In this document: positions 1-64,000 of the stretch, piece after piece
Position numbering within the stretch: the stretch's first letter is position 1
Layout: each line of letters starts with the position of its first letter
Assembly (NCBI RefSeq): GCF_030295405.1
Contig: NZ_AP027080.1
Span: forward strand, 4,857,001 to 4,921,000
Source of the DNA: Mesoterricola silvestris
GTDB taxonomy: Bacteria > Acidobacteriota > Holophagae > Holophagales > Holophagaceae
Reading direction: 5' to 3'
Length of the DNA stretch: 64,000 bases
Notes under the pieces: generated by a model
Seen by the model: the letters and a program-made list of their open reading frames with translations, nothing else
Told to the model about the DNA's origin: nothing
Databases searched by the model: none
Position numbers and translations under genes: made by a program

Positions 1-1
1 C

Positions 2-226
2 GAAGGCACCTACCGGAACCGGGAAGGCCGCATGGCGTGCGTCCTGGGCCAGCCCCCCGCCCAGGTGCTGGACCTGCTCTTCGACCCCCAGACCTCCGGG
101 GGCCTCCTGGCCGCCCTGCCCGAAGGGGAGGCCGAGGCCGCCGCCTCCGCGCTCCGGGACGCCGGCGCCGGCGCCTGGATCATCGGCGAGACCGGGGGCG
201 CGCCGGGCACCGTGCGGATCCTGTGA
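2..226 (+). CDS. selD: Selenide, water dikinase SelD, C-terminal end (partial)
   Basis: This is the C-terminal 74 residues of SelD, which makes selenophosphate from selenide and ATP in the cytoplasm for selenocysteine, selenouridine or the labile selenium cofactor of molybdenum hydroxylases. The diagnostic family motif DPQTSGGLL is present about 29 residues into the fragment, followed by the usual closing alpha/beta segment ending in IIGETGG. The gene enters from the left edge, so its active-site Cys/Sec region is not visible. The stop overlaps the next start in a TGATG junction, indicating translational coupling to DUF3343 and yedF. Confidence 0.95.
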   Translation, partial: EGTYRNREGRMACVLGQPPAQVLDLLFDPQTSGGLLAALPEGEAEAAASALRDAGAGAWIIGETGGAPGTVRIL

Positions 227-474
227 TGCTCCTCCTCGCCACCTATCCCTCCACCCATGCCGCCCTCAGGGCCGAGCAGCGGCTCAAGGCCGCCGGGTTC
301 GCGGTGGACCTCATCCCCGTACCCAGGCAGATCCGCAGCAGCTGCGGTTTCTGCCTCCTGGTCGAAACCGCCGGAACCGAAGGCCCCGTACGCGACAGCG
401 GCCCCGAGGGCCTCTGGACCGTCCTCGACCCCCTTCCCGGAAACCCAAGGAGGCGCTATGAACCCCACCCCTAG
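226..474 (+). CDS. DUF3343 protein, putative Se/S carrier-like
   Basis: A small protein of 82 residues whose ATG overlaps the selD stop. It shows the DUF3343 layout: an N-terminal strand-helix (LLLATYPSTHAALRAEQ), then a PVPRQIRSSCGFCL segment with the family's conserved Cys-Gly. Family members are repeatedly found beside selD and yedF in genomes with selenium-dependent molybdenum hydroxylases and are thought to move thiolate- or selenolate-bound sulfur or selenium. That role is by association. The last 17 bases overlap the start of yedF. Confidence 0.85.
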   Translation: MLLLATYPSTHAALRAEQRLKAAGFAVDLIPVPRQIRSSCGFCLLVETAGTEGPVRDSGPEGLWTVLDPLPGNPRRRYEPHP

Positions 475-1072
475 GATCCTCGACGCCCGGGGCCTCCCCT
501 GCCCCCAGCCCGTCATCCTGGCGAAGAACGCCCTGGCCGCCGGGGACGTCGACGCCCTTGAAATCCTGGTGGACAACGCCGCGGCCCGGGAGAACCTCAC
601 CAAGTTCGCCGCCTATGCCCATTGCGCGGTGGAGTGCGCCCAGGGCGAAGCCGGGGAGATCCGGGTCCTGCTCCGCCCCTCGGGGCCGGTCCCCGGGCCC
701 GCGCCCCAACCCTCCCCCGCCGTGCCCGCCGCCGCCGGTGCCGCCACGGTGCTCATCACCTCGGACGGCATCGGGTCGGCCTCCCCCGAACTGGCCCACC
801 TCCTCATGCGGGGCTTCCTCTTCACGCTCACCGAATGCGACGCCCCCCCGGCGCGGATCATCTTCATGAACGCCGGCGTGCGCCTGGCGCTGGAGGGCAG
901 CGACTCCCTGGAGCACCTGCGCAAGGCCGCGGGACGCGGGGTCGACGTGATCGCCTGCGGCACCTGCCTGGAATACCTGGGCGTGACGGAGGCCCTGGGC
1001 GTGGGGCGGATCAGCAACATGTACGAGATCGCCACCCACCTCCTCCAGGGACCCACGGTCCACCTCGGCTGA
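458..1072 (+). CDS. yedF: Selenium metabolism protein YedF (TusA-DsrE fusion)
   Basis: 204 residues. The N-terminus is a TusA/SirA-like domain with the motif LDARGLPCPQPVILAKNAL, including the CPxP sulfur-relay cysteine. A Pro/Ala linker (about residues 75-95) leads to a DsrE-like domain with CGTCLEYLG near residue 170. This two-domain layout is the YedF family tied to selenium-dependent molybdenum hydroxylase systems. The ATG at 458 was chosen because AAGGAGG lies 5 bases upstream and the TusA motif starts immediately after it. It probably acts with SelD and the DUF3343 protein in selenium delivery. The substrate enzyme is not in the window. Confidence 0.9.
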   Translation: MNPTPRILDARGLPCPQPVILAKNALAAGDVDALEILVDNAAARENLTKFAAYAHCAVECAQGEAGEIRVLLRPSGPVPGPAPQPSPAVPAAAGAATVLITSDGIGSASPELAHLLMRGFLFTLTECDAPPARIIFMNAGVRLALEGSDSLEHLRKAAGRGVDVIACGTCLEYLGVTEALGVGRISNMYEIATHLLQGPTVHLG

Positions 1073-1120
1073 GGGTACCGGGGCGGGCCCGCGGAAAATT
1101 AGTTCCAAAACAACCCAAAG

Positions 1121-1160
1121 CACACCTGGACGCCGAATTTGTCACGCCAGGTGTGTTTTT
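1121..1160 (+). terminator. Rho-independent terminator after the selD-yedF operon
   Basis: A perfect 9-base-pair inverted repeat (CACACCTGG at 1121-1129 and CCAGGTGTG at 1147-1155) is followed directly by TTTTT. It lies 49 bases after the yedF stop and should end the selenium operon. Confidence 0.8.
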
Positions 1161-1345
1161 GTCATTTCGTTTATTCACACCACTTATTCTTCGAATCCTC
1201 GATCTGTCCCCGCCAATTATTTTCCGAATTCCCCCTGCACCCCAGGCAGCGAAATATTCTGACTAATAGGTCAGCTTTAAATTTCCGGTAAAAAGCGCTG
1301 GACCCCAAGAAAATGCAAATCAACTCAGTCCAGGTGGACCCACTT

Positions 1346-1378
1346 CCCCTCCCGCGCGGCCTTCACGCGCGGGAGGGG
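1346..1378. repeat. Strong 13-bp GC hairpin
   Basis: A perfect inverted repeat with arms 1346-1358 (CCCCTCCCGCGCG) and 1366-1378, separated by a 7-base loop. There is no T-run on the + strand, so it is not an obvious intrinsic terminator for rightward transcription. It could be a transcript-stability or attenuation element, or part of an intergenic repeat. Confidence 0.55.
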
Positions 1379-1747
1379 GGGGGCCCACAGCCTCCACGCC
1401 CAGGGATTCCCCCCGACGGAAGAAGGCCTTCCCCGCCAACCAGAAGGAAAGGCCGGCGGCCACTGGGTGCCGGCGCACCCGTGCCCTTGTCTGGGAAAAT
1501 ATTAATCGAGGCCCTGTCCGAACCACCCCGCGGGGTGATGGCCGCATGGGCAAAAACAGGCCCACATGCTCCCTGCGCCATGATTATCCATGGGCCGGGC
1601 ATGCCGCTTCTGGCCGGCCAGGCCCCCCCTGTCAAGCAGGGCTCCGGAGGATTTCCAGCTTGGACTCCCCACTCGTTAATTACATTTTCATGGTCACAAA
1701 CACAAAAATGAATAATTATATATCGTGACAAAAGTGGAACAATTAAC

Positions 1748-1780
1748 ATTTATTAACATATCAACAATATGTTAATAAAT
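1748..1780. promoter_or_regulatory. Perfect 14+5+14 AT palindrome, candidate operator
   Basis: ATTTATTAACATAT (1748-1761) and its exact reverse complement (1767-1780) flank a 5-base spacer CAACA. The palindrome sits about 150 bases upstream of the best promoter for the TonB receptor. Its symmetry and length suit a dimeric regulator or a cruciform. The regulator is unknown. Confidence 0.5.
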
Positions 1781-1910
1781 TCAACGGGATTTTTGCATCG
1801 CCTCCCCTAAAAGGATCCATATATCTAAATTATTCATTAAATATTTCATTATTTTTACCCTCGCATTACGCTACTGTCACAGGAAATTTCGAAAAAATTG
1901 AAATCAAAGC

Positions 1911-1939
1911 TTGAAAATTCCCGGGGCCACGGCTTAATG
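1911..1939 (+). promoter_or_regulatory. Predicted sigma-70 promoter of the TonB receptor
   Basis: A -35 like TTGAAA (1911-1916) and a -10 like TTAATG (1934-1939) are separated by 17 bases. Transcription would start near 1946, leaving a leader of about 138 bases. The -10 match is only moderate. Confidence 0.35.
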
Positions 1940-1945
1940 ATGCCT

Positions 1946-2083
1946 AATCACTGTCATGAATTCGCCACAAGCCATGACTGATAACTTGGCGTAACGAAAG
2001 GAGTCCACTAGGTAGCGGATGGCACCGCCGTGCTTTACCCCGAAGTTGTGTTTCCCACCTCACCTTCATAGGAGCCAAATCCC
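1946..2083 (+). other. Potentially structured 5' leader of the TonB receptor mRNA
   Basis: The leader contains several mutually exclusive pairings: GTCATG (1953-1958) with CATGAC (1973-1978); CGCCA-C-AAG with CTTGGCG; and a nested GGTA/TACC and GCGG/CCGC hairpin around 2011-2040. Alternative stems upstream of a nutrient-uptake gene suggest possible RNA-level control. It does not match a riboswitch consensus I can confirm. The best ribosome site is AGGAG about 10 bases before the ATG. Confidence 0.3.
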
Positions 2084-4984
2084 ATGCGCAATAACCTCAC
2101 AAGGCTTGGACTCACGGCCTTGACCCTCGTGGCCGGCCAGGTCCTGGTCGCCCAGACCGTAACCACCGGCGCCATCAACGGCTACGTCACCGACAAGGGC
2201 GGCAACCCCGTCGCGGCGGCCACCGTCCGCCTCGCGTCCGGCCAGGTCACCCGCACCGTCGTCACGGGGGCGGACGGCCACTTCCAGGCCGGCCTCCTCA
2301 ACGCGGGCGCCTGGAGCATCCAGGTCACCAAGGCCGGGTTCTCCCCCACCCGCCAGTCCGTGAACGTGTCCATCAACACCAGCACCACGGCCAACATCAA
2401 GATGGACAAGGAAGGCGCGGCGGTCGTCGAAGTCATCGCCTCCTCCGCCGCCATCGACACCACCAGCACCACCACCGGGTCCAACTTCAGCCTGGACACC
2501 CTTTCCGCGGTCCCCACGGGCCGGGAAATGTCGTCCCTGGCCTACATGACCCCCGGCGTCACCACGTCGGGCTTCGGCGCCAGCAACGGCAATGCTGGCC
2601 TGGGCCTCGAGATCTCCATCGGTGGCGCCTCCGGCGCCGAGAACTCCTTCTCGGTGGACGGCCTGAAGACCAACGATATGCGCTACGGCGGCCAGAGCGT
2701 CACCATGGTGCAGGATTTCGTCGATCAGGTCGACATTCAGACCGGCGGCTACAAGCCGGAATACTCCGCCATGGGCGGCGTGTTCAACGTCCTCACCAAG
2801 TCCGGCAGCAATGATTTCGCCGGGGCCGTCTGGGCCAGCCACATCCCCGGCTCCCTGTCCCCCAAGGCCAAGGGCACTCCGTGGTTCCGCGAACTTCCCG
2901 CCGCCAGCGTCACCGACATCGGCGCCCGGGTGGGCGGCGCGTTCGTGAAGGACAAGTTCTTCTACTCCTTCGGCGTCAACTACACCCTCACCAACAGCCC
3001 CTCCTACCTGAACCTCAGCGACCTGTCCGCCGGCGCCACCAAGACGCCCGACCTCCAGTTCATGGGCAAGTTGCAGTACTACGTCACCACGGACAACCAG
3101 CTGACCCTCAGCTACTTCGGCAACCGCTCCACGGCCACCCAGGACCGCGGCGCCGGTTCCCCCAGCAACGTGTATGACGGCCGCGGCAACGCCGACACCA
3201 GCGGCGACACCGTCCACAACACCAGCAACTTCAACCTGATCTGGGACTCGACGCTGTCGCCCAACGTCACGATGTCCATCAAGGCCGGCCAGGCCAAGGC
3301 CGAGAACGACATCACCCCCAACACCACCATGTCCCTCATCCGTGACCGGACCTACTACGACGTGGGCGGCCCCGGTTACGGCCAGGCGGACCCCCTCACC
3401 TACTGGGCCACGGGCGGCGCGGGCAACATCGCCAAGGAAACCAACACCACCACCCAGTTCGCCGGCGACCTCACCTGGGTCATCGGGTCCGACCACTCCC
3501 TGAAGGTGGGCTACTCCTACCTGAAGTCCAACTATGCGGACGTCACCCACCGCAACGGCGGCCAGACCTGGCAGCTGCAGAACTCCGGCGGCTTCCTGCG
3601 GGCGGTGAGGAACGTCTACGACAACGATTCCGAAGCCAACGCGTACTTCCAGGCGATCTACCTGCAGGACACCTGGCAGGTCAACAAGAAGCTGAACCTC
3701 TTCTACGGCATCCGCATGGAGGACCAGAAGCAGATCGGCGCCAACGGCTCCACCTTCATGCACTTCAAGTTCGCCGACTACATCCAGCCCCGCATCGGAT
3801 TCACCTACGATGCCACAGGCGATGGCAAGTCCAAGATTTCCGGAAGCTTCGCCCAGTACTACATGCAGATTCCCCAGCGCATGGCCATCCGCACCTACGG
3901 CAAGGAGTACTACCACCTCCTGTACTTCGGCGGCACCCACACCGGAACCGGAGCCGGCCAGAGCACCGCCACCTTCAACCGCGCCACCAACTCCGTCACC
4001 GTCACGGGCACGCCCTACACGGACATCGACTACTCCACGGGCTGGTCCAACGACCCCCTCGCCGATGGCCTCAAGCTGCCCAAGCGCACCGAGATCCTGC
4101 TGGGCTACGACTACCAGGCGACGGGCTCCACCACCCTGGGCATCCACGGCCACTACCGCAAACTCACGAATCCCATCGAGGACTCCGAGATCACCACCCG
4201 CGACGGCACGCCCCTGGACCCCAACGACCCCGGCGACGGCGGCGGCCAGGCCATCATCTGGAACCCCAAGGGCAGCGTCTCCTGGACCTCCCCCTTCGGG
4301 AACCACGCGAAGGTCAACGTCAGCGACACCCTGTACCCCGAGGCCTACAACGAGTACAAGGCCCTGGACGTCACCTACACGTACAAGACCTCCGACACGT
4401 ACCTGTTCGTGGGCTACACCTGGAGCCGCGACTACGGCAACTACGAGGGCCTGATCAGCGCCACCAACGGTCAGCCCGACGGCGGCATCACGGCCTCGTA
4501 CGACTACTGGCCCTATGTGGGCACGGGCTACCTGCCCACCGACCACACCCACCAGTTCAAGTCCTACGGCTACAAGAAGGTCAAGATCGGCAAGGGCGAT
4601 CTGGCCCTGGGCTTCAACTTCCTGGCCCAGAGCGGCCGGCCCTACAGCCAGCAGGATGACGGCAGCACCAGCAACCCCGTCCTGCCGGATCCGGGCGGTT
4701 ACGCCAACGCCGACTTCCAGGATCTGAAGATGGGCAACAAGGGCCGCCTCCCCTGGCTGACCCGCCTGGATCTCACCTTCCACTACGATCTGCCCCTGGA
4801 AGGAAGGACGCGCATCGAGCCCTTCTTCGAGATCTACAACGTCATGAACCACCGTCCGGAAACGGCCGTCCTCGAACAGTACACCGACCGCTACGGCAAT
4901 CCCCAGGTCCCTGGCCGCTTCGGCTCCGCCACGGACTACCAGCCGGCCCGGTCCTTCCGTTTCGGCTGCAAGCTGAAGTTCTAG
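2084..4984 (+). CDS. TonB-dependent receptor, Oar-like, with carboxypeptidase-regulatory-like N-domain
   Basis: 966 residues. It begins with a signal peptide (about residues 1-23, ending in VLVAQ). Residues 27-105 form a carboxypeptidase-regulatory-like beta-sandwich (GAINGYVTDKGGNPVAAATV). A plug domain follows to about residue 240 (for example GGVFNVLTKSGSN), then a long outer-membrane beta-barrel that ends in aromatic Phe (FRFGCKLKF). The architecture matches the large Oar-like TonB receptors abundant in Acidobacteriota, usually importing oligosaccharides, peptides or other large substrates. Its substrate cannot be read from sequence. Its position between selenium and purine genes makes a purine- or metal-related ligand possible but unproven. 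It has its own promoter region and terminator. Confidence 0.88.
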   Translation: MRNNLTRLGLTALTLVAGQVLVAQTVTTGAINGYVTDKGGNPVAAATVRLASGQVTRTVVTGADGHFQAGLLNAGAWSIQVTKAGFSPTRQSVNVSINTSTTANIKMDKEGAAVVEVIASSAAIDTTSTTTGSNFSLDTLSAVPTGREMSSLAYMTPGVTTSGFGASNGNAGLGLEISIGGASGAENSFSVDGLKTNDMRYGGQSVTMVQDFVDQVDIQTGGYKPEYSAMGGVFNVLTKSGSNDFAGAVWASHIPGSLSPKAKGTPWFRELPAASVTDIGARVGGAFVKDKFFYSFGVNYTLTNSPSYLNLSDLSAGATKTPDLQFMGKLQYYVTTDNQLTLSYFGNRSTATQDRGAGSPSNVYDGRGNADTSGDTVHNTSNFNLIWDSTLSPNVTMSIKAGQAKAENDITPNTTMSLIRDRTYYDVGGPGYGQADPLTYWATGGAGNIAKETNTTTQFAGDLTWVIGSDHSLKVGYSYLKSNYADVTHRNGGQTWQLQNSGGFLRAVRNVYDNDSEANAYFQAIYLQDTWQVNKKLNLFYGIRMEDQKQIGANGSTFMHFKFADYIQPRIGFTYDATGDGKSKISGSFAQYYMQIPQRMAIRTYGKEYYHLLYFGGTHTGTGAGQSTATFNRATNSVTVTGTPYTDIDYSTGWSNDPLADGLKLPKRTEILLGYDYQATGSTTLGIHGHYRKLTNPIEDSEITTRDGTPLDPNDPGDGGGQAIIWNPKGSVSWTSPFGNHAKVNVSDTLYPEAYNEYKALDVTYTYKTSDTYLFVGYTWSRDYGNYEGLISATNGQPDGGITASYDYWPYVGTGYLPTDHTHQFKSYGYKKVKIGKGDLALGFNFLAQSGRPYSQQDDGSTSNPVLPDPGGYANADFQDLKMGNKGRLPWLTRLDLTFHYDLPLEGRTRIEPFFEIYNVMNHRPETAVLEQYTDRYGNPQVPGRFGSATDYQPARSFRFGCKLKF

Positions 4985-5000
4985 AACCGCCCCACCGTGA

Positions 5001-5030
5001 AAGGACCCCCGCCCCGGCGGGGGTCCTTTT
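5001..5030 (+). terminator. Rho-independent terminator after the TonB receptor
   Basis: A perfect 13-base-pair GC-rich stem (AAGGACCCCCGCC and its complement, 5001-5013 and 5016-5028) ends in a TTTT run. It starts 16 bases after the stop codon. It is also the outer end of the left arm of the long inverted repeat at 5003-5605. Confidence 0.85.
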
Positions 5031-5605
5031 GTGCAGGTTGGACCTTTCTGGCTCTGGCAAGCAATCCCTGCCGGTGGCCTCGTCCGGTTCGTCCAGGCCC
5101 CCGGAAATGGGCCCGGCCCATGAGGTTCCGCTCCTTTGCGCCGACCCACCGGTACCGTCGGCTTCCGGTCCTCGCTGCGCTGCGGGCCGGGTCCTCCGGT
5201 TGCCGTAGCTCGGCCGGACGAATGCCGGGGGCAGATTGGGACAGGATGGACCTCCTGGTGTATGGGTAGGTCCTAAATTGAGTATGTGGATACGGCAATG
5301 ATAAAACTGGGATCGGGGACGGATTTCCTCACTCCCGGCAGGTCATCCCAGGCGTTGGAAAGGGCGGGCCTCGTTCCACACAACCCCTGCTCCAAAACCG
5401 AGCTACGGCAACCGGCGGACCCGGCCCGCAGCGCAGCGAGGACCGGAAGCCGACGGTGCCGGTGGGTCGGCGCAAGGGATCGGAACCCCATGGGCCGGGC
5501 CCTTCCTCGGGGACTTGGACGAAAGGACCTGCGGCCACCGGCAGGGAATGCGGGTCACCGCCAGAAGGTCCAAACCGCAGGAAAGGACCCCAGCCCCGGC
5601 GGGGC
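5003..5605. repeat. Long intergenic inverted repeat A (about 210-base arms)
   Basis: The stretch 5003-5213 recurs as its reverse complement at about 5398-5605. The inner 76 bases of each arm (5138-5213 and 5398-5473) differ at only two positions, and similarity decays outward. Each outer end carries a terminator-like hairpin (5001-5028; GGACCCCAGCCCCGGCGGGG near 5585). About 185 bases of unrelated DNA lie between the arms. No transposase gene is present, so this could be a non-autonomous element, two inverted copies of a palindromic intergenic repeat, or a long hairpin RNA. Confidence 0.75.
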
Positions 5606-5679
5606 CCCCTTTTTCATGGAGGGCCATCCCCCGGCCGCCGAGGGGCGGCGGGCTGAGACAACCTCTCATTCAAATAGGC

Positions 5680-5709
5680 TTGGCCGCGCCCCGGGCCCAA
5701 AGTTACAAT
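5680..5709 (+). promoter_or_regulatory. Predicted promoter of the carboxyltransferase operon
   Basis: TTGGCC (5680-5685) and TACAAT (5704-5709) are 18 bases apart. The start codon at 5738 lies 28 bases further on, giving a short leader. Confidence 0.4.
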
Positions 5710-5737
5710 GAAGGGTTTGCGTACTGGAGTTTGAACC

Positions 5738-5974
5738 ATGATCGGCCTCTGCCTCGTCCTGCTCCTGGGGGGAACCCCGGCGAGCGCCCCCCCCGGACCC
5801 GCCATGGCGGCCGTGGAACTGCGCCGGGCCGTGGTGGTCCCCGAGGAGGCCCTGGAGGCGGCATTGACGCTGGAGGAGGCCGGAGAGGCCCCTGAGCCCC
5901 CGGTGGCCAGCGCCCCGGTGGCCCTGCGCAAGGCCTCGGTCCTGCGCGCCTCCGATCCCCACAAGGAGTACTGA
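5738..5974 (+). CDS. Small exported or membrane-anchored protein upstream of carboxyltransferase
   Basis: 78 residues. It begins with a hydrophobic segment (MIGLCLVLLLGGTPASA) that could be a signal peptide or membrane anchor, followed by an Ala/Glu/Pro-rich region. Its stop overlaps the start of the carboxyltransferase gene (TGATG), so the two are translationally coupled, with AAGGAG just before the junction. Small anchored delta/gamma subunits are known in sodium-pumping methylmalonyl-CoA or oxaloacetate decarboxylases. This protein has the size and position of one but no recognisable sequence similarity, so its function is unknown. Confidence 0.6.
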   Translation: MIGLCLVLLLGGTPASAPPGPAMAAVELRRAVVVPEEALEAALTLEEAGEAPEPPVASAPVALRKASVLRASDPHKEY

Positions 5975-7512
5975 TGACCCTTCAGGACAAATTCGATACC
6001 CTCCGGTCCCGCTATTCGGAGGCCATGAAGGGGGGCGGCCCCGCCCGCGTGGACAAGCAGCACCAGGGCGGCAAGCTCACCGCCCGGGAGCGGGTGGCCG
6101 CGTTCCTGGACGAGGGCTCCTTCGAGGAAGTGGACGCCCTGGCCCTCAACCCCACCCCCGGCGAGGCCAAGATGCCCGGGGACGGCGTCGTCACGGGCTT
6201 CGGCCGGGTCGACGGGCGCCCCGTGGCCCTCTTCGCCCAGGACTTCACCGTCGTCGGCGGCAGCCTCTCCCTCACCCATGCCCGGAAGATCTGCAAGATC
6301 ATGGATATGGCCATGAAGGTCGGGTGCCCGGTGATCGGGTTCAACGATTCGGGCGGAGCGCGCATCCAGGAGGGGGTCAATTCCCTGGCCGGCTACGCGG
6401 AAATCTTCCTTCGCAACACCATGGCCTCGGGCGTGATCCCCCAGATCTCCCTCATCATGGGGCCCTGCGCGGGGGGCGCGGTGTACAGCCCGGCCATCAC
6501 CGACTTCATCACCATGGTGCGCAACACCAGCTACATGTTCGTCACGGGCCCCGAGGTCATCAAGGCCGTCACCCACGAGGACGTGTCCAAGGAGGAGCTG
6601 GGCGGGGCTTCGGCCCACGGCTACAAGTCCGGCGTGGCCCATTTCCTGGTGCCTTCGGACCTGGCGGCCCTGGCCCACACCCGGGAGCTGCTGAGCTTCC
6701 TGCCCTCCAACAACCTCCAGGAGACCCCCCGCCGCGCCCCGCTCATCGAGATGCCCCTGGAGAACCCGGCGCTGGATTCCATCATCCCCGAGGATCCCAG
6801 CAAGCCCTACGACGTGCGCCAGATCATCAAGGGCGTGGTGGACGACGAGCACTTCTTCGAAGTGATGGACGCCTACGCGGGCAACATCGTGGTGGGCTTC
6901 GGGCGCCTGGAAGGCCGCAGCGTGGGCATCGTGGCCAACCAGCCCGCGCACCTCGCCGGCGTGCTGGACATCGCCTCCAGCGAGAAGGGCGCGCGCTTCG
7001 TGCGGTTCTGCGACGCCTTCAACATCCCCCTCATCATCATCGAGGACGTCCCGGGCTTCCTGCCCGGGGTCAACCAGGAGCACGGCGGCCTCATCAAGAA
7101 CGGCGCCAAGCTGCTCTACGCCTTCTGCGAAGCCACGGTCCCCAAGCTCACCATCATCACCCGCAAGGCCTACGGCGGCGCCTACATCGTCATGGCCTCC
7201 AAGCACATCCGGGCCGACTTCAACTTCGCCTACCCCACCGCCGAGATCGCCGTCATGGGCGCCGACGGGGCCGCGAACGTCCTCTACGCCAAGGACATCG
7301 CCAAGGCCGAGGACCCCGTCGCCAAGCGCGCCGAGATCGTGGCCGACTACAACGAGCGGTTCGCCAATCCCTACGTCGCCGCCGGCCTGGGGTACGTGGA
7401 CGAAGTGATCATGCCCCGGGAGACCCGCAAGAAGCTGCTGCGGGCCCTCAACCTCCTGGAGGGCAAGCGCGAGTCCATGCCGCCCAAGAAGCACGGCAAC
7501 ATCCCGCTCTAG
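5974..7512 (+). CDS. Acyl-CoA carboxylase carboxyltransferase subunit (propionyl/methylmalonyl-CoA type)
   Basis: 512 residues, the normal length of PccB/MmdA-type carboxyltransferases. Two crotonase-like halves are visible. The N-half carries GFNDSGGARIQEGVNSL and the oxyanion-loop region GPCAGGAVYSPA. The C-half carries IIIEDVPGFLPGVNQEHGG and RKAYGGAYIVMASK. The enzyme moves a carboxyl group between biotin and propionyl-, acetyl- or methylmalonyl-CoA in the cytoplasm. No biotin carboxylase or biotin carrier gene is nearby, so partners must be elsewhere, or it works as the alpha subunit of a decarboxylase. The coupled small upstream protein slightly favours the latter. Confidence 0.92.
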   Translation: MTLQDKFDTLRSRYSEAMKGGGPARVDKQHQGGKLTARERVAAFLDEGSFEEVDALALNPTPGEAKMPGDGVVTGFGRVDGRPVALFAQDFTVVGGSLSLTHARKICKIMDMAMKVGCPVIGFNDSGGARIQEGVNSLAGYAEIFLRNTMASGVIPQISLIMGPCAGGAVYSPAITDFITMVRNTSYMFVTGPEVIKAVTHEDVSKEELGGASAHGYKSGVAHFLVPSDLAALAHTRELLSFLPSNNLQETPRRAPLIEMPLENPALDSIIPEDPSKPYDVRQIIKGVVDDEHFFEVMDAYAGNIVVGFGRLEGRSVGIVANQPAHLAGVLDIASSEKGARFVRFCDAFNIPLIIIEDVPGFLPGVNQEHGGLIKNGAKLLYAFCEATVPKLTIITRKAYGGAYIVMASKHIRADFNFAYPTAEIAVMGADGAANVLYAKDIAKAEDPVAKRAEIVADYNERFANPYVAAGLGYVDEVIMPRETRKKLLRALNLLEGKRESMPPKKHGNIPL

Positions 7513-8348
7513 TGCCCGGCCTGTTCCTGGGACCCGGCAACGCCCTCCGCCCCGGCTGGAGGGCGTTGCTCTTCTACCTGGCCACGGCCGGGGCCTACCG
7601 CCTGGTCCTGGGACTCGCCCCCGCCGTGCCGCCCTCCGTGGGGCTGTGCGCGACGCTGCTGGCGGTCTCCGCGCTCTTCCTGGCCCTGGAGGACCGGTCC
7701 CTGCCCTCCCTGGGCCTGCGTCCGGGAGCGGCCTGGGCCCGGGACTTCGCCCTGGGGGCGGCGGGCGGGTGCGGCATCATCCTCCTGTCGGCCCTGCTGG
7801 CCTACGCCGCCGGGGGCTTCCACCTGGTCCGGGGCGCCGGCGCCGGGGCCCTGGCCCCCGGGGCGGCCTTCTACTTCCTGCCCGCCTTCAGCGAGGAACT
7901 GGCGTTCCGGGGCTACCTCTTCCAGCGGGTCGAATGGGGCCTGGGCACCCTCGGGGCGCTGCTGCTCCTCTCCGTGCTCTTCTCCATCGCCCACTTCTCC
8001 AATCCGGGCATGGCGGGCCCCACGGCGGTCTTCGCCGCCGTGAACATCTTCCTGGCCGGCGTCGTCCTGGGCCTGGCGTACCTGGGCACCCGGAGCCTCG
8101 CCCTGCCCTTCGGCCTGCACCTGGGGTGGAACTGGTGCCAGGGCTCCCTGCTGGGCTTCGGGGTCAGCGGCACCGAGGCCGTGGGCTGCTTCGCGCCGGT
8201 GCCCCACGCCCGGGCCGCCTGGCTCACCGGCGGCGCCTTCGGGCTGGAGGGGGGCCTGGCCTGCACGCTTGTATGCCTTTTGGCCTGCTATATCCTCCGG
8301 CGCCATTGCCCGGTGCGGGACCCTAAAAGCCCCTTTTCCAAGCAATGA
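7512..8348 (+). CDS. CPBP family intramembrane glutamic endopeptidase-like protein
   Basis: 278 residues starting from a GTG that overlaps the previous stop (TAGTG); no other start restores the N-terminal membrane segment. It is strongly hydrophobic with about seven to eight predicted helices. CPBP (Rce1/Abi) motif 1 is present as EELAFRGYLFQ near residue 127, motif 2 as SIAHFSNPG, and a later HLGWNW. These carry the conserved Glu-Glu, Arg and His residues expected for catalysis. Family members process prenylated or other membrane substrates, and some act in bacteriocin self-immunity. The substrate here is unknown. Coupling to the carboxyltransferase may be fortuitous. Confidence 0.82.
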   Translation: MPGLFLGPGNALRPGWRALLFYLATAGAYRLVLGLAPAVPPSVGLCATLLAVSALFLALEDRSLPSLGLRPGAAWARDFALGAAGGCGIILLSALLAYAAGGFHLVRGAGAGALAPGAAFYFLPAFSEELAFRGYLFQRVEWGLGTLGALLLLSVLFSIAHFSNPGMAGPTAVFAAVNIFLAGVVLGLAYLGTRSLALPFGLHLGWNWCQGSLLGFGVSGTEAVGCFAPVPHARAAWLTGGAFGLEGGLACTLVCLLACYILRRHCPVRDPKSPFSKQ

Positions 8349-8365
8349 ATAATAGGTAAAAAATT

Positions 8366-8417
8366 TTTTTTCCAGTGAAAATTTTTTATTGATCTGACGG
8401 TCGTTTGTTCCCACAAT
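8366..8417 (+). promoter_or_regulatory. Promoter and shared operator-like motif upstream of ygeY
   Basis: TTGATC (8389-8394) and CACAAT (8412-8417) are spaced by 17 bases. Directly upstream lies TTTTTTTTCCAGTGAAAATT followed by more T, a short inverted repeat (TTTTC/GAAAA). Almost the same string, TGAAAATTTTT followed by TTGA and GGTCG, occurs at the promoter of the purine permease (13491-13517). The stem plus T-run could alternatively be the terminator of the CPBP gene. Confidence 0.45.
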
Positions 8418-8584
8418 GGTCCTGTCAACGTGGTCCAAACTTGAAACCCCGCATCGCGGGAGCGGCTTCCTGCGGCACACCCGGCTGTGATCCAGGCCCG
8501 GTGCCGCCGCCCCTATCCTTTCCCAACCAGGGTGGCCCTGCGCCTTCGCCGGCGCGCCGACCCCCTAACCACCCGGAGGACTCC

Positions 8585-10135
8585 ATGTCCAGTTCAGGCG
8601 TCTTGACCAACCTCGATACCCGCATCTCCGAACTCGCGGCCAAGTACCTGCCCCTGGCCTCGGAGATCCTGCGGGAAGCCATCCGCATCCCCGCGGACTA
8701 CGTGGACAAGCCCCTGGACCAGGGCGGCGACCCCGCCTGCGGCACCTCCAACCACGAGTTCCCCCGCCTGGACTACCTCCGGAAGAAGATCGTGGAGATC
8801 AAGGCCGTGCGCCGCGACGAGGACGCCTTCTTCGACGAGTTCGGCAACCTGGTGTGGTGGGTCGAGGATCCCAACGACGGCATCGCCCCGGCGCAGAAGA
8901 AGGTCATCTACATCGACGGCCACACCGACACCGTCAAGCCGCTTCGCGCCCAGTGGCGCGAGAAGGTCGGCGGCGTGGACTGCTTCAACGGCATCGTGGA
9001 CCCGAAGAGCATCAACAAGGAGTTCCTGCGCAAGGAACTGGGCTACCTCCCCGACGAGAGCGAGTGGAACCACCTGATCTTCGGCCGCGGCTCCGCGGAC
9101 CAGCTGGGCGGCGTGGTCTCCGCGGCCATCGCCACCAAGATCCTGCTCGAACTGGAAAGCGAAGGCTCCCTCAAGGGCGTCATCGTGCGCTCCTACGGCA
9201 CGGCCTGCGAGGAGGACAACGACGGCGCGGGCCCCATGTACCTCGTGCGCAAGGTGTTCCCCACGGCCAAGCCCGAGATCATCCCCGACGTGGTGATCCT
9301 CACGGACGGCTCCGGCTGCTCCAAGAACGGCGCCCTGGGCATCTACCGCGGCCAGCGGGGCCGCATGCAGATCGAGGTGACGGTCACCGGCAAGTCCTGC
9401 CACGGCTCCATGCCCTGGGAGGGCAAGAACCCCCTGGAATTCGGCGGCGCCATCCTGAAGGAGGCCTCCGAGAAGTACGACAAGCGCATCGGCTTCAAGG
9501 ACGACAAGTTCCTGGGCCACGGCACCCGCACCGCCTCCTGGGCCCGGCTGGACACCCCCAGCGACTGCGCCGTGCCCGAGAAGTTCACCTTCCGCTTCGA
9601 CCGGCGCCTCACCATCGGCGAGACCCCCGAAGGCTCCTGCGCGGACGTGGAGGCCCTGGACGCGGTGGCCGCCGCGCGCAAGGCCGGCCTCCAGGTGGAC
9701 GTCTCCATCCCCACCTACACCGAAGCCAGCTGGAACGGCTACGTGCTGAACAACCCCCAGGTCTACCTGGGCTGGCTCACCCCCGAGGAGCACCCCGCGG
9801 TGCAGGCGGCGGTGAAGGCCTACGAGAACGTCATCAGCCCCTACGTGGACGGCAAGGTGGGCACCGGCGGATGCGTCACCAAGCAGCCCCGGGTGGACCG
9901 CTGGGTCTTCTCCACCGACGGCGTGGGCTTCCCCGTGCCCAAGGCCACCGTGATCCCCGGCAGCGCGGACAAGAAGTGGGTGGTGAACGAGGTGTACAAG
10001 CACCCCGCCATGATCGGCTTCGGCCCCGGCATCGAGCAGAACACCCACAAGATCGGCGAGTGCCTCGACGAGCGCGAGCTGCAGCACTGCGCGGCCTTCC
10101 TGGCCCGCTTCCCCACCGTCTACGCGTCGCTGTAG
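8585..10135 (+). CDS. ygeY: YgeY-type M20 metallohydrolase, selenium/purine-cluster linked
   Basis: 516 residues. It has the M20 peptidase fold with metal ligands visible: H113 and D115 (GHTDT), bridging D172 (GRGSADQ) and the catalytic E209-E210 pair (CEED). The best match is the selenium-metabolism-linked YgeY hydrolase family, part of the anaerobic purine-degradation gene set, where it is thought to hydrolyse an amide or ureido intermediate. It is about 100 residues longer than the roughly 400-residue E. coli protein, with extra sequence between the first and second metal motifs (about residues 120-165). The ATG at 8585 follows GGAGGA. It forms an operon with ygfK. Confidence 0.85.
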   Translation: MSSSGVLTNLDTRISELAAKYLPLASEILREAIRIPADYVDKPLDQGGDPACGTSNHEFPRLDYLRKKIVEIKAVRRDEDAFFDEFGNLVWWVEDPNDGIAPAQKKVIYIDGHTDTVKPLRAQWREKVGGVDCFNGIVDPKSINKEFLRKELGYLPDESEWNHLIFGRGSADQLGGVVSAAIATKILLELESEGSLKGVIVRSYGTACEEDNDGAGPMYLVRKVFPTAKPEIIPDVVILTDGSGCSKNGALGIYRGQRGRMQIEVTVTGKSCHGSMPWEGKNPLEFGGAILKEASEKYDKRIGFKDDKFLGHGTRTASWARLDTPSDCAVPEKFTFRFDRRLTIGETPEGSCADVEALDAVAAARKAGLQVDVSIPTYTEASWNGYVLNNPQVYLGWLTPEEHPAVQAAVKAYENVISPYVDGKVGTGGCVTKQPRVDRWVFSTDGVGFPVPKATVIPGSADKKWVVNEVYKHPAMIGFGPGIEQNTHKIGECLDERELQHCAAFLARFPTVYASL

Positions 10136-10189
10136 CCCTTCCGGCCGAGCCGCTTCCCCCAAGCCCCACCCCGCAAGACAGGTACTCCG

Positions 10190-13100
10190 ATGGAAAAAGC
10201 GTTCCGCCCCGCCCCGCTCGAGCTCATGGCCAACTGGATCTTCCGGGATCTCGATTCCCGGGAGACGGTCCTTGGCATCCCCAAGGCCAATATCCAGATC
10301 CCCGGGCCCCGGCTGGCGACGGAAATGTTCGGGCACACCGTGGCCGCCCCCCTCGGGGTGGCCGCGGGACCCCACACCCAGCTGACCCAGAACATCGTGG
10401 CCAGCTGGCTGTGCGGGGCCCGGTTCATCGAGCTCAAGACGGTCCAGATCCTGGATGAGCTCACCGTGAGCCGGCCCTGCATCGATTCCGCGGACGAGAC
10501 CTACAACTGCGAATGGAGCCAGGAGCTCAAGCTCGAGCAGTCCTTCGACGAGTACCTCAACGCCTGGGTGCTCATCCACGCCCTGGCCCACCGCCTGGGC
10601 CTCAAGGACCCCGGCACCCATTTCAACATGAGCGTGGGCTACAACCTCGAAGGCATCCGCACCGACCGCGTGCAGGGCTTCATCGCCCACATGCGCGACG
10701 CCTCCGACGCGCTGCCCGCGGCCGTCGAGAAGGTGGCCCGGGTCTACCCCGCCGTGCGGGACCTGGCCATCCCCTCCCGCCTTTCCAACCACATCACCCT
10801 CTCCACCATGCACGGGTGCCCCCCGGCCGAGATCGAGCGCATCGCCACCTACCTCATCCGGGACCTGGGCGTGGACACCTGGGTCAAGCTCAACCCGACT
10901 CTCCTGGGCCCCGAGCGCCTGAGGGGCATCCTCAACGACACCCTCGGCTTCGATATCGAGGTGCCCGACGAGGCCTTCGGCCACGATCCCAAGTTCGCCG
11001 ACGCCATGGCCATGGTGCGCAACCTGGCCGCGGTCGCCCAGGGCCGCCCCAACCAGTTCGGCCTCAAGCTCTCCAACACCCTCGAGGTGGTGAACCACCG
11101 GCCCGTGTTCCCCGCCAACGAGAAGATGATGTACATGTCGGGGCGCTCCCTCCACCCCCTCACCCTCACCCTGGCCGACCTCGTCACGGAGGAGCTGGAC
11201 GGCAAGGTGCCCATCAGCTTCTGCGGGGGGGCCGACGCCAACAACTTCCCCGACCTGGTGGCCGACGGCATGTATCCCGTCACGGTGTGCACCGACCTGC
11301 TCAAGCCCGGCGGCTACGCGCGGCTCCAGCAGTACCTGGTGAACCTGGAGGACGCCATGACCTCCACGGGCGCCGCGGATCTCCCGGGCTTCGTGAAGGC
11401 CGTCTCCGGCGGCCACGGGGCCCGCTTCAACCTGGCCCGCCACGCCATCCGCGCCGTGGGCGACGACACCTACACGCGCCGCGCCCGGCCCCTGGTCTTC
11501 AAGGGCGACCGCGCCCTGGGCTCCTTCGATTGCATCGCCGCGCCCTGCGCCGAGGCCTGCCCCACCCACCAGAACATCCCCGACTACATGTGGCTCGTGG
11601 CCCACGGCCGGCCCGGGGAGGCCATGGACGTCATCCTCCGCACCAACCCCCAGCCCGGCATCACCGGCAGCGTCTGCGACCACAAATGCACCGAGCGCTG
11701 CGTGCGCAATTTCTACGACTCCCCCCTGGCCATCCGCGAGATCAAGCGCTTCGCCTTCGAGAACGCCGCCCCCGCCGCGCCGGAGGCGGGCCCCGCCCGG
11801 GGCGTGAAGGTCGCCATCGTCGGCGCGGGCCCCGCGGGCCTTTCCGCGGGCTACTTCCTGGCCCGCCTGGGCTTCCAGGCCGAGATCTTCGAGGCCCGGC
11901 AGGAGATGGGCGGCATGGTCAGCGGCGTCATCCCCGGCTACCGGCTCACCAAGGAGACCCTGGAAGCCGATCTGGACCGGCTCCGGGCCCTGGGCGTCAA
12001 GTTCCACTTCGGCCAGGCCCTGGGCCGGGACATCAGCCTCGAGGGCCTGCGCAAGGACTTCCCCTTCGTCTTCCTGGGCGTGGGGGCCCAGAAGGGCAAG
12101 CGCCTGGGGATCCCCGGCGAGAACGCCCCCGGCGTCATGGATGCCCTGGAGTTCCTGGACAAGGTGCGCTCCGGCGCCCCCATGGACCTGGGCTCCAGGG
12201 TCCTGGTCATCGGCGGCGGCAACTCCGCCATGGACGCGGCGCGCAGCGCCCGGCGCCTGGTGAAGGACGGCGAAGTCACCCTGGTGTACCGCCGCACCCG
12301 GGCCCAGATGCCCGCCGACCCCGCGGAGGTGGAGGACTGCATCGAGGAGGGCATCGGCCTGCGCGACCTGGTGGCCCCCGATTCCGTGGAGATCACCGGC
12401 GGCAAGGTCACCGGCCTGGTGTGCGGGAAGATGAAGCTCGGGGAGCGCGACGCCTCCGGCCGCCCACGCCCCGTGCCCATCGAGGGCGCCTTCGAGACCC
12501 TCCCCGCCACCACCATCATCCCCGCCATCAGCCAGGAGCCGGTGCTGGACTTCCTGGAGGGCCTGGCGGTGCGCCGCAGGAAGGACGGCACCCTGGAGGT
12601 GGACGCCACCACCCGCGAGACCAGCCTCGAGGGCCTCTTCGCCGGCGGGGACGCGGTGCACGGACCCTCCTCCGTCATCCAGGCCATCGCCGACGGCCGC
12701 GCCGCGGCGGAAGCCATCGCGCGCAGGCACGGGATCGCCCTTCCCGCCGAACCCCAGCTGGCCAAGGGCATCCCCGCGGCCGCCGCCATGGACAAGAAGG
12801 CCCGCCAGCAGAAGCCCCAGACCGTCCCCGTGCTGCCGCTCACCGAACGCGAGGGCTTCGCGGAGGTCATCCACGCCTTCAGCGCCGAGGCCGCGGCCCT
12901 GGAAGCCAGCCGCTGCCTGGACTGCGACGACCTCTGCAGCCTGTGCGTCACGGTCTGCCCCAACCGCGCCAACCTGGCCTACGCCGTGGAGCCCTTCACG
13001 TTCCAGGTGCCCACCCTGGTGGTGCGCCAGGGCCGGCTCGTGGCCGAGGGCGCCCGGGAATTCCAGGTGGCCCAGGCCGTCCAGACCCTGAACATCGGCG

Positions 13101-13471
13101 ACTTCTGCAACGAATGCGGAAACTGCGACACCTTCTGCCCCGCCAAGGGCGCCCCCTACCGCGACAAGCCCAAGTTCTGGATCGACGAGGAGGGTTTCCG
13201 CGAAGCCAAGGGGGACGCCTTCCGGCTGATCCCCGTGCAGGGCGGCGTGGGTCTCCGGGCCCGCCTGGGCGGCGAGGAGCACAGCCTGGACGTGCGGGAC
13301 GGCGTGGCCGAGTACCGCACCGACCGGGTGGTTGCGAGGTTCCAGTCCCCCGCATGGGACCTGCTGGGATTCGAAGCCCGGGGAACCCTGCCCGAAGGGT
13401 CCCAGGTGGATCTCATGCCCTGCGCCACGCTGCTCGGATTGCTGTTCGCCCAGGCCGAACTGCCGGCCTGA
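10190..13471 (+). CDS. ygfK: YgfK, putative selenate reductase-family iron-sulfur flavoprotein
   Basis: 1093 residues, close to E. coli YgfK. The N-terminal 430 residues resemble a dihydroorotate-dehydrogenase-like barrel. A GltD-like part follows: an iron-sulfur Cys cluster (PCAEACPTHQNIPDY and CDHKCTERC), an FAD motif (VAIVGAGPAGLSAGYFLARL, about residue 543) and a second nucleotide motif (VLVIGGGNSAMDAARSARR). The C-terminus has two more Cys clusters (CLDCDDLCSLCVTVCP and CNECGNCDTFCP). Despite its historical name, members sit in purine/urate degradation clusters and probably transfer electrons in reductive ring cleavage together with SsnA, HyuA and YgeW. The real electron acceptor is not defined by sequence. 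Confidence 0.93.
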   Translation: MEKAFRPAPLELMANWIFRDLDSRETVLGIPKANIQIPGPRLATEMFGHTVAAPLGVAAGPHTQLTQNIVASWLCGARFIELKTVQILDELTVSRPCIDSADETYNCEWSQELKLEQSFDEYLNAWVLIHALAHRLGLKDPGTHFNMSVGYNLEGIRTDRVQGFIAHMRDASDALPAAVEKVARVYPAVRDLAIPSRLSNHITLSTMHGCPPAEIERIATYLIRDLGVDTWVKLNPTLLGPERLRGILNDTLGFDIEVPDEAFGHDPKFADAMAMVRNLAAVAQGRPNQFGLKLSNTLEVVNHRPVFPANEKMMYMSGRSLHPLTLTLADLVTEELDGKVPISFCGGADANNFPDLVADGMYPVTVCTDLLKPGGYARLQQYLVNLEDAMTSTGAADLPGFVKAVSGGHGARFNLARHAIRAVGDDTYTRRARPLVFKGDRALGSFDCIAAPCAEACPTHQNIPDYMWLVAHGRPGEAMDVILRTNPQPGITGSVCDHKCTERCVRNFYDSPLAIREIKRFAFENAAPAAPEAGPARGVKVAIVGAGPAGLSAGYFLARLGFQAEIFEARQEMGGMVSGVIPGYRLTKETLEADLDRLRALGVKFHFGQALGRDISLEGLRKDFPFVFLGVGAQKGKRLGIPGENAPGVMDALEFLDKVRSGAPMDLGSRVLVIGGGNSAMDAARSARRLVKDGEVTLVYRRTRAQMPADPAEVEDCIEEGIGLRDLVAPDSVEITGGKVTGLVCGKMKLGERDASGRPRPVPIEGAFETLPATTIIPAISQEPVLDFLEGLAVRRRKDGTLEVDATTRETSLEGLFAGGDAVHGPSSVIQAIADGRAAAEAIARRHGIALPAEPQLAKGIPAAAAMDKKARQQKPQTVPVLPLTEREGFAEVIHAFSAEAAALEASRCLDCDDLCSLCVTVCPNRANLAYAVEPFTFQVPTLVVRQGRLVAEGAREFQVAQAVQTLNIGDFCNECGNCDTFCPAKGAPYRDKPKFWIDEEGFREAKGDAFRLIPVQGGVGLRARLGGEEHSLDVRDGVAEYRTDRVVARFQSPAWDLLGFEARGTLPEGSQVDLMPCATLLGLLFAQAELPA

Positions 13472-13476
13472 TGGAA

Positions 13477-13530
13477 TTTTTTCACGGGACTGAAAATTTT
13501 TGTTGACGAGCGGGTCGCCTATTTTAAACT
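13477..13530 (+). promoter_or_regulatory. Promoter and shared operator-like motif upstream of the purine permease
   Basis: TTGACG (13503-13508) and TAAACT (13525-13530) are 16 bases apart, a good sigma-70 promoter. Upstream, TTTTCA (13479-13484) and TGAAAA (13491-13496) form an inverted repeat followed by TTTT. The TGAAAATTTTT-TTGA-GGTCG string is shared with the ygeY promoter. The repeat could also terminate ygfK transcription. Confidence 0.55.
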
Positions 13531-13631
13531 TACAGGCAAATCAACAGATCCTGCCCCCGCACCGTCGCCAGGAAGCCAGGGAGTCCCTCCACATCCCATC
13601 CGCCCGGAGGGGCGCGTCCACGGAGTTTGAG

Positions 13632-14996
13632 ATGAGTCAAGAACAGGCGGTCCATCCCGTCGACGAGGTCCTGCCGCTGGGCAGGCTCTCGCTGCTCGGG
13701 ATCCAGCACGTGCTGGTGATGTACGCCGGCGCGGTGGCCGTTCCCCTCATCGTGGGCGGCGCGCTGAGGCTTCCCAAGGAACAGCTGGCCATGCTCATCA
13801 ACGCCGACCTCTTCGCCTGCGGCGTGGCCACCCTCATCCAGGCCCTGGGCGTGGGCCGCTTCGGGATCCGCATGCCCGTGATGATGGGCGTGACCTTCGC
13901 CGCCGTCAGCCCCATGGTGGTCATGGCCGGCAACCCCGCCATCGGCATCACCGGCATCTTCGGCGCGGTCATCGCCGCGGGCCTCTTCGGCATCCTCATC
14001 GCGCCGGTGGTGAGCTGGCTCCTGCCGCTGTTCCCGCCCGTGGTCACGGGCAGCATCATCTCGGTCATCGGCATCTCCCTCATGAAGATCGGGATCAACT
14101 GGGCCGCGGGCGGACCCCATCCGGGCATCCCGGGCTACGGTTCCCTGGGGAACCTGGCCATCGCGGGCACGGTGCTGGTGGCCATCCTCCTCATCATCCG
14201 GTTCGTGAAGGGCTTCTTCGCCAACATCGCCGTCCTCATGGGCATCATCCTGGGCATGGTCATCTCCATCGGCCTGCACCGGGTGAGCTTCGAGAACATC
14301 GGCGCCCAGCCCTGGTTCGCCGTCGTCCGGCCCTTCCAGTTCGGGTGGCCGACGTTCCAGTTCGGCGCCGTGCTCACCATGTGCCTTGTGATGGTCGTGG
14401 TGATGATCGAGTCCCTGGGCATGTTCCTGGCCCTCTCGGAGATCACCGGCAAGCCCGTGGACCAGAGGCAGCTTTCCGACGGCCTCCGGGTGGACGGCCT
14501 GGGCACCCTCATCGGCGGGCTCTTCAACACCTTCCCCTACACCTCCTTCTCGCAGAACGTGGGCCTGGTGGGCGTCACGGGGGTGCGCAGCCGCTACGTG
14601 TGCGTCATGGGCGGCGCCATCCTCCTGGCCCTGGGCCTGGTCCCCAGGCTGGCCTTCGTCGTGGCCTCGGTGCCCGTCTACGTCCTGGGCGGCGCGGGGA
14701 TCGTGATGTTCGGCATGGTGGCGGCCACGGGCATCCGGATCCTGGGCGGCGTGGACTTCCAGCGGAACCGCAACAACCTCTACATCGTGGCCATCAGCAT
14801 CGGCTTCGGCATGATCCCCCTGGTGGCGGACAAGTTCTTCCGGGAAATGCCCCGACCCCTCGAGCCCCTCCTCGGCAGCGGAATCCTATTGGCTTCCCTC
14901 GTCGCCGTGGCGCTCAATCTGTTCTTCAACCAGCTCAAGCACCGAGAGGAAGCGAGCGAGGAGTCCATCCAGGCCACGAAGGCAAGCGAAGCCTGA
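13632..14996 (+). CDS. NCS2 family xanthine/uric acid permease
   Basis: 454 residues with about 12-14 membrane helices. The NCS2/NAT signature is present as QNVGLVGVTGVRSR from Q308, and the upstream acidic motif region reads VMIESLGMFLALSEITGKP. The QN-x-G-x4-T form is typical of the xanthine/urate branch (XanQ, UacT, PbuX) rather than uracil permeases, so it is expected to be a proton-coupled importer of xanthine or urate in the inner membrane. GGAG about 10 bases before the ATG at 13632 supports this start. It heads an operon with the Tsx-like porin and probably the downstream catabolic genes. Confidence 0.92.
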   Translation: MSQEQAVHPVDEVLPLGRLSLLGIQHVLVMYAGAVAVPLIVGGALRLPKEQLAMLINADLFACGVATLIQALGVGRFGIRMPVMMGVTFAAVSPMVVMAGNPAIGITGIFGAVIAAGLFGILIAPVVSWLLPLFPPVVTGSIISVIGISLMKIGINWAAGGPHPGIPGYGSLGNLAIAGTVLVAILLIIRFVKGFFANIAVLMGIILGMVISIGLHRVSFENIGAQPWFAVVRPFQFGWPTFQFGAVLTMCLVMVVVMIESLGMFLALSEITGKPVDQRQLSDGLRVDGLGTLIGGLFNTFPYTSFSQNVGLVGVTGVRSRYVCVMGGAILLALGLVPRLAFVVASVPVYVLGGAGIVMFGMVAATGIRILGGVDFQRNRNNLYIVAISIGFGMIPLVADKFFREMPRPLEPLLGSGILLASLVAVALNLFFNQLKHREEASEESIQATKASEA

Positions 14997-15095
14997 GCAG
15001 CGAAAAGAAGACTTTTGAGTCATCATTTCTTCAAGTTTCCCCCCCACCCAATTGGCCACGCTGTTTCAGCCCGGCCTATACAAAGGAGAACACGA

Positions 15096-15983
15096 ATGAA
15101 GAAGCTCACTCTCGCCGCCCTGGGACTCGTGGCTCTCGCCGCCGTTCCCGTTTCCGCCGCCACCTGGAGCGATACGTTCCTCGGCTACCGCACCGGCCCC
15201 GCCTTCCGCGAACCCGGCTACGCGTCCGGAATCCAGAAGCAGATCCTCTCCCTCAACTACGTGGGCGGCAACACCCTCGGCAGCAATTTCTTCAACGTGG
15301 ACATGCTGAAGTCCGACAGCAACGATCCCATCAACAACACGGCCCCCGCGCCGGCCAAGGGCGCCCAGGAAGTCTACGTCGCCTACCGCAACAACCTCAG
15401 CCTCAGCGCCGTCTTCGGCAAGAAGATGGAGGCCGGCATCATCCGCGACGTGGAATGGACCACCGGGTTCGACTACAACGCCAAGAACACCGAATTCGCC
15501 CCCTCCGTCTACAAGCTCATGACCGGCCCCACGCTCTCCTTCAAGGTCCCCGGCTTCCTCACCCTGGGCGTGCAGTACTACAAGGAATGGAACCACAACT
15601 CCTTCGGCGGCTTCAACGGCGGCAACAACAACGTGGTGTTCGACGCCACCTACCAGATCAACGCCGCCTGGGGCATCAACGCCCCCATCGGCCCCGTCGC
15701 CGGCAAGTTCAAGGGCTTCGCGGCCATCACCGGCGCCAAGGGCAAGGACGGCTCCACGGTCGACACCAAGATCGAAACCCTGATCGACGCCTATTGGATG
15801 GCCGACTTCAGCGGCCTGCTCGGCGCCAAGAAGGGCACCTGGCAGATCGGCCCCGGCGTCGAATTCTGGAACAACAAGTTCGGCGATCCCACCTTCGCCA
15901 CCACCCAGGACGTCAACATCCCCCACGCCGTGGTCAACCCCCGCACCCTCACCGGGATGATCGCCCTGGAATACCACTTCTAG
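15096..15983 (+). CDS. tsx: Nucleoside-specific channel-forming protein, Tsx-like outer-membrane porin
   Basis: 295 residues. A clear signal peptide (MKKLTLAALGLVALAAVPVS-AA) is followed by the family opening TWSDTFLGYRTGPAFREPG and the NFFNVDMLKSDSNDP stretch typical of Tsx. The C-terminus ends in LEYHF with terminal Phe, as expected for an outer-membrane beta-barrel. It should admit nucleosides or nucleobases across the outer membrane, complementing the NCS2 permease just upstream. AAAGGAG precedes the ATG at 15096. A terminator-like hairpin follows the stop. Confidence 0.88.
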   Translation: MKKLTLAALGLVALAAVPVSAATWSDTFLGYRTGPAFREPGYASGIQKQILSLNYVGGNTLGSNFFNVDMLKSDSNDPINNTAPAPAKGAQEVYVAYRNNLSLSAVFGKKMEAGIIRDVEWTTGFDYNAKNTEFAPSVYKLMTGPTLSFKVPGFLTLGVQYYKEWNHNSFGGFNGGNNNVVFDATYQINAAWGINAPIGPVAGKFKGFAAITGAKGKDGSTVDTKIETLIDAYWMADFSGLLGAKKGTWQIGPGVEFWNNKFGDPTFATTQDVNIPHAVVNPRTLTGMIALEYHF

Positions 15984-15993
15984 CCAGGACCCC

Positions 15994-16009
15994 ACCCCCG
16001 CGCGGGGGT
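15994..16009 (+). terminator. GC hairpin after tsx
   Basis: ACCCCCG and CGGGGGT pair across a two-base centre, and a broader pairing AGGACCCC/GGGGTCCT encloses it (15986-16012). There is no T-run, so it may only attenuate read-through into the catabolic genes. Confidence 0.45.
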
Positions 16010-16043
16010 CCTCCCCCGCGCACCTTCTTCCAGGACTTCCGCC

Positions 16044-17258
16044 ATGACCCCATTCAGCTACCGGTGCACGGACTGCGGCCGCACGTATTCCCGCGACGAG
16101 GTCCGCTACCTTTGTCCTGAGTGCGGGAAGTCCTACCGCCCCGGCATCCCCCTCACGGGGGTGCTGGAGGCGGTGTTCGACTACGACGCCATCGGCGCCG
16201 CCTTCGACCAGGCCCGCCCCGACTGGAACCTCTTCTGCCCCGTGGAGACCGCGTTCCATCCGCCCCTGCCCGTGGGCAACACCCCCATGGCCCGCGTGGA
16301 CCGCCTCGCCGCGGAACTGGGCCTGGGCGAGCTGTGGGTCAAGAACGACGGCCTCAATCCCTCCGGCAGCCTCAAGGACCGCGCCTCCTTCCTGGTGGCC
16401 GCCGAGGCCCGGCGACTGGGCATCGACCTCATCGTCGCAGCCTCCACGGGCAATGCGGCCTCGGCCCTGGCCGCGGTGTGCGCCTCGGCCGGACTCAAGG
16501 CCCTCATCTTCGTCCCCGAGAAGGCCCCCAAGGCCAAGCTGGTCCAGATGGTCCTGTACGGGGCCACGGTCGTGCCCGTCAAGGGCACCTACGACGACGC
16601 CTTCCGCCTCTCCCTCGAATACACGGAGAAGCGCGGCGGCCTGAACCGGAACACCGCCTACCACCCCCTCACCATCGAGGGCAAGAAGACCGCGGGCCTG
16701 GAGATCTGGGCCCAGGCCGGCTTCCGGGTCCCCGACGCGATCTTCGTGTCCGTGGGCGACGGGGTCATCATCGGCGGGGTGCACAAGGCCTTCGTGGACC
16801 TCCGGCGGGCCGGGCTCATCGACCGCCTCCCACGCCTCATCGGCGTCCAGGCCGAATCCTCCGACGCCATCCACCGGTACGTGGAGACGGGCGTCTACGC
16901 CGACGCGGCCAACCCCACCACCCGGGCCGACTCCATTTCCGTGACCTGCCCCAGCAACGCCCACGGGGCGCGCCGGGCCGTCCAGGAAAGCGGCGGCCTC
17001 ACCCTCACCGTCACCGACGACGAGATCCTCTCCGCCCAGGCCGCCCTGGCTGCCCGTACCGGCATCTTCACGGAACCCGCGGGCGCCACGGCCTACGCCG
17101 GGCTCGTGAAGCTCCAGGCCGGCGCAAAGGCCCTTCCATCCGGGGCCCGTGCGGTTATCCTTGCCACGGGCAACGGCCTCAAGGACGTGGAGGCCCCCCT
17201 CTCCCGAATCTCCATCCCCCCCGCCATCGAACCCCGGCTGGAGTCCCTCCCCCGATGA
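16044..17258 (+). CDS. Threonine synthase-like PLP enzyme
   Basis: 404 residues. An N-terminal zinc ribbon (C8, C11, C24, C27: CTDCG and CPECG) precedes a fold-type II PLP domain. The Schiff-base lysine is K111 in SGSLKDRASF, and the phosphate-binding loop reads ASTGNAASALA. This is the ThrC-type layout that converts phosphohomoserine to threonine. However, the gene lies between the nucleoside porin and hyuA/ygeW, and its stop overlaps hyuA by 4 bases, so it may instead handle a diaminopropionate- or serine-like purine catabolite. It cannot be separated from true ThrC by eye. No homoserine pathway gene is nearby. Confidence 0.75.
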   Translation: MTPFSYRCTDCGRTYSRDEVRYLCPECGKSYRPGIPLTGVLEAVFDYDAIGAAFDQARPDWNLFCPVETAFHPPLPVGNTPMARVDRLAAELGLGELWVKNDGLNPSGSLKDRASFLVAAEARRLGIDLIVAASTGNAASALAAVCASAGLKALIFVPEKAPKAKLVQMVLYGATVVPVKGTYDDAFRLSLEYTEKRGGLNRNTAYHPLTIEGKKTAGLEIWAQAGFRVPDAIFVSVGDGVIIGGVHKAFVDLRRAGLIDRLPRLIGVQAESSDAIHRYVETGVYADAANPTTRADSISVTCPSNAHGARRAVQESGGLTLTVTDDEILSAQAALAARTGIFTEPAGATAYAGLVKLQAGAKALPSGARAVILATGNGLKDVEAPLSRISIPPAIEPRLESLPR

Positions 17259-18616
17259 AGATCGCCATCCGCAACGGCCGCGTGGCCCAGGGCGACCGCC
17301 TCGTGAAGGCCGACGTCCTCGTGGAGGACGGCCTCATCCGGGCCGTGGGGCATGCCGGCCCCGCCGACCGGGACCTGGACGCCTCGGGCTGCTACGTGCT
17401 GCCCGGCTTCATGGACTTCCACACCCACGTGGACGACCACATCGGGCGCTTCTACCTGGCCGACAACTACGAGACCGCCACCCGGGAGGCCATGCTGAAC
17501 GGCATCACCACCCTGTGCACCTTCGTGACCCAGGCCGAGGGCCAGACCCTGCGCCAGGCCATGGCGGCGGCCCGGGCCAAGGCCCTGGACACCTGCCACG
17601 GGGACGTCCTGTGGCACCTGACCCCCACCACCTTCGAGCCCGGCGATCTGCGCTTCCTGGAGGCCCTGCTGGAGGCCGGGTACCGCACCCTCAAGTTCTA
17701 CACCACGTACCGGCCCGCGGGGCTCTACGTGAGCTACCAGAGCCTGGGGGACCTGTTCCAGCGGCTTTCGCCCCTGGGGGCGACGTTCATGGTGCACTGC
17801 GAGGACGACGACATCATCGCCCACGTGGAGCCCGGGGCCCTGGATCTCTCCAAGGCGGTCTCCCACACGCGGCTGCGCTCGGAGGAGGCCGAAGTGGAGG
17901 CCATCCGCCGGGTGACGGAGCTCGCCCTGGCCAAGGGGGCCTCCCTGCACGTGGTGCACGTTTCCACCCTCGAGGGCGCCCGGGCCATCGTCGCCGCCAA
18001 GGCGGAAGGGGACGTCTCCATGGAGACCTGCCCCCAGTACCTCTACCTGGACGAGACCTTCCTGCAGCGCCCCGACGGCCACCACTGGCTCTGCTCGCCC
18101 CCGCTGCGCGGGCACCGGGAGGCCTTCCGCGCCCTGGCCCGGGAGGGGGCCTTCGATATGGTGGCCACGGACCACTGCGCCTTCCGGCCCGAGGACAAGG
18201 ACAGCTGGAACGGCCAGGACCTGCGCCAGGTGCCCAACGGCATGCCCGGCCTGGGCGCCCTGCCCCACGTGACCTGGAAGATCTGGGAGGACGATCCCGA
18301 CCGCTCCGCCCTGGGCCTGGCCACCCACCTCGCCCTCAACCCCGCCCTGCGGGCGGGGGTCGCCGACCGCAAGGGGGCCATCCTGCCCGGCCTGGACGCC
18401 GACATCGTGGTCCTGGACCCCCACGGCCCCGAGCGTCCCGTGCGCTCCACCGGGGTGCCCACCTTCGAACCCTTCCCCGGCTTCACCACGAAGCTGCATT
18501 TCCGCTCAGTGCTGCTCCGGGGCGTTCCCCGGGTCCAGGATGGGCGGCTGCTGGAACCGGACCGCCCCATGGGGGTCCCCCTCCAGCCCGATCCCGAAAC
18601 CCTTCCCTTCACCTGA
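17255..18616 (+). CDS. hyuA: Dihydropyrimidinase/hydantoinase-type cyclic amidohydrolase
   Basis: 453 residues, the usual hydantoinase length. All binuclear metal ligands of the amidohydrolase fold are present: H56 and H58 (FHTHVDD), the carbamylated lysine K147 (TLKFYTTY), H181 (MVHCEDDD), a His in HVVHVST near 235 and D306 (ATDHCAF). In the E. coli ygeW-ssnA region hyuA occupies the same neighbourhood. In anaerobic purine degradation it is thought to open a cyclic ureide. The start ATG overlaps the stop of the PLP gene (ATGA), showing coupling. Confidence 0.92.
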   Translation: MKIAIRNGRVAQGDRLVKADVLVEDGLIRAVGHAGPADRDLDASGCYVLPGFMDFHTHVDDHIGRFYLADNYETATREAMLNGITTLCTFVTQAEGQTLRQAMAAARAKALDTCHGDVLWHLTPTTFEPGDLRFLEALLEAGYRTLKFYTTYRPAGLYVSYQSLGDLFQRLSPLGATFMVHCEDDDIIAHVEPGALDLSKAVSHTRLRSEEAEVEAIRRVTELALAKGASLHVVHVSTLEGARAIVAAKAEGDVSMETCPQYLYLDETFLQRPDGHHWLCSPPLRGHREAFRALAREGAFDMVATDHCAFRPEDKDSWNGQDLRQVPNGMPGLGALPHVTWKIWEDDPDRSALGLATHLALNPALRAGVADRKGAILPGLDADIVVLDPHGPERPVRSTGVPTFEPFPGFTTKLHFRSVLLRGVPRVQDGRLLEPDRPMGVPLQPDPETLPFT

Positions 18617-18634
18617 TTCCTCAAGGAGGACCCC

Positions 18635-19831
18635 ATGACCGCGACCCCCACCATCACCGAGAACCTGCGCGCCTTCCAGGGCCTGAAGACCGATCTGTTC
18701 CACAAGGATTTCCTCCTCACCTGGGAGCATCCCGAAGAGGAGATCCGGGCCATCGTCACCCTGGCCGACACCCTCAAGCAGCTGCACAAGGCCGGCCACT
18801 CCTTCCGCTCCTTCGACACCGGCCTGGCCATCTCCATCTTCCGCGACAATTCGACCCGCACCCGCTTCAGCTTCGCCAGCGCCGCCAACGCCATGGGCCT
18901 GGGCCTGTCGGACCTGGACGAGCAGAAGAGCCAGGTCGCCCACGGCGAGACCGTGCGCGAGACGGCCAACATGATCAGCTTCCTCACCGAGGTCATCGGC
19001 ATCCGGGACGACATGTTCCTGGGCGAGGGCCACACCTACATGAAGGAGGTGGGCGACGCCCTCACGGACGGCACCCAGCGGGGCGTGCTCCACCGCCGTC
19101 CCAGCATCGTCAACCTCCAGTGCGACATCGACCACCCCACCCAGTCCCTGGCCGACCTGGCCTGGCTGCGCCAGCACTTCGGCAGCCTCGAGAACCTCAA
19201 GGGCAAGAAGATCGCCATGACCTGGGCCTACTCCCCCAGCTACGGCAAGCCCCTCTCCGTGCCCCAGGGCATCATCGGCCTCATGTCCCGCTTCGGCATG
19301 GACGTGCGCCTGGCCCACCCCGAAGGCTACGGCCTCATCTCCGACGTGGTGGACCTCGCCGGCAAGCAGGCCGCCAAGAGCGGCGGGAAGTTCACCGTCA
19401 CCAACAGCATGGAAGAGGCCTTCGCCGGCGCCGATATCGTATACCCCAAGAGCTGGGCCCCCTATCAGGTCATGGAGCGCCGCACCGAGATGCTCAAGGT
19501 CTCCGACAAGGAGGGCCTGCGCGAGCTGGAGAAGGAGTGCCTGGCCAACAACGCCAAGCACGCCAACTGGGAATGCACCCGCAGGATGATGGACCTCACC
19601 GCGGACAAGAAGGCCCTGTACATGCACTGCCTGCCCGCGGACATCACCGACGTGAGCTGCAAGGCCGGCGAGGTTTCCGCCGAGGTCTTCGAGCAGTACC
19701 GCATTCCCACCTACCAGGAAGCTGCCTACAAGCCCTTCATCATCAGCGCCCTCATGTTCCTCACGCGCCTGAAGGATCCCGGAGCCAAGCTCGAGCAGAT
19801 CGTCAACCGCGCCCAGGCCCTTCACCTGTAG
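18635..19831 (+). CDS. ygeW: Knotted carbamoyltransferase YgeW
   Basis: 398 residues. The carbamoyl-phosphate motif STRTR lies at residues 73-77, and the C-terminal half contains MHCLPADITDVSC, matching the HCLP motif of transcarbamylases. Length and sequence style match YgeW, whose physiological acceptor was long unknown and which belongs to the anaerobic urate/purine gene set. Run in reverse, it would turn a ureido intermediate into carbamoyl phosphate, giving ATP through a carbamate kinase. No carbamate kinase gene (yqeA type) is in the window. AAGGAGGA precedes the ATG by 5 bases. Confidence 0.93.
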   Translation: MTATPTITENLRAFQGLKTDLFHKDFLLTWEHPEEEIRAIVTLADTLKQLHKAGHSFRSFDTGLAISIFRDNSTRTRFSFASAANAMGLGLSDLDEQKSQVAHGETVRETANMISFLTEVIGIRDDMFLGEGHTYMKEVGDALTDGTQRGVLHRRPSIVNLQCDIDHPTQSLADLAWLRQHFGSLENLKGKKIAMTWAYSPSYGKPLSVPQGIIGLMSRFGMDVRLAHPEGYGLISDVVDLAGKQAAKSGGKFTVTNSMEEAFAGADIVYPKSWAPYQVMERRTEMLKVSDKEGLRELEKECLANNAKHANWECTRRMMDLTADKKALYMHCLPADITDVSCKAGEVSAEVFEQYRIPTYQEAAYKPFIISALMFLTRLKDPGAKLEQIVNRAQALHL

Positions 19832-19849
19832 GTCCCAGAGGAGATACCC

Positions 19850-21307
19850 ATGTCAAGGATCGTCAAGACCTACAACGAAGAAGTGGTTAAGCGCACCGCC
19901 AAGCGGTGCAAGGACCGGGGCATCGTCATCCCGACCTTCCACCAGATGCGCCACCCCGAAACCGCCCCCGACGCCGTCAAGGCCCGCCTGAAGAACGTGG
20001 GCCTGTGGGACGTGGACCCCGCCAACCTCTTCCGCATCACCTGGAAGAACGACCCCGCGACGGGCCTTTTCGGCGGCCCCAACCACCTGGAGATCCCCCG
20101 GGAGATCACCGGCGTCAAGGCCCGCATCATCGGCCTCGTGGGCAAGTACTTCCCCACCGGCGCCCACAAGGTGGGCGCGGCCTTCGCCTGCCTCGTGCCC
20201 CGCCTCGTGAGCGGCGAGTTCGACCCCGACACCCACAAGGCCGTGTGGCCCTCCACGGGCAACTACTGCCGCGGCGGCGCCTTCGATTCCGCCGTGCTGG
20301 GCTGCACCGCCATCGCCATCCTGCCCGAGAACATGAGCCAGGAGCGCTTCACCTGGCTGGCCCAGATCGGCTCCGAAGTGATCGCGACCCCCGGCTGCGA
20401 AAGCAACGTCAAGGAGATCTACGACAAGTGCTGGGAGCTGAAGAACGATCCCAAGCACGTGATCTTCAACCAGTTCGAGGAGTTCGGCAATCCCGTGTGG
20501 CACTACAACGTCACGGGCCCGGCCATCGAGGACGTCTTCAACGCCATCAAGACCCCCAGCACCCGCCTCGCCGCCTACGCCAGCGCCACCGGCAGCGCCG
20601 GCACCATCGCCGCCGGCGACTACCTCAAGGCCCACCACCCCGGCGCCAAGGTGATCGCCACCGAGGCCTGGCAGTGCCCCACCCTGCTCATGAACGGCTT
20701 CGGCGACCACCGCATCGAAGGCATCGGCGACAAGCACGTTCCCTGGGTCCACAATGTCCGCAACACCGACGCCGTCGCCGCCATCGACGACGAGGACTGC
20801 ATGCGCATCCTGCGGCTCTTCAACGAGCCCGAAGGCCAGAAGCACCTGGCGGGCCTGGGCATCAGCCAGGACGTCATCCAGAAGCTGGGCCTGCTGGGCA
20901 TCAGCGGCATCTGCAACCTGCTGGCCGCCATCAAGGCCGCCAAGTACTGGGAGCTGGACGAGAACGACGTGGTCTTCACGATCTTCACGGACAGCGTGGA
21001 GATGTACCGCTCCCGCCTGGATGAGCAGACCGCGGAGCACGGCGCCTTCACCGCCGTGGACGCCGCCACCACCCGCGTCGGCAGCCTCGAGCGCCAGGGC
21101 GTGGACCACTTCAAGGAGCTCACCTACCCCGAGAAGAAGGCCATCCACAACCTGAAGTACTACACGTGGGTGGAGCAGCAGGGCAAGACCTACGAGGAGA
21201 TCTGCGCCCAGTGGGATCCCGAGTACTGGCGCCAGCTCTTCACGGAGGAGGCCGCCGCCTTCGACAAGCTCATCGAGAAGTTCAACCAGGAAGTGGCCCG
21301 GTCCTAG
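19850..21307 (+). CDS. PLP-dependent fold-type II enzyme, cysteine-synthase-like; possible YgeX replacement
   Basis: 485 residues. The PLP lysine is K107 in PTGAHKVGAAFAC, and the phosphate loop is STGNYCRGGAF. It is longer than typical cysteine synthases (about 310) and than YgeX diaminopropionate ammonia-lyase (about 400), and its sequence around the lysine differs from YgeX. It sits 18 bases after ygeW, where ygeX is found in E. coli. A beta-elimination on 2,3-diaminopropionate or a similar amino acid, giving pyruvate and ammonia, is inferred from context only. Confidence 0.75.
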   Translation: MSRIVKTYNEEVVKRTAKRCKDRGIVIPTFHQMRHPETAPDAVKARLKNVGLWDVDPANLFRITWKNDPATGLFGGPNHLEIPREITGVKARIIGLVGKYFPTGAHKVGAAFACLVPRLVSGEFDPDTHKAVWPSTGNYCRGGAFDSAVLGCTAIAILPENMSQERFTWLAQIGSEVIATPGCESNVKEIYDKCWELKNDPKHVIFNQFEEFGNPVWHYNVTGPAIEDVFNAIKTPSTRLAAYASATGSAGTIAAGDYLKAHHPGAKVIATEAWQCPTLLMNGFGDHRIEGIGDKHVPWVHNVRNTDAVAAIDDEDCMRILRLFNEPEGQKHLAGLGISQDVIQKLGLLGISGICNLLAAIKAAKYWELDENDVVFTIFTDSVEMYRSRLDEQTAEHGAFTAVDAATTRVGSLERQGVDHFKELTYPEKKAIHNLKYYTWVEQQGKTYEEICAQWDPEYWRQLFTEEAAAFDKLIEKFNQEVARS

Positions 21308-21321
21308 ACCGATCCTGATGC

Positions 21322-21361
21322 GGCCGGTGACGGGTGATATGATCACCACCCGTCACCGGCC
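21322..21361. terminator. Perfect 15-bp hairpin between the PLP enzyme and ssnA
   Basis: Arms 21322-21336 and 21347-21361 pair perfectly around a 10-base loop. A short pyrimidine run (TTTCCCTT) follows, so it may partly terminate or stabilise the upstream mRNA. An alternative inner pairing (GGTGAT/ATCACC) shares the loop. Confidence 0.6.
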
Positions 21362-21395
21362 TTTCCCTTGACCGAAACACCTGGAAAGATCCCCC

Positions 21396-22721
21396 ATGCG
21401 AATCCTCATCCACGGCGGAACCGTCATCACCTTCGGGAGCCCCTGCCGGGTCCTGGAAGGCCGGGCGGTCCTCATCGAAGACGGGCGCATCGCCCGCATC
21501 GCCCCGAAGGAGGCCATCCCGGGCCCCTTCGACCGCACCCTCGACGCCACCGGCAAGGTGGTCATGCCCGGCCTGGTGAACGCCCACATGCACTTCTATT
21601 CCACCCTCGTGCGGGGCCTGGGCAAGGCGGCCCCCAGCGCGAACTTCCAGGAGGTGCTGGACAACCTCTGGTGGCGCCTGGACCGCAAGCTCTCCCTGGA
21701 CGACGTGGACATCAGCGCCGAGGTCGTCCTGGCCGACGCCGTGCGCAAGGGCACCACGACCCTGGTGGACCACCACGCCAGCCCCTTCGCGGCCGCAGGG
21801 TCCCTGGACCGCATCGCGGGGGCGGTGCGCCGCAGCGGCGTGCGCGCCTGCCTCTGCTACGAGGTCTCCGACCGGGATGGCCAGGCGGTCACCGACGCGG
21901 GGCTGGAGGAGAACGCGGCCTTCGCCCGGCGCTGCGCCTCGGAAAAGGACCCCCACCTGCGGGCCCTCTTCGGCCTCCACGCGGCCTTCACCCTCACGGA
22001 CGCCACCCTGGACCGCGCCGCCGTCCTGGGCCGGGACGCGGGCGTGGGCTTCCACGTGCACGTGGCCGAGGCCGCCTCGGACGTGGCGTACAACCTCCAG
22101 CACCACGGCCTCACCTCCGTGGCCCGCCTCGCGGGGCACGGGCTCCTGGGCCGGGGCAGCATCGCCGCCCACTGCGTCCACGCGTCCGAGGCCGACCAGG
22201 AGCTCCTGGCGTCCACGGACACCTTCGTGGCCCACAACCCCCAGTCCAACCTCAACAACGCCGTGGGCATCGCCGACGTCCTGGGCATGGTGCGCCGGGG
22301 CGTGCGCGTGGGCCTGGGCACCGACGCCATGACCGTGAACATGCTGGAGGAGATCCGCGTGGCCATGTGGGCCCAGCACCTGCGCCAGGACAACCCCACC
22401 TGCGCCTTCATGGAGATCGCCAACACCCTCTTCGCCCGGAACCCCGAACTGGCCACCCAGCTCTGGGGCTTCCCCCTGGGCACCCTGGAGGAGGGCGCCG
22501 CCGCCGACGTCATCCTGGTGGACTACCACCCCCCCACGCCCCTGGACGGCAACACGGTCCTGGGCCACCTGGTCTTCGGCATCTCCCAGGCGACGGTGGA
22601 CACCACCCTCTGCGCGGGCCGGATCCTCATGGAGGGCAAGGTCCTGTGCAACGGCCTGGACGAGGCGGCCCTGGCCGCGCGCAGCCGGGAGCTGGCCGTG
22701 AAGCTCTGGGACCGGTTCTAG
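21396..22721 (+). CDS. ssnA: SsnA, putative aminohydrolase/chlorohydrolase
   Basis: 441 residues of the amidohydrolase superfamily. Metal ligands are visible: H64 and H66 in NAHMHF, His in VHVAE, His in AAHCVHAS, and Asp in GLGTDAM. The overall match is to SsnA, a cytosine/guanine-deaminase-like protein found with ygfK in selenium-dependent molybdenum hydroxylase and purine clusters. It probably hydrolyses an amino- or keto-purine-derived ring. It is followed 2 bases later by the xdhC-family gene, so the two are co-transcribed. Confidence 0.93.
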   Translation: MRILIHGGTVITFGSPCRVLEGRAVLIEDGRIARIAPKEAIPGPFDRTLDATGKVVMPGLVNAHMHFYSTLVRGLGKAAPSANFQEVLDNLWWRLDRKLSLDDVDISAEVVLADAVRKGTTTLVDHHASPFAAAGSLDRIAGAVRRSGVRACLCYEVSDRDGQAVTDAGLEENAAFARRCASEKDPHLRALFGLHAAFTLTDATLDRAAVLGRDAGVGFHVHVAEAASDVAYNLQHHGLTSVARLAGHGLLGRGSIAAHCVHASEADQELLASTDTFVAHNPQSNLNNAVGIADVLGMVRRGVRVGLGTDAMTVNMLEEIRVAMWAQHLRQDNPTCAFMEIANTLFARNPELATQLWGFPLGTLEEGAAADVILVDYHPPTPLDGNTVLGHLVFGISQATVDTTLCAGRILMEGKVLCNGLDEAALAARSRELAVKLWDRF

Positions 22722-22723
22722 CC

Positions 22724-23815
22724 ATGCGGGGGCCCGGGGAGATCGCCGCCGCGCTGCGAAGCCTGGCGGAGCCTTCGGCCCTGGCCACCCTGGTGCGCAC
22801 CAAGGGCAGTTCGTACCGCAAACCGGGGGCGCGGATGGTCTTCCACCCCGGGGGCCTCCAGCAGGGCGGCATCAGCGCCGGGTGCATGGAGACCGACGTG
22901 AAGGAGCGGGTGGCGGCGGTGCTGGAAAGCCGCCACCCCCTCCTCGTCACCTTCGACCTGGGCAGCGAGATCGATCTCATCTGGGGCACGGGCATGGGCT
23001 GCGCGGGCCGGGCCGAGGTGCTCCTGGAGCGGATGGAGCCCGGGCAGGTGCCGCCCTGGCTGGAGCACGCCGAACGCCTGGCCCGGGAGCGGGGCTCCGG
23101 CCTGCTGGCCACGGTCTTCGGGACGAGGGGCGAGGTGCCGGCGGCCCCCGGCGACCGCTTCCTGTTCGAAGGGGACCGGAGCCTCCTGCCGGCGCCCCCG
23201 GCCCTGGAGGCCGCCCTGCGCACCCCCCCGGCCCACGCCGAGGCCCGCACCGCGCGGCTGGAGGGGGGGGAGGTGGATCTCCTCCTGGAACCCATCCGGC
23301 CCCCCGTGGCCCTGTGGGTCTTCGGCGCCGGCGAACACGCCATGCCCCTCTTCCGGCTCGCCAAGGGCCTGGGCTGGTTCCTGGGGCTGGCCGACCACCG
23401 CCCCGGCCTGGCCACCGCCGCCCGCTTCCCCGAGGCCAACCGCATCGTCGTGGGCCACCCGCCCGATTCCCTGCAAGCCATCCCCTTCGACGCCCGCACC
23501 GCCGCCCTGGTGGTGAGCCACGTGTACGAGGCGGACAAGGCCGCCCTGGCCGCGTTCCTGAAGGCGCCCCTGGGCTACGTGGGCCTCCAGGGCAACCGCC
23601 GGCGCAGCGAGCGCATCCTCCGGGAACTGGAGGAGGAGGACGGCCCCCTCACCGAGGAAGCCCGCTCCCTCCTGCACTACCCCGCCGGGCTGGACATCGG
23701 CGCCGAATCGCCCGAGCTCATCGCCCTTTCCATGATCAGCGAAGTGCAGGCGTCCCTGGCCGGCAGGCCCGGCCTGCCCCTGCGCCAATGGCAGGGCCCG
23801 ATCCACCCGCGCTGA
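22724..23815 (+). CDS. XdhC/CoxI family molybdenum-hydroxylase maturation protein
   Basis: 363 residues. The N-terminal XdhC domain includes LVRTKGSSYRKPGARMV and GCMETDVKERV. The C-terminal Rossmann part has WVFGAGEHAMPLFRLAKGLG and ends with the family motif GLDIGAESPELIALSMISEV. XdhC proteins bind molybdopterin and insert the sulfurated (or here perhaps selenated) cofactor into xanthine dehydrogenase-type enzymes. It is the only molybdenum hydroxylase-related gene in the window; the enzyme it matures must lie elsewhere. Confidence 0.9.
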   Translation: MRGPGEIAAALRSLAEPSALATLVRTKGSSYRKPGARMVFHPGGLQQGGISAGCMETDVKERVAAVLESRHPLLVTFDLGSEIDLIWGTGMGCAGRAEVLLERMEPGQVPPWLEHAERLARERGSGLLATVFGTRGEVPAAPGDRFLFEGDRSLLPAPPALEAALRTPPAHAEARTARLEGGEVDLLLEPIRPPVALWVFGAGEHAMPLFRLAKGLGWFLGLADHRPGLATAARFPEANRIVVGHPPDSLQAIPFDARTAALVVSHVYEADKAALAAFLKAPLGYVGLQGNRRRSERILRELEEEDGPLTEEARSLLHYPAGLDIGAESPELIALSMISEVQASLAGRPGLPLRQWQGPIHPR

Positions 23816-23896
23816 GCCCCCGGGAACCTTCCGGGATCCTTTTCCACTCGTCCACTGGAGCCGCCCCTGGAATGCGGGCCGGCCACCGGGAGGGCC

Positions 23897-25108
23897 ATGG
23901 ACGAGCGTTCGCCCCATCTGTTCCGGGCCCAGGCGCTGGAGCACCACCTGGGCGGCGAGGAGGGCCGGGGGCTGATCCGGGTGTCCCCGCCCTGGAGCTG
24001 GGCCCTGCTGCTGGTGTTCCTTTCGGCCTTCGGTACCGCGCTGCTGGCCGCCTTCCTGGGGCGGGTGGAGGTGAACGGCCGGGCCCGGGCCATCCTGCGT
24101 CCCCGCACGGGCATCCGGGTGGTCATCGCCAAGGTGGACGGCACCGTCGGCCAGGTGGAGGCGCGCTCGGGCCAGCAGGTCCGGGCGGGCACGGTGCTGG
24201 CGCGGCTGGAGGCGCCTCCGGTGCAGGCCCAGCTGCTGGAAGCCCGCCGCCAGGTGGAGGCGGTCCACCTTCACTTCCGGGCCACGGCCGCCCGCCAGGA
24301 CCAGGGCTATGCCGAACAGGTGCGAAGACTGACCGGGCGCATGGCCGGCCTCGGGGAGCAGCGCCGGAGCCAGCGCCAGTCCGTGGCGGCCCTGGAACTT
24401 AACCTCAAGCGCTGCCTCATTCTGGAAGGGGAGGGCATCCTGAGCCCCGCCCGGGCCGACGAGGCCCGGGAGGCCCTTGCCCAGGCCCAGCGCCAGCTCA
24501 GCCAGTCGGACCAGGCCCTGGAGCTGGCCTCCCAGGAGCGGGCCGCGCTGGAAAACAGCCGCCAGGACAACCTCTGGCAGCGCCGGCAGACCATCCAAAA
24601 TGCGGAGGTGCGGGCGGAGGCGCTGGGCTTCCTGCTGGGCCAGACCCGGCTGGAGGCCCCGGAGGACGGCCAGGTGGAGGCGATGCTGGTGAAGCCCGGC
24701 GAAGGGGTCCGGGCCGGCCAGGCCCTGTGCAAGCTCATTCCCCGGGGCGCCCCGCTGGAAGTGGTCGCCTTCCTGCCCGAGAAGGACCGGGCCTTCGTGC
24801 GCCCGGGAGACGAGGTGCGCCTCGAGCTGGACCAGCTGCCCTACGCGGAATACGGCACCCTCCGGGGCCGGGTGGAGCGCATCAGCGAGGACCTGGCGTC
24901 GGGCTTCGAGATCCAGGAGGCCCTGGGCGACACGACCTTCCCCGGCCTCCCGGTCTTCCGGGTGGAGGTGCGGCTCACCGACACCCAGGCCGTGCTCCGG
25001 GCCGGGGTTCCCTTGCGTTCGGGCATGCTGATGAACGCCCGCTTCACCCTGCGGAGGCAGCGGCCCATCACGCTGGTGCTGGATCCCCTGCGCAAGTGGC
25101 TGCGCTGA
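23897..25108 (+). CDS. HlyD-family periplasmic adaptor of a peptide exporter
   Basis: 403 residues. One membrane helix (about residues 33-56) follows a short cytoplasmic head. Then come a lipoyl/barrel-sandwich half, a long coiled-coil hairpin rich in Arg, Gln and Ala (about residues 110-245), the second lipoyl half (LEAPEDGQVEAMLVKPGEGV) and a beta-barrel domain. Such adaptors connect a C39-peptidase ABC transporter to the outer membrane. Its stop overlaps the start of the transporter (TGATG). No TolC gene is adjacent. Confidence 0.88.
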   Translation: MDERSPHLFRAQALEHHLGGEEGRGLIRVSPPWSWALLLVFLSAFGTALLAAFLGRVEVNGRARAILRPRTGIRVVIAKVDGTVGQVEARSGQQVRAGTVLARLEAPPVQAQLLEARRQVEAVHLHFRATAARQDQGYAEQVRRLTGRMAGLGEQRRSQRQSVAALELNLKRCLILEGEGILSPARADEAREALAQAQRQLSQSDQALELASQERAALENSRQDNLWQRRQTIQNAEVRAEALGFLLGQTRLEAPEDGQVEAMLVKPGEGVRAGQALCKLIPRGAPLEVVAFLPEKDRAFVRPGDEVRLELDQLPYAEYGTLRGRVERISEDLASGFEIQEALGDTTFPGLPVFRVEVRLTDTQAVLRAGVPLRSGMLMNARFTLRRQRPITLVLDPLRKWLR

Positions 25109-27261
25109 TGGGCGGGCGCCCGTGGCTCCGGAAGCGGGTGGACTTCATCGCCCAGATGGAGGCCACCGAATGCGGAGCGGCCGCCCTGGCCATGGTCCTG
25201 GCCCACCACGGCCACCACGCCCCCCTGGCGGAGGTGCGCCAGGCCTGCGGCATTTCCCGGGACGGCGCCAGCGCCCTGGCCCTGGTGAAGGCCGCCCACG
25301 CCTTCGGCCTGGAGGCGGAGGGCGTCCGGCTGGAGGTGGAGGATCTGTTCCGCCTTCCTCTCCCGGCCATCCTCCACTGGGACTTCGATCATTTCGTCGT
25401 GCTGGAGCGGGTGGGAAGGACCGGCGCCACCCTGGTGGACCCGGCCCACGGGCGGCGCCGGGTGGACCGGCTGGAACTGGGGCGCAGCTTCACGGGCGCC
25501 GCCCTCCTGTTCCGCCCCACGCCGGCCCTGGCCCCCCGGGCCCGGATGCGCCCCAGCCTGGCGAAGTACCGGGAGGTCTTCCGGCGCAACCTGCCCAGCC
25601 TCACCCAGATTCTCCTGGCCACCCTGGTCCTGGAAGCGGTGGGCCTGGCCACGCCGGTGGCCAGCCAGCTGCTCCTGGACCGGGTCCTGGTGCCCCGGCA
25701 GGCGCCCTGGCTCTGGGGCCTGGCCCTGGGCCTGGGCTCGGCGGCCATCACCGCCGCCGCCCTGGGCCTGGTGCGCGGCTGGGTGGCCCTGAACCTGCAC
25801 CTGGAACTGAACTTCGCGCTCACGGGCAGGTTCCTCGGCCACATGCTCCGCCTGCCCCTGGGCTTCTTCCTCCAGCGGGATCCCGGCGACCTGGCGCAGC
25901 GGGCCGGGAGCAGCGCCGAGGTGCAGGACCTGCTCAGCACCGGCGCGGTGAACGCCCTCCTGGACGGGTTCCTGCTCCTGGGCTTCGCCGCCCTGATGAT
26001 CGCCTATCACCCCAGGCTGGCGGGGCTGGTCCTCGCCCTCAGCCTGGTGCACGCGGCCCTCCTGGGCGCCCTGTGGGACCGCAACCGCCAGTTGGCCGCT
26101 TCCGGGCGGGCCGCGGCGGGGCGGGAGGGGGCGGCCCTGCTGGAGGCCCTGTCCGGCCTGGAGGCCACCAAGGCCAGCGGCGCGGAAGGGCACATGGTGC
26201 GCCGCTGGGCCAACAGGATGACCGAGCGCGTGAACCTGGGCCTGGAGGCCCAGGGCCTCACCCGGGGCCTGGGCGCGGCCCTGGGCTTGTTCCAGGGCCT
26301 GGCCGGCCTCCTGGTCTTCGGGGTGGGGGGCCGGGAGGTGCTGGCGCACCGCATGACCCTGGGCACCTTCGTGGCCTTCCTGACCCTCCAGGGCCTGTTC
26401 ATGGCGCCCCTGGGCTCGCTCCTGGCCGCCCTCCTCCAGCTCCAGTCCCTGGGCACCCACCTGAGGCGCCTGGACGACGTGCTGGAAACCGCCGGGGAAC
26501 CCCGGGGCTCCGCGGATCCCGGCCGGCTCGGCGGGGCCGTGGAGCTGCGGGACGTGACCTTCCGGTACGCCCCCGGGGGCGCGCCCGCGCTGGACGGCCT
26601 CAACGTGCGCATCGCGCCGGGGGAGACCGTGGCCCTGGTGGGGCCGACGGGCGCCGGAAAGTCCACCCTGGCGCGGCTCTTCCTCGGCCTCCACCTTCCG
26701 GACCGGGGCACCGTGCGCTTCGATGGCCGGGATCTGCGGGAGCTGGACCTGGGCGCCGTGCGCCGCCAGATCGGCGTGGTGATGCAGGAGACCTTCCTGT
26801 TCGACGACACGGTGCGGGCGAACCTGGCCCTCCACGACGGGGACCTGTCCCAGGAGCGGCTCCTGTGGGCGGCCCGCATGGCCTGCGTGGACGATGTGAT
26901 CGCCGCCCTGCCCCGGGGTTTCGACAGCCGGGTGGGCGAGAACGGCAGCCTGCTTTCCGGGGGCCAGCGCCAGCGGCTGAGCCTCGCCCGGGCCCTGGCC
27001 CACGATCCGGCCATCCTCGTCCTGGACGAGGCCACCAGTTCGCTGGACCCGGGCACCGAGGCCCGGATCCAGGCCAACCTCGCCCGCCTGGGCTGCACCC
27101 GGATCCTCATCGCCCACCGCCTGGCCACCCTGCGGGACGCGGACCGGATCCTGGTGCTCCAGGGCGCACGGATCGTCCAGGAAGGCCCCTTCGGGGAGCT
27201 CCAGGCCGCTCCGGGCCTCTTCCGGGACCTGCTCGCGGCCGCGGAGCCGGGCCGTGGCTGA
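25108..27261 (+). CDS. Peptidase-containing ABC transporter (C39 leader peptidase) for double-glycine peptides
   Basis: 717 residues. An N-terminal C39 peptidase domain has its full catalytic set: Q16, C22 (QMEATECGAAALAMV), H95 (WDFDHFVVL) and D111 (LVDPAHG). A six-helix exporter domain spans about residues 155-450, followed by an ATPase with Walker A GPTGAGKST (512-520), signature LLSGGQRQRL and Walker B ILVLDEATSSLD. The protein should cleave leaders after Gly-Gly and export the core peptide. It resembles the first ABC component of NHLM/NHLP-type bacteriocin systems. A double-glycine leader peptide occurs at 50.5 kb. Its ATG overlaps the hlyD-type stop. Confidence 0.93.
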   Translation: MGGRPWLRKRVDFIAQMEATECGAAALAMVLAHHGHHAPLAEVRQACGISRDGASALALVKAAHAFGLEAEGVRLEVEDLFRLPLPAILHWDFDHFVVLERVGRTGATLVDPAHGRRRVDRLELGRSFTGAALLFRPTPALAPRARMRPSLAKYREVFRRNLPSLTQILLATLVLEAVGLATPVASQLLLDRVLVPRQAPWLWGLALGLGSAAITAAALGLVRGWVALNLHLELNFALTGRFLGHMLRLPLGFFLQRDPGDLAQRAGSSAEVQDLLSTGAVNALLDGFLLLGFAALMIAYHPRLAGLVLALSLVHAALLGALWDRNRQLAASGRAAAGREGAALLEALSGLEATKASGAEGHMVRRWANRMTERVNLGLEAQGLTRGLGAALGLFQGLAGLLVFGVGGREVLAHRMTLGTFVAFLTLQGLFMAPLGSLLAALLQLQSLGTHLRRLDDVLETAGEPRGSADPGRLGGAVELRDVTFRYAPGGAPALDGLNVRIAPGETVALVGPTGAGKSTLARLFLGLHLPDRGTVRFDGRDLRELDLGAVRRQIGVVMQETFLFDDTVRANLALHDGDLSQERLLWAARMACVDDVIAALPRGFDSRVGENGSLLSGGQRQRLSLARALAHDPAILVLDEATSSLDPGTEARIQANLARLGCTRILIAHRLATLRDADRILVLQGARIVQEGPFGELQAAPGLFRDLLAAAEPGRG

Positions 27262-29212
27262 ACCGGCCCCCCTCGCCGGGTTTCCCCCCGAGGAGGCCCT
27301 GGGGCGCCTCCTGGCGCGCCTTGGCCACGAGGGCGGCCGCCAGGCTTTCCGGGATGGCCTGGACCCCGGACCCGACCGCATGATCGAGGCGCTGGAGGAC
27401 CGGGGCCTCCAGGGCCGCGCCGCGCGGCTGGACAGCCGGGACCTCGCCTACCTGGAGCGGCCCACCCTGGTGGAGCTGCGGGAGGGCACCTGGGTTCTCC
27501 TCCTGGACGGGCCCTCTGGGTCCTTTTCGGTGGAAACGCCCGGGGGCGTCCGGACCCTGGACCCGGAGGCCCTGGCGGAACGCATCTCCGGAAGGGCCCT
27601 GGACCTTTCCCCCGCCCTGCCCCCCGGCGCCACCCTCTGGGCCCGCCTGAAACCCCTGTTCCTGCGCCAGCCCAGGAGCCTGCTCCAGCTGGGGGCGGCC
27701 CTGCTGATGCTCCAGGCCCTGGCCCTGGTCCTCCCCGCCACCACCGCCCTCATCCTGGACCGGGCCCTGCCGGACGGGGCCAGCTCCCTCCTGGCCCTGG
27801 GGGTGGCCGGGATGTTCCTGGCCACGGTGCACCAGGTGTGGATCGGCTGGATCCAGGAACGGGTGGTGCTGTTCTTTTCGACCCGGCTGGCCGTTTCCGC
27901 GGAACGCGGGTTCCTGGAGCACGCCCTGCGCTGCCCCTTCCCCTTCCTGCAGTCCCGCACCCTGGGCGACCTCCTGCAGGCCTTCGGCGGTTTCGCCGCG
28001 GCCCGGGACCTGCTCCCCGCCCGGACGGTAGGGGTATTCCTCAGCGGGGCCATGGGCTTCTTGTACCTGCTGGCGATGTTCGCCCTGCTTCCGGGCGCCT
28101 CCCTGGTGATCCTCCTGGTGACCGCCCTCCTGGCGCTCCCCACCCTCGCCCTGGGCCGCGTGCAGGCACGGCTTCAGGCCCGCCAGGTGGAAGCGGCGGC
28201 CCGGGAGCACGGCCTCCTCATCGAACTGGTGACCGGCATCGCCACACTCAAGGGCTCCGGCACGGAGGCCAGGGCCCTGGACCGGTGGCGGGGGCGGCGT
28301 CGCGCCGTCCTGGGCCTGGAGCTGACCCGGAGCCGCCTGAACCTCGCCTCGGACCTGGTCCTGGGCCTGGTCAGCCAGGCCCTGGCCATCGGCCTGTTCA
28401 TCCACGGCGGCCTGCGCCTCCTGGAGGGTTCCCTGAAGCCCGGAACCCTCTTCGCCTTCCTCCAGCTGAGCAGCGGGTTCACCAGCTCCTTCCTGGCCGT
28501 GGTGCACACCGCCCTCACCCTCCTGATCCTGAAGCCCCAGCTGGCCAAGGCCCAGGAGATCCTCTCCCGGGAACCCGACCCGCGGCCCCGCCGGGACTCC
28601 CCCACCCCGGGCCCGGTGCCCGCCGTGCTGGAGGACGTGGGGTTCCGGTACACCCCCTCGTCCCCCTGGGTGCTCCAGGGCTACGACCTGCGGGTGGATC
28701 CCGGGGAGAAGGCCACCCTCGCCGGTCCCTCCGGCTTCGGCAAGACGACGGTCCTGCGGCTGCTGGCCGGTCTCCACGTGCCCGAGCGGGGCCGGGTCCG
28801 GGTGGCGGGCCGGGATCCCCGGGAGGTGCGCCACGACCTGGTCTACCTCCCCCAATTCGTCCGGATCTTCGGTGGCTCCATCCTGGAGAACCTGCGCATC
28901 TACGCCTGCGGCGCGCCCCTGGAGCGGCTCATGGAAGCCGCCGGCCCCACCGGCCTCCAGGCCCTGGTGGACACCCTGCCCATGGGCTACCGGACCCTCC
29001 TCCCCCCCGGCGGAAGGAACCTGTCCGGCGGCCAGCGCCAGCTCATCGCCCTCACCGGCGCCCTGGCGTCCGGACGACCGCTCCTGCTGCTGGACGAGGC
29101 CCTGGCCAACCTGGACGCCGCCCACGCCGCCCCCCTGCGAACCCTCCTGGCCCAGGGACCCTGGACCCTGGTGTCGGCGAACCCCGGGGAACCCGGCGGG
29201 ACGTTCCGGTGA
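27254..29212 (+). CDS. Second ABC transporter of the peptide-export cassette, partly degenerate
   Basis: 652 residues from a GTG overlapping the previous stop by 8 bases. The first 130 residues have a peptidase-like or accessory fold without the catalytic Cys. Then follow an exporter membrane domain and an ATPase with Walker [10 protein letters not shown], signature [12 protein letters not shown] and Walker [13 protein letters not shown]. The usual H-loop histidine is absent: the region reads [12 protein letters not shown], and the protein ends shortly after it. This matches the second ABC protein of NHLM-like systems in layout. The missing histidine suggests one weak ATP site in a heterodimer with the C39 transporter. 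Confidence 0.8.
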
Positions 29213-29556
29213 GGGACCGGTTTTGCGCCCGTCGCCAGGATTTCCCGTATTTCCCGGCTCGGCGATCTGGCTCCAGTGTACCTGACGTTCTTTATCCTGC
29301 CTTTTCCCCTGGATCCTGTTTATCCCCGTTCGAACTTCGCTTGGAGTTGTCGCTACCTTTGGATCAGGGACGGCATGTAACATGCGCTCCGACCCACCTC
29401 CGCGGCAGCCCTGCGGAAACCTGGATGAACGCCGATGGATGGGATGAACGGGGATCCGCTCAACCTGGAGGAGCCCCTTCATCACGGTTTCAAGGCACCT
29501 GAAGGCTGCCGGCGCACTCTAGGCTGTCCCCGGCCCCCCCAAGGTTCCCAGGCGGA
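29213..29556. other. Intergenic region after the export cassette
   Basis: 344 bases between two convergent genes. No ribosome site, peptide gene or T-run terminator was recognised. It is less GC-rich than the flanks and contains a half-copy of the repeat found at 55.6-55.75 kb (29422-29456). Confidence 0.5.
29422..29456. repeat. Partial copy of the GGATGAACGCCGATG repeat
   Basis: GGATGAACGCCGATGGATGG followed by GATGAACGGGGAT closely matches the right arm of the inverted repeat at 55596-55752 (GGATGAACGCCGATG then GGGGATGAAAGGGGAT). The second arm is missing here. Confidence 0.55.
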
Positions 29557-30456
29557 TCAGCCCTTCCGTTCCGCCTTGTAGGCGCCAGGGCGCATGGGCA
29601 GCCAGTGGTCCACGAACAGGGGCTGGGCCACCTTGTCCGCGGCCTTCAGGCGGTGCAGGGTGCCGGACTGGTCCTCGCTGGCGGCCACGATGGCGAAGGC
29701 GTGGGCCAGGGCCGAAAAGGTGGTGACGCTGCAGCTGAACAGGAGGTCCTCGCTGGGCACGGGGATGAGGATATCGGCGTAGGGGGCCAGGGGGGAGTCG
29801 GCCCGGTCCGAGAAGGCCAGCACGGGGACCCCCGAGGCCTTGGCGAAGATGGCGGAATCCACGGTTTCCCGGCTGTAGGGCATGAAGCTGAGGACGATCA
29901 TCAGGTCCCGCTCGTCCAGATTGGCGACCTGGTTGGAGAAGTCCGAGGGGATGGCGGCGATGCAGGGGAGGCCCGCCTGGGTCAGGTAGAAGGCCAGGAT
30001 GAGGCTCATGACGTGGGAGACGCCCCGGCCCAGGATCACGCGGTGGCGGGCCTTGGTGATGAGGGCCACGGCCGTCTCCAGGGTGGTGTGGTCCACCATC
30101 TGGATGAGGCGGTTGAGATTCTCACCATCCCGCCGGGCCACTTCGGCCAGGGCCCCGTAGATGTCGGTGGGCGCCTCCAGCAGTTCCAGCTCCGAATCGC
30201 CGCTCCGCTCGTGGCAGGCCGCCCTGAGGGCGTCCCGGAATTCGCTGAAGCCCTTGTATTCAAGGCGCTTGGCGAAGCGCACCACGGTGCCGACGCTCAC
30301 GTTGGCCCGCTGGGCCATGGATTCGATGCCCCACAGGGCCCCCAGGAGGTGGTCCGACATGAGGACGTCCGCGATCCGCCGCATCGCCTCGGGGAGATCC
30401 CTGTAGGCTTCCGCGAGGCGCGACTGGATGGGGGTATCTGATGCGGGATTCGTCAT
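29557..30456 (-). CDS. MurR/RpiR family transcriptional regulator
   Basis: 299 residues. The N-terminal RpiR-type helix-turn-helix (ESMAQRANVSVGTVVRFAKRLEYKGFSEFRDALR, quoted here only as its start ESMAQRANVSVGTVVRFAKR) is followed by a SIS sugar-phosphate-binding domain (about residues 125-255; VILGRGVSHVMSLI and SRETVDSAIFAKASGVPVLAFS). Family members sense phosphosugars. It is divergent from the metallo-beta-lactamase gene, with 68 bases between starts. An rpiB gene is present at 43.1 kb but not adjacent. The regulated genes are not evident. Confidence 0.9.
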   Translation of the reverse strand: MTNPASDTPIQSRLAEAYRDLPEAMRRIADVLMSDHLLGALWGIESMAQRANVSVGTVVRFAKRLEYKGFSEFRDALRAACHERSGDSELELLEAPTDIYGALAEVARRDGENLNRLIQMVDHTTLETAVALITKARHRVILGRGVSHVMSLILAFYLTQAGLPCIAAIPSDFSNQVANLDERDLMIVLSFMPYSRETVDSAIFAKASGVPVLAFSDRADSPLAPYADILIPVPSEDLLFSCSVTTFSALAHAFAIVAASEDQSGTLHRLKAADKVAQPLFVDHWLPMRPGAYKAERKG

Positions 30457-30524
30457 TTGATATGGAGAAGTGTAACACCACGGAGGGAAAACCCTGCAAC
30501 CCCCCGCGCAGGTTATGCTGGGGA

Positions 30525-31304
30525 ATGCGCTACGCTTCGCTCGCCTCGGGCTCCAAGGGGAACTGCCACGCCTTTTCCCGGGGTTCCGAAACGCTCCTGG
30601 TGGACGCCGGCATCTCCCTCAAGCAGATCCGCCTGCGCCTGGCGGAGCTGGGCTGGGATCCAGGCCAGGTGAGGGCCGTGGCCATCACCCACGAGCACTC
30701 GGACCACATCGCCGCCATCCCCGTCCTCCTGCGGAACACCGACTGGGACCTCCTGGCCACCCCCGAGACCCTCGCGCGGATCCAGGCCATCCAGGGCATC
30801 GAGATCCCCCGGTCCCGGTGGATCCCCCTTCGCGCGGGCGAAGCCGTCCCGTGGAACGGCATGACCGTCCTGCCCTTCACCACCCCCCACGACGCCGCCG
30901 ATTCGGTGGCCTACCGCATCGAGGCGGGGGGCTTCCACGCCGCGGTGGTCACGGACCTGGGCCACCCCACGGCCCTGGTGGAGGACCACTGCCGGGACCT
31001 GGACCTCCTGGTGCTGGAGGCCAACCACGATGTCCAGATGCTCCGGGAGGGCGGCTACCCCGCGGTGCTCAAGGCCCGGATCCTCAGCCGGGTGGGGCAT
31101 CTCAGCAACGAATCCATGGGCGAGCTCCTGGGGCGCGTCCTTTCCGGCCGGCTGCGGAACGTCGTGCTGGCGCACCTCAGCGAGCAGAACAACGACCCTG
31201 AACTGGCCCGGTTCGCCGCCGAGGGGATCCTGCGGGGCACCGCCACGGCCCTCCATGTGGCGTGCCAGGCCTCGGCTCTCCTTGTTGCGGACCCGGAAAA
31301 TTAA
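30525..31304 (+). CDS. YycJ/WalJ-like metallo-beta-lactamase fold protein
   Basis: 259 residues. It starts at MRYASLASGSKGNC, the typical beginning of the family, preceded by a weak GGGGA site. The metal motif HEHSDH occupies residues 56-61 and further ligands occur in the GHLSNES region. YycJ/WalJ proteins are predicted DNA exonucleases of the double-strand 5'-3' type. An upstream in-frame ATG at 30441 would add 28 unrelated residues and was rejected. Confidence 0.88.
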   Translation: MRYASLASGSKGNCHAFSRGSETLLVDAGISLKQIRLRLAELGWDPGQVRAVAITHEHSDHIAAIPVLLRNTDWDLLATPETLARIQAIQGIEIPRSRWIPLRAGEAVPWNGMTVLPFTTPHDAADSVAYRIEAGGFHAAVVTDLGHPTALVEDHCRDLDLLVLEANHDVQMLREGGYPAVLKARILSRVGHLSNESMGELLGRVLSGRLRNVVLAHLSEQNNDPELARFAAEGILRGTATALHVACQASALLVADPEN

Positions 31305-31319
31305 GCGGAGGATGTTTCC

Positions 31320-32429
31320 ATGACGACCCCCCGAATTCTCATCCGGACGGCCCTGGCCGTCACCGCCGCCGCCCTGCCCATGGCGGCCCAGACCCCCCTC
31401 TTCAACGACGCGCCCGCCTTCGGCGGCTCCAAGGTCTTCTCCGAGGGCATCAACCCCCTGGGGAACCCCGCGCGCTTCGACCGGGCCCCCGCGGGCTGGT
31501 ACCTCGGCTACGTGGACGGGGACCAGCGGGCCCAGGACAACCGGAGCCTCTTCCAGGACACCACCTCCGCGGACGCCGCGGTCGTGACGTCGGCCCTTGG
31601 CAAGCTCAAGGACGCCCCCTGGGTCCAGCGCACCCGGGCCTACGGCCTCGTGGGGACCCGGGAGGCCACCAATTTCGGCTTCACCCGGGAGGAGTTCCAC
31701 TCGGCCACGGCCCGCCCCGACCTGGATCCCGCCCATCTCTCCACCGCATCCGCCCTCCAGGACAACGCCTCCTACGTGGACGGGCGCCGGGCCATCGTGA
31801 ACCGCGTGCATTTCGGCGGCGGGGCCCTGGCCTCGGGCACCGCGGCCGGCTTCAACCTGCGCGTCGAGCAGTGGTCGCTGGGCATGACGGCCCCCTACCT
31901 GAACCAGCTCCCGCCGGGCGTCTACACCTTCGCCCCGGGCGGCGCCTTCCCCTACCGGTACGCCGCGGACGACCTCGCCCTGGGCTATTCCACCACGGAC
32001 CGCAAGTCCCTCATGGTGGCCCTGGACGCGGGATTCACCACGGAACTGGCCCAGGGGCTGCGCCTGGGCGTCACCGCGGACCAGCTCAACGGCAAGCGGC
32101 TCTGGGACGTCACCATGAACCCGCAGTACCGCGGCGCCCTGCAGATCGACATGGGCGTCAACACCCAGCTCACCCTCGAGAGCGACATCAACGGCGCCAT
32201 GCGCATGCCCTTCCCCGTGAAGCAGCAGTCCAGCTCCGCCTCCCTGCGGTACCAGGTGAGCCCGTCGGTGGTCTTCCTCGTGGGCGGGGAGCGCCGGAAG
32301 ATCGGCGACGCCAGCGTGACCCGGGTGGGCGCCACCCTCCAGATGCGCACCCCCCGGATGTTCATCGCCGTGGGCTTCCAGGCCGGCCAGGACAAGCCCC
32401 TCAAGGGCCTGGCCCTCATGGTGAACTGA
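31320..32429 (+). CDS. Predicted exported outer-membrane beta-barrel protein
   Basis: 369 residues with a signal peptide (MTTPRILIRTALAVTAAALP-MAAQ). The rest has alternating hydrophobic strands such as GFNLRVEQWSLGMTAPYL and GGERRKIGDASVTRVGATLQ and ends in GLALMVN. The segment PLGNPARFDRAPAGWYLGY resembles the opening of TraF/PorV-type outer-membrane proteins, but this is weak. GCGGAGGA precedes the ATG. It is translationally coupled to a LolA-like gene, which fits an envelope role. Function unknown. Confidence 0.7.
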   Translation: MTTPRILIRTALAVTAAALPMAAQTPLFNDAPAFGGSKVFSEGINPLGNPARFDRAPAGWYLGYVDGDQRAQDNRSLFQDTTSADAAVVTSALGKLKDAPWVQRTRAYGLVGTREATNFGFTREEFHSATARPDLDPAHLSTASALQDNASYVDGRRAIVNRVHFGGGALASGTAAGFNLRVEQWSLGMTAPYLNQLPPGVYTFAPGGAFPYRYAADDLALGYSTTDRKSLMVALDAGFTTELAQGLRLGVTADQLNGKRLWDVTMNPQYRGALQIDMGVNTQLTLESDINGAMRMPFPVKQQSSSASLRYQVSPSVVFLVGGERRKIGDASVTRVGATLQMRTPRMFIAVGFQAGQDKPLKGLALMVN

Positions 32430-33109
32430 TGGGCGGATTCCTCCGGAAGCTAGCCCTGGCGGCCCTGGCCCTCCTGCCCCTCGCGGCCCAGCCCTCGGTC
32501 CAGGAGGTGGTGTCGCGCTTCGACGCCGCCCAGGCCAAGATCTCCACCCTCCAGGCCCCCTTCAGCCTCACGATCCGCCGGGCCATGCTCAGGACCCCCA
32601 CGGTCACCCGGGGCACCCTGTACCTCCAGGAATCGGATTTCGTCCATTTCAGCTTCGCCCCCCCCGAGGACCTGATCCTCCACCTGACGCCCAAGGCCCT
32701 GATCTCGTACAGCCCCGCCGAAGGCGCGGCCGAACAGCTGAAGATCGGGATCATCAAGAACGCCAACCGCAAGTTCCTGGGGCTGGGGCAGAGGCTCTCC
32801 TACCTGTCGGACTACTTCAAGATCTCCGTCGGGGACGGCAAGGGGGTGGCGGGCACCCTCCTCCTCACCCTCCAGCCCCGGAGCTATTCCGTGAAGAAGC
32901 GCATGCAGGTGCTGCTCATCTGGGTCGACAAGGAGACCTACCTGCCCCGCCAGCTCAACTGGGTGGAGCGGGGAGGGGATTCCTGGCTGCTGGAACTGGG
33001 GGCCCTGGCCACGAACCAGCCCCTGCCGGCCAGCGTCTCGGGCTTCAAACTGCCCCCCGGGATCCCCATCAAGGACGAGTTCAGCTTTTTCGCCACCAGA
33101 AGGAAGTAG
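32429..33109 (+). CDS. LolA-like outer-membrane lipoprotein carrier family protein
   Basis: 226 residues. A signal peptide (LALAALALLPLAAQ) is followed by a LolA-type start, QEVVSRFDAAQAKISTLQAP. Successive beta-strands include GTLYLQESDFVHFSFAPPED and LTLQPRSYSVKKRMQVLLIW. The start overlaps the preceding stop (TGATG). LolA-fold proteins bind lipoproteins or lipids in the periplasm; this is a divergent member and its cargo is unknown. Confidence 0.78.
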   Translation: MGGFLRKLALAALALLPLAAQPSVQEVVSRFDAAQAKISTLQAPFSLTIRRAMLRTPTVTRGTLYLQESDFVHFSFAPPEDLILHLTPKALISYSPAEGAAEQLKIGIIKNANRKFLGLGQRLSYLSDYFKISVGDGKGVAGTLLLTLQPRSYSVKKRMQVLLIWVDKETYLPRQLNWVERGGDSWLLELGALATNQPLPASVSGFKLPPGIPIKDEFSFFATRRK

Positions 33110-33137
33110 AATTGGCCTTGTCATACCTGGGGAATTC

Positions 33138-33722
33138 ATGATCGTCCAATGTCCATCCTGTGCATCCCGGTTCCAGTACGGGGAAGAGCGGTTCCTGGGG
33201 GCCGCGTCCAAGCGCTTCCGGTGCCCGAAGTGCGGCGAGACGTTCGAGGTCCTGAACCCGACGCTGGCCCCCGCCCAGCCCGCGCCCCCCGCCCCCGCCC
33301 CGCCGCCGCCGCCTCCCCCGAAGGCCACCGAGACCAGCCGGCGCAAGGGCCGCGACGCCATGATGGACCTGGCGAACTTCAAGAACGACGGCATGCCCTC
33401 CGGCCTGCGCTTCACCCTGGCCTTCCTCACCGGCCCCTTCGCCTCCACCGTGCGGGTGCTGGATTCCCCCCTGACCGTCATCGGCCGGGAGGAAGGGGAC
33501 GTGGTGATCAACGACCCTGAGATCTCCCGGCGCCACGCGCGAATCGAGATCCACCCCGACGGCACCGTGTGGCTCACCGACCTGGATTCCACCAACGGCA
33601 CCTTCGTGGGCGGCGCGGCCATCCCCGGCCCCACCAAGCTCGCCGACCGCCAGGAGTTCTCCTGCGGGCGCAGCACCTTCATGCTGCTCATCCGGGACAC
33701 CAACATCATCGGACTGGATTGA
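33138..33722 (+). CDS. Zinc-ribbon plus FHA domain protein
   Basis: 194 residues. The N-terminal MJ0042-type zinc ribbon uses C5, C8, C29 and C32 (CPSC and CPKC). A Pro/Ala linker leads to an FHA phosphothreonine-binding domain (about residues 108-190) with VIGREEGDVVINDPEISRRH and DLDSTNGTFVGG, so the key Arg, Ser-Arg-Arg-His and Asn residues are present. It is followed by TPR and RDD membrane genes and may organise a phospho-dependent complex. No Ser/Thr kinase is in the window. Confidence 0.9.
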   Translation: MIVQCPSCASRFQYGEERFLGAASKRFRCPKCGETFEVLNPTLAPAQPAPPAPAPPPPPPPKATETSRRKGRDAMMDLANFKNDGMPSGLRFTLAFLTGPFASTVRVLDSPLTVIGREEGDVVINDPEISRRHARIEIHPDGTVWLTDLDSTNGTFVGGAAIPGPTKLADRQEFSCGRSTFMLLIRDTNIIGLD

Positions 33723-33724
33723 CC

Positions 33725-35581
33725 GTGGCCACGCCCTTCGAACCCTACCTCAACCAGGCGAAAGCCCTGTTCGAGGCCGGCGACGTCGTGAAGGCCGGCC
33801 AGATCTGGCAGGCCGTCCTGAAGAAGGATCCCGGCAGCGAGGAGGCACGGGCGGGGCTCTACCGGGTCAAGGCCCACTTCGACGCGCGGGCCACCCAGGA
33901 TGGCCTGAAGGCCGCCCCGGAACCCGTCCCCCAGGACCGCCGGACCCTCACGCCCCCCAGTCCCGGGGTCAACAGCCTGCTGGACGCCGGCATCGCCCTC
34001 TACGACGCGGGCCTCGTGGCCAAGGCCATCGCCACCTGGGAAACGGCCCTCCTCCAGGACCCCGGCAACGCCCTGGCCAAGGGCTACCTGGACGGGGCCC
34101 GGCGCAAGCTGGAGGCCGAGAGCCAGCCCGCCGCCGCGCCGCCGCCCCCCCCCGAGGAGATCGACAAGCTCCTGCGGGACGGCTGCACCCTGTACGACAT
34201 GGGCCAGGTGGAGGATGCCCTGAAGAAGTGGGAGTGCATCCTGGCCACCGACCCCCGCAACACCCTCGCCCAGGCCTATGCCAACGACGCCCGCCGGGAC
34301 CTGGGCCTGGCGCAGCAGGCCACGGGCGCCCGCCCCGCCCCACCCGCGGATTCGCCCACGGCTCCGGCCGCGTCCCCGGCCGCGTCCCCGGACGCCGCTC
34401 CGGAAGGGGACACCTCCCGCGCGGACCGGCTGGTGCGGGAAGGCGTCCAGATCTACGACATGGGCATGACCGAGGAGGCCTCCGAGAAGTGGCGCCAGGC
34501 CCTGGCCCTGGAACCCGGGCACCGGGACGCCCTGGGCTATCTGGAAATGGCGCGCCGGGACCAGGAGCAGCCCTCCCCCGCCAGCGCCCCGGCCCGGCCT
34601 GAACCGCCCCCCAGGCCCGCCGCCCCCCCCGACAACCTGGAGCCCCGGGTCCTCGCCGCGGAGAACCTGCTCCGCAACCGGAAATTCGAGGAGGCCGCCT
34701 TCGCCTTCCAGCGCCTCATGGAGGCCGGGTCCAGGGATGCGCGCGTCCTCCAGGGCTACCAGCAGGCCCGGGCCGTCCTCACGGCCCGGGAGGAACCCCC
34801 CGCGGCCCCGGCGCCCCCGGCGGCGCCGGCCCCGGCCCCCGTGGATCCGCCCCGGGCCCTCACGGTCAGGCCCACCCAGCGCCACGGCCTCAAGCTGCCG
34901 GCCTTCCTGGGGGACGTCACCCTGCCCCACTGGCTGGACAGCCCCTCCCGCCTCGCCCTGGCCTGCGGCGCCGGCGCCCTGGCCCTCCTGGCCCTGCTGG
35001 GCTACCGCCACTTCCAGCGCAACGCCGCGCTCACCCAGGCCGTGGCCGCCGCCAAGGCCAACGCCATGGCCCCCATCGCCCGCAGATCCCAGGTGGTCCA
35101 GCTGGGGGAGACCCCGGAGGAGATCCGCAGCGAGTGCTCCCACGCCATGACCGACGACCCCCTCACCGCCTACTACCGGGCCCAGGAACTGCTCCGCATG
35201 GACGCGGGCGACGCCACCGCCGCCCAGCTGCTGGGGCGGGCCCGGGGGCTCATGGCGTCGGCCCCCCCCCTGGGCTCCGGCAAGGACCTGGACCAGGCCA
35301 TCAAGGAAGGCGACCTGGAATCGGCCCGCAACGCCGTGCGCGACCAGCTTCGCAGCCGACCCGACGACCCCGAGCTCCAGGACAAGGCCCGCATGATCTA
35401 CCTGGCCCTGGTCCAGGCCCGGGCCACCTCGGAACACTTCGCCGAGGCCCGGGAACTCCTCAAGCAGGGCCGCGCGATGTTCCCCCAGGACCGGACCTGG
35501 GCCGCCCGGCTGCGGCTCCTGGACGAGATCCAGGCCATGGGCAAGGCCACCCGCAACGCCTGGATCCCCCTCCTGGGCTGA
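33725..35581 (+). CDS. TPR-repeat protein with one membrane helix
   Basis: 618 residues starting from GTG two bases after the FHA stop; no ATG gives the intact first repeat. At least four tetratricopeptide-like units are separated by Pro/Ala-rich linkers (for example NSLLDAGIALYDAGLVAKAI and KLLRDGCTLYDMGQVEDALK). A single membrane helix lies at about residues 411-430 (LALACGAGALALLALLGY), followed by further TPR helices. The repeats sit on both sides of the membrane helix, suggesting an inner-membrane scaffold working with the FHA and RDD proteins. Confidence 0.85.
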   Translation: MATPFEPYLNQAKALFEAGDVVKAGQIWQAVLKKDPGSEEARAGLYRVKAHFDARATQDGLKAAPEPVPQDRRTLTPPSPGVNSLLDAGIALYDAGLVAKAIATWETALLQDPGNALAKGYLDGARRKLEAESQPAAAPPPPPEEIDKLLRDGCTLYDMGQVEDALKKWECILATDPRNTLAQAYANDARRDLGLAQQATGARPAPPADSPTAPAASPAASPDAAPEGDTSRADRLVREGVQIYDMGMTEEASEKWRQALALEPGHRDALGYLEMARRDQEQPSPASAPARPEPPPRPAAPPDNLEPRVLAAENLLRNRKFEEAAFAFQRLMEAGSRDARVLQGYQQARAVLTAREEPPAAPAPPAAPAPAPVDPPRALTVRPTQRHGLKLPAFLGDVTLPHWLDSPSRLALACGAGALALLALLGYRHFQRNAALTQAVAAAKANAMAPIARRSQVVQLGETPEEIRSECSHAMTDDPLTAYYRAQELLRMDAGDATAAQLLGRARGLMASAPPLGSGKDLDQAIKEGDLESARNAVRDQLRSRPDDPELQDKARMIYLALVQARATSEHFAEARELLKQGRAMFPQDRTWAARLRLLDEIQAMGKATRNAWIPLLG

Positions 35582-35585
35582 TCCC

Positions 35586-36287
35586 GTGACGCGCCCCCCG
35601 TGCCCCAGCTGCCGCACCCGCCTCACGCCCCTGGCCCAGGAATGCCCGGTGTGCGGGCTGGCCGTGGCCCGGCGGCCCCTGCCCCGGCCCCTGCTCTTCC
35701 AGGCCAGCGCCCTTGCGAACCCGGCCGCCCAGCCCCGGGAGGAGCGCCAGAGCATCTCGGTGCCCGCCCTGGGCCGGGTGGAGCCCCTCACCCTCCTTGA
35801 ACCGGTCGAGGCCCTGCCGGAGGCGCCCCCTCCCCGGGCCGAACTCCCCGGCCGCCCCGCCCCCGAACTGGACCTGCTGGATTCCTTCTGGCCCGTGGTG
35901 AAGATGGAGGCCGGCGAATTCGCGGCCCTCGCCGCCCTCAACCTCTTCCTGATCCTGGTGGCCTGCCTGGCCTCCGGCGCCGGCCCCTCCCGCGTCTACG
36001 CCGAATTCTGGGCCTACCTCCTGCCCCTGCACACGACCATCTCCTGGGCCTTCCTCATGGTCCCCCTGGTCCTGGTGGGCCAGTCCCCCATGATGGGCGT
36101 GCTGCGCCTCGCCGTGGACACCGACCAGCCCGAGCGCCGCATGGCCTTCTCCCTCCTCTACCTCGTCTCCGCCGGCGCCTTCCCCCTCTCCTTCCTCTGC
36201 ATGGTCCTCACCCCCGACCACCGCACCCTCGCCGAACTCCTCTCGGGGCGGGAGATCCTCCAGATGCCCTACGCCCGGATGCGGTAG
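35586..36287 (+). CDS. Zinc-ribbon RDD family membrane protein
   Basis: 233 residues from a GTG. An N-terminal zinc ribbon (CPSCRTRLTPLAQECPVCG) and a Pro-rich linker precede a membrane domain with helices at about residues 111-131, 143-165 and 190-210. The layout and the FLMVPLVLVGQSPMMGVLRLAV segment fit the RDD family. It closes the FHA-TPR-RDD operon, directly before a long inverted repeat. Confidence 0.75.
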   Translation: MTRPPCPSCRTRLTPLAQECPVCGLAVARRPLPRPLLFQASALANPAAQPREERQSISVPALGRVEPLTLLEPVEALPEAPPPRAELPGRPAPELDLLDSFWPVVKMEAGEFAALAALNLFLILVACLASGAGPSRVYAEFWAYLLPLHTTISWAFLMVPLVLVGQSPMMGVLRLAVDTDQPERRMAFSLLYLVSAGAFPLSFLCMVLTPDHRTLAELLSGREILQMPYARMR

Positions 36288-36288
36288 G

Positions 36289-36811
36289 GGGCGCACGTGT
36301 CCCGGACTTGCTTCAGGGATTCGCTGACGCAGGCAAGCTGCGTCAGCGCAAAGCCCGCGACACGGGGTGGAGGAGGAGTGTTGCCACACTCCGGCTTCGA
36401 TGAGCGATGCGGCCCTGGGGATAGGGTGGGCTCTCCGGATGGGCCTATGGTCAAGCGACGCGCTTCGAGTGGTGCGGGATGGGAGTGGCGTCGCGCCGAC
36501 GTTAATCGGTAGGCATTACTAAGAATCTCCAGAGCCGGGTATGGTCCATTTGTCCGCAAGCTCCATTTCCAAGCGGCTCTCGCGGGAGTGATCAGCGTCG
36601 GCGCGAACCGGCCTCCCTTCCGGAACACTTGAAGCGTGTCGCTTGACCATAGGCCCATCCGGGCAGCCTCCAACCCCCAGATTCGCGCAAGGCTCATCGA
36701 AGCCGGAGTGTGGCAACACTCCTCCTCACCCCCGTGTCGCGAGCTTTTCGCTGACGCAGCTTGCCTGCGTCAGCGGATCCCTGACGCCGGTCCGGAACAC
36801 GCCCCCCCCAT
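36289..36811. repeat. Long intergenic inverted repeat B (about 220-base arms)
   Basis: The segment 36289-36510 returns as its reverse complement at about 36590-36811. Long identical blocks include the GAGTGTTGCCACACTCCGGC and GGATGGGCCTATGGTCAAGC regions. Each arm contains its own smaller hairpin, GCTGACGCA and TGCGTCAGC around a 7-base loop. About 80 bases lie between the arms. It lies between convergent genes (RDD and kimA-like) and has no transposase. The sequence is unrelated to repeats A, C and D. Confidence 0.75.
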
Positions 36812-38745
36812 CAGTCGGGCAGGTGCATGCGTACCGAGGTCACGATCACGCCCGGCTTGAGCATCAGGGAGGCCTTGATGCGGAAGGCCATCTGGTTGTG
36901 GAGGAGCCGCTGCCACCACTTGGAGGTGACGTACTCCGGCAGGATCATCGTCAGGCACACCTCGGGCTCCGCCAGCTTGAAGCGGTTGACCTCCTCCAGG
37001 ATCGGCTCCACCACCTTGCGGTAGGGGCTCGGCACGCTGCGCAGGGGCACGCCCATGCCGTAGTAGGCCCAGTCCGCGCGCAGCTTCTGGATGGCGGGGC
37101 TCTCGTGGAAGCCGTCGGAGCCCAGGTCCACGGTGAGAGCTTCCACGCGGTCCCCGGAGATGAGGCGGGCGTAGGACAGCGCCTGCACCGTGCCGGCGTG
37201 GAGGCCGGACACCAGCACGATGGCGTGGTGCTTGGAGGGGAGGAAGGCGTCGGTGCGGCTCGCGGCCAGGGTCGACTTCACGCGGATGTAGTGGCGGTGG
37301 ATATTGAAGAAGGTCATCACCAGCAGGGGCACCAGGACGGTGACGATCCACGCGCCGCCGGAGAACTTGGTGACCGCGATGTCGAGCATGACGATGCCCG
37401 CGGCGCAGGCGCCCACGCCGTTCACCGCGATCTTGGACTGCCAGTGGGGGCCCCGCTTGCGGTACCAGTGGACCACCATGCCGGACTGGCTGATGGTGAA
37501 GCCCAGGAACACGCCCAGGGCGTACAGGGGCAGGAGCACGTCCGTGTTGGCGTGGAACAGCACCACCAGGCCCCCCGCCAGCACCGAGAGGATGAGGATC
37601 CCGTTGGAAAAGACCAGCCGGTCCCCCATGCTGGTGAACTGGTTGGGCAGGAAGCCGTCCTTGGCCTGGAGCGCGGCCAGGCGCGGGAAGTCGGCGTAGG
37701 CCGTGTTGGCGGCCACCACCAGGATGGCGAAGGTGAAGCCCTGGACCACGTAGTAGTAGACCTTGGCCGGCAGGGACACCAGGGTCCCCCCGCTGCCCAG
37801 CACCTGCCTGGAGAGGTTGGAGAGCAGGGTCTCCTGCACCAGGGTGGGGTCCGGGCTGTGGCGGTACACGACGCCGAAATGGTGGCTCAGGAGCGTGATG
37901 CCCATGAACATGGTGCCCAGGAGGAAGACCATCCAGATCATGGTCTTGGCGGCGTTCTTGCCCGGGGGGTCCCGGAAGACCGGCACGCCGTTGGAAATGG
38001 CCTCGACCCCCGTGAGCGCGGTGCAGCCCGCGGAATAGGCGCGCATGAAGACCCACACCAGGGCCAGGCCCGCCAGATGCGGCGCCTGGTGCGCCGCGGC
38101 CTCCACGTGGGCCGGGGCGATGGCCGGGCCCAGGGCCCACCGGATGGCCCCGATGAGCAGCAGACCCAGGATCGCGATGAGGAATCCGTAGGTGGGGATG
38201 GAGAAGAGCGTGCCGCTCTCCTTCACGCCCCGGAGGTTGGCCGTGGCGATGAACCCGATGGCCAGGAGCGTCAGGGTGACGTTGTAGCCCTGGAGCACGG
38301 GCAGGGCCGCGGTGATGGCCGCGATCCCGGAGGAGACGGAAACGGCCACCGTGAGGATGTAGTCCACCAGGAGGGAGGCCCCCGCGGTCTGGGCGGCCAT
38401 CTCGCCCAGGTTGTCCTTGGCGACGATGTAGGCGCCGCCGCCTCCGGGGTACTCCAGGATGGTCTGGCGGTAGCTGAAGGCCAGGATGATGAGCAGGGCC
38501 GTGATCCCCATGGCCACGGGCACCGCGAGCCCGAAGACGGCGGCCGCGGTGGCCCCCGCCATCAGGGCGCCGGCGTGGCCCAGGGCCGTGGAGAGGGAGG
38601 CCATGATCTCCTGGGTTGCGTACGCCACCGACGAAAGGGCGTCGGAGGAGAACACGGCGAGCGCGATGGGGTTGCTGATCCTGTTGTGGTGGCTCTCGTC
38701 GCTTGCCAGCCGGCGACCGAGAAGAAGACGTCGAAAATCAGCCAT
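36811..38745 (-). CDS. APC-superfamily permease, KimA-like potassium transporter
   Basis: 644 residues. The first 470 residues have about 12 membrane helices. Motifs closely resemble the KimA (YdaO) potassium/proton symporter group: FSSDALSSVAYATQEIM, LAFSYRQTILEYPGGGGAYI and SLLVDYILTVAVSVSSG. The last 160 residues form a cytoplasmic USP-like domain (HHAIVLVSGLHAGTVQALSY). KimA proteins import potassium and respond to c-di-AMP in Firmicutes. Whether this holds here is inferred. It lies 32 bases after the unknown gene upstream, as the last gene of the rpiB operon. An amino-acid substrate cannot be excluded. Confidence 0.8.
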   Translation of the reverse strand: MADFRRLLLGRRLASDESHHNRISNPIALAVFSSDALSSVAYATQEIMASLSTALGHAGALMAGATAAAVFGLAVPVAMGITALLIILAFSYRQTILEYPGGGGAYIVAKDNLGEMAAQTAGASLLVDYILTVAVSVSSGIAAITAALPVLQGYNVTLTLLAIGFIATANLRGVKESGTLFSIPTYGFLIAILGLLLIGAIRWALGPAIAPAHVEAAAHQAPHLAGLALVWVFMRAYSAGCTALTGVEAISNGVPVFRDPPGKNAAKTMIWMVFLLGTMFMGITLLSHHFGVVYRHSPDPTLVQETLLSNLSRQVLGSGGTLVSLPAKVYYYVVQGFTFAILVVAANTAYADFPRLAALQAKDGFLPNQFTSMGDRLVFSNGILILSVLAGGLVVLFHANTDVLLPLYALGVFLGFTISQSGMVVHWYRKRGPHWQSKIAVNGVGACAAGIVMLDIAVTKFSGGAWIVTVLVPLLVMTFFNIHRHYIRVKSTLAASRTDAFLPSKHHAIVLVSGLHAGTVQALSYARLISGDRVEALTVDLGSDGFHESPAIQKLRADWAYYGMGVPLRSVPSPYRKVVEPILEEVNRFKLAEPEVCLTMILPEYVTSKWWQRLLHNQMAFRIKASLMLKPGVIVTSVRMHLPD

Positions 38746-38777
38746 ATGGCCCCGGGAGAGACTTCTCTATACCTGGA

Positions 38778-39680
38778 TTATGACTCAGGATCCGGGCCCG
38801 TGGCACGGAAACGGAGGGCCTCCATGACATGGACCTGGCCTGGCGCCACCGTCCAGAGCCAGCGCTGGTGGCGTTCGGCGCTCCTCCCCGGCAGGGCGCG
38901 CAGGACGTCCACGCCGCCAAGCGGATCCTCCGCTTCCAGGGGGACCTCCGATATCAGCTGCGCCGTCCAGGGTTCCGCGGGCGGGCCCAGGCTCAGGGTG
39001 GCGTCACCGAACAGGACGCCCCGGTCATGCACCAGCCACAGGTCCGCGCCGCTGGCCCCCAGCACCCCCAGGAAGGCGGCCACGGCCCGGGCCGTCCACC
39101 CCCGCAGGGCCGCATCCAGGGGATCCTCCTCCTCGTCGGTCCAGGGGCTGAAGCCGCGGAAGGCCCGCTCCACCGTCCTCTGGGCCTGCACCCCGAACTG
39201 GCCCATCACGTTGGCGGCCAGGATGGTGCCGGGGCGCCGCTCCGCGATCCAGGCCCGCAGGGGCGCGGCGGAAGGATCCAGGGAGGCCACGAGGCCCGCC
39301 AGGCGCCGGGAGGCGGCGCGGGTGGCCCGCACCCGCCCGGACCAGGGCTGGCGCGCGGTGCGCAGGGCCGTGGCCCACAGCTCGTCCAGGCCCCCCGTGA
39401 GATCCTGGAAGACCCACGGGGCCCAGCGGCGGTGGCGCAGGAGCGTGAGCACCCGGCTCCAGGGATCCGCGTCCCAGCCGACGGTCCCCGGGGGCGCCAG
39501 GAACCAGGGCACCTCCAGCCCCGAGCCCGCGCCCAGGACGAGGGCGGGACCCCGGGCCTCCCTCAGCCCCTGGCCCAGGAAGCTCCGGACCGCATCCAGG
39601 TGCGGGGCCCACGCGGGCCGCTGCCGGCCCAGGAAGGCCCGCTGCTCCCGGGCCAGGGCGGTGGTCAGGGCCCGGTCCAT
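38778..39680 (-). CDS. Unknown protein with a possible SAM-methyltransferase-like fold
   Basis: 300 residues. ALVLGAGSGLEVPWFLAPPG followed by TVGWDADPWSR looks like the SAM-binding glycine loop and the acidic residue at the end of strand 2 in Rossmann methyltransferases. The rest is Arg/Ala/Leu-rich with no motif I recognise. Its ATG overlaps the patatin-barrel stop (TGATG), so it is made together with that outer-membrane protein. Function not assigned. Confidence 0.6.
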   Translation of the reverse strand: MDRALTTALAREQRAFLGRQRPAWAPHLDAVRSFLGQGLREARGPALVLGAGSGLEVPWFLAPPGTVGWDADPWSRVLTLLRHRRWAPWVFQDLTGGLDELWATALRTARQPWSGRVRATRAASRRLAGLVASLDPSAAPLRAWIAERRPGTILAANVMGQFGVQAQRTVERAFRGFSPWTDEEEDPLDAALRGWTARAVAAFLGVLGASGADLWLVHDRGVLFGDATLSLGPPAEPWTAQLISEVPLEAEDPLGGVDVLRALPGRSAERHQRWLWTVAPGQVHVMEALRFRATGPDPES

Positions 39681-42379
39681 CACCGCTTCCAGATATCGAA
39701 GGGCTGGGTGCCGATGAGTGCGTTGAAGGAGCCCGCGGATGGGCCCCATCCGGACCCCGCCCGGTATTCCCGCATGAACCCGTAGCTCATCTCCACGTAG
39801 AACCGCGCGAAGATCGTGCGCACCACGGCGCCGGTGCCCAGGAGCCTGCGGTCCCGGAACTGGGAGGAGGCGCTGCCCGAGACGACCGCGTAGTCCAGCC
39901 GGGGCACAACCTGGAAGGAGAGGCCGAAGGGCCCCGCCATGCGCAGGGGCACCCCGAACCGCGCCACGGCGAAGTCCGGCGCCTGGAGGCTGAGGGCCTG
40001 GGAGCCCACCAGGAAGGAGGTCCCCCCCAGGTTCCAGAAGCGGTCCAGGGGCAGGTTCCGCCCGTAGCCCCACTCCAGGTCCAGGTCCAGGCCCAGGTTC
40101 GCGCTGGCGCGCTTGGACCCGAAGGTCGTGAGCCCGTGGGCGCGCATGTACCCCAGCCGGAAGGAGCTCCAGGGCAGCCGGTCCGGAAGGCATTCCCCCA
40201 GGCCGTAGCGGCCCCGGAGCAGCAGCCCCTCCCGGGGGAAGGTGTGGCGGTCGAAGTTGTCCCACTCGGTGGAGAGCTCCAGGGTCCGCTGGTGCCTGAG
40301 GAACCGGGCCCCCTCCCAGTCGCGGGAGGCCTCCCGCCAGGTGGTGGCCAGCCCCACCTTCCCCGTGCCCATGTTGCCGTAGCGCGCGTACCCGCCTACG
40401 CCCAGGTCCTGGGTGGAGAGGATGGCGCCGGCCGCGCCCTGGGGCAGTTCGGCGGAGGGATAGTCCGGGCCGCGCTCCAGGCGCTGGCGGAAGGTGGAGG
40501 CCCAGAACTCCACCGCGAAGCCCGGGAAGGACTGGAAGACCGGGCCCTGCAGGGCGAGGGAGCCCATCTGCTGGAGCCGGTTGCGCGCCCCCGAGAGCTC
40601 CCCCTCCACCCCGAATCCCCCAAAGTTCTCCGTGCGGTAGGTGAGGCCCGTGGAGGCGCCCAGGGTGGTTTCGTAGCCCAGGCTCAGGTCCACGGCCATG
40701 GCCTTGTGGTGCACGGGGGTCAGCTCCAGGTCGGCGTCCGGCGTGCCCTCCACGGGGCGGATCTGCGCCCGGAGCTCGGCCAGGTGGAGCCTGCGCCCGG
40801 CCAGGTCGAGATCGTTGCGAAGGCGCGTGGTGTGGACGATGTCGCCCCGGGCGTGGGCGAGGAGGCGCTGGAGGTACCGGGATTCGTAGTCCCCCCGCGC
40901 CCCGCGCACCCGCACGTCGCGGATGGCCGGTTCATGAACCGCGAGTACCAGCTCGCCGGTGGCGTCGTCGAAGCCCGAGCCGCGCACGTCCACCAGGGGC
41001 GTGCCCGCGGTGACGAGGCGGTGCACGAAGCCGCTGAGGAAGGTCCCGAAGACCTCCGGATTGAAGGGCTCCCCGAGGACGAACTCGGCCCGGGCCCGGT
41101 TCTCCAGGTCCTTCACCAGCCGCGGGCTGCCCTGGACCGACAGGGAGCGGATGCGGCCGAAGGGCGCCACGTCGATGCGCAGGACCCCCCCGTCCACCCG
41201 GGCCGTGGCGTCCCGGGCCCAGCCGTGGAGCAGCAGCTGCTGGAGGGCCAGCAGCACGTCCTGGCGGTGCACCGGCGTCCCGGGCGGCAGGATGCGGGCC
41301 AGCATGGCCGAGGCCGCCGGTTCCAGGGGATGGATGGTGCCCACCTCCACCCGGGACACCGGAACGAGGTCACCCTCCCCTTCGGGCCCCAGCATCTTCT
41401 CCTTCAGGAGGGGAAGGCACGCGTCGAAGGCGGTCCGCCCCGCCTGGATCATGGCGGGAAGCTCGCTCCCGTACTCCAGGAAGTCGGTGGTGCGCATCTC
41501 CGGCCTCACCAGAACGGTGGCCGCGGCGCGGCTCTCCCACTGCCTGCGCTCCACCACCAGGTCCAGGCTGCGCGCCGCCAGGGAGAAGAAGTTCGTCACG
41601 GACGCCTTCTGGAAGGGCGTGCTCACGTCCACCGCCAGCACCACGTCCGGATGGAAGATCCCCCGGGCCGTGAAGACGGGCAGGTTCTCCACCAGGGCCC
41701 CGTCCACGTAGGGCTGGCCGTCGATCACCACCGGCCGGAACGCCCCGGGCACCGCCATGGAGGCCCGCAGCACCTCCACCAGGTCGCCCCGGTCGAACAC
41801 CTTGCCCCGCCCCGTCTCCAGGTTCGTGGCCACCACGCGCAGCGGGTGCTTCAGGCGGTCGTAGTCCCCCCCGGAGAAGTAGTCCGCGCGGGCCATGAGC
41901 CCTTCCAGGGTCCTGCGGATCTCCACCCCCTCCCGCAGCGCCAGGGCGAAGGAGGGCACCCCTCCCTCCAGGCGCAGCGACATGAGGGTGCCGTTCTCGG
42001 CCTCGTCCTCCTGCAGGGTCCGGCCCAGGGTGCGCCCCAGGGGATCCAGGAACGAGCGGTTGAAATCCACGCGGGTGAAGAGCTCCTCGATCTCCCGCCC
42101 CGAGAATCCCCCCGCCATCAGGGCGCCCATGAGGGACCCGGCGCTGGTGCCCGTGATGCTGTCCACGGGCAGGCCCACCTCCTCCATGCGCTCCACGACG
42201 CCGATGTGGGCCACGCCCCGGGCCCCGCCCCCGCTCAGCACCAGGGCCACCTTGGGGCGCCCGGGCAGCTCCACCCTCGGGGCGAAGGTGAAGACCATGT
42301 CGGGCGGAACCACCTTCACGCCGAAGGTCCCCTGGGCGAAGGCCAGGGCTGGCGCGAGCAGGGCGGCGGCGAGCCTCAT
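39680..42379 (-). CDS. Patatin-like phospholipase with POTRA and BamA-type barrel (type Vd autotransporter-like)
   Basis: 899 residues starting at MRLAAALLAPALAFAQ, a signal peptide whose ATG overlaps the rph stop. The patatin domain has oxyanion glycines GGGARG (50-55), nucleophile S79 in GTSAG and catalytic D226 in DGA, so it should be an active lipase. A POTRA-like region (about 350-520) leads into a roughly 16-stranded outer-membrane barrel to the end. This matches PlpD-type (type Vd) secreted lipases. An upstream start inside rph was rejected because it would bury the signal peptide. Confidence 0.9.
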   Translation of the reverse strand: MRLAAALLAPALAFAQGTFGVKVVPPDMVFTFAPRVELPGRPKVALVLSGGGARGVAHIGVVERMEEVGLPVDSITGTSAGSLMGALMAGGFSGREIEELFTRVDFNRSFLDPLGRTLGRTLQEDEAENGTLMSLRLEGGVPSFALALREGVEIRRTLEGLMARADYFSGGDYDRLKHPLRVVATNLETGRGKVFDRGDLVEVLRASMAVPGAFRPVVIDGQPYVDGALVENLPVFTARGIFHPDVVLAVDVSTPFQKASVTNFFSLAARSLDLVVERRQWESRAAATVLVRPEMRTTDFLEYGSELPAMIQAGRTAFDACLPLLKEKMLGPEGEGDLVPVSRVEVGTIHPLEPAASAMLARILPPGTPVHRQDVLLALQQLLLHGWARDATARVDGGVLRIDVAPFGRIRSLSVQGSPRLVKDLENRARAEFVLGEPFNPEVFGTFLSGFVHRLVTAGTPLVDVRGSGFDDATGELVLAVHEPAIRDVRVRGARGDYESRYLQRLLAHARGDIVHTTRLRNDLDLAGRRLHLAELRAQIRPVEGTPDADLELTPVHHKAMAVDLSLGYETTLGASTGLTYRTENFGGFGVEGELSGARNRLQQMGSLALQGPVFQSFPGFAVEFWASTFRQRLERGPDYPSAELPQGAAGAILSTQDLGVGGYARYGNMGTGKVGLATTWREASRDWEGARFLRHQRTLELSTEWDNFDRHTFPREGLLLRGRYGLGECLPDRLPWSSFRLGYMRAHGLTTFGSKRASANLGLDLDLEWGYGRNLPLDRFWNLGGTSFLVGSQALSLQAPDFAVARFGVPLRMAGPFGLSFQVVPRLDYAVVSGSASSQFRDRRLLGTGAVVRTIFARFYVEMSYGFMREYRAGSGWGPSAGSFNALIGTQPFDIWKR

Positions 42380-43104
42380 CCCAGGGCGACGGCCTTGCGC
42401 TGGGCTTCCATGAGCGCGGCGCATCCCTTCAGCCCCAGGTCCAGGAGGGCCGTGGCCTCGGTCCTGCTGAAGCTGCGCCCCTCCCCGGTGGACTGGAATT
42501 CCACCACGGAGAGTTCGGAAGCCCCGCCCGTGGGGAGGGAGGCCACAAGGTTGCAGTCCACCGCGGCACGGTGGTCCTCCTCGTATTCAAGGTCCAGGAT
42601 GAGCCCCTGGCGCAGGCCGGGGCACCCCTCCAGGATACCCACGCTCACCGCCGCCACCTGGTTGATGAGCGCCCTTTCCAGGCCGCGGGCCTTCAGGGCC
42701 AGGGCCAGGGCCACCCAGGCGCCGGTGATGGAGGCGCAGCGCGTCCCCCCGTCGGCGTTGACCACGTCGCAGTCCAGGGTGAGCTGCACCTCCCCCAGCG
42801 CCGCGAGGTCCACCGCCTGGCGCAGGCTCCTGCCGATGAGGCGCTGGATCTCCACGGTACGGCCCTGCTGGCGGCCCTTGGCGGCCTCCCGCGCGGAGCG
42901 GGTGTGGGTGGCCCGGGGGAGCATGCCGTACTCCGAGGTGATCCAGCCCTTGCCCCGGCCCCGCATCCACTCGGGCACCCGGTCCTCGAGGCTGGCGGAG
43001 CAGAGCACATGGGTGTTCCCCAGGCGGACGAGGCAGGAGCCTTCCGCGTGGAGCTGGACGCCCGTTTCCAGCGCCAGGGATCTTGATTCTTCTGACAATC
43101 TCAT
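42376..43104 (-). CDS. rph: Ribonuclease PH
   Basis: 242 residues, the normal length. RNase PH hallmarks are present: RGKGWITSEYGMLPRATHTR, RTVEIQRLIGRSLRQAVDL, LDCDVVNADGGTRCASITGA and the C-terminal VEFQSTGEG. The enzyme trims tRNA 3' ends with phosphate. It is four bases downstream of rpiB and overlaps the patatin gene start by 4 bases. Confidence 0.96.
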   Translation of the reverse strand: MRLSEESRSLALETGVQLHAEGSCLVRLGNTHVLCSASLEDRVPEWMRGRGKGWITSEYGMLPRATHTRSAREAAKGRQQGRTVEIQRLIGRSLRQAVDLAALGEVQLTLDCDVVNADGGTRCASITGAWVALALALKARGLERALINQVAAVSVGILEGCPGLRQGLILDLEYEEDHRAAVDCNLVASLPTGGASELSVVEFQSTGEGRSFSRTEATALLDLGLKGCAALMEAQRKAVALG

Positions 43105-43108
43105 GGCT

Positions 43109-43537
43109 CTAGGCTCCCGGCTCGATCTTTTTCACCCGAAATTCGTGCCTGCCCCCTTCAAAGGGGGTTTCCAGGAACGTTTTGAGGTAGTATTCAGCTT
43201 GAAGCGGATCCGTCAGCCGCTGGCCGAAAGCGATGGCGTTTGCGTCATTGTGCATCCTGGCCAGCCTGGCGTGCTCGGGTGAAGTCACCAGGGCGCAACG
43301 GAGGCCCCTGTGGCGATTGGCCGAGATGCTGATGCCGATGCCGGACCCGCAGACGAGCACAAGGCGTTCCCACGTATCCATACCTTCCGCAGCCCGGTGC
43401 GCGAAATCCGGATAATCCACAGAGGCATGGCCATCGGTCCCAAAGTCCACCGCCTCGTGTCCCTGGGCCAAAGCCCACGCCTTCAGGCGCTCCTTGAGGT
43501 CATAACCTGCATGATCGCTAGCAAAGCCGATTTTCAT
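43109..43537 (-). CDS. rpiB: Ribose-5-phosphate isomerase B
   Basis: 142 residues. It starts MKIGFASDHAGYDLK, with the RpiB/LacAB phosphate-binding and proton-transfer features: VLVCGSGIGISISANR includes the catalytic Cys and the GTGxG-like loop, and MHNDANAIAFG holds the conserved Asn-Asp. It interconverts ribulose- and ribose-5-phosphate. It is first in the leftward operon and divergent from the SNF2 gene, with only 30 bases between the two start codons, so the promoters must overlap. Confidence 0.95.
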   Translation of the reverse strand: MKIGFASDHAGYDLKERLKAWALAQGHEAVDFGTDGHASVDYPDFAHRAAEGMDTWERLVLVCGSGIGISISANRHRGLRCALVTSPEHARLARMHNDANAIAFGQRLTDPLQAEYYLKTFLETPFEGGRHEFRVKKIEPGA

Positions 43538-43567
43538 GATGCATCTCCCATGATCGAGGGTAACTGA

Positions 43568-46500
43568 ATGACCCGGCCCATCCTCCAGTATCGTCCACTG
43601 GACCGGGGATTTCTCCTGTGCATGCCCGGGGAGGGCGGCGCCCAGGACTGGCAGCGGACCCTGAGGACCCTGCCGGGCAACCTCCACGGCCGGGACCGGC
43701 TGACCCCCGCCCGGGCCCGGCTCTTCCTGCCCGATTCCAGCCTGGTGGAGACCCACACGGTGCCGCTGCGGTGGCAGCGGGCCCTGCCCTGGCTGGCCTC
43801 CATGGCCACCGATCCGGGGAAGGTGGGCGGGAGCATGGCCTTCTGGGCCTCCGCCCTGCGCCTCCTCCAGTCCATGGTCCTCCGGGGCGCCCTGCTGCCC
43901 CAGCTGGACACCCGGGGCAATCCCTGGCGCGCCACCTGGGGCATCAGCCTCACCAGCCCCGCCGACCGCCAAGCGCTTGATGAACTTCTCAAAGCCATGC
44001 CCCCCTCGGTCCTGGCCTTCCCCGAGGACGACGGGTGGATCTTCACCAAGGGCCTGGCCCTGGGCGCCCTGGAAACCGAGGAGGTGGACGACGACCTGGC
44101 CCAGCCCCCCGCGGCCCCCTTCGTGCTGAAGGCCTTCCTGGAGGACGGCGCGGATTTCCTGGTGCGCTTCGTGGCCGGCTCCCTGCGCCAGGGGGAGGAT
44201 CCGAGGCTCGGCCTCATCCACCGGCTCCGGGGCCACAAGCGGGACCGGCTGCCCTGGGACGAGCGCCTCATGGTGGCCCTCAGCCACCCCATGAACGAAT
44301 TCCCCACCATCGGCGTCACGGAACGCACCCTGGGCGAACAGCTGGAGCAGTGGAGCGAGGGCGCGCGGGTCCAGTGGATCCGGCCCAGCCTGAAGCTGGA
44401 GGCCCCGCCGGTGCCCACGGACGTGGACGCCATCCACGAGGCGGACCGCCTCTCCGAAGCCGGCTGGATCCTCCGGGTGGGCCTGGAGACCCAGGACGGC
44501 GACTACATCCCCGTGGCCCGCCTCTGGGAGCCCTCCGTGGAACCCGAGGTGCTGGAGGCCCGCAAGGTCCTCCTGCGGGGCCTGGCCCGGGCCGTGCCCT
44601 TCTTCCCGCCCCTGCAGGGGGCCCTCTCCGGCAAGCAGCCCGAGGACCTTCCCCTCCTGCCCACCGAGGCCTGGCAGTTCCTCACCCGGGGCGCCGGCCA
44701 GCTCAAGGAGGCCGGCTTCCTGGTGCACATCCCCGAGCAGCTGGCGGAGTTCGGCGGGGCCCGGCGCCTCCGGGCCAAGGTCAAGCTGGGGGCCCGGCAC
44801 ATCGAGGCCGCCTCCGACGAAGGCGCCGTGCAGGAAGGCCTGGACGGCTCCGTTTCCGCCGACTGGTCCCTCATGCTGGGCGACGACAACCTGGACCTCC
44901 AGGATTTCGCCCAGATGGCCAGCCTCAAGCACCCCCTGGTGGCCTGGAAGGGCAAGTGGGTGGCCCTGGACCCCGAGACCCTCAAGCAGATCACCCAGGT
45001 GATCCAGGCCAGCCGCGGCGCCGGCTTCGAGAGCATGAGCCGGGGCGAGGCCCTGGCCGCGGCCCTCACCGGAAGCGCCCACATCCCGGGCGTGTCCGAG
45101 GCCATCGAGGTGGAGGTGGCCGGCGATTTCGGCGCGGCCCTGGAGGACCTGAAGATCCTCCCCGACAAGCCCATAAGCCAGCCCGCGGCCTTCAAGGGGG
45201 CCCTGCGCCCCTACCAGCTCCGGGGCCTGGCCTGGCTGGAGGGCCTGTCCCGCCTGGGTCTGGGCGGCATCCTCGCCGACGACATGGGCCTGGGCAAGAC
45301 CATCGAGGTCCTCGCCCTGCTCCTGCACCGCCAGCAGCAGGACCCCCACGTGGGCAACCCCACCCTCCTCATCTGCCCCACCTCCCTGCTGGGGAACTGG
45401 GAGCGGGAGATCGCCAAGTTCGCGCCCACCATCCCCTTCTTCGTGCACCACGGCAACAACCGCGACCGGCTTCCCAAGGTGTTCCGGCCCCACACCATCG
45501 TCCTGACCACCTACGGCGTGATCCGCCGGGAGGAGGAGGTCTTCGGCGCCAGGGCCTGGGGCATGGTGGTGGTGGACGAGGCCCAGGCCATCAAGAACGC
45601 CGGCAGCTTCCAGGCCAAGGCCGTGCGCAAGCTGCGCGCCCCCTTCAAGCTCGCCCTCACCGGCACGCCCATCGAGAACCGGCTCCTGGAGCTCTGGTCC
45701 ATCCTGGCCTTCGCCCTTCCCGGCTACCTGGGCAGCGAATCCCGGTTCAAGGACCAGTTCGCCTCGCCCATCGAGAAGTACCGCGACACCGACGCCGCCA
45801 ACGAGCTGCGCCAGCGGGTGGGCCCCTTCATCCTGCGCCGGCTCAAGACCGACCGCTCCATCATCCAGGACCTGCCCGACAAGAACGAGATGAAGGTCTA
45901 CACCCAGCTCACCCGGGAGCAGGCCGCCCTCTACCAGGCCCGGGTGGACCAGATGGAGAAGGACCTGGAGGCCGCGAGCTCCATCGAGCGCCGGGGCCGC
46001 ATCCTGGCCCTGCTCACCCACCTCAAGCAGATCTGCAACCACCCCTCCCAGTTCCTCAAGCAGACTGGACCCTACAAGGGGCGCAGCGGGAAGCTGGAAC
46101 GGCTCACCGACATGCTCGAGGAGGTGCTGGAGAGCGGGGAGAAGGCCCTGGTCTTCACCCAGTTCAAGGAGATGGGCGACCGGCTCCAGGTGCACCTCCT
46201 GGATGTGCTGGGCTTCGAGCCCCCCTTCCTCCACGGCGGATCCAGCCGCGAGCAGCGCGACGAGATGGTGCGCAGCTTCCAGGAGGACGAGGACGGCGCG
46301 AAGGTGATGCTCCTGAGCCTCAAGGCCGGCGGCGTGGGCCTCAACCTCACCGCGGCCACCCACGTCTTCCACTTCGACCGCTGGTGGAACCCCGCCGTGG
46401 AGGACCAGGCCACGGACCGCACCTACCGCATCGGCCAGACCCGCAACGTGCAGGTGCACAAGTTCATCACCATGGGCACCCTGGAGGAGAAGATCGACGG

Positions 46501-46813
46501 CATGCTGGAATCCAAGCGGGACCTCGCGGACCGCGTGGTGGGCACGGGCGAAGGCTGGCTCACGGAGCTGGACGACGACGCCCTGCGGCGCCTGGTGGTG
46601 CTCGAGCCCGACGCCGACATCATGGGCGAGGAGGAGGCCAACGGCAACGGCCACGGCCACGGCAATGGCCATGGCCATGGCGGCGCCGTTCCGGCCCCGC
46701 CCGTCCCGGAGCCCCCCGAGGAGGATGACGTGAACGACGTCCTCCCGGCCCGCACCCGCGCCCTGGCCAAGCGCAAGCCCCGGCCCGCGCTCCGGAAGGG
46801 GGTGCTCTCATGA
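43568..46813 (+). CDS. SNF2-family DEAD/DEAH-like helicase (HepA/RapA-type)
   Basis: 1081 residues. A SNF2-associated N-terminal half (about 1-540) is followed by RecA-like domain 1 with Walker A DDMGLGKT (572-578) and DEAQ box (VVVDEAQAIKN), then domain 2 with NLTAATHVFHFDRWWNPAVE and DQATDRTYRIGQTRNVQV. It should remodel protein-DNA complexes using ATP. Near residue 1020 lies a repetitive Gly-Asn-His linker (NGNGHGHGNGHGHGG). It overlaps a SWIM-domain gene by 4 bases, a pairing common for bacterial SNF2 proteins. Confidence 0.95.
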   Translation: MTRPILQYRPLDRGFLLCMPGEGGAQDWQRTLRTLPGNLHGRDRLTPARARLFLPDSSLVETHTVPLRWQRALPWLASMATDPGKVGGSMAFWASALRLLQSMVLRGALLPQLDTRGNPWRATWGISLTSPADRQALDELLKAMPPSVLAFPEDDGWIFTKGLALGALETEEVDDDLAQPPAAPFVLKAFLEDGADFLVRFVAGSLRQGEDPRLGLIHRLRGHKRDRLPWDERLMVALSHPMNEFPTIGVTERTLGEQLEQWSEGARVQWIRPSLKLEAPPVPTDVDAIHEADRLSEAGWILRVGLETQDGDYIPVARLWEPSVEPEVLEARKVLLRGLARAVPFFPPLQGALSGKQPEDLPLLPTEAWQFLTRGAGQLKEAGFLVHIPEQLAEFGGARRLRAKVKLGARHIEAASDEGAVQEGLDGSVSADWSLMLGDDNLDLQDFAQMASLKHPLVAWKGKWVALDPETLKQITQVIQASRGAGFESMSRGEALAAALTGSAHIPGVSEAIEVEVAGDFGAALEDLKILPDKPISQPAAFKGALRPYQLRGLAWLEGLSRLGLGGILADDMGLGKTIEVLALLLHRQQQDPHVGNPTLLICPTSLLGNWEREIAKFAPTIPFFVHHGNNRDRLPKVFRPHTIVLTTYGVIRREEEVFGARAWGMVVVDEAQAIKNAGSFQAKAVRKLRAPFKLALTGTPIENRLLELWSILAFALPGYLGSESRFKDQFASPIEKYRDTDAANELRQRVGPFILRRLKTDRSIIQDLPDKNEMKVYTQLTREQAALYQARVDQMEKDLEAASSIERRGRILALLTHLKQICNHPSQFLKQTGPYKGRSGKLERLTDMLEEVLESGEKALVFTQFKEMGDRLQVHLLDVLGFEPPFLHGGSSREQRDEMVRSFQEDEDGAKVMLLSLKAGGVGLNLTAATHVFHFDRWWNPAVEDQATDRTYRIGQTRNVQVHKFITMGTLEEKIDGMLESKRDLADRVVGTGEGWLTELDDDALRRLVVLEPDADIMGEEEANGNGHGHGNGHGHGGAVPAPPVPEPPEEDDVNDVLPARTRALAKRKPRPALRKGVLS

Positions 46814-47793
46814 GCCAGATGAGCGAACGTTTCGGCACCACCTGGTGGGGCCGCCTCTGGATCACCGCCCTGGAACAGCTGGGCGACGACTTCGAGAACC
46901 GGCTCCCCCGCGGCAAGAAGTACGCGGAAGAGGGCGCCGTGAGCCACTTCACCGTCACCCCCGGCGAGATCCAGGCCAAGGTGCACGGCCGGAAGACCTA
47001 CAACGTCACCCTGGGCCTGCCCGCGCTCTCCTCCTCCCAGTGGGAGAAGGCCCTGGAGCGCATCCACGCCGAGAGCCGCTTCGTGGCGTCCCTCCTGGCC
47101 GGCGAAATGCCCCAGGGCCTGGACGAGACCTTCCGGGAATCCGGCGCCAGCCTCTACCCGAGGGTGCCCAAGGAGCTGCAGACCCACTGCGACTGCCCCG
47201 ACTGGGCCAATCCCTGCAAGCACGTGGCGGCGGTGTGCTACATCATGGCCGAGGCCCTGGACCGGGATCCCTGGCTCCTCTTCGATCTGCGGGGCCGCAC
47301 CCGCGAGGACGTGCTCCAGGCCCTCCAGGCCCGCATGGACGCCCCCGCCGCCGAGTCCGCTCCCCGCAAGCGGGGCCGGCCGAAGAAGGCGGTGTCCGTG
47401 GTGGACCTGCTGCCCCGGCGCAACGAGATGGCCGAACCCTGGCTGCGCATGTCCGAGGAGGCCTTCGACACCCCGCCGGTGCCCATTCCGGAAGTGGCGC
47501 TGCCCCGGGCCATCCCCGCGGACCCCTCCGTCTTCATCCAGCTGGGCCCGCTGCCCCACGCCCGCATCGAGGCCAGCCTCTGCCTCGCGGCCCTCATGCA
47601 CCGCACCGCCCAGGTGGTGCAGGTCCAGATCGAGGAGGGGGTGGGCAACATGGAGGAATCCGAGACCCCGTACGATCCCGCCGGCGAGCCCCCCGTCGAG
47701 GCCCCGGCCTCCCCCTTCGAATCCGCCATGCCCGCCCAGCCCAGCGCGAAGCCCTGGCGCCACAGCAAGAAACGCCGCTGGGGCAAAGGCTGA
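46810..47793 (+). CDS. SWIM zinc-finger protein partner of the SNF2 helicase
   Basis: 327 residues. The SWIM motif CxC-x6-CxH is visible as C127, C129, C136 and H138 (CDCPDWANPCKH). The preceding region resembles other SWIM proteins that accompany SNF2 helicases (TTWWGRLWITALE). An AT-hook-like KRGRPKK lies near residue 195. The ATG overlaps the helicase stop. It probably helps the helicase recognise DNA or protein partners. Confidence 0.9.
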   Translation: MSQMSERFGTTWWGRLWITALEQLGDDFENRLPRGKKYAEEGAVSHFTVTPGEIQAKVHGRKTYNVTLGLPALSSSQWEKALERIHAESRFVASLLAGEMPQGLDETFRESGASLYPRVPKELQTHCDCPDWANPCKHVAAVCYIMAEALDRDPWLLFDLRGRTREDVLQALQARMDAPAAESAPRKRGRPKKAVSVVDLLPRRNEMAEPWLRMSEEAFDTPPVPIPEVALPRAIPADPSVFIQLGPLPHARIEASLCLAALMHRTAQVVQVQIEEGVGNMEESETPYDPAGEPPVEAPASPFESAMPAQPSAKPWRHSKKRRWGKG

Positions 47794-47809
47794 ACCCCAA
47801 GGAGCCCCC

Positions 47810-48196
47810 ATGAAGACCATCGCCACCCCCAACGCCCCCAGCGCCATCGGCCCCTACTCCCAGGCCCAGGTCTCCGGCAACCTCCTGTTCACCGCCGGCC
47901 AGATCCCCCTGGTGCCCGGCACCATGGAGATGGTCACCGGCTCCGTGGAGGACCAGACCGTCCAGGTGGTGGCCAACCTCACCGCCGTGCTCCAGGCCGC
48001 GGGCACGGACTGGTCCCGGGTGCTCAAGACCACCGTCTTCCTCACGGACCTGGCCGAATTCGGCGCCTTCAACGCCGTGTACGAGAAGCTGCTGGGAGGC
48101 GCCAAGCCCGCCCGCAGCACCGTCCAGGTGGCGGCCCTCCCCCGGGGCGCCAAGGTGGAGATCGAGCTGGTGGCGGAGATCCGCGCCGATGCGTGA
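47810..48196 (+). CDS. ridA: RidA family enamine/imine deaminase
   Basis: 128 residues of normal length with the family opening NAPSAIGPYSQAQVSGNLLF and closing ARSTVQVAALPRGAKVEIEL, including the conserved Arg of the active site. RidA removes reactive 2-aminoacrylate-type enamines released by PLP enzymes. The end overlaps the next gene, a PLP cysteine synthase-like protein, by 8 bases, which fits that job. Confidence 0.95.
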   Translation: MKTIATPNAPSAIGPYSQAQVSGNLLFTAGQIPLVPGTMEMVTGSVEDQTVQVVANLTAVLQAAGTDWSRVLKTTVFLTDLAEFGAFNAVYEKLLGGAKPARSTVQVAALPRGAKVEIELVAEIRADA

Positions 48197-49172
48197 CAAG
48201 AGGGTCTACGACAGCATCCTCGACGTCATCGGCAACACCCCCCTGGTGCGCCTGCGCCGGATCACCGCCGGCATCCCCTTCCCCGTGTGGGTCAAGCTCG
48301 AGTACCTGAACCCCATGGGCAGCAGCAAGGACCGCATCGCCAAGTACCTGGTGGAGCAGGCCGAGAAGGACGGCCGCCTCCACCCCGGCGACGTGATCCT
48401 GGAGAACTCCTCGGGCAACACCGCCATGGGCCTCGCCCTCGCCGCCATCCAGAAGGGCTACACCCTCAAGGCCGTGGTGCGGGACCGCACCAGCAAGGAG
48501 AAGCTGGACCAGCTCACGGCCCTGGGCGTGGACCTGGTGAAGGTCGACACCAGCCTCCCCCCGGACCACCCCGACAGCTACAACCTCATCACCCCGCGCC
48601 TCGCCCGGGAGACCCCCGACTGCTACTTCCCCGACCAGCACAACAACCGCGAGAACAACGAGGCCCACTACCGGGGCACCGGCCCCGAGGTGTGGGAGCA
48701 GATGGACGGGAAGATCGATGTCTTCGTGGCCGGCATGGGCACCGGCGGCACCATCGGCGGCGTGGGCCGCTACCTGAAGGAGCGCAACCCCGCCGTGAAG
48801 ATCGTGGCCGTGGACGTGGTGGGTTCGGTCTTCACCCCCTACTTCCGCACCGGCGACCCCGGCAAGGCCGCCCCCTACCTCCTGGAGGGCCTGGGCGACG
48901 AGTTCCTCATCGGCTGCGCCGATTTCTCCGTCATCGACGAAATGGTCCAGGTGACGGACAAGGAAGCCTTCCTGGCCGCTCGCGAGCTGGCCCGCACCGA
49001 AGGCCTCCTGGTGGGCGGCTCCAGCGGCGCCGTCATCCACGCCCTGAAGAAGATCGCCCCCACCCTCCCCCCCGACGCCCGGGTGGCGATCCTGTTCCCC
49101 GACAGCGCGTCCCGGTACCTGAGCACGATCTTCAACGACGACTGGATGCGGGAAAAGGGAATGCTGGATTAG
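48189..49172 (+). CDS. Cysteine synthase/cystathionine beta-synthase-like PLP enzyme
   Basis: 327 residues. PLP lysine K47 in NPMGSSKDRIA, substrate loop ENSSGNTAMGLA and phosphate-binding GTGGTIGGVGRYL are all intact. It has no C-terminal CBS domains. It likely makes cysteine or cystathionine from an activated serine. The short loop after K47 is closer to the cystathionine beta-synthase/CysM group than to CysK. It shares the operon with ridA. Its stop overlaps the stop of the opposing SDR gene. Confidence 0.88.
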   Translation: MRDKRVYDSILDVIGNTPLVRLRRITAGIPFPVWVKLEYLNPMGSSKDRIAKYLVEQAEKDGRLHPGDVILENSSGNTAMGLALAAIQKGYTLKAVVRDRTSKEKLDQLTALGVDLVKVDTSLPPDHPDSYNLITPRLARETPDCYFPDQHNNRENNEAHYRGTGPEVWEQMDGKIDVFVAGMGTGGTIGGVGRYLKERNPAVKIVAVDVVGSVFTPYFRTGDPGKAAPYLLEGLGDEFLIGCADFSVIDEMVQVTDKEAFLAARELARTEGLLVGGSSGAVIHALKKIAPTLPPDARVAILFPDSASRYLSTIFNDDWMREKGMLD

Positions 49173-49870
49173 GGATCGGCAAGGTGCGCCTCCCGGAATG
49201 GGTCCAAGGGAAAGCAGTCGACCTCGTCCACCCGCATCCGGGGTGGCAGGGCCACCAGATTGCAGACCAGGGACGTGACCTCCCCCAAGGGAAGGCGGGA
49301 CCGGTCACCCGGTCCGGCCTCGCCTTCGGCCTGGAAGGACCCCAGGTTCACGTAGGTGATGGTGCCCTGCCTCCGGGCGATCTCCTTGGCCACGTGGCGG
49401 CACATTTCCCGCAGGGAACCTTTGAAGAATCCGTATAGGCCATGACGCCCCGTCAGCGTTCGTGGATCCGCGGCCACGGATCCCATAAGGATGATCCGGC
49501 CCCCCTCCTCCCCGAAGGCCTCGGCGGCGCTCCTTACCAGGCGAAGCGTGTTTCCAAGGAAGGTGAGGCAGCTTTCCAGGTCCGTTTCTGGAGCGATGAG
49601 CAGCGAGCCCGGGCCGTAATACGAAGCACAGTGCACCACGGCAGCCAGCGGCTTAAGCCGGCAGACCAGGCCCTTGAGAACGGGGGTAGGCAGCGCTTTC
49701 GAAAAATCGAGCCCCTCGATGGAGGCGCTGTCCAGCCCAGGGAAGACCGCGTGGACCCGGGCCGGATCCCGTCCGCTCAAAATGGGGTGATAGGACGGAT
49801 CCTGGATCAGCCTTTCAGCCACCGCCCGGCCCAGAGTGCGATTTGCCCCGGTCACCAGGACCCTGGTCAT
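49169..49870 (-). CDS. Short-chain dehydrogenase/reductase
   Basis: 233 residues. The cofactor loop TGANRTLG is near the start. S131 (ILMGSVAA), Y146 and K150 (GLYGFFK) form the SDR catalytic set. The start was set at the ATG directly before TRVLVTGANR. A longer frame would add about 110 residues that reach into inverted repeat C. Substrate unknown. It is convergent with the cysteine-synthase gene with overlapping stop codons. Confidence 0.85.
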   Translation of the reverse strand: MTRVLVTGANRTLGRAVAERLIQDPSYHPILSGRDPARVHAVFPGLDSASIEGLDFSKALPTPVLKGLVCRLKPLAAVVHCASYYGPGSLLIAPETDLESCLTFLGNTLRLVRSAAEAFGEEGGRIILMGSVAADPRTLTGRHGLYGFFKGSLREMCRHVAKEIARRQGTITYVNLGSFQAEGEAGPGDRSRLPLGEVTSLVCNLVALPPRMRVDEVDCFPLDPFREAHLADP

Positions 49871-50507
49871 GGCGAAACCCGGGGGGCTCCCTGTAAGGAA
49901 AATGGAGCAGAGCGCTTTTGGATCATGGGAGGGCGTCCTTTCCCGGGGAAGGCTCGACTGGGGGTTGGATGCAACTGACGCTTGTTGGTCTGAGTTGTTC
50001 AGGAGAGGCAGCAATGGACCGGCCACCGTCCCCGGTGGCCTGGTAGTGGGCAATGCAGGGGATAGGTTTCCATGCGGAATCGCCACATCCCTACTTCGCT
50101 TTGCATTCTTCTTTTCCCAGCGCCCCAGACTCGACGCAGTGCGTCTCGTCCTCTGCGCCCCAGCGGTTGATTCTTTTCTGGGTTCCCTCGGCGCGATTGT
50201 AACCATCGCGCCGCGAATGCCAGGAAAAGATCAAACGCTGGGGCGCAGAGGACGAGACGCACTGCGTCGAGTCTGGGGCGCTGGGAAAAGCAAAACTGAA
50301 TGCTGCCCGAAGGGTTCCTAGGCATTCCGCCGAGCAAGGCAATGTGCGGTAGGTGAACGCGCGGATGCGGCGGGCGGCCGATAATTTGAGATTTTTTACC
50401 AGAGGAAACCCCTTCCTCCCCTTCCGGCATTCAAGGTTGGCCGAGACAGGGCGCGGTGCCAAACGTGCCCCCGTCCTGGCTACGCCCCCTTTTGGAAAGG
50501 AGATGCC
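49871..50507. other. 637-base divergent intergenic region before the double-glycine peptide gene
   Basis: It lies between the starts of the SDR gene (leftward) and the leader-peptide gene (rightward). It holds inverted repeat C (50104-50304) and then about 200 bases without a recognisable gene. No clear -35/-10 pair was seen. The AT-rich stretch ATAATTTGAGATTTTTTACC near 50380-50400 is the most promoter-like part. Confidence 0.45.
50104..50304. repeat. Long hairpin repeat C with perfect 55-base arms
   Basis: Arms 50111-50165 and 50236-50290 are exact reverse complements. The 70 bases between them fold further (GGCGCGAT with ATCGCGCC around 7 bases, and CTTTTCTGG with CCAGGAAAAG), so nearly the whole 200 bases forms one rod. 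The fact that the arms match perfectly points to recent origin, or to selection or gene conversion keeping them identical. There is no transposase and no similarity to repeats A, B or D. Confidence 0.85.
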
Positions 50508-50831
50508 ATGAAGATGTGTCCCTACCTCCTCCCCCACCTGGACGACACGTCCCTCGAGGCGGTCACCGGCGGCATGTTCCCCCGGGTAGCGCGGATGGTG
50601 TTCACCCATACCGAGAAGCTGAACCCTGGCGCCGGCGCAGACGCCTATCTCATGCCGGGCGGCATCCGCGACCACGAGCGAGCCTGTGCCCAGGCCCGGT
50701 TCGACGCGCTCGTCAAACAGAACCCCGGCCTATTCGCACCACCCGACCCGAACTACAGCGTGAATCTCCTGCAACAACGACTGGCCAACGGCTATGGCAA
50801 GCCGCACCTCGTGCGGGGTGGAAATCCCTAG
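50508..50831 (+). CDS. Double-glycine leader peptide precursor (secreted peptide/RiPP-like candidate)
   Basis: 107 residues, well-placed GGAAAGGAG ribosome site. The first 22 residues form a textbook double-glycine leader ending LDDTSLEAVTGG: hydrophobic L11 (-12), L16 (-7) and V19 (-4), then G21-G22. Cleavage by a C39 peptidase would release an 85-residue core beginning MFPRVARM, with one Cys, three His and an estimated net charge of about +4. The core has a second Gly-Gly (LMPGG) and ends VRGGNP. I recognise no family for the core. A C39 transporter with intact active site is encoded at 25.1-27.3 kb. The next gene starts 9 bases later. Confidence 0.75.
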   Translation: MKMCPYLLPHLDDTSLEAVTGGMFPRVARMVFTHTEKLNPGAGADAYLMPGGIRDHERACAQARFDALVKQNPGLFAPPDPNYSVNLLQQRLANGYGKPHLVRGGNP

Positions 50832-50840
50832 CGGGTTGGA

Positions 50841-52673
50841 ATGCACCAGGTCCCGACCGTGCGAAGGTTCCTTTCGATCGCTGCCTGCTGTCTCCTGGTC
50901 CTTCCCACGGCCTGCGGCCCCGGGCCCGGAATCGTCGCTGGTCACGTCCTGGACCCCGATGGAAAGCCTGAGGCGGAGGCCACCGTGGCGGTCATCCCGA
51001 TCGATCCCCTCAAACCATGGGGGGAAATCGAGAAGGTGATCTGGCGAAGGACGGATCGGCGGGGCCGGTTTCGCATCAAGGTGCGGCCCGGCTCGCACGC
51101 CGTCGCGGTGAGCCATCCCTGGTGCACCGGACCCGAGGTGTGCCGGGTTTCCGTGGATGCCGGATCCACCTGCGCCCTGCCCTTTCCCCTCCGGCTCCGG
51201 CGCGGCGAAGCCTGGGTGCAGGGGGAGATCCGGGACGGGGAAGGGCGGCCCGTTCACGGCCTCCTCGGCCTCCTGCCGCCCCTCCAGGATCCGCGTTTGA
51301 ACGCCACCTCGGTGCGCCTGGCCCCCATCCTTTCCGGGCGCTACCGCATCGCGGTGCCCCCCGGGACCTACTTCTTCTTTCCCTGGGCCAAGGGATGGTT
51401 CCTCCCGGGCCGCTGGGTGGACGTCGGGCCCGGAACCCGGATCCAGGACGCCGTCCTCCTGCCGGAACCCGTGAAGGCCGGGCGGGCGACCTTGCGGTGG
51501 CTCCGGGCCCGGGCGGTGAACCTGGACCCCGCGGAACCCGGCAGCCTGGAGCCGCTGGCGGGGGCGCTCCGCCCCGGCACCGTGCTGGCCCTGGGGGAAA
51601 TGACCCATGGATCCGATGAGTTCCGGCAGCTCCTCCACCGGGTGGTCCAACAATGGGCGGCCCGGGGCGAAACCGGGGCCATTGCCCTGGAGATGCCCAT
51701 CGCCAATGGGTTCCCGGTGGACGCCTACGTCCAGGGCCGGGGTCCGGAGCCCCGGGAGGCGCTTCCCCTGGCCTACCGCACCGGGGAGATCCGGGAATTC
51801 CTCCGGTGGCTGCGGCGCTTCAACGAAGGCCGGGGGCCCCGCTCCCGCTTCCGGATCCACGGCATCGACATGGCGGATCCGGGTTCCGCCTACCGCCACG
51901 CCGCCGCCTTCTACCGGCGGCACGACCCCGACGCGGCAGCGATCCTCCACAAGGACCTGGCGGACCTGGGCGGAGCCGGGGAGCTCACCTTCCCCGGGGA
52001 TGCGGCCCGGGCCCGGCGCTGGCGGGCCGCGCTGGAACGCCTCCGCCGGCGCCTGGACGCGCCGGGATCACCCCCGGCCGCGAACCCCCGGACCCTCGCG
52101 GACCAGCATCGGGTGCTGGTGGCCCTGGAGCAGTTCATCCCCCTGGCCCTGGACCGGACCCAGGGGTCCCGGGCCCGGGAACAGGCCATGGCCGAAAATG
52201 TCCGCTGGGTCCTGGGGGAGGATGGCCCGGGCGGGCGGGTGCTTCTTTTCGCCCACGGCGGCCATGTGGCCCGGACCCTCCGGGATCCCATGGGCTGGCC
52301 CACCCTGGGCTGGCACCTGGGCAAGGAGCTTGGCGAGGCTTACATTCCGGTGGGCCTGACCTTCCACCGGGGAGGGTTCCTGGCCCTGGAAAGCTCCCGG
52401 GCCCATCCCGCCTGGCTTCCCTTCGAGGTGGGGCCCGAGGCGCGCGCGACCCTGAACGAAGCGCTCGCGAGCCTCCACCGCCCCTGCCTCCTCCTGGACC
52501 TCCGGACCGCGCCGGCCGATCCCTGGCTGCGGTCCCCCCAGGGCCTGCGCTCCATCCCCCTGGACTTCGACCCCGCCGCGCCGGAGCTCTACCTCCTGCC
52601 GGCCTTCGCAAAGGAGGAATGGGATGCCCTCCTCCAGTTGGAGCGCATCACCCCGTCCACTCCCTGGCCCTGA
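50841..52673 (+). CDS. Erythromycin-esterase-family lipoprotein with N-terminal beta-sandwich domain
   Basis: 610 residues. A lipoprotein signal with lipobox LPTAC (C25) predicts membrane anchoring. Residues 33-100 form a carboxypeptidase-regulatory-like domain (GHVLDPDGKPEAEATVAVIP). From about residue 225 it is an erythromycin-esterase/EreA-like hydrolase with E253 and H256 in LGEMTHGSDEF and further histidines at 472 and 475 (FAHGGHV). Members include macrolide esterases and many hydrolases of unknown substrate. It lies 9 bases after the leader-peptide gene, so it may act on, or protect from, that peptide; this is inference. It ends 7 bases from a convergent gene. Confidence 0.82.
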   Translation: MHQVPTVRRFLSIAACCLLVLPTACGPGPGIVAGHVLDPDGKPEAEATVAVIPIDPLKPWGEIEKVIWRRTDRRGRFRIKVRPGSHAVAVSHPWCTGPEVCRVSVDAGSTCALPFPLRLRRGEAWVQGEIRDGEGRPVHGLLGLLPPLQDPRLNATSVRLAPILSGRYRIAVPPGTYFFFPWAKGWFLPGRWVDVGPGTRIQDAVLLPEPVKAGRATLRWLRARAVNLDPAEPGSLEPLAGALRPGTVLALGEMTHGSDEFRQLLHRVVQQWAARGETGAIALEMPIANGFPVDAYVQGRGPEPREALPLAYRTGEIREFLRWLRRFNEGRGPRSRFRIHGIDMADPGSAYRHAAAFYRRHDPDAAAILHKDLADLGGAGELTFPGDAARARRWRAALERLRRRLDAPGSPPAANPRTLADQHRVLVALEQFIPLALDRTQGSRAREQAMAENVRWVLGEDGPGGRVLLFAHGGHVARTLRDPMGWPTLGWHLGKELGEAYIPVGLTFHRGGFLALESSRAHPAWLPFEVGPEARATLNEALASLHRPCLLLDLRTAPADPWLRSPQGLRSIPLDFDPAAPELYLLPAFAKEEWDALLQLERITPSTPWP

Positions 52674-52680
52674 GGTCGGC

Positions 52681-53466
52681 TCAGCCCTCCTCGTGCCGGT
52701 TCTCCCGGTGTTTGCCCCGGGAGGGGGGCCTCGTGATCAGCTTCTGGCTCTCCGGCGGGGAGGGCAGGTCCGGCAGGGACAGGGGCGCCAGGAGGTTGTC
52801 CCCCACCACCTTCCAGGCCCGGGCCTGCTTGGGGAGGCGCTCGGGCTGCATCACTTCCCAGCCCTGGGCGTAGGACACGAAGGAGGGCATCACCAGGGCG
52901 AAGCCCGTGTAGAGGAAAGCGGGGTAGCGCAGCCATTCCTCCTGGTGGTCGGGGCCGGCCATGGGCACGGCGAACAGGGGGTGCAGGCCCCCGTTGATCC
53001 AGAAGCCCGTGGGCGGATCGTGGCGGGGGTACACGAAGATCCGCCGGCGGTGCATGAGGGTGTTCATGCCCACCCGGTAGGTGTCCATGGGCTGGATGCC
53101 GGTGCCTTCCAGGGAGGGACCCCAGCTGCGCTCGGGGTGGCCCACCACCTGGATCACCTCCCGGCCGTGGACGCCCAGCTTGCGGAAGAGGAGGCGCAGC
53201 TCCTCGGCCTCGTCCTCCTCCAGGTGGCCCTGGTTGGGCTTGATATCGCCCAGGATGGCCACCCGCTTGGGCTTGAACTCCTCCAGGAGGCCCAGGAGGC
53301 GCTCCCAGATCTCGTGCTGCTGGCCATTGGGCAAGGCATCGGGGCGCTTCCTCCGCCCGGCGCCCAGGCCCAGGAACAGGTCGGCGATGACCAGGGTCTC
53401 CTGGCGGGGCATCAGGATGGCGCGGCGGCTGTCGAGAATCACATCTTCGGAGAACTTGATCTGCAT
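52681..53466 (-). CDS. Metallophosphoesterase-fold protein with degenerate active site
   Basis: 261 residues. The layout follows calcineurin-like phosphoesterases of the PdeM/small-molecule type: LVIADLFLGLG (D29, usually DxH), VAILGDIKPNQG (D74, GD motif) and VVGHPERS where GNHD is normal. The first His is Phe31, and the Asn-His-Asp is replaced by His-Pro-Glu. A closing GHxH pair is not seen. It may have lost catalysis or use a different site. The start at MQIKFSEDV follows the nearest plausible ATG at 53466; a much longer frame antisense to the TauE gene was rejected. Confidence 0.7.
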   Translation of the reverse strand: MQIKFSEDVILDSRRAILMPRQETLVIADLFLGLGAGRRKRPDALPNGQQHEIWERLLGLLEEFKPKRVAILGDIKPNQGHLEEDEAEELRLLFRKLGVHGREVIQVVGHPERSWGPSLEGTGIQPMDTYRVGMNTLMHRRRIFVYPRHDPPTGFWINGGLHPLFAVPMAGPDHQEEWLRYPAFLYTGFALVMPSFVSYAQGWEVMQPERLPKQARAWKVVGDNLLAPLSLPDLPSPPESQKLITRPPSRGKHRENRHEEG

Positions 53467-53538
53467 GGGGCGTTCAATCCAATCCCCCCCATTGGAACAT
53501 GACCGGCCCTCCTTTAGAGTGGTCAAGGAGGCATTCGC

Positions 53539-54312
53539 ATGGCGGGAACCTGGGTCATGGCTGCGGGATCCCTGGCCGCGGGGCTCTGCGGCGGCATCCT
53601 TTCGGGCCTTTTCGGCATCGGCGGGGGCATCATCCTCATCCCCATGCTGGGGCTCCTGCTGGGCCTGTCCCAGCACCAGGCGCAGGGGGTGACCCTGGCG
53701 GCCATGCTCCTGCCCAACGGCCTTCCCGCGGTGCTCCACTTCCGGAAGCAGGGCATCCGCATCCACTGGCCCCTGGTGGTCTTCCTCACCGCCGCCTTCC
53801 TTCCCGGCGTGTGGGCCGGGGCCCGGCTCGCCTCCCACATCCCCGACGGGCCCCTGCGCACGGTGTTCGGGGTCTTCCTGGCCATCCTGGCCCTGCGCAC
53901 CTGGTTCCAGAAGCCGGCGGCGGCGGGCCGGGAGACCCGGGTGCCCTCGGCCCGGGAGATGCTCCTGCCCGGCCTGGGCATCGGCCTCGCCGCGGGCACC
54001 CTTTCGGGGCTCCTGGGCATCGGCGGCGGCATCGTCATCATCCCCTTCCTGGTGTGGAGCCTGGACCTCTCCCAGCACGAGGCCCAGGCGGCGTGCCTGG
54101 CCTTCATGCTCGCCCCCATCGGCCTGCCCGGCGTCCTGGTCTACGCCCGGCACCAGGGCGGCCTGCCCTGGCTCATCATGGGCGGGGTGGCCGTGGGCTT
54201 CCTGTGCGGCGCCTACGGCGGGGCCCGCATCGCCACTCGCCTGAACGCCCCCAGGCTCCGCCGGGCCTTCGCCATCCTCATGGCCTGCGTGGCCGTGCTG
54301 ATGCTATTTTAA
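53539..54312 (+). CDS. TauE/SafE family membrane permease
   Basis: 257 residues with about eight membrane helices. Two homologous halves each show the SGLFGIGGGIILIP / SGLLGIGGGIVIIP motif, the hallmark of the family. Members export or import sulfite, sulfonates or other organic anions. The substrate is not evident. Next to it lie a small membrane protein and a sugar kinase. Confidence 0.92.
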   Translation: MAGTWVMAAGSLAAGLCGGILSGLFGIGGGIILIPMLGLLLGLSQHQAQGVTLAAMLLPNGLPAVLHFRKQGIRIHWPLVVFLTAAFLPGVWAGARLASHIPDGPLRTVFGVFLAILALRTWFQKPAAAGRETRVPSAREMLLPGLGIGLAAGTLSGLLGIGGGIVIIPFLVWSLDLSQHEAQAACLAFMLAPIGLPGVLVYARHQGGLPWLIMGGVAVGFLCGAYGGARIATRLNAPRLRRAFAILMACVAVLMLF

Positions 54313-54328
54313 GACCGGAGGTCCGCGC

Positions 54329-54676
54329 GTGTCCCTTGAGTCCCCAGCCCCCCTTTACACGGGCGACCGCCTGAGGGATCTCATCCTCTGCTACGCCGGT
54401 CCCTGGGCCTTCCTCCCCTACCTGCGCCGCCGGGACGACGAGGAGCTGCTGTGGCATTCCCGCCAGGGCGTGCTGCTGGCCTTCACCGAGGTGAGCCTGG
54501 CCCTGGCCCTGGCCATCATGGGGCTCTTCCCCCTCCTGGGCTGGGTGTTCCTGAGGTTCTTCCTGCCCGTGTGGCTCATGTGGTGCCTGGCCATGTCCGT
54601 CACCTCCGTGCTGCAGGCCTGCAAGGGCAAGCGCCACAAGATCCCCGTCCTGCACCAGTTCATGGACTACCTGTGA
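54329..54676 (+). CDS. Small membrane protein, DUF4870-like
   Basis: 115 residues from GTG. Three hydrophobic helices are visible (about residues 18-32, 48-70 and 75-93), with the motif WHSRQGVLLAFTEV resembling the FHARQ-type box of DUF4870 proteins. Its stop overlaps the PfkB start (TGATG). Function unknown. Confidence 0.65.
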   Translation: MSLESPAPLYTGDRLRDLILCYAGPWAFLPYLRRRDDEELLWHSRQGVLLAFTEVSLALALAIMGLFPLLGWVFLRFFLPVWLMWCLAMSVTSVLQACKGKRHKIPVLHQFMDYL

Positions 54677-55533
54677 TGGCACCGCGGGTCGTCGGCATCG
54701 GCGAGCTGCTGTGGGACATCTACCCCGGAGGCCGCCGCCTGGGCGGGGCCCCCGCCAACTTCGCCTACCACGCCTCCCGCCTGGGCTGCGCCGGCGCCGT
54801 GGTGAGCCGCGTGGGGGACGACCCCCTGGGCCGGGAGGCCCTGCGGCGCCTTTCCGACCTGGGCGTGGAATCCGGAGCCGTGCAGGTGGACCCCCGCCTC
54901 CCCACGGGCACCGTGACCGTCACCCTGGACCCCCACGGCCACCCCACCTACGCCATCCACCCGGACGTGGCCTGGGACGCCCTGGAATGGACCCCCGCCC
55001 TGGCCGAAGCGGCCGCCGGGGCCTCCGCCATCTGCTTCGGCACCCTGGCCTCCCGGGGCCCCCGCACCCTGGAAACCGTGCGCCGCTTCCTGGAGGCCGC
55101 CCCCCCCGGCTGCCTTCGCATCTTCGACGTGAACCTCCGCCAGGACTACCACACCCCCGAGCGGGTCCGCGCCTTCCTGAAATGCTGCGACGTGCTCAAA
55201 CTCAACGAGGACGAACTGCCCCAGGTGGCCGACATGTGCGGCGCCGGCGGGGACCCCCTGGAGGAGCTCCGCCGCCGCTACGGCCTCAAGCTGGTGGCCC
55301 TCACCCTGGGCTCCCGGGGCAGCGTGCTCCAGACCGCCGAGGGCCGCCTGGAGGAACCGGGCGCCCCCGTCGAGGTGGTGGACACCGTGGGCGCCGGCGA
55401 CGCGTTCACCGCCGCCCTGGTCTCGGGCCTGGTCCAGGGCCAGGACCTCCCCACCGCGCACCGTCGCGCCGCCCGGCTATCGGCCTACGTGTGCACCCAG
55501 GAGGGGGCGATGCCGGAAACGCGCGATTACTAG
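54676..55533 (+). CDS. PfkB family carbohydrate kinase, fructokinase-like
   Basis: 285 residues. N-terminal substrate motif GGAPANFAYHASRLG and C-terminal ATP/anion-hole motif DTVGAGDAFTAALVSGL, with catalytic Asp in GAGD, are intact. It phosphorylates a sugar, most simply fructose, in the cytoplasm. The gene is coupled to the small membrane protein upstream and is followed by inverted repeat D. Confidence 0.9.
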   Translation: MAPRVVGIGELLWDIYPGGRRLGGAPANFAYHASRLGCAGAVVSRVGDDPLGREALRRLSDLGVESGAVQVDPRLPTGTVTVTLDPHGHPTYAIHPDVAWDALEWTPALAEAAAGASAICFGTLASRGPRTLETVRRFLEAAPPGCLRIFDVNLRQDYHTPERVRAFLKCCDVLKLNEDELPQVADMCGAGGDPLEELRRRYGLKLVALTLGSRGSVLQTAEGRLEEPGAPVEVVDTVGAGDAFTAALVSGLVQGQDLPTAHRRAARLSAYVCTQEGAMPETRDY

Positions 55534-55595
55534 GGGCCGCCGGCAAACCGGAGACGGCGCTTGACCGGGATGAAGGGGTCCATACCGGGTGGATC

Positions 55596-55752
55596 CATCC
55601 CCTTTCATCCCTTGCATCGGCGTTCATCCCCGTTTCAGCAGGGCCGGCGATGGAATGGGTAGGCGCAGCCACGAACCGGGTCCCCCTACCCATCCCGGCC
55701 ATGGCCCTGCTGGAACGGGGATGAACGCCGATGCAGGGGATGAAAGGGGATG
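55596..55752. repeat. Intergenic inverted repeat D (about 70-base arms)
   Basis: The left arm (55596-55664) and right arm (about 55684-55752) are near-perfect reverse complements built from CATCCCCTTTCATCCC and GCATCGGCGTTCATCCCC units. The arms are separated by about 20 bases. It lies between convergent genes (PfkB and DUF2442). The GGATGAACGCCGATG core recurs as a single arm at 29422-29456, showing that this is a dispersed family. Confidence 0.75.
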
Positions 55753-55771
55753 AGGTCTGCCTTGGGGTTGG

Positions 55772-56029
55772 CTAGCAGACCTTCCCGTCCCTCAGGAGAT
55801 CGGAGGGCCGCAGGGCCTCCTCCAGCCGGGGCCAGTGGATCATCTTCCCCCCACCCAGGAGCCTCACCTTCTTCAGGTCCTCGTCCTTGCCCCAGGCCAG
55901 CTGGGGGTAGGTGGAAACGGGCACGGCAACCGTGCGGCCGTCTTCGGTTTCAAGCAGGATGCGTCCCGATTCCACCCATACCCGGCGAGCCTTGGTATCC
56001 AGGGCGTTCACGGTGTTCATGATATCCAT
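55772..56029 (-). CDS. DUF2442 domain protein
   Basis: 85 residues from MDIMNTVNAL, chosen because GAGGTGAA lies 5-6 bases before that ATG; longer starts at 56053 and 56122 are possible. The C-terminus carries the family motif RLLGGGKMIHWPRLEEAL. DUF2442 proteins are often paired with DUF4160 in toxin-antitoxin-like modules, but no partner is visible here. It lies downstream of queA in the same direction. Confidence 0.75.
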   Translation of the reverse strand: MDIMNTVNALDTKARRVWVESGRILLETEDGRTVAVPVSTYPQLAWGKDEDLKKVRLLGGGKMIHWPRLEEALRPSDLLRDGKVC

Positions 56030-56125
56030 GAATTTCACCTCTTCCACATCCATCCTAGCTCGTCCGGCACGCCGGTTTGCCATGGATATGTGCAAAAACC
56101 AATAAAACTCGTTTAATTCCAAAAG

Positions 56126-57189
<1,064 letters not shown>

Positions 57190-57193
<4 letters not shown>

Positions 57194-59007
57194 GCGTGGA
57201 ATTGCAGGGTGTAGAGCCGCTCGTACTCCCCATGGCGGGCCAGCAGTTCCTCGTGGGTGCCCATTTCGGCGATCTCCCCCTGGCGCAGGACGCAGATGCG
57301 GGTGGCCCGCTGGATGGTGGAGAGGCGGTGGGCGATGACGAGGGTGGTGCGGTCGCGCATGAGCACTTCCAGGGCGTCCTGCACCGCCCGTTCGCTTTCC
57401 GTGTCCAGGGCGCTGGTGGCCTCGTCCAGGATGAGGATGGGGGGATCCTGGAGCAGGGCCCGGGCGATGGCCAGGCGCTGGCGCTGGCCCCCCGACAGGG
57501 TCGAGCCCGTCTCGGCCAGGGGGGTGTCGTAGCCCCTGGGCAGGGACGTGATGAATTCGTGGGCGTGGGCCTTCTTCGCGGCCTCCACCACCGCCTCCCG
57601 GGAGGCCTCCCGGCCGTAGGCGATGTTGTCGTGCACGGAATCCATGAACAGCAGGGTCTCCTGGGTGACGATGCCGATGCGCTGGCGCAGCTCCCGCGGA
57701 TCGAAGTCCCGGAGGTCCGTGCCGTCCAGGGTCACCCGTCCCCCGGTGGGGTCGAAGAAGCGGGGCACCAGGTTGACCACGGTGGTCTTGCCGCCGCCGG
57801 AGCCCCCCACCAGGGCCACGGTCTCGCCCCGGGCCACCTGGAGGTTGATGCCCTTGAGCACTTCGTTGCGGCCCTTCCGGCCCTCGTACGTGAAGCGCAC
57901 GTCCTCGAAGGCCAGGCGCTCGGGCAGCGCCGGAACCGGCCGGGGGTCGGCCGGGGCGGCCATTTCCGTTTCCCGGTCCAGCACGCTGTACACCCGGTCC
58001 AGGCTGGCCTGGGCCACCTGGATATCGCTGTTGAGCTTGGTTAGGCGCCGGATGGGATCGTAGAAGCTGTAAAGGGCCAGCACGTAGGTAAGGAAGCCGG
58101 GGCCGCTCATCTGCCCCGACCGCACCTGGCCGGTGGCGTACAGGAAGAGGACGGCCAGGAGCAGGCCCCCCACCAGTTCCATGATGGGGTGGGAGATGGC
58201 CGACACCCGGGCGGACTTCATGCCCAGCCGGAACAGCTCGTTGTTCAGGTCGTGGAACCGGGCCTCCTCGAAGGGCTCCCGGGCGAAGCCCAGCACCACC
58301 CGGATATTGCTGAAGACCTCCTTGAGCCGCTGGAGCACGTGGCTGGAGGCCTCCATGTTCCGGTGGTTGATCTTGCGGATCTTCTGGCTGAGCTTCTTGA
58401 TGGGCAGGACCACCAGGGGCCCGGCGATGAAGATGGTGAGGCTGAGCCGCCAGTTGAGGTACATCACCGTCCCCAGCATCACCAGGGCCTGGGTGATCTC
58501 CCGGGTGGCGTCCGCCAGCTGGTTGGACGCGATGCCCTGCACCGCCCCCACGTCGCTGATGCAGCGCTGGAGCAGCTCGCCCACCGGGTGCCGCTGGAAG
58601 TAGGCCGGCTCCTGCCTCAGGAGCTTGGCGAAGAGCCGCTCCCGCAGGGAAATGGTGGCCCGGATGCCCGAACGCACCATGAGCAGGGTGCCGCTGTACG
58701 TGAAAATGCCCTTGAGAATGAAGACGAGCACCAGGAGGGCCGGCAGAAGCCAGGTCTTCTCCTGGAAGGTGGCGGGGCCCGGCAGGTGGGCCAGGGCCCA
58801 GGCCTTGAGGTCCGCCAGCACCTGGATGCGGGGCCCCCCCGCGGAGGCCTCTTCCTTGACGCCCATGAGCATGGAGAAGATCAGGTTGGTGATCCCGATC
58901 ATGGCCCCCTGGCAGGAACCCGCCAGGGTCAGCAGCAGGGAACCCCCCACCATCAGGGGCAGGAAACGCTTCAGATGTTCGCGGTAGAACCGGGTGAAAT
59001 TCTGCAT
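57190..59007 (-). CDS. MsbA-like lipid A/multidrug ABC exporter
   Basis: 605 residues. A six-helix exporter domain (about 15-330) precedes an ATPase with Walker A GGSGGGKTT, signature TLSGGQRQRLAIA, Walker B ILILDEATSALD and H-loop VIAHRLS. This is the homodimeric half-transporter form of MsbA. Flipping of lipid A core across the inner membrane is the likely role. It sits between queA and a TPR/HEAT protein. Confidence 0.88.
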
Positions 59008-59025
59008 CCATCCACTCTACCAGCC

Positions 59026-59838
59026 CTACTCCACCGTCACCTGCACGCTGCTCTTGGCGTCGTCCACGGACAGGAGCACGCTCCCTTTGGGCAGGATGGC
59101 GGCCTGGTCCGTGATGCTTTCCAGATCGAACCCCTTGGACCGGGCCTGGCGGATCTGGGCGTCGGTGAGGTAGTTCCCCACGGCCCGGGCCAGGCTCAGG
59201 GCCAGCCGGATGGTGACCGTGTCGGGCTTGCCGGCCTCCCGGATGCGGATGACCAGGAAGCGCGCCTGCCGGTCCGGGCGGGCCACGGCCTTCAGGCCCA
59301 TGCCGGAGAGGGCCGAGGCGCAGGCGTCGGCGTAGCCCGGCACCTGGAGGCCCTTGCGCAGGCCCTCGGCCGCGCGGGGGTCGCACACCTTGGCCAGCTG
59401 CAAGGCGGCGGCCACCTGCACGTCCAGGGACGGATCCCTCAGGGCTTCCAGGAGGCCCGCCGTGGCCCGGGAGTCCTGTCCCTGGCGGATGCCCCAGCAC
59501 CGCACCCGGTTCATGCGGGCCTCCTTGCCCAGGAGCCGCTGGTCGGGGTGGGATTGCAGGAAGGCGGTGTAGGCCTCGGCGGCCTCGTCCCACCGCTGGT
59601 CGGATTCCAGGGATGCGGCCAGCCAGAACCGCGCCTCGGGCGCCCGGGGGGAACCCCCGTACACCGCCAGGAACTTCCGGTACGCCGCCGCGGCCTCGAA
59701 CCACCGCTGGGCGTACCTCAGGTTCTTGGCTTCGCGCAGGAGCGCGTCGGCCGGGGCCTCCCGCACCGCCACCTCCACCACGATGGGTTCGGGGGCGGGC
59801 GCGGCCAGCAGGGCCCAGGTGAAGACCGGCGGAATCAA
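59026..59838 (-). CDS. Exported TPR/HEAT-like repeat protein
   Basis: 270 residues. The start is TTG at 59838, overlapping the previous stop and preceded by GGGAGGG; no ATG or GTG gives the hydrophobic start MIPPVFTWALLAAP. TPR-like helices (ADALLREAKNLRYAQRWFEA, SDQRWDEAAEAYTAFLQSHP) are followed by HEAT-like helices (TAGLLEALRDPSLDVQVAAA). It is probably periplasmic. It is the third gene after a sigma factor. Function unknown. Confidence 0.65.
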   Translation of the reverse strand: MIPPVFTWALLAAPAPEPIVVEVAVREAPADALLREAKNLRYAQRWFEAAAAYRKFLAVYGGSPRAPEARFWLAASLESDQRWDEAAEAYTAFLQSHPDQRLLGKEARMNRVRCWGIRQGQDSRATAGLLEALRDPSLDVQVAAALQLAKVCDPRAAEGLRKGLQVPGYADACASALSGMGLKAVARPDRQARFLVIRIREAGKPDTVTIRLALSLARAVGNYLTDAQIRQARSKGFDLESITDQAAILPKGSVLLSVDDAKSSVQVTVE

Positions 59839-60512
59839 ATCGACCCTCCCTTGAGCAGCCGGCTCAGCCGCTGGGCTTCATCCTCCAGGTTGTGGGCATC
59901 CGCCCACTGCCTCAACTCCTGGGCCCGCTGCGGGTCCATGCAGGGGTCCTCCAGGGAGAGCTCCCGGAGCCAGGCGTGCAGATCCTCCCGCACCGCCTCG
60001 GCCTCGGGGGCCGGGGCCAGCTGGGTGGAAAGGCCGTGGCTGGACTGCAGCAGGGCCAGGGCGATCTCACGTTCGGCGGCCCGGTCCTCGGTGTTCTTCC
60101 GTTCGCAGGTCTGGGGATTCTTCGTGAAGTCCTGGATCAGGGTGGAGGACTGCTGGAAGAAGGCGGCCCAGAGCCGGTCCTGGGCCCGCTTCTGGGCGAG
60201 GTTCTGGATGCGGGCCTGGTCCTTGGCCACCAGGGCCCGTTCCCGGGCGTTCACGGTGTGGTACGCCAGGGGCAGGGCCACCAGCACGGCCGCCGCCGCG
60301 GTCATGAGCCAGGGGAAGCGCCGGAGGAGGGGCACGGGGGCGGGCGGATTCCCGGCGGCGGGGTCCACGACGCCCTCCGCCAGGAGGGCCAGGTGGATTT
60401 CCAGGAGGCTGGCCAGACGGGCCTGGGTTTCCGGGTCGTCGGGCCAGAGCTCGGGCCGTTCGAGGATCTCGAAGGCCTTCTCTTCGCTCAGGAACTCAGG
60501 TTCGGGATTCAT
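59835..60512 (-). CDS. Single-pass membrane protein, possible anti-sigma factor
   Basis: 225 residues. A cytoplasmic N-terminal part of about 65 residues, one membrane helix (about residues 68-86, WLMTAAAAVLVALPLAYHTV) and a helical outer part. It overlaps the end of the sigma-factor gene by 17 bases, the usual position of an anti-sigma factor. It has no HxxxCxxC zinc motif, so it is not a classic ZAS type. Confidence 0.6.
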   Translation of the reverse strand: MNPEPEFLSEEKAFEILERPELWPDDPETQARLASLLEIHLALLAEGVVDPAAGNPPAPVPLLRRFPWLMTAAAAVLVALPLAYHTVNARERALVAKDQARIQNLAQKRAQDRLWAAFFQQSSTLIQDFTKNPQTCERKNTEDRAAEREIALALLQSSHGLSTQLAPAPEAEAVREDLHAWLRELSLEDPCMDPQRAQELRQWADAHNLEDEAQRLSRLLKGGSI

Positions 60513-61068
60513 GGGTCACATCCAGGTTCTTTCTCAATTTGGCAAGGCTTTGGAACAGGGTCGCCTTCACGGTGCCCTCGGCGCAGCCCAGGTCGTCCGC
60601 GATGCGTTTCACGGGGTGCTCGTGGACGTAGTAGGCCACGACCATGGAGCGCTGGCGCGGAGTCAGGCCCTCCAGGGCCTGGCGCAGGCTCCGGATCCGC
60701 CGGCTCTGGTCCACCGTGTCCCAGGGGGCGGGCTGGTGGGGGTCTGGAGCATCAAAGGTCTCGGGCGGGGGTAGCTCCCGACCCCGTTTACGGAGATGGT
60801 CCGTCGCCGCATTAGCCGCCAGGGTGAAAATCCACGCAGCGACCGGGCGACCTTCCTCGAATCGTTGACAATGCTGGAGACATTTCAGGAAAACATCCTG
60901 GGTGAGCTCCTGCACGACCCCCGTCTCCCCCGCCAGCCGGCGGTACAGGAAGGCGAAGACCGGCTTCTCGAAGCGGGCCATGAGATGGGCCAGGGCCTCC
61001 TCCTCGCCGGCCTTGAGGCGCATCATCCAGTATTCCGGAGCGCGCTCCTCCAGGACCGCCTCGGTCAT
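60496..61068 (-). CDS. ECF-type RNA polymerase sigma factor
   Basis: 190 residues. Sigma region 2 is visible (VVQELTQDVFLKCLQHCQRF and RPVAAWIFTLAANAATDHLR), followed by an acidic/Pro linker and region 4 (GLTPRQRSMVVAYYVHEHPV, IADDLGCAEGTVKATLFQSL). There is no region 1 or 3. Upstream is a lipoprotein gene whose stop overlaps this start; downstream is the membrane protein proposed as anti-sigma. It probably responds to an envelope signal. Confidence 0.92.
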   Translation of the reverse strand: MTEAVLEERAPEYWMMRLKAGEEEALAHLMARFEKPVFAFLYRRLAGETGVVQELTQDVFLKCLQHCQRFEEGRPVAAWIFTLAANAATDHLRKRGRELPPPETFDAPDPHQPAPWDTVDQSRRIRSLRQALEGLTPRQRSMVVAYYVHEHPVKRIADDLGCAEGTVKATLFQSLAKLRKNLDVTHESRT

Positions 61069-62039
61069 GGCCGGTGCACGAGGCCGGAGAGGCCGGGCTG
61101 GGAAAGGCGGGCCAGGGCCTGGTTGATCTGCTCACCGGTCAGCTGGCAGCGCAGGCCGATGCGCTTGCGCTCCTGGAGGATCTCCGGGGCCTGGCCCGCC
61201 TGCCCGCCCTGCAGGGTGGAGGCGACGGCCACGAAGCGCTGGACCCAGGGGGCCACCTGCACCACGCCCTCGGGGGACCCCGTGATGGACAATTCGAAGC
61301 GGTGGAGGCCGTTCCTGCCCACGTCGCCCGGGGTCACGCTCCAGGCCAGGGCATCGATGCCCTGGGGAAGGTTCCGGGCCAGCTCCGGCGGAACGCTGCC
61401 CGAGAGACCCTCCAGCATGGGCCGGGTCTGGATGAATCCCTGGAAGGGGGCCCGGGCATTGATCCATTCCGTGGCGCCCAGAACCGGGTGGCGGGGCGGG
61501 AAGGTGCCGGAGTCCAGGCGGGCCAGGGAGCGCAGGTCCCCCAGCCAGATGCGTCCGCCCGGATCCGCCACGGCGCGGATATGGAACTGGTTCACGTCCA
61601 GGATGACGTAGACGGGCAGCTCCTTCTTCCGCACCGGCAGGGAGCCTTCGGCGGGGAAGGCCTCGGTGATGGCCATCTGGACGGCCCGCTGGTCCTTGAA
61701 CCCGCCCAGCTGGATGAGGAAGTCCGGCGGGGTCCTGCCGTCGGGAAAGCTGAGCACATAGAAGTTGATGCGGCCGGATTCCAGGTGGGGGTCGATGCGG
61801 GCCTTCTTGAGGAAAAGGTCCAGGGTCTGGTCCGCGTAGGGGAACTTCGCGAGGTAGGTCTGGAAGCTCCGCTGCTCCAGGAGCCAACCGGCCTGCCCGG
61901 ACATGGCCACCACCGTGCCCGCCGGGGCCGACCCCACCCAATCCGGCGCCGTGGAGCGCTGCCGCCCGCAGGCGAGCGCCAGGGCCAGGACCGCGGCTCC
62001 GCCCAGGGTGGCACCGAGGATGCGGCGGGGCAGGTTCAT
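61065..62039 (-). CDS. Predicted lipoprotein of unknown function
   Basis: 324 residues starting at MNLPRRILG, preceded by GGAGAG. The signal peptide ends in a lipobox LALAC. The mature part begins DWVGSAPAGTVVAMSGQAG and is built of alternating strands and helices, resembling substrate-free DUF3352-type exported proteins, though weakly. It is the gene immediately before the sigma factor and may sense or report envelope state. An upstream ATG at 62078 would remove the signal peptide from the N-terminus and was rejected. Confidence 0.7.
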   Translation of the reverse strand: MNLPRRILGATLGGAAVLALALACGRQRSTAPDWVGSAPAGTVVAMSGQAGWLLEQRSFQTYLAKFPYADQTLDLFLKKARIDPHLESGRINFYVLSFPDGRTPPDFLIQLGGFKDQRAVQMAITEAFPAEGSLPVRKKELPVYVILDVNQFHIRAVADPGGRIWLGDLRSLARLDSGTFPPRHPVLGATEWINARAPFQGFIQTRPMLEGLSGSVPPELARNLPQGIDALAWSVTPGDVGRNGLHRFELSITGSPEGVVQVAPWVQRFVAVASTLQGGQAGQAPEILQERKRIGLRCQLTGEQINQALARLSQPGLSGLVHRP

Positions 62040-62082
62040 GGACTCTCCGTTCGTCTTGGCTACGCTCAACCGGGGCAAAAGC

Positions 62083-63870
62083 TTAGTCGGCCAGGGCCCG
62101 CAGGGCCATGGGCAGGTGCGGGCTCCTGAGGAGGTGCTGCTGTTCGCTGTCCGAAAGGAGGGCCCAGATGCGGGTGGAGGCCTCCCGGGGGGTCTTGGGG
62201 TTCAGCAGGAGTTCGGTCATGACGGCCGGGTGGGCCATGAGGGCGGCATGACCGGCGATGAGTTCAAGGATGGGCCGCGGCGTCAGTTTGTTCCGGGCCA
62301 GGCGCAGGAGGATGGTGGGATCCAGTTGCCGGTCGGCCACCAGCAGGCGCAGGGTGTCCTCGTCCTTGAGGATCTCCGCCGGCAGGTGGCGCATGAGTTC
62401 CCCGCCCGAGCCCCGCAGGGCCACGATGCGCTGGGGGATGGTCATCTGCTCGTAGCCCGCCCGGAGCATGTCCAGGGCGGCCTTCTTCACGGACAGATGG
62501 GGCACCCGCTGGTCCCGGAGCACCTCCAGCAGCACCCGGGGGGGGCCCTCCAGGCTGCGCAGCAGGCCCAGGGCGGTGTCCTCGCCCAGGTTCACGTTGT
62601 GCAGGAGGGCCTCCCGCACCGAAGGATAGGCGCTCCAGGTGCGGCTGAAGGCCAGCCGCTCCGCGCGGATGCCGTCCATCTGGGGAATGACCGCGATGAG
62701 TTCCCGGGCCGTGAGGCCGGGGTTCTCCAGGGCCACGGCGAAGACCTGGGGGTCCGGGTCCCGCAGGGCCGCCAGGATCTGGTCCGGCTGGGTGGCCTGG
62801 TTGGCCATGAACACGCGCTCCTCCAGCGAAACCCACCGCCCCTCGGACGGCATGGAGGAGAGTCCGCTGGCCTGGTTTGTCCGCCGCCGCTGGAGCCGGT
62901 CGAAGAAGACCTTGATGACCCGCAGCATGGCGGGCGCCCGGCGCTTGGCCCAGAAGGTCAGGTACTGGTACTCCGATTCCTCCGTCTGGCTGAACAGGCT
63001 CACGATGCGGTGGAGGTGCCGGCGGTTCTGGCCGCCCCGCTCCAGGAGCGCCACCAGGTCCCGGGTGCCCCCCATCTTCCGGCCCATGGGTCCCGGGCAC
63101 CAGGGGGACTCCCACAGGGCTTCCCGCACCGCGTCCTTGAAGTACCACCGCGCCTCCTGGTACACCTCCTCCAGGAGGTCCCCGTCGGCCCCCGCCAGGC
63201 GGGCCAGGAGGATCTCCTCCGAAAGGGCCGGGTTCCGCAGGGCCGCGGATCGCACGTCGGATTCCTCGTCCGCGAGGTACTTGCCCAGGTCCTCCTGGAT
63301 GAGGGTGGCTTCCGCCGCGGTGGCGCGGTCCTGCTTGGGGACCCGGTAGGGCAGGTGCGCGGGCCCCCGGCCCTGGGGGGGCAGGGTGAGGGCCTCCCAG
63401 TCCGCATCGGCGGGCGGCAGGGGAGGCATTTCCAGGGTCGTGCCCGAGGCGTTCACGGACTTGGCGAGCTGCTTGGCCAGTTGCTTGACGATGGGTTTGA
63501 GGTCCGGGGGCAGATCCTGGTAGATGGCCTTGATGGATTCCGCCCGCTCGGTCTTTACGCCCTCGGGGGCGCGCTCCATCTCCCGCATGAGGTCGAAGAG
63601 GGAGACCGCCATTTCCAGGTCCCGGCGGATGGGCTCCGGGGTGCTCTCGTTGCCGGCCAGGGCATGGAGCACCGGCGCGTGCACGAGCCAGTGGGGGGTC
63701 CGGGCGATGAGCGTGAGGAGCCGGGCGCTGGAGAGGTTGCGGGAAAGGCTTTCGATGAGTTCCAGCTGCCGCTCCGAGGGCATCTGGGGCCGGATGAGGG
63801 CGAGGTTCCGGAAATGGATCCGGTCCGGTTCCGGAAGGCTCAGGACGAAGGGTGCCTCGGGCTCCGCCAC
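62083..63870 (-). CDS. Large helical repeat protein (HEAT/leucine-rich-variant-like), unknown
   Basis: 595 residues from GTG with GGAGGGG just upstream. There is no signal peptide. Repeated short helical units are evident, such as SDVRSAALRNPALSEEILLA, LRDPDPQVFAVALENPGLTA and MAHPAVMTELLLNPKTPREA, each about 35-40 residues apart. This matches the leucine-rich-variant/HEAT style of cytoplasmic scaffolds. The gene is 43 bases upstream of the lipoprotein-sigma genes and likely in the same operon. Confidence 0.7.
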   Translation of the reverse strand: MAEPEAPFVLSLPEPDRIHFRNLALIRPQMPSERQLELIESLSRNLSSARLLTLIARTPHWLVHAPVLHALAGNESTPEPIRRDLEMAVSLFDLMREMERAPEGVKTERAESIKAIYQDLPPDLKPIVKQLAKQLAKSVNASGTTLEMPPLPPADADWEALTLPPQGRGPAHLPYRVPKQDRATAAEATLIQEDLGKYLADEESDVRSAALRNPALSEEILLARLAGADGDLLEEVYQEARWYFKDAVREALWESPWCPGPMGRKMGGTRDLVALLERGGQNRRHLHRIVSLFSQTEESEYQYLTFWAKRRAPAMLRVIKVFFDRLQRRRTNQASGLSSMPSEGRWVSLEERVFMANQATQPDQILAALRDPDPQVFAVALENPGLTARELIAVIPQMDGIRAERLAFSRTWSAYPSVREALLHNVNLGEDTALGLLRSLEGPPRVLLEVLRDQRVPHLSVKKAALDMLRAGYEQMTIPQRIVALRGSGGELMRHLPAEILKDEDTLRLLVADRQLDPTILLRLARNKLTPRPILELIAGHAALMAHPAVMTELLLNPKTPREASTRIWALLSDSEQQHLLRSPHLPMALRALAD

Positions 63871-63879
63871 AGCCCCTCC

Positions 63880-64000
63880 TCAGCAGCCGGGGAGGGCCAG
63901 GCTTGCCGTGAGGGCCGCGTCGCCCCGGAGGAGGAGGCCGTCGATGGCCACGCCCTGGATCCCGGCCACCTCCCGGGCCTGGGCCAGGTGGGCGGAGGAC
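63880..64000 (-). CDS. C-terminal end of an unidentified protein (partial)
   Basis: An open frame enters from the right edge and ends at 63880. The 39 visible residues read SSAHLAQAREVAGIQGVAID followed by a short Leu/Ala-rich tail ending in PGC. The stop lies 9 bases before the next gene's start, so it belongs to the same operon. Too little is visible to name it. Confidence 0.55.
   Translation of the reverse strand, partial: SSAHLAQAREVAGIQGVAIDGLLLRGDAALTASLALPGC

What the first reader, a model, noticed from the sequence alone, without database searches (positions are those of the whole stretch)
50508..52673. Double-glycine leader peptide gene coupled to an erythromycin-esterase-like lipoprotein
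The 107-residue product has a textbook Gly-Gly leader (L11, L16, V19, G21-G22) and an 85-residue core I cannot place in any bacteriocin family. Nine bases downstream lies a membrane lipoprotein with an intact EreA-type hydrolase motif. A secreted peptide paired with an esterase-fold lipoprotein could be a new peptide toxin with immunity, a modified RiPP with its maturation enzyme, or a secreted signal. The pairing seems unusual to me; no known two-gene system comes to mind.
Basis: partly seen in the sequence, partly recalled or inferred. Interest (0 to 1): 0.82.

Follow-up and report, generated by a model that had tools for sequence, protein, structure and literature searches.

The report
Exported peptide and its envelope hydrolase
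In one small genus of soil bacteria, a gene for a small exported peptide always sits next to a gene for an envelope hydrolase, and the two diverge together much faster than their neighbours, as expected of a secreted peptide kept with its own protection or shut-off enzyme; what the peptide does is unproven.

Summary
ORF 50508-50831(+) encodes 107 aa with a canonical double-glycine leader (22 aa, ending VTGG). Nine bases on, 50841-52673(+) encodes a Sec-exported erythromycin-esterase-family (PF05139) protein with its catalytic Glu/His residues intact.

I found the pair four times in three of six genomes of the genus: three at one syntenic site, one elsewhere. All four peptides keep the leader plus a new, cysteine-poor, cationic core (75-85 aa). 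All four are followed by an esterase of one clade (support 100/100). Esterases outside the clade whose upstream DNA could be read lack such a peptide. Both genes are 52-60% identical between species, while flanking genes are 88-99%; dS is about 3-8 times higher (partly codon bias). Purifying selection on the peptide (dN/dS 0.12-0.26) supports a real gene.

A peptide exporter with an intact C39 peptidase lies at 23897-29212; the ortholog of its C39 gene is the only one found in the complete genome with two pairs.

Best reading: a class-II-microcin-like or signalling peptide, exported unmodified, with an envelope hydrolase of the Ere/TIKI/TraB/PrgY superfamily that protects the producer or shuts the peptide off. 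Export and pairing are well supported; action on the peptide is inference.

The parts
50497..50502 (+). Ribosome-binding site (AAGGAG) of the peptide gene
   Evidence: read in sequence; strong purine-rich sites also precede the G070 copies
50508..50573 (+). Codons 1-22: double-glycine leader MKMCPYLLPHLDDTSLEAVTGG
   Evidence: invariant D12, L16, G21, G22 in four homologues
50574..50831 (+). Codons 23-107 plus stop: cationic 85-aa core (calculated 9299.5 Da, pI 9.7), conserved NP(G/A)..(A/G)PPDPN..V......RLA.GYG.P block
   Evidence: no family or PDB match
50841..52673 (+). Sec-exported, probably lipid-anchored protein: signal sequence with invariant Cys25, CarboxypepD_reg domain (aa 32-113), erythromycin-esterase domain (aa 280-601 in Pfam); E253, H256, E284, H472 match EreC E47, H50, E78, H289
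23897..25108 (+). HlyD-type membrane fusion protein of the candidate exporter
   Evidence: related to TIGR03794 and TIGR01843, below their cut-offs
25108..27261 (+). ABC transporter with N-terminal C39 peptidase (ECG, DHF, DPAHG catalytic motifs present); candidate exporter and leader peptidase
   Evidence: C39 E=1.7e-36; TIGR03796-related, 655 bits, below the 853 cut-off
27254..29212 (+). Second ABC transporter of the exporter trio (TIGR03797-related)

Best explanation
A two-gene cassette. The first gene makes a peptide whose 22-residue leader is cut after Gly-Gly by a C39-containing ABC transporter, releasing a cationic, probably unmodified core of 75-85 residues outside the cell. The second gene, which has no clear ribosome-binding site and is probably translated by coupling to the first, makes a hydrolase that goes by the Sec route to the envelope, probably as a lipoprotein. 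The hydrolase belongs to the Ere/TIKI superfamily, whose members cut ester or peptide bonds. I propose that it faces the exported peptide and inactivates it on the producer, as immunity if the peptide is an antimicrobial (class-II-microcin-like) or as shut-off if it is a signal, the way PrgY/TraB is thought to shut off an enterococcal pheromone. Shown by sequence: leader, pairing, intact catalytic residues, co-divergence, exporter present. Inferred: cleavage, export, lipid anchoring, and above all that the peptide is the enzyme's substrate.
For: Leader beyond chance and kept in 4/4 homologues. All 4 peptide copies found are followed by an esterase and all 4 esterases of that clade by a peptide, at two genomic sites. 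Relatives outside the clade with readable upstream DNA lack the peptide. Both genes diverge together (52-60% identity to the window's, dS 0.84-2.13) between flanks of 88-99% identity with dS mostly 0.16-0.29, while dN/dS of the peptide is 0.12-0.26: as seen in exchanged toxin/immunity or peptide/receptor alleles. The site lacks the pair in G066. In G070 (complete, two pairs) the only C39 gene found is the ortholog of the window's. The second C39 exporter of this genome sits with its own NHLP precursor and LanM, leaving the window's exporter without a local precursor. Catalytic residues intact. PrgY, a TIKI-like membrane peptidase, is thought to degrade its host's own exported pheromone, and Ere and TIKI enzymes share the active site.
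Against: No direct evidence that the enzyme touches the peptide. Ere-type enzymes without a peptide partner are widespread, so the enzyme could have its own substrate. Known class II microcin immunity proteins are 51-216 aa and tend to be inner-membrane proteins (PMC9746304), unlike this 610-aa protein. The core is conserved at its C-terminus and hydrophilic, unlike many bacteriocins. The exporter trio also occurs in sister genomes without the pair and is 21 kb away, so it is not dedicated. Only four copies in one genus are known. Codon bias (GC3 0.97 in cysK against 0.82/0.87 in the pair) exaggerates the dS contrast.
Confidence: 0.42

Rival explanations
1. The peptide is an exported matrix or biofilm protein or a community signal, like the GG-motif small secreted proteins of Synechococcus elongatus, and the esterase merely shares its operon, acting on an unrelated ester in the envelope.
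For: GG-motif small proteins with biofilm roles are known (PMC4997328, abstract). The core is hydrophilic and conserved under purifying selection. Full-length relatives of the enzyme exist without the peptide.
Against: Strict pairing at two genomic sites and joint divergence of both genes argue for a direct functional tie.
Confidence: 0.25
2. Class-II-microcin-like antimicrobial whose downstream enzyme is not immunity but an attack or uptake partner, or modifies a target on the cell's own surface so that the peptide no longer binds.
For: Precursor length (97-107 aa), leader and exporter types match those listed for class II microcins; patchy presence and allele-like divergence.
Against: No antimicrobial evidence; the immunity partner is of an unknown type.
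Confidence: 0.15
3. RiPP: the esterase-fold enzyme matures the peptide, for example by forming or opening an ester after export.
For: An erythromycin-esterase homologue occurs in a graspetide locus with a GG precursor and C39 peptidase (PMC8939145).
Against: Sec signal places the enzyme outside the cytoplasm; no ATP-grasp, radical SAM or LanM gene next to the pair at the sites read; no conserved Cys in the core.
Confidence: 0.1
4. Not a GG-peptide: an ordinary small cytoplasmic or regulatory protein whose N-terminus resembles a leader by chance.
For: The core is more conserved than the leader.
Against: Chance 0.07-0.24% per peptide, yet present in four of four diverged copies with the same spacing.
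Confidence: 0.08

Closest known systems
Class II microcins (MccV type; C39 transporter, membrane fusion protein, TolC)
   Same: 97-107 aa precursor (known range 75-120), GG leader, unmodified-looking core, adjacent partner gene, C39 exporter and HlyD protein in the genome
   Different: No sequence relation detected; partner is a 610-aa secreted hydrolase instead of a small inner-membrane immunity protein; exporter unlinked by 21 kb; no activity known
TIKI/TraB/PrgY peptide shut-off proteases (pCF10, pAD1)
   Same: Superfamily reported to share its active site with erythromycin esterases; membrane-anchored; PrgY is thought to act on the host's own exported peptide
   Different: This enzyme matches PF05139 itself; the enterococcal pheromones are cut from lipoprotein signal peptides (own knowledge), not GG-leader peptides
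Erythromycin esterase family (EreA-D; Bcr135/136, PDB 2QGM, 2RAD/3B55)
   Same: Fold family by sequence and the catalytic Glu, His, Glu, His
   Different: Extra N-terminal CarboxypepD_reg domain and Sec signal; scores of 38 and 28 bits against resistance-enzyme cut-offs of 800 and 750
Graspetide loci with an erythromycin-esterase homologue (cluster 575, PMC8939145)
   Same: GG precursor, C39 peptidase and Ere homologue in the same genome
   Different: No ATP-grasp enzyme beside this pair; peptides not shown to be related
NHLP/NHLM lanthipeptide export systems
   Same: Exporter trio has the same architecture (HlyD, C39-ABC, ABC)
   Different: Scores below the NHLM cut-offs; the peptide has no NHLP leader

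Membership tests
GG-leader peptide exported by a C39 transporter | Hydrophobic residues at -12, -7, -4 and Gly-Gly at the end of a short N-terminal leader | tested here: met
   4/4 homologues
GG-leader peptide exported by a C39 transporter | C39-containing ABC transporter in the genome | tested here: met
   catalytic motifs visible
GG-leader peptide exported by a C39 transporter | Leader actually cleaved and core exported | not testable with these tools
   needs mass spectrometry
Class II microcin | Precursor of 75-120 aa with GG/GA signal | tested here: met
   97-107 aa
Class II microcin | Cognate immunity protein of 51-216 aa, usually inner-membrane, nearby | tested here: not met
   partner is a 610-aa Sec-exported hydrolase
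Class II microcin | Antibacterial activity | not testable with these tools
   no assay
Erythromycin esterase family PF05139 | Score over the curated Pfam cut-off | tested here: met
   142.6 bits against 26.4
Erythromycin esterase family PF05139 | Catalytic E47, H50, E78, H289 (EreC numbering) | tested here: met
   E253, H256, E284, H472 invariant in four homologues and aligned to EreC and to 2QGM/2RAD
Macrolide resistance Ere enzyme (EreB/EreD) | NCBIfam equivalog/exception cut-off | tested here: not met
   38.3 of 800 and 28.3 of 750 bits
TIKI/TraB/PrgY protease | Match to the TraB/TIKI family itself | tested here: not met
   Pfam gives PF05139, no TraB family match; the link is at superfamily level from the literature
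Lipoprotein | Canonical lipobox before an N-terminal Cys | tested here: inconclusive
   Cys25 invariant, but canonical lipobox in only 2 of 4
NHLP precursor | NHLP/Nif11-type leader (TIGR03793) | tested here: not met
   no match for any of the four peptides
Graspetide | Adjacent ATP-grasp ligase | tested here: not met
   neighbours at the sites read are cysteine synthase, an SDR protein, a phosphoesterase-like protein and TauE

The most novel reading that the evidence does not exclude
A previously undescribed peptide/hydrolase system in which an envelope-anchored enzyme of the erythromycin-esterase fold specifically destroys its own co-encoded GG-leader peptide: enzymatic self-immunity or signal shut-off outside the cytoplasm, a Gram-negative counterpart of PrgY/TraB.
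Probability: 0.28. Interest if true: 0.75.

Novelty: new variant of a known kind. Interest (0 to 1): 0.5.

Why it matters
If right, it gives a substrate and a role to a branch of the large, mostly unassigned erythromycin-esterase family, and shows a secreted peptide protected or switched off by an envelope hydrolase instead of a small membrane immunity protein. It would also be an example of a microcin-like or signalling peptide in Acidobacteriota, where I know of few (own knowledge; not searched systematically).

Tried and rejected
Relatives outside the genus: a genome-contig scan with the single peptide found none; with the four-peptide alignment it found only UBA692, which I take to be G067 because contig length and sequence agree. 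Sampling of 396 phylum genomes gave one weak extra hit (G214, E=6e-4), rejected because it lies out of frame inside a CPBP-type protease gene. Viral contigs, PHROGs, plasmids and PDB: nothing for the peptide; one weak ComC hit (E=0.05) for one member is not relied on. Structure prediction: peptide pLDDT 52 (helices about 53-71 and 83-93), esterase pLDDT 36; too poor for fold searches, so none were run. I looked for GG precursors beside the C39 transporters of relatives: none convincing (the first regex had the wrong spacing and was corrected). Two of the pair-negative sister genomes (G068, G069) are incomplete, so absence there is weak; the G069 esterase on C228 begins at a contig edge, so its upstream side cannot be read.

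Full report
Check of the observation. The ORF 50508-50831(+) encodes 107 residues, starts behind AAGGAG, and has a leader of 22 residues ending VTGG with hydrophobic residues at -12, -7 and -4. The strict pattern appears in 0.07-0.24% of shuffled versions of the four peptides and in 1 of 303 six-frame ORFs of the window. The downstream ORF 50841-52673(+) begins 9 bases after the peptide stop. It carries a signal sequence with Cys25, a CarboxypepD_reg domain (PF13620, E=1e-8) and an erythromycin-esterase domain (PF05139, E=3e-41).

Relatives. In 77 genomes of the family, convincing peptide homologues occur only in the same genus: one in this genome, one in G067 (which I take to be UBA692) and two in G070. 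Each is directly followed by an esterase. The four peptides share 28 invariant positions. These include D12, L16, G21-G22-M23 in or at the leader, and in the core PPDPN, RLA, GYG and P99. Cores are 75-85 residues, net charge +4, pI 9.7-10.4, with no conserved cysteine and no membrane-spanning stretch. The four esterases keep E253, H256, E284 and H472, which align with E47, H50, E78 and H289 of EreC. They form one branch with support 100/100 in a 16-row tree. Esterases outside that branch, about 33% identical or less to the window's over their full length, have no GG peptide upstream where the upstream side could be read.

Site and evolution. In G000, G067 and G070 one pair lies between a cysteine synthase gene and a phosphoesterase-like/TauE block. 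The extra pair of G070 lies elsewhere. The G066 genome, 100% complete, has the flanks but an insertion-sequence-like gene and a different gene between them, and no pair. Flanking proteins are 88-99% identical between the three species, the window's pair 52-60% identical to the others. Synonymous divergence is 0.84-2.13 in the pair against mostly 0.16-0.29 nearby, and dN/dS of the peptide is 0.12-0.26. The peptide is therefore a real gene under purifying selection, and the pair looks as if its alleles separated earlier than the species, or were exchanged as a unit. Codon bias makes part of this contrast. A few other genes of the collinear window are also poorly conserved (for example about 60% at 15036-15980), but with ordinary dS (0.30), so low identity alone is not unique to the pair.

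Export. The window contains HlyD, C39-ABC and ABC genes at 23897-29212. The genome's other C39 transporter sits in a LanM cluster with an NHLP precursor. In G070, whose genome is complete, the only C39 gene found is the 80% identical ortholog of the window's. By elimination it is the likely exporter of both its peptides. The trio is also present in sister genomes without the pair, and sits at a different place in G070, so it is not dedicated to this peptide.

Mechanism. The leader sends the peptide out through a C39 exporter; the Sec signal sends the enzyme to the envelope. The two can meet only outside the cytoplasm. The enzyme family cuts ester bonds, and the wider superfamily includes peptidases (PMC6254334), among them TIKI-like PrgY, which is thought to degrade the pheromone exported by its own host (PMC7117660). 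I therefore favour protection or shut-off. This last step is inference. The esterase genes have no obvious ribosome-binding site, which suggests translational coupling.

Comparison and verdict. Precursor length, leader and exporter type match class II microcins (PMC9746304), but the immunity-protein criterion fails and no activity is known, so the peptide works like one at most. Graspetide loci offer the nearest published co-occurrence of GG precursor, C39 peptidase and Ere homologue (PMC8939145). The peptide family is new to Pfam, NCBIfam, PHROGs and the PDB. The organism is probably a Mesoterricola species. That is inference from genome size and G+C (window 69.5%) beside published genomes of 4.76-5.18 Mb and 68.3-68.6% (PMC13064192).

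Noticed in passing
L054:1947-9276 (G000:C1 about 153.9-161.3 kb): A LanM class II lanthipeptide cluster with an NHLP precursor (94 aa, leader ending ELEVMGA) and its own NHLM-type C39 transporter; outside the window.
   Followed up: partly
window 23897-29212: NHLM-like exporter trio without a recognisable local precursor, inserted here relative to G070, where the flanking genes are adjacent and the trio lies elsewhere.
   Followed up: partly
L081:5816-11822 (G066): The C39-ABC gene of one NHLM-like trio is split by about 3.9 kb of extra DNA, probably an insertion.
   Followed up: no
L096:3082-7586 (G066): The site between cysteine synthase and the phosphoesterase-like gene, which holds the pair in three genomes, holds a transposase-like gene and a 729-aa protein instead: a variable spot.
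   Followed up: partly
window 49169-50206: A short-chain dehydrogenase-like gene just upstream of the pair is absent from the same site in G067 and G070.
   Followed up: no
window 15036-15980: Gene only 60% identical to its G070 counterpart but with ordinary dS (0.30) and dN/dS near 1.1: possibly fast protein evolution or a frame error.
   Followed up: no
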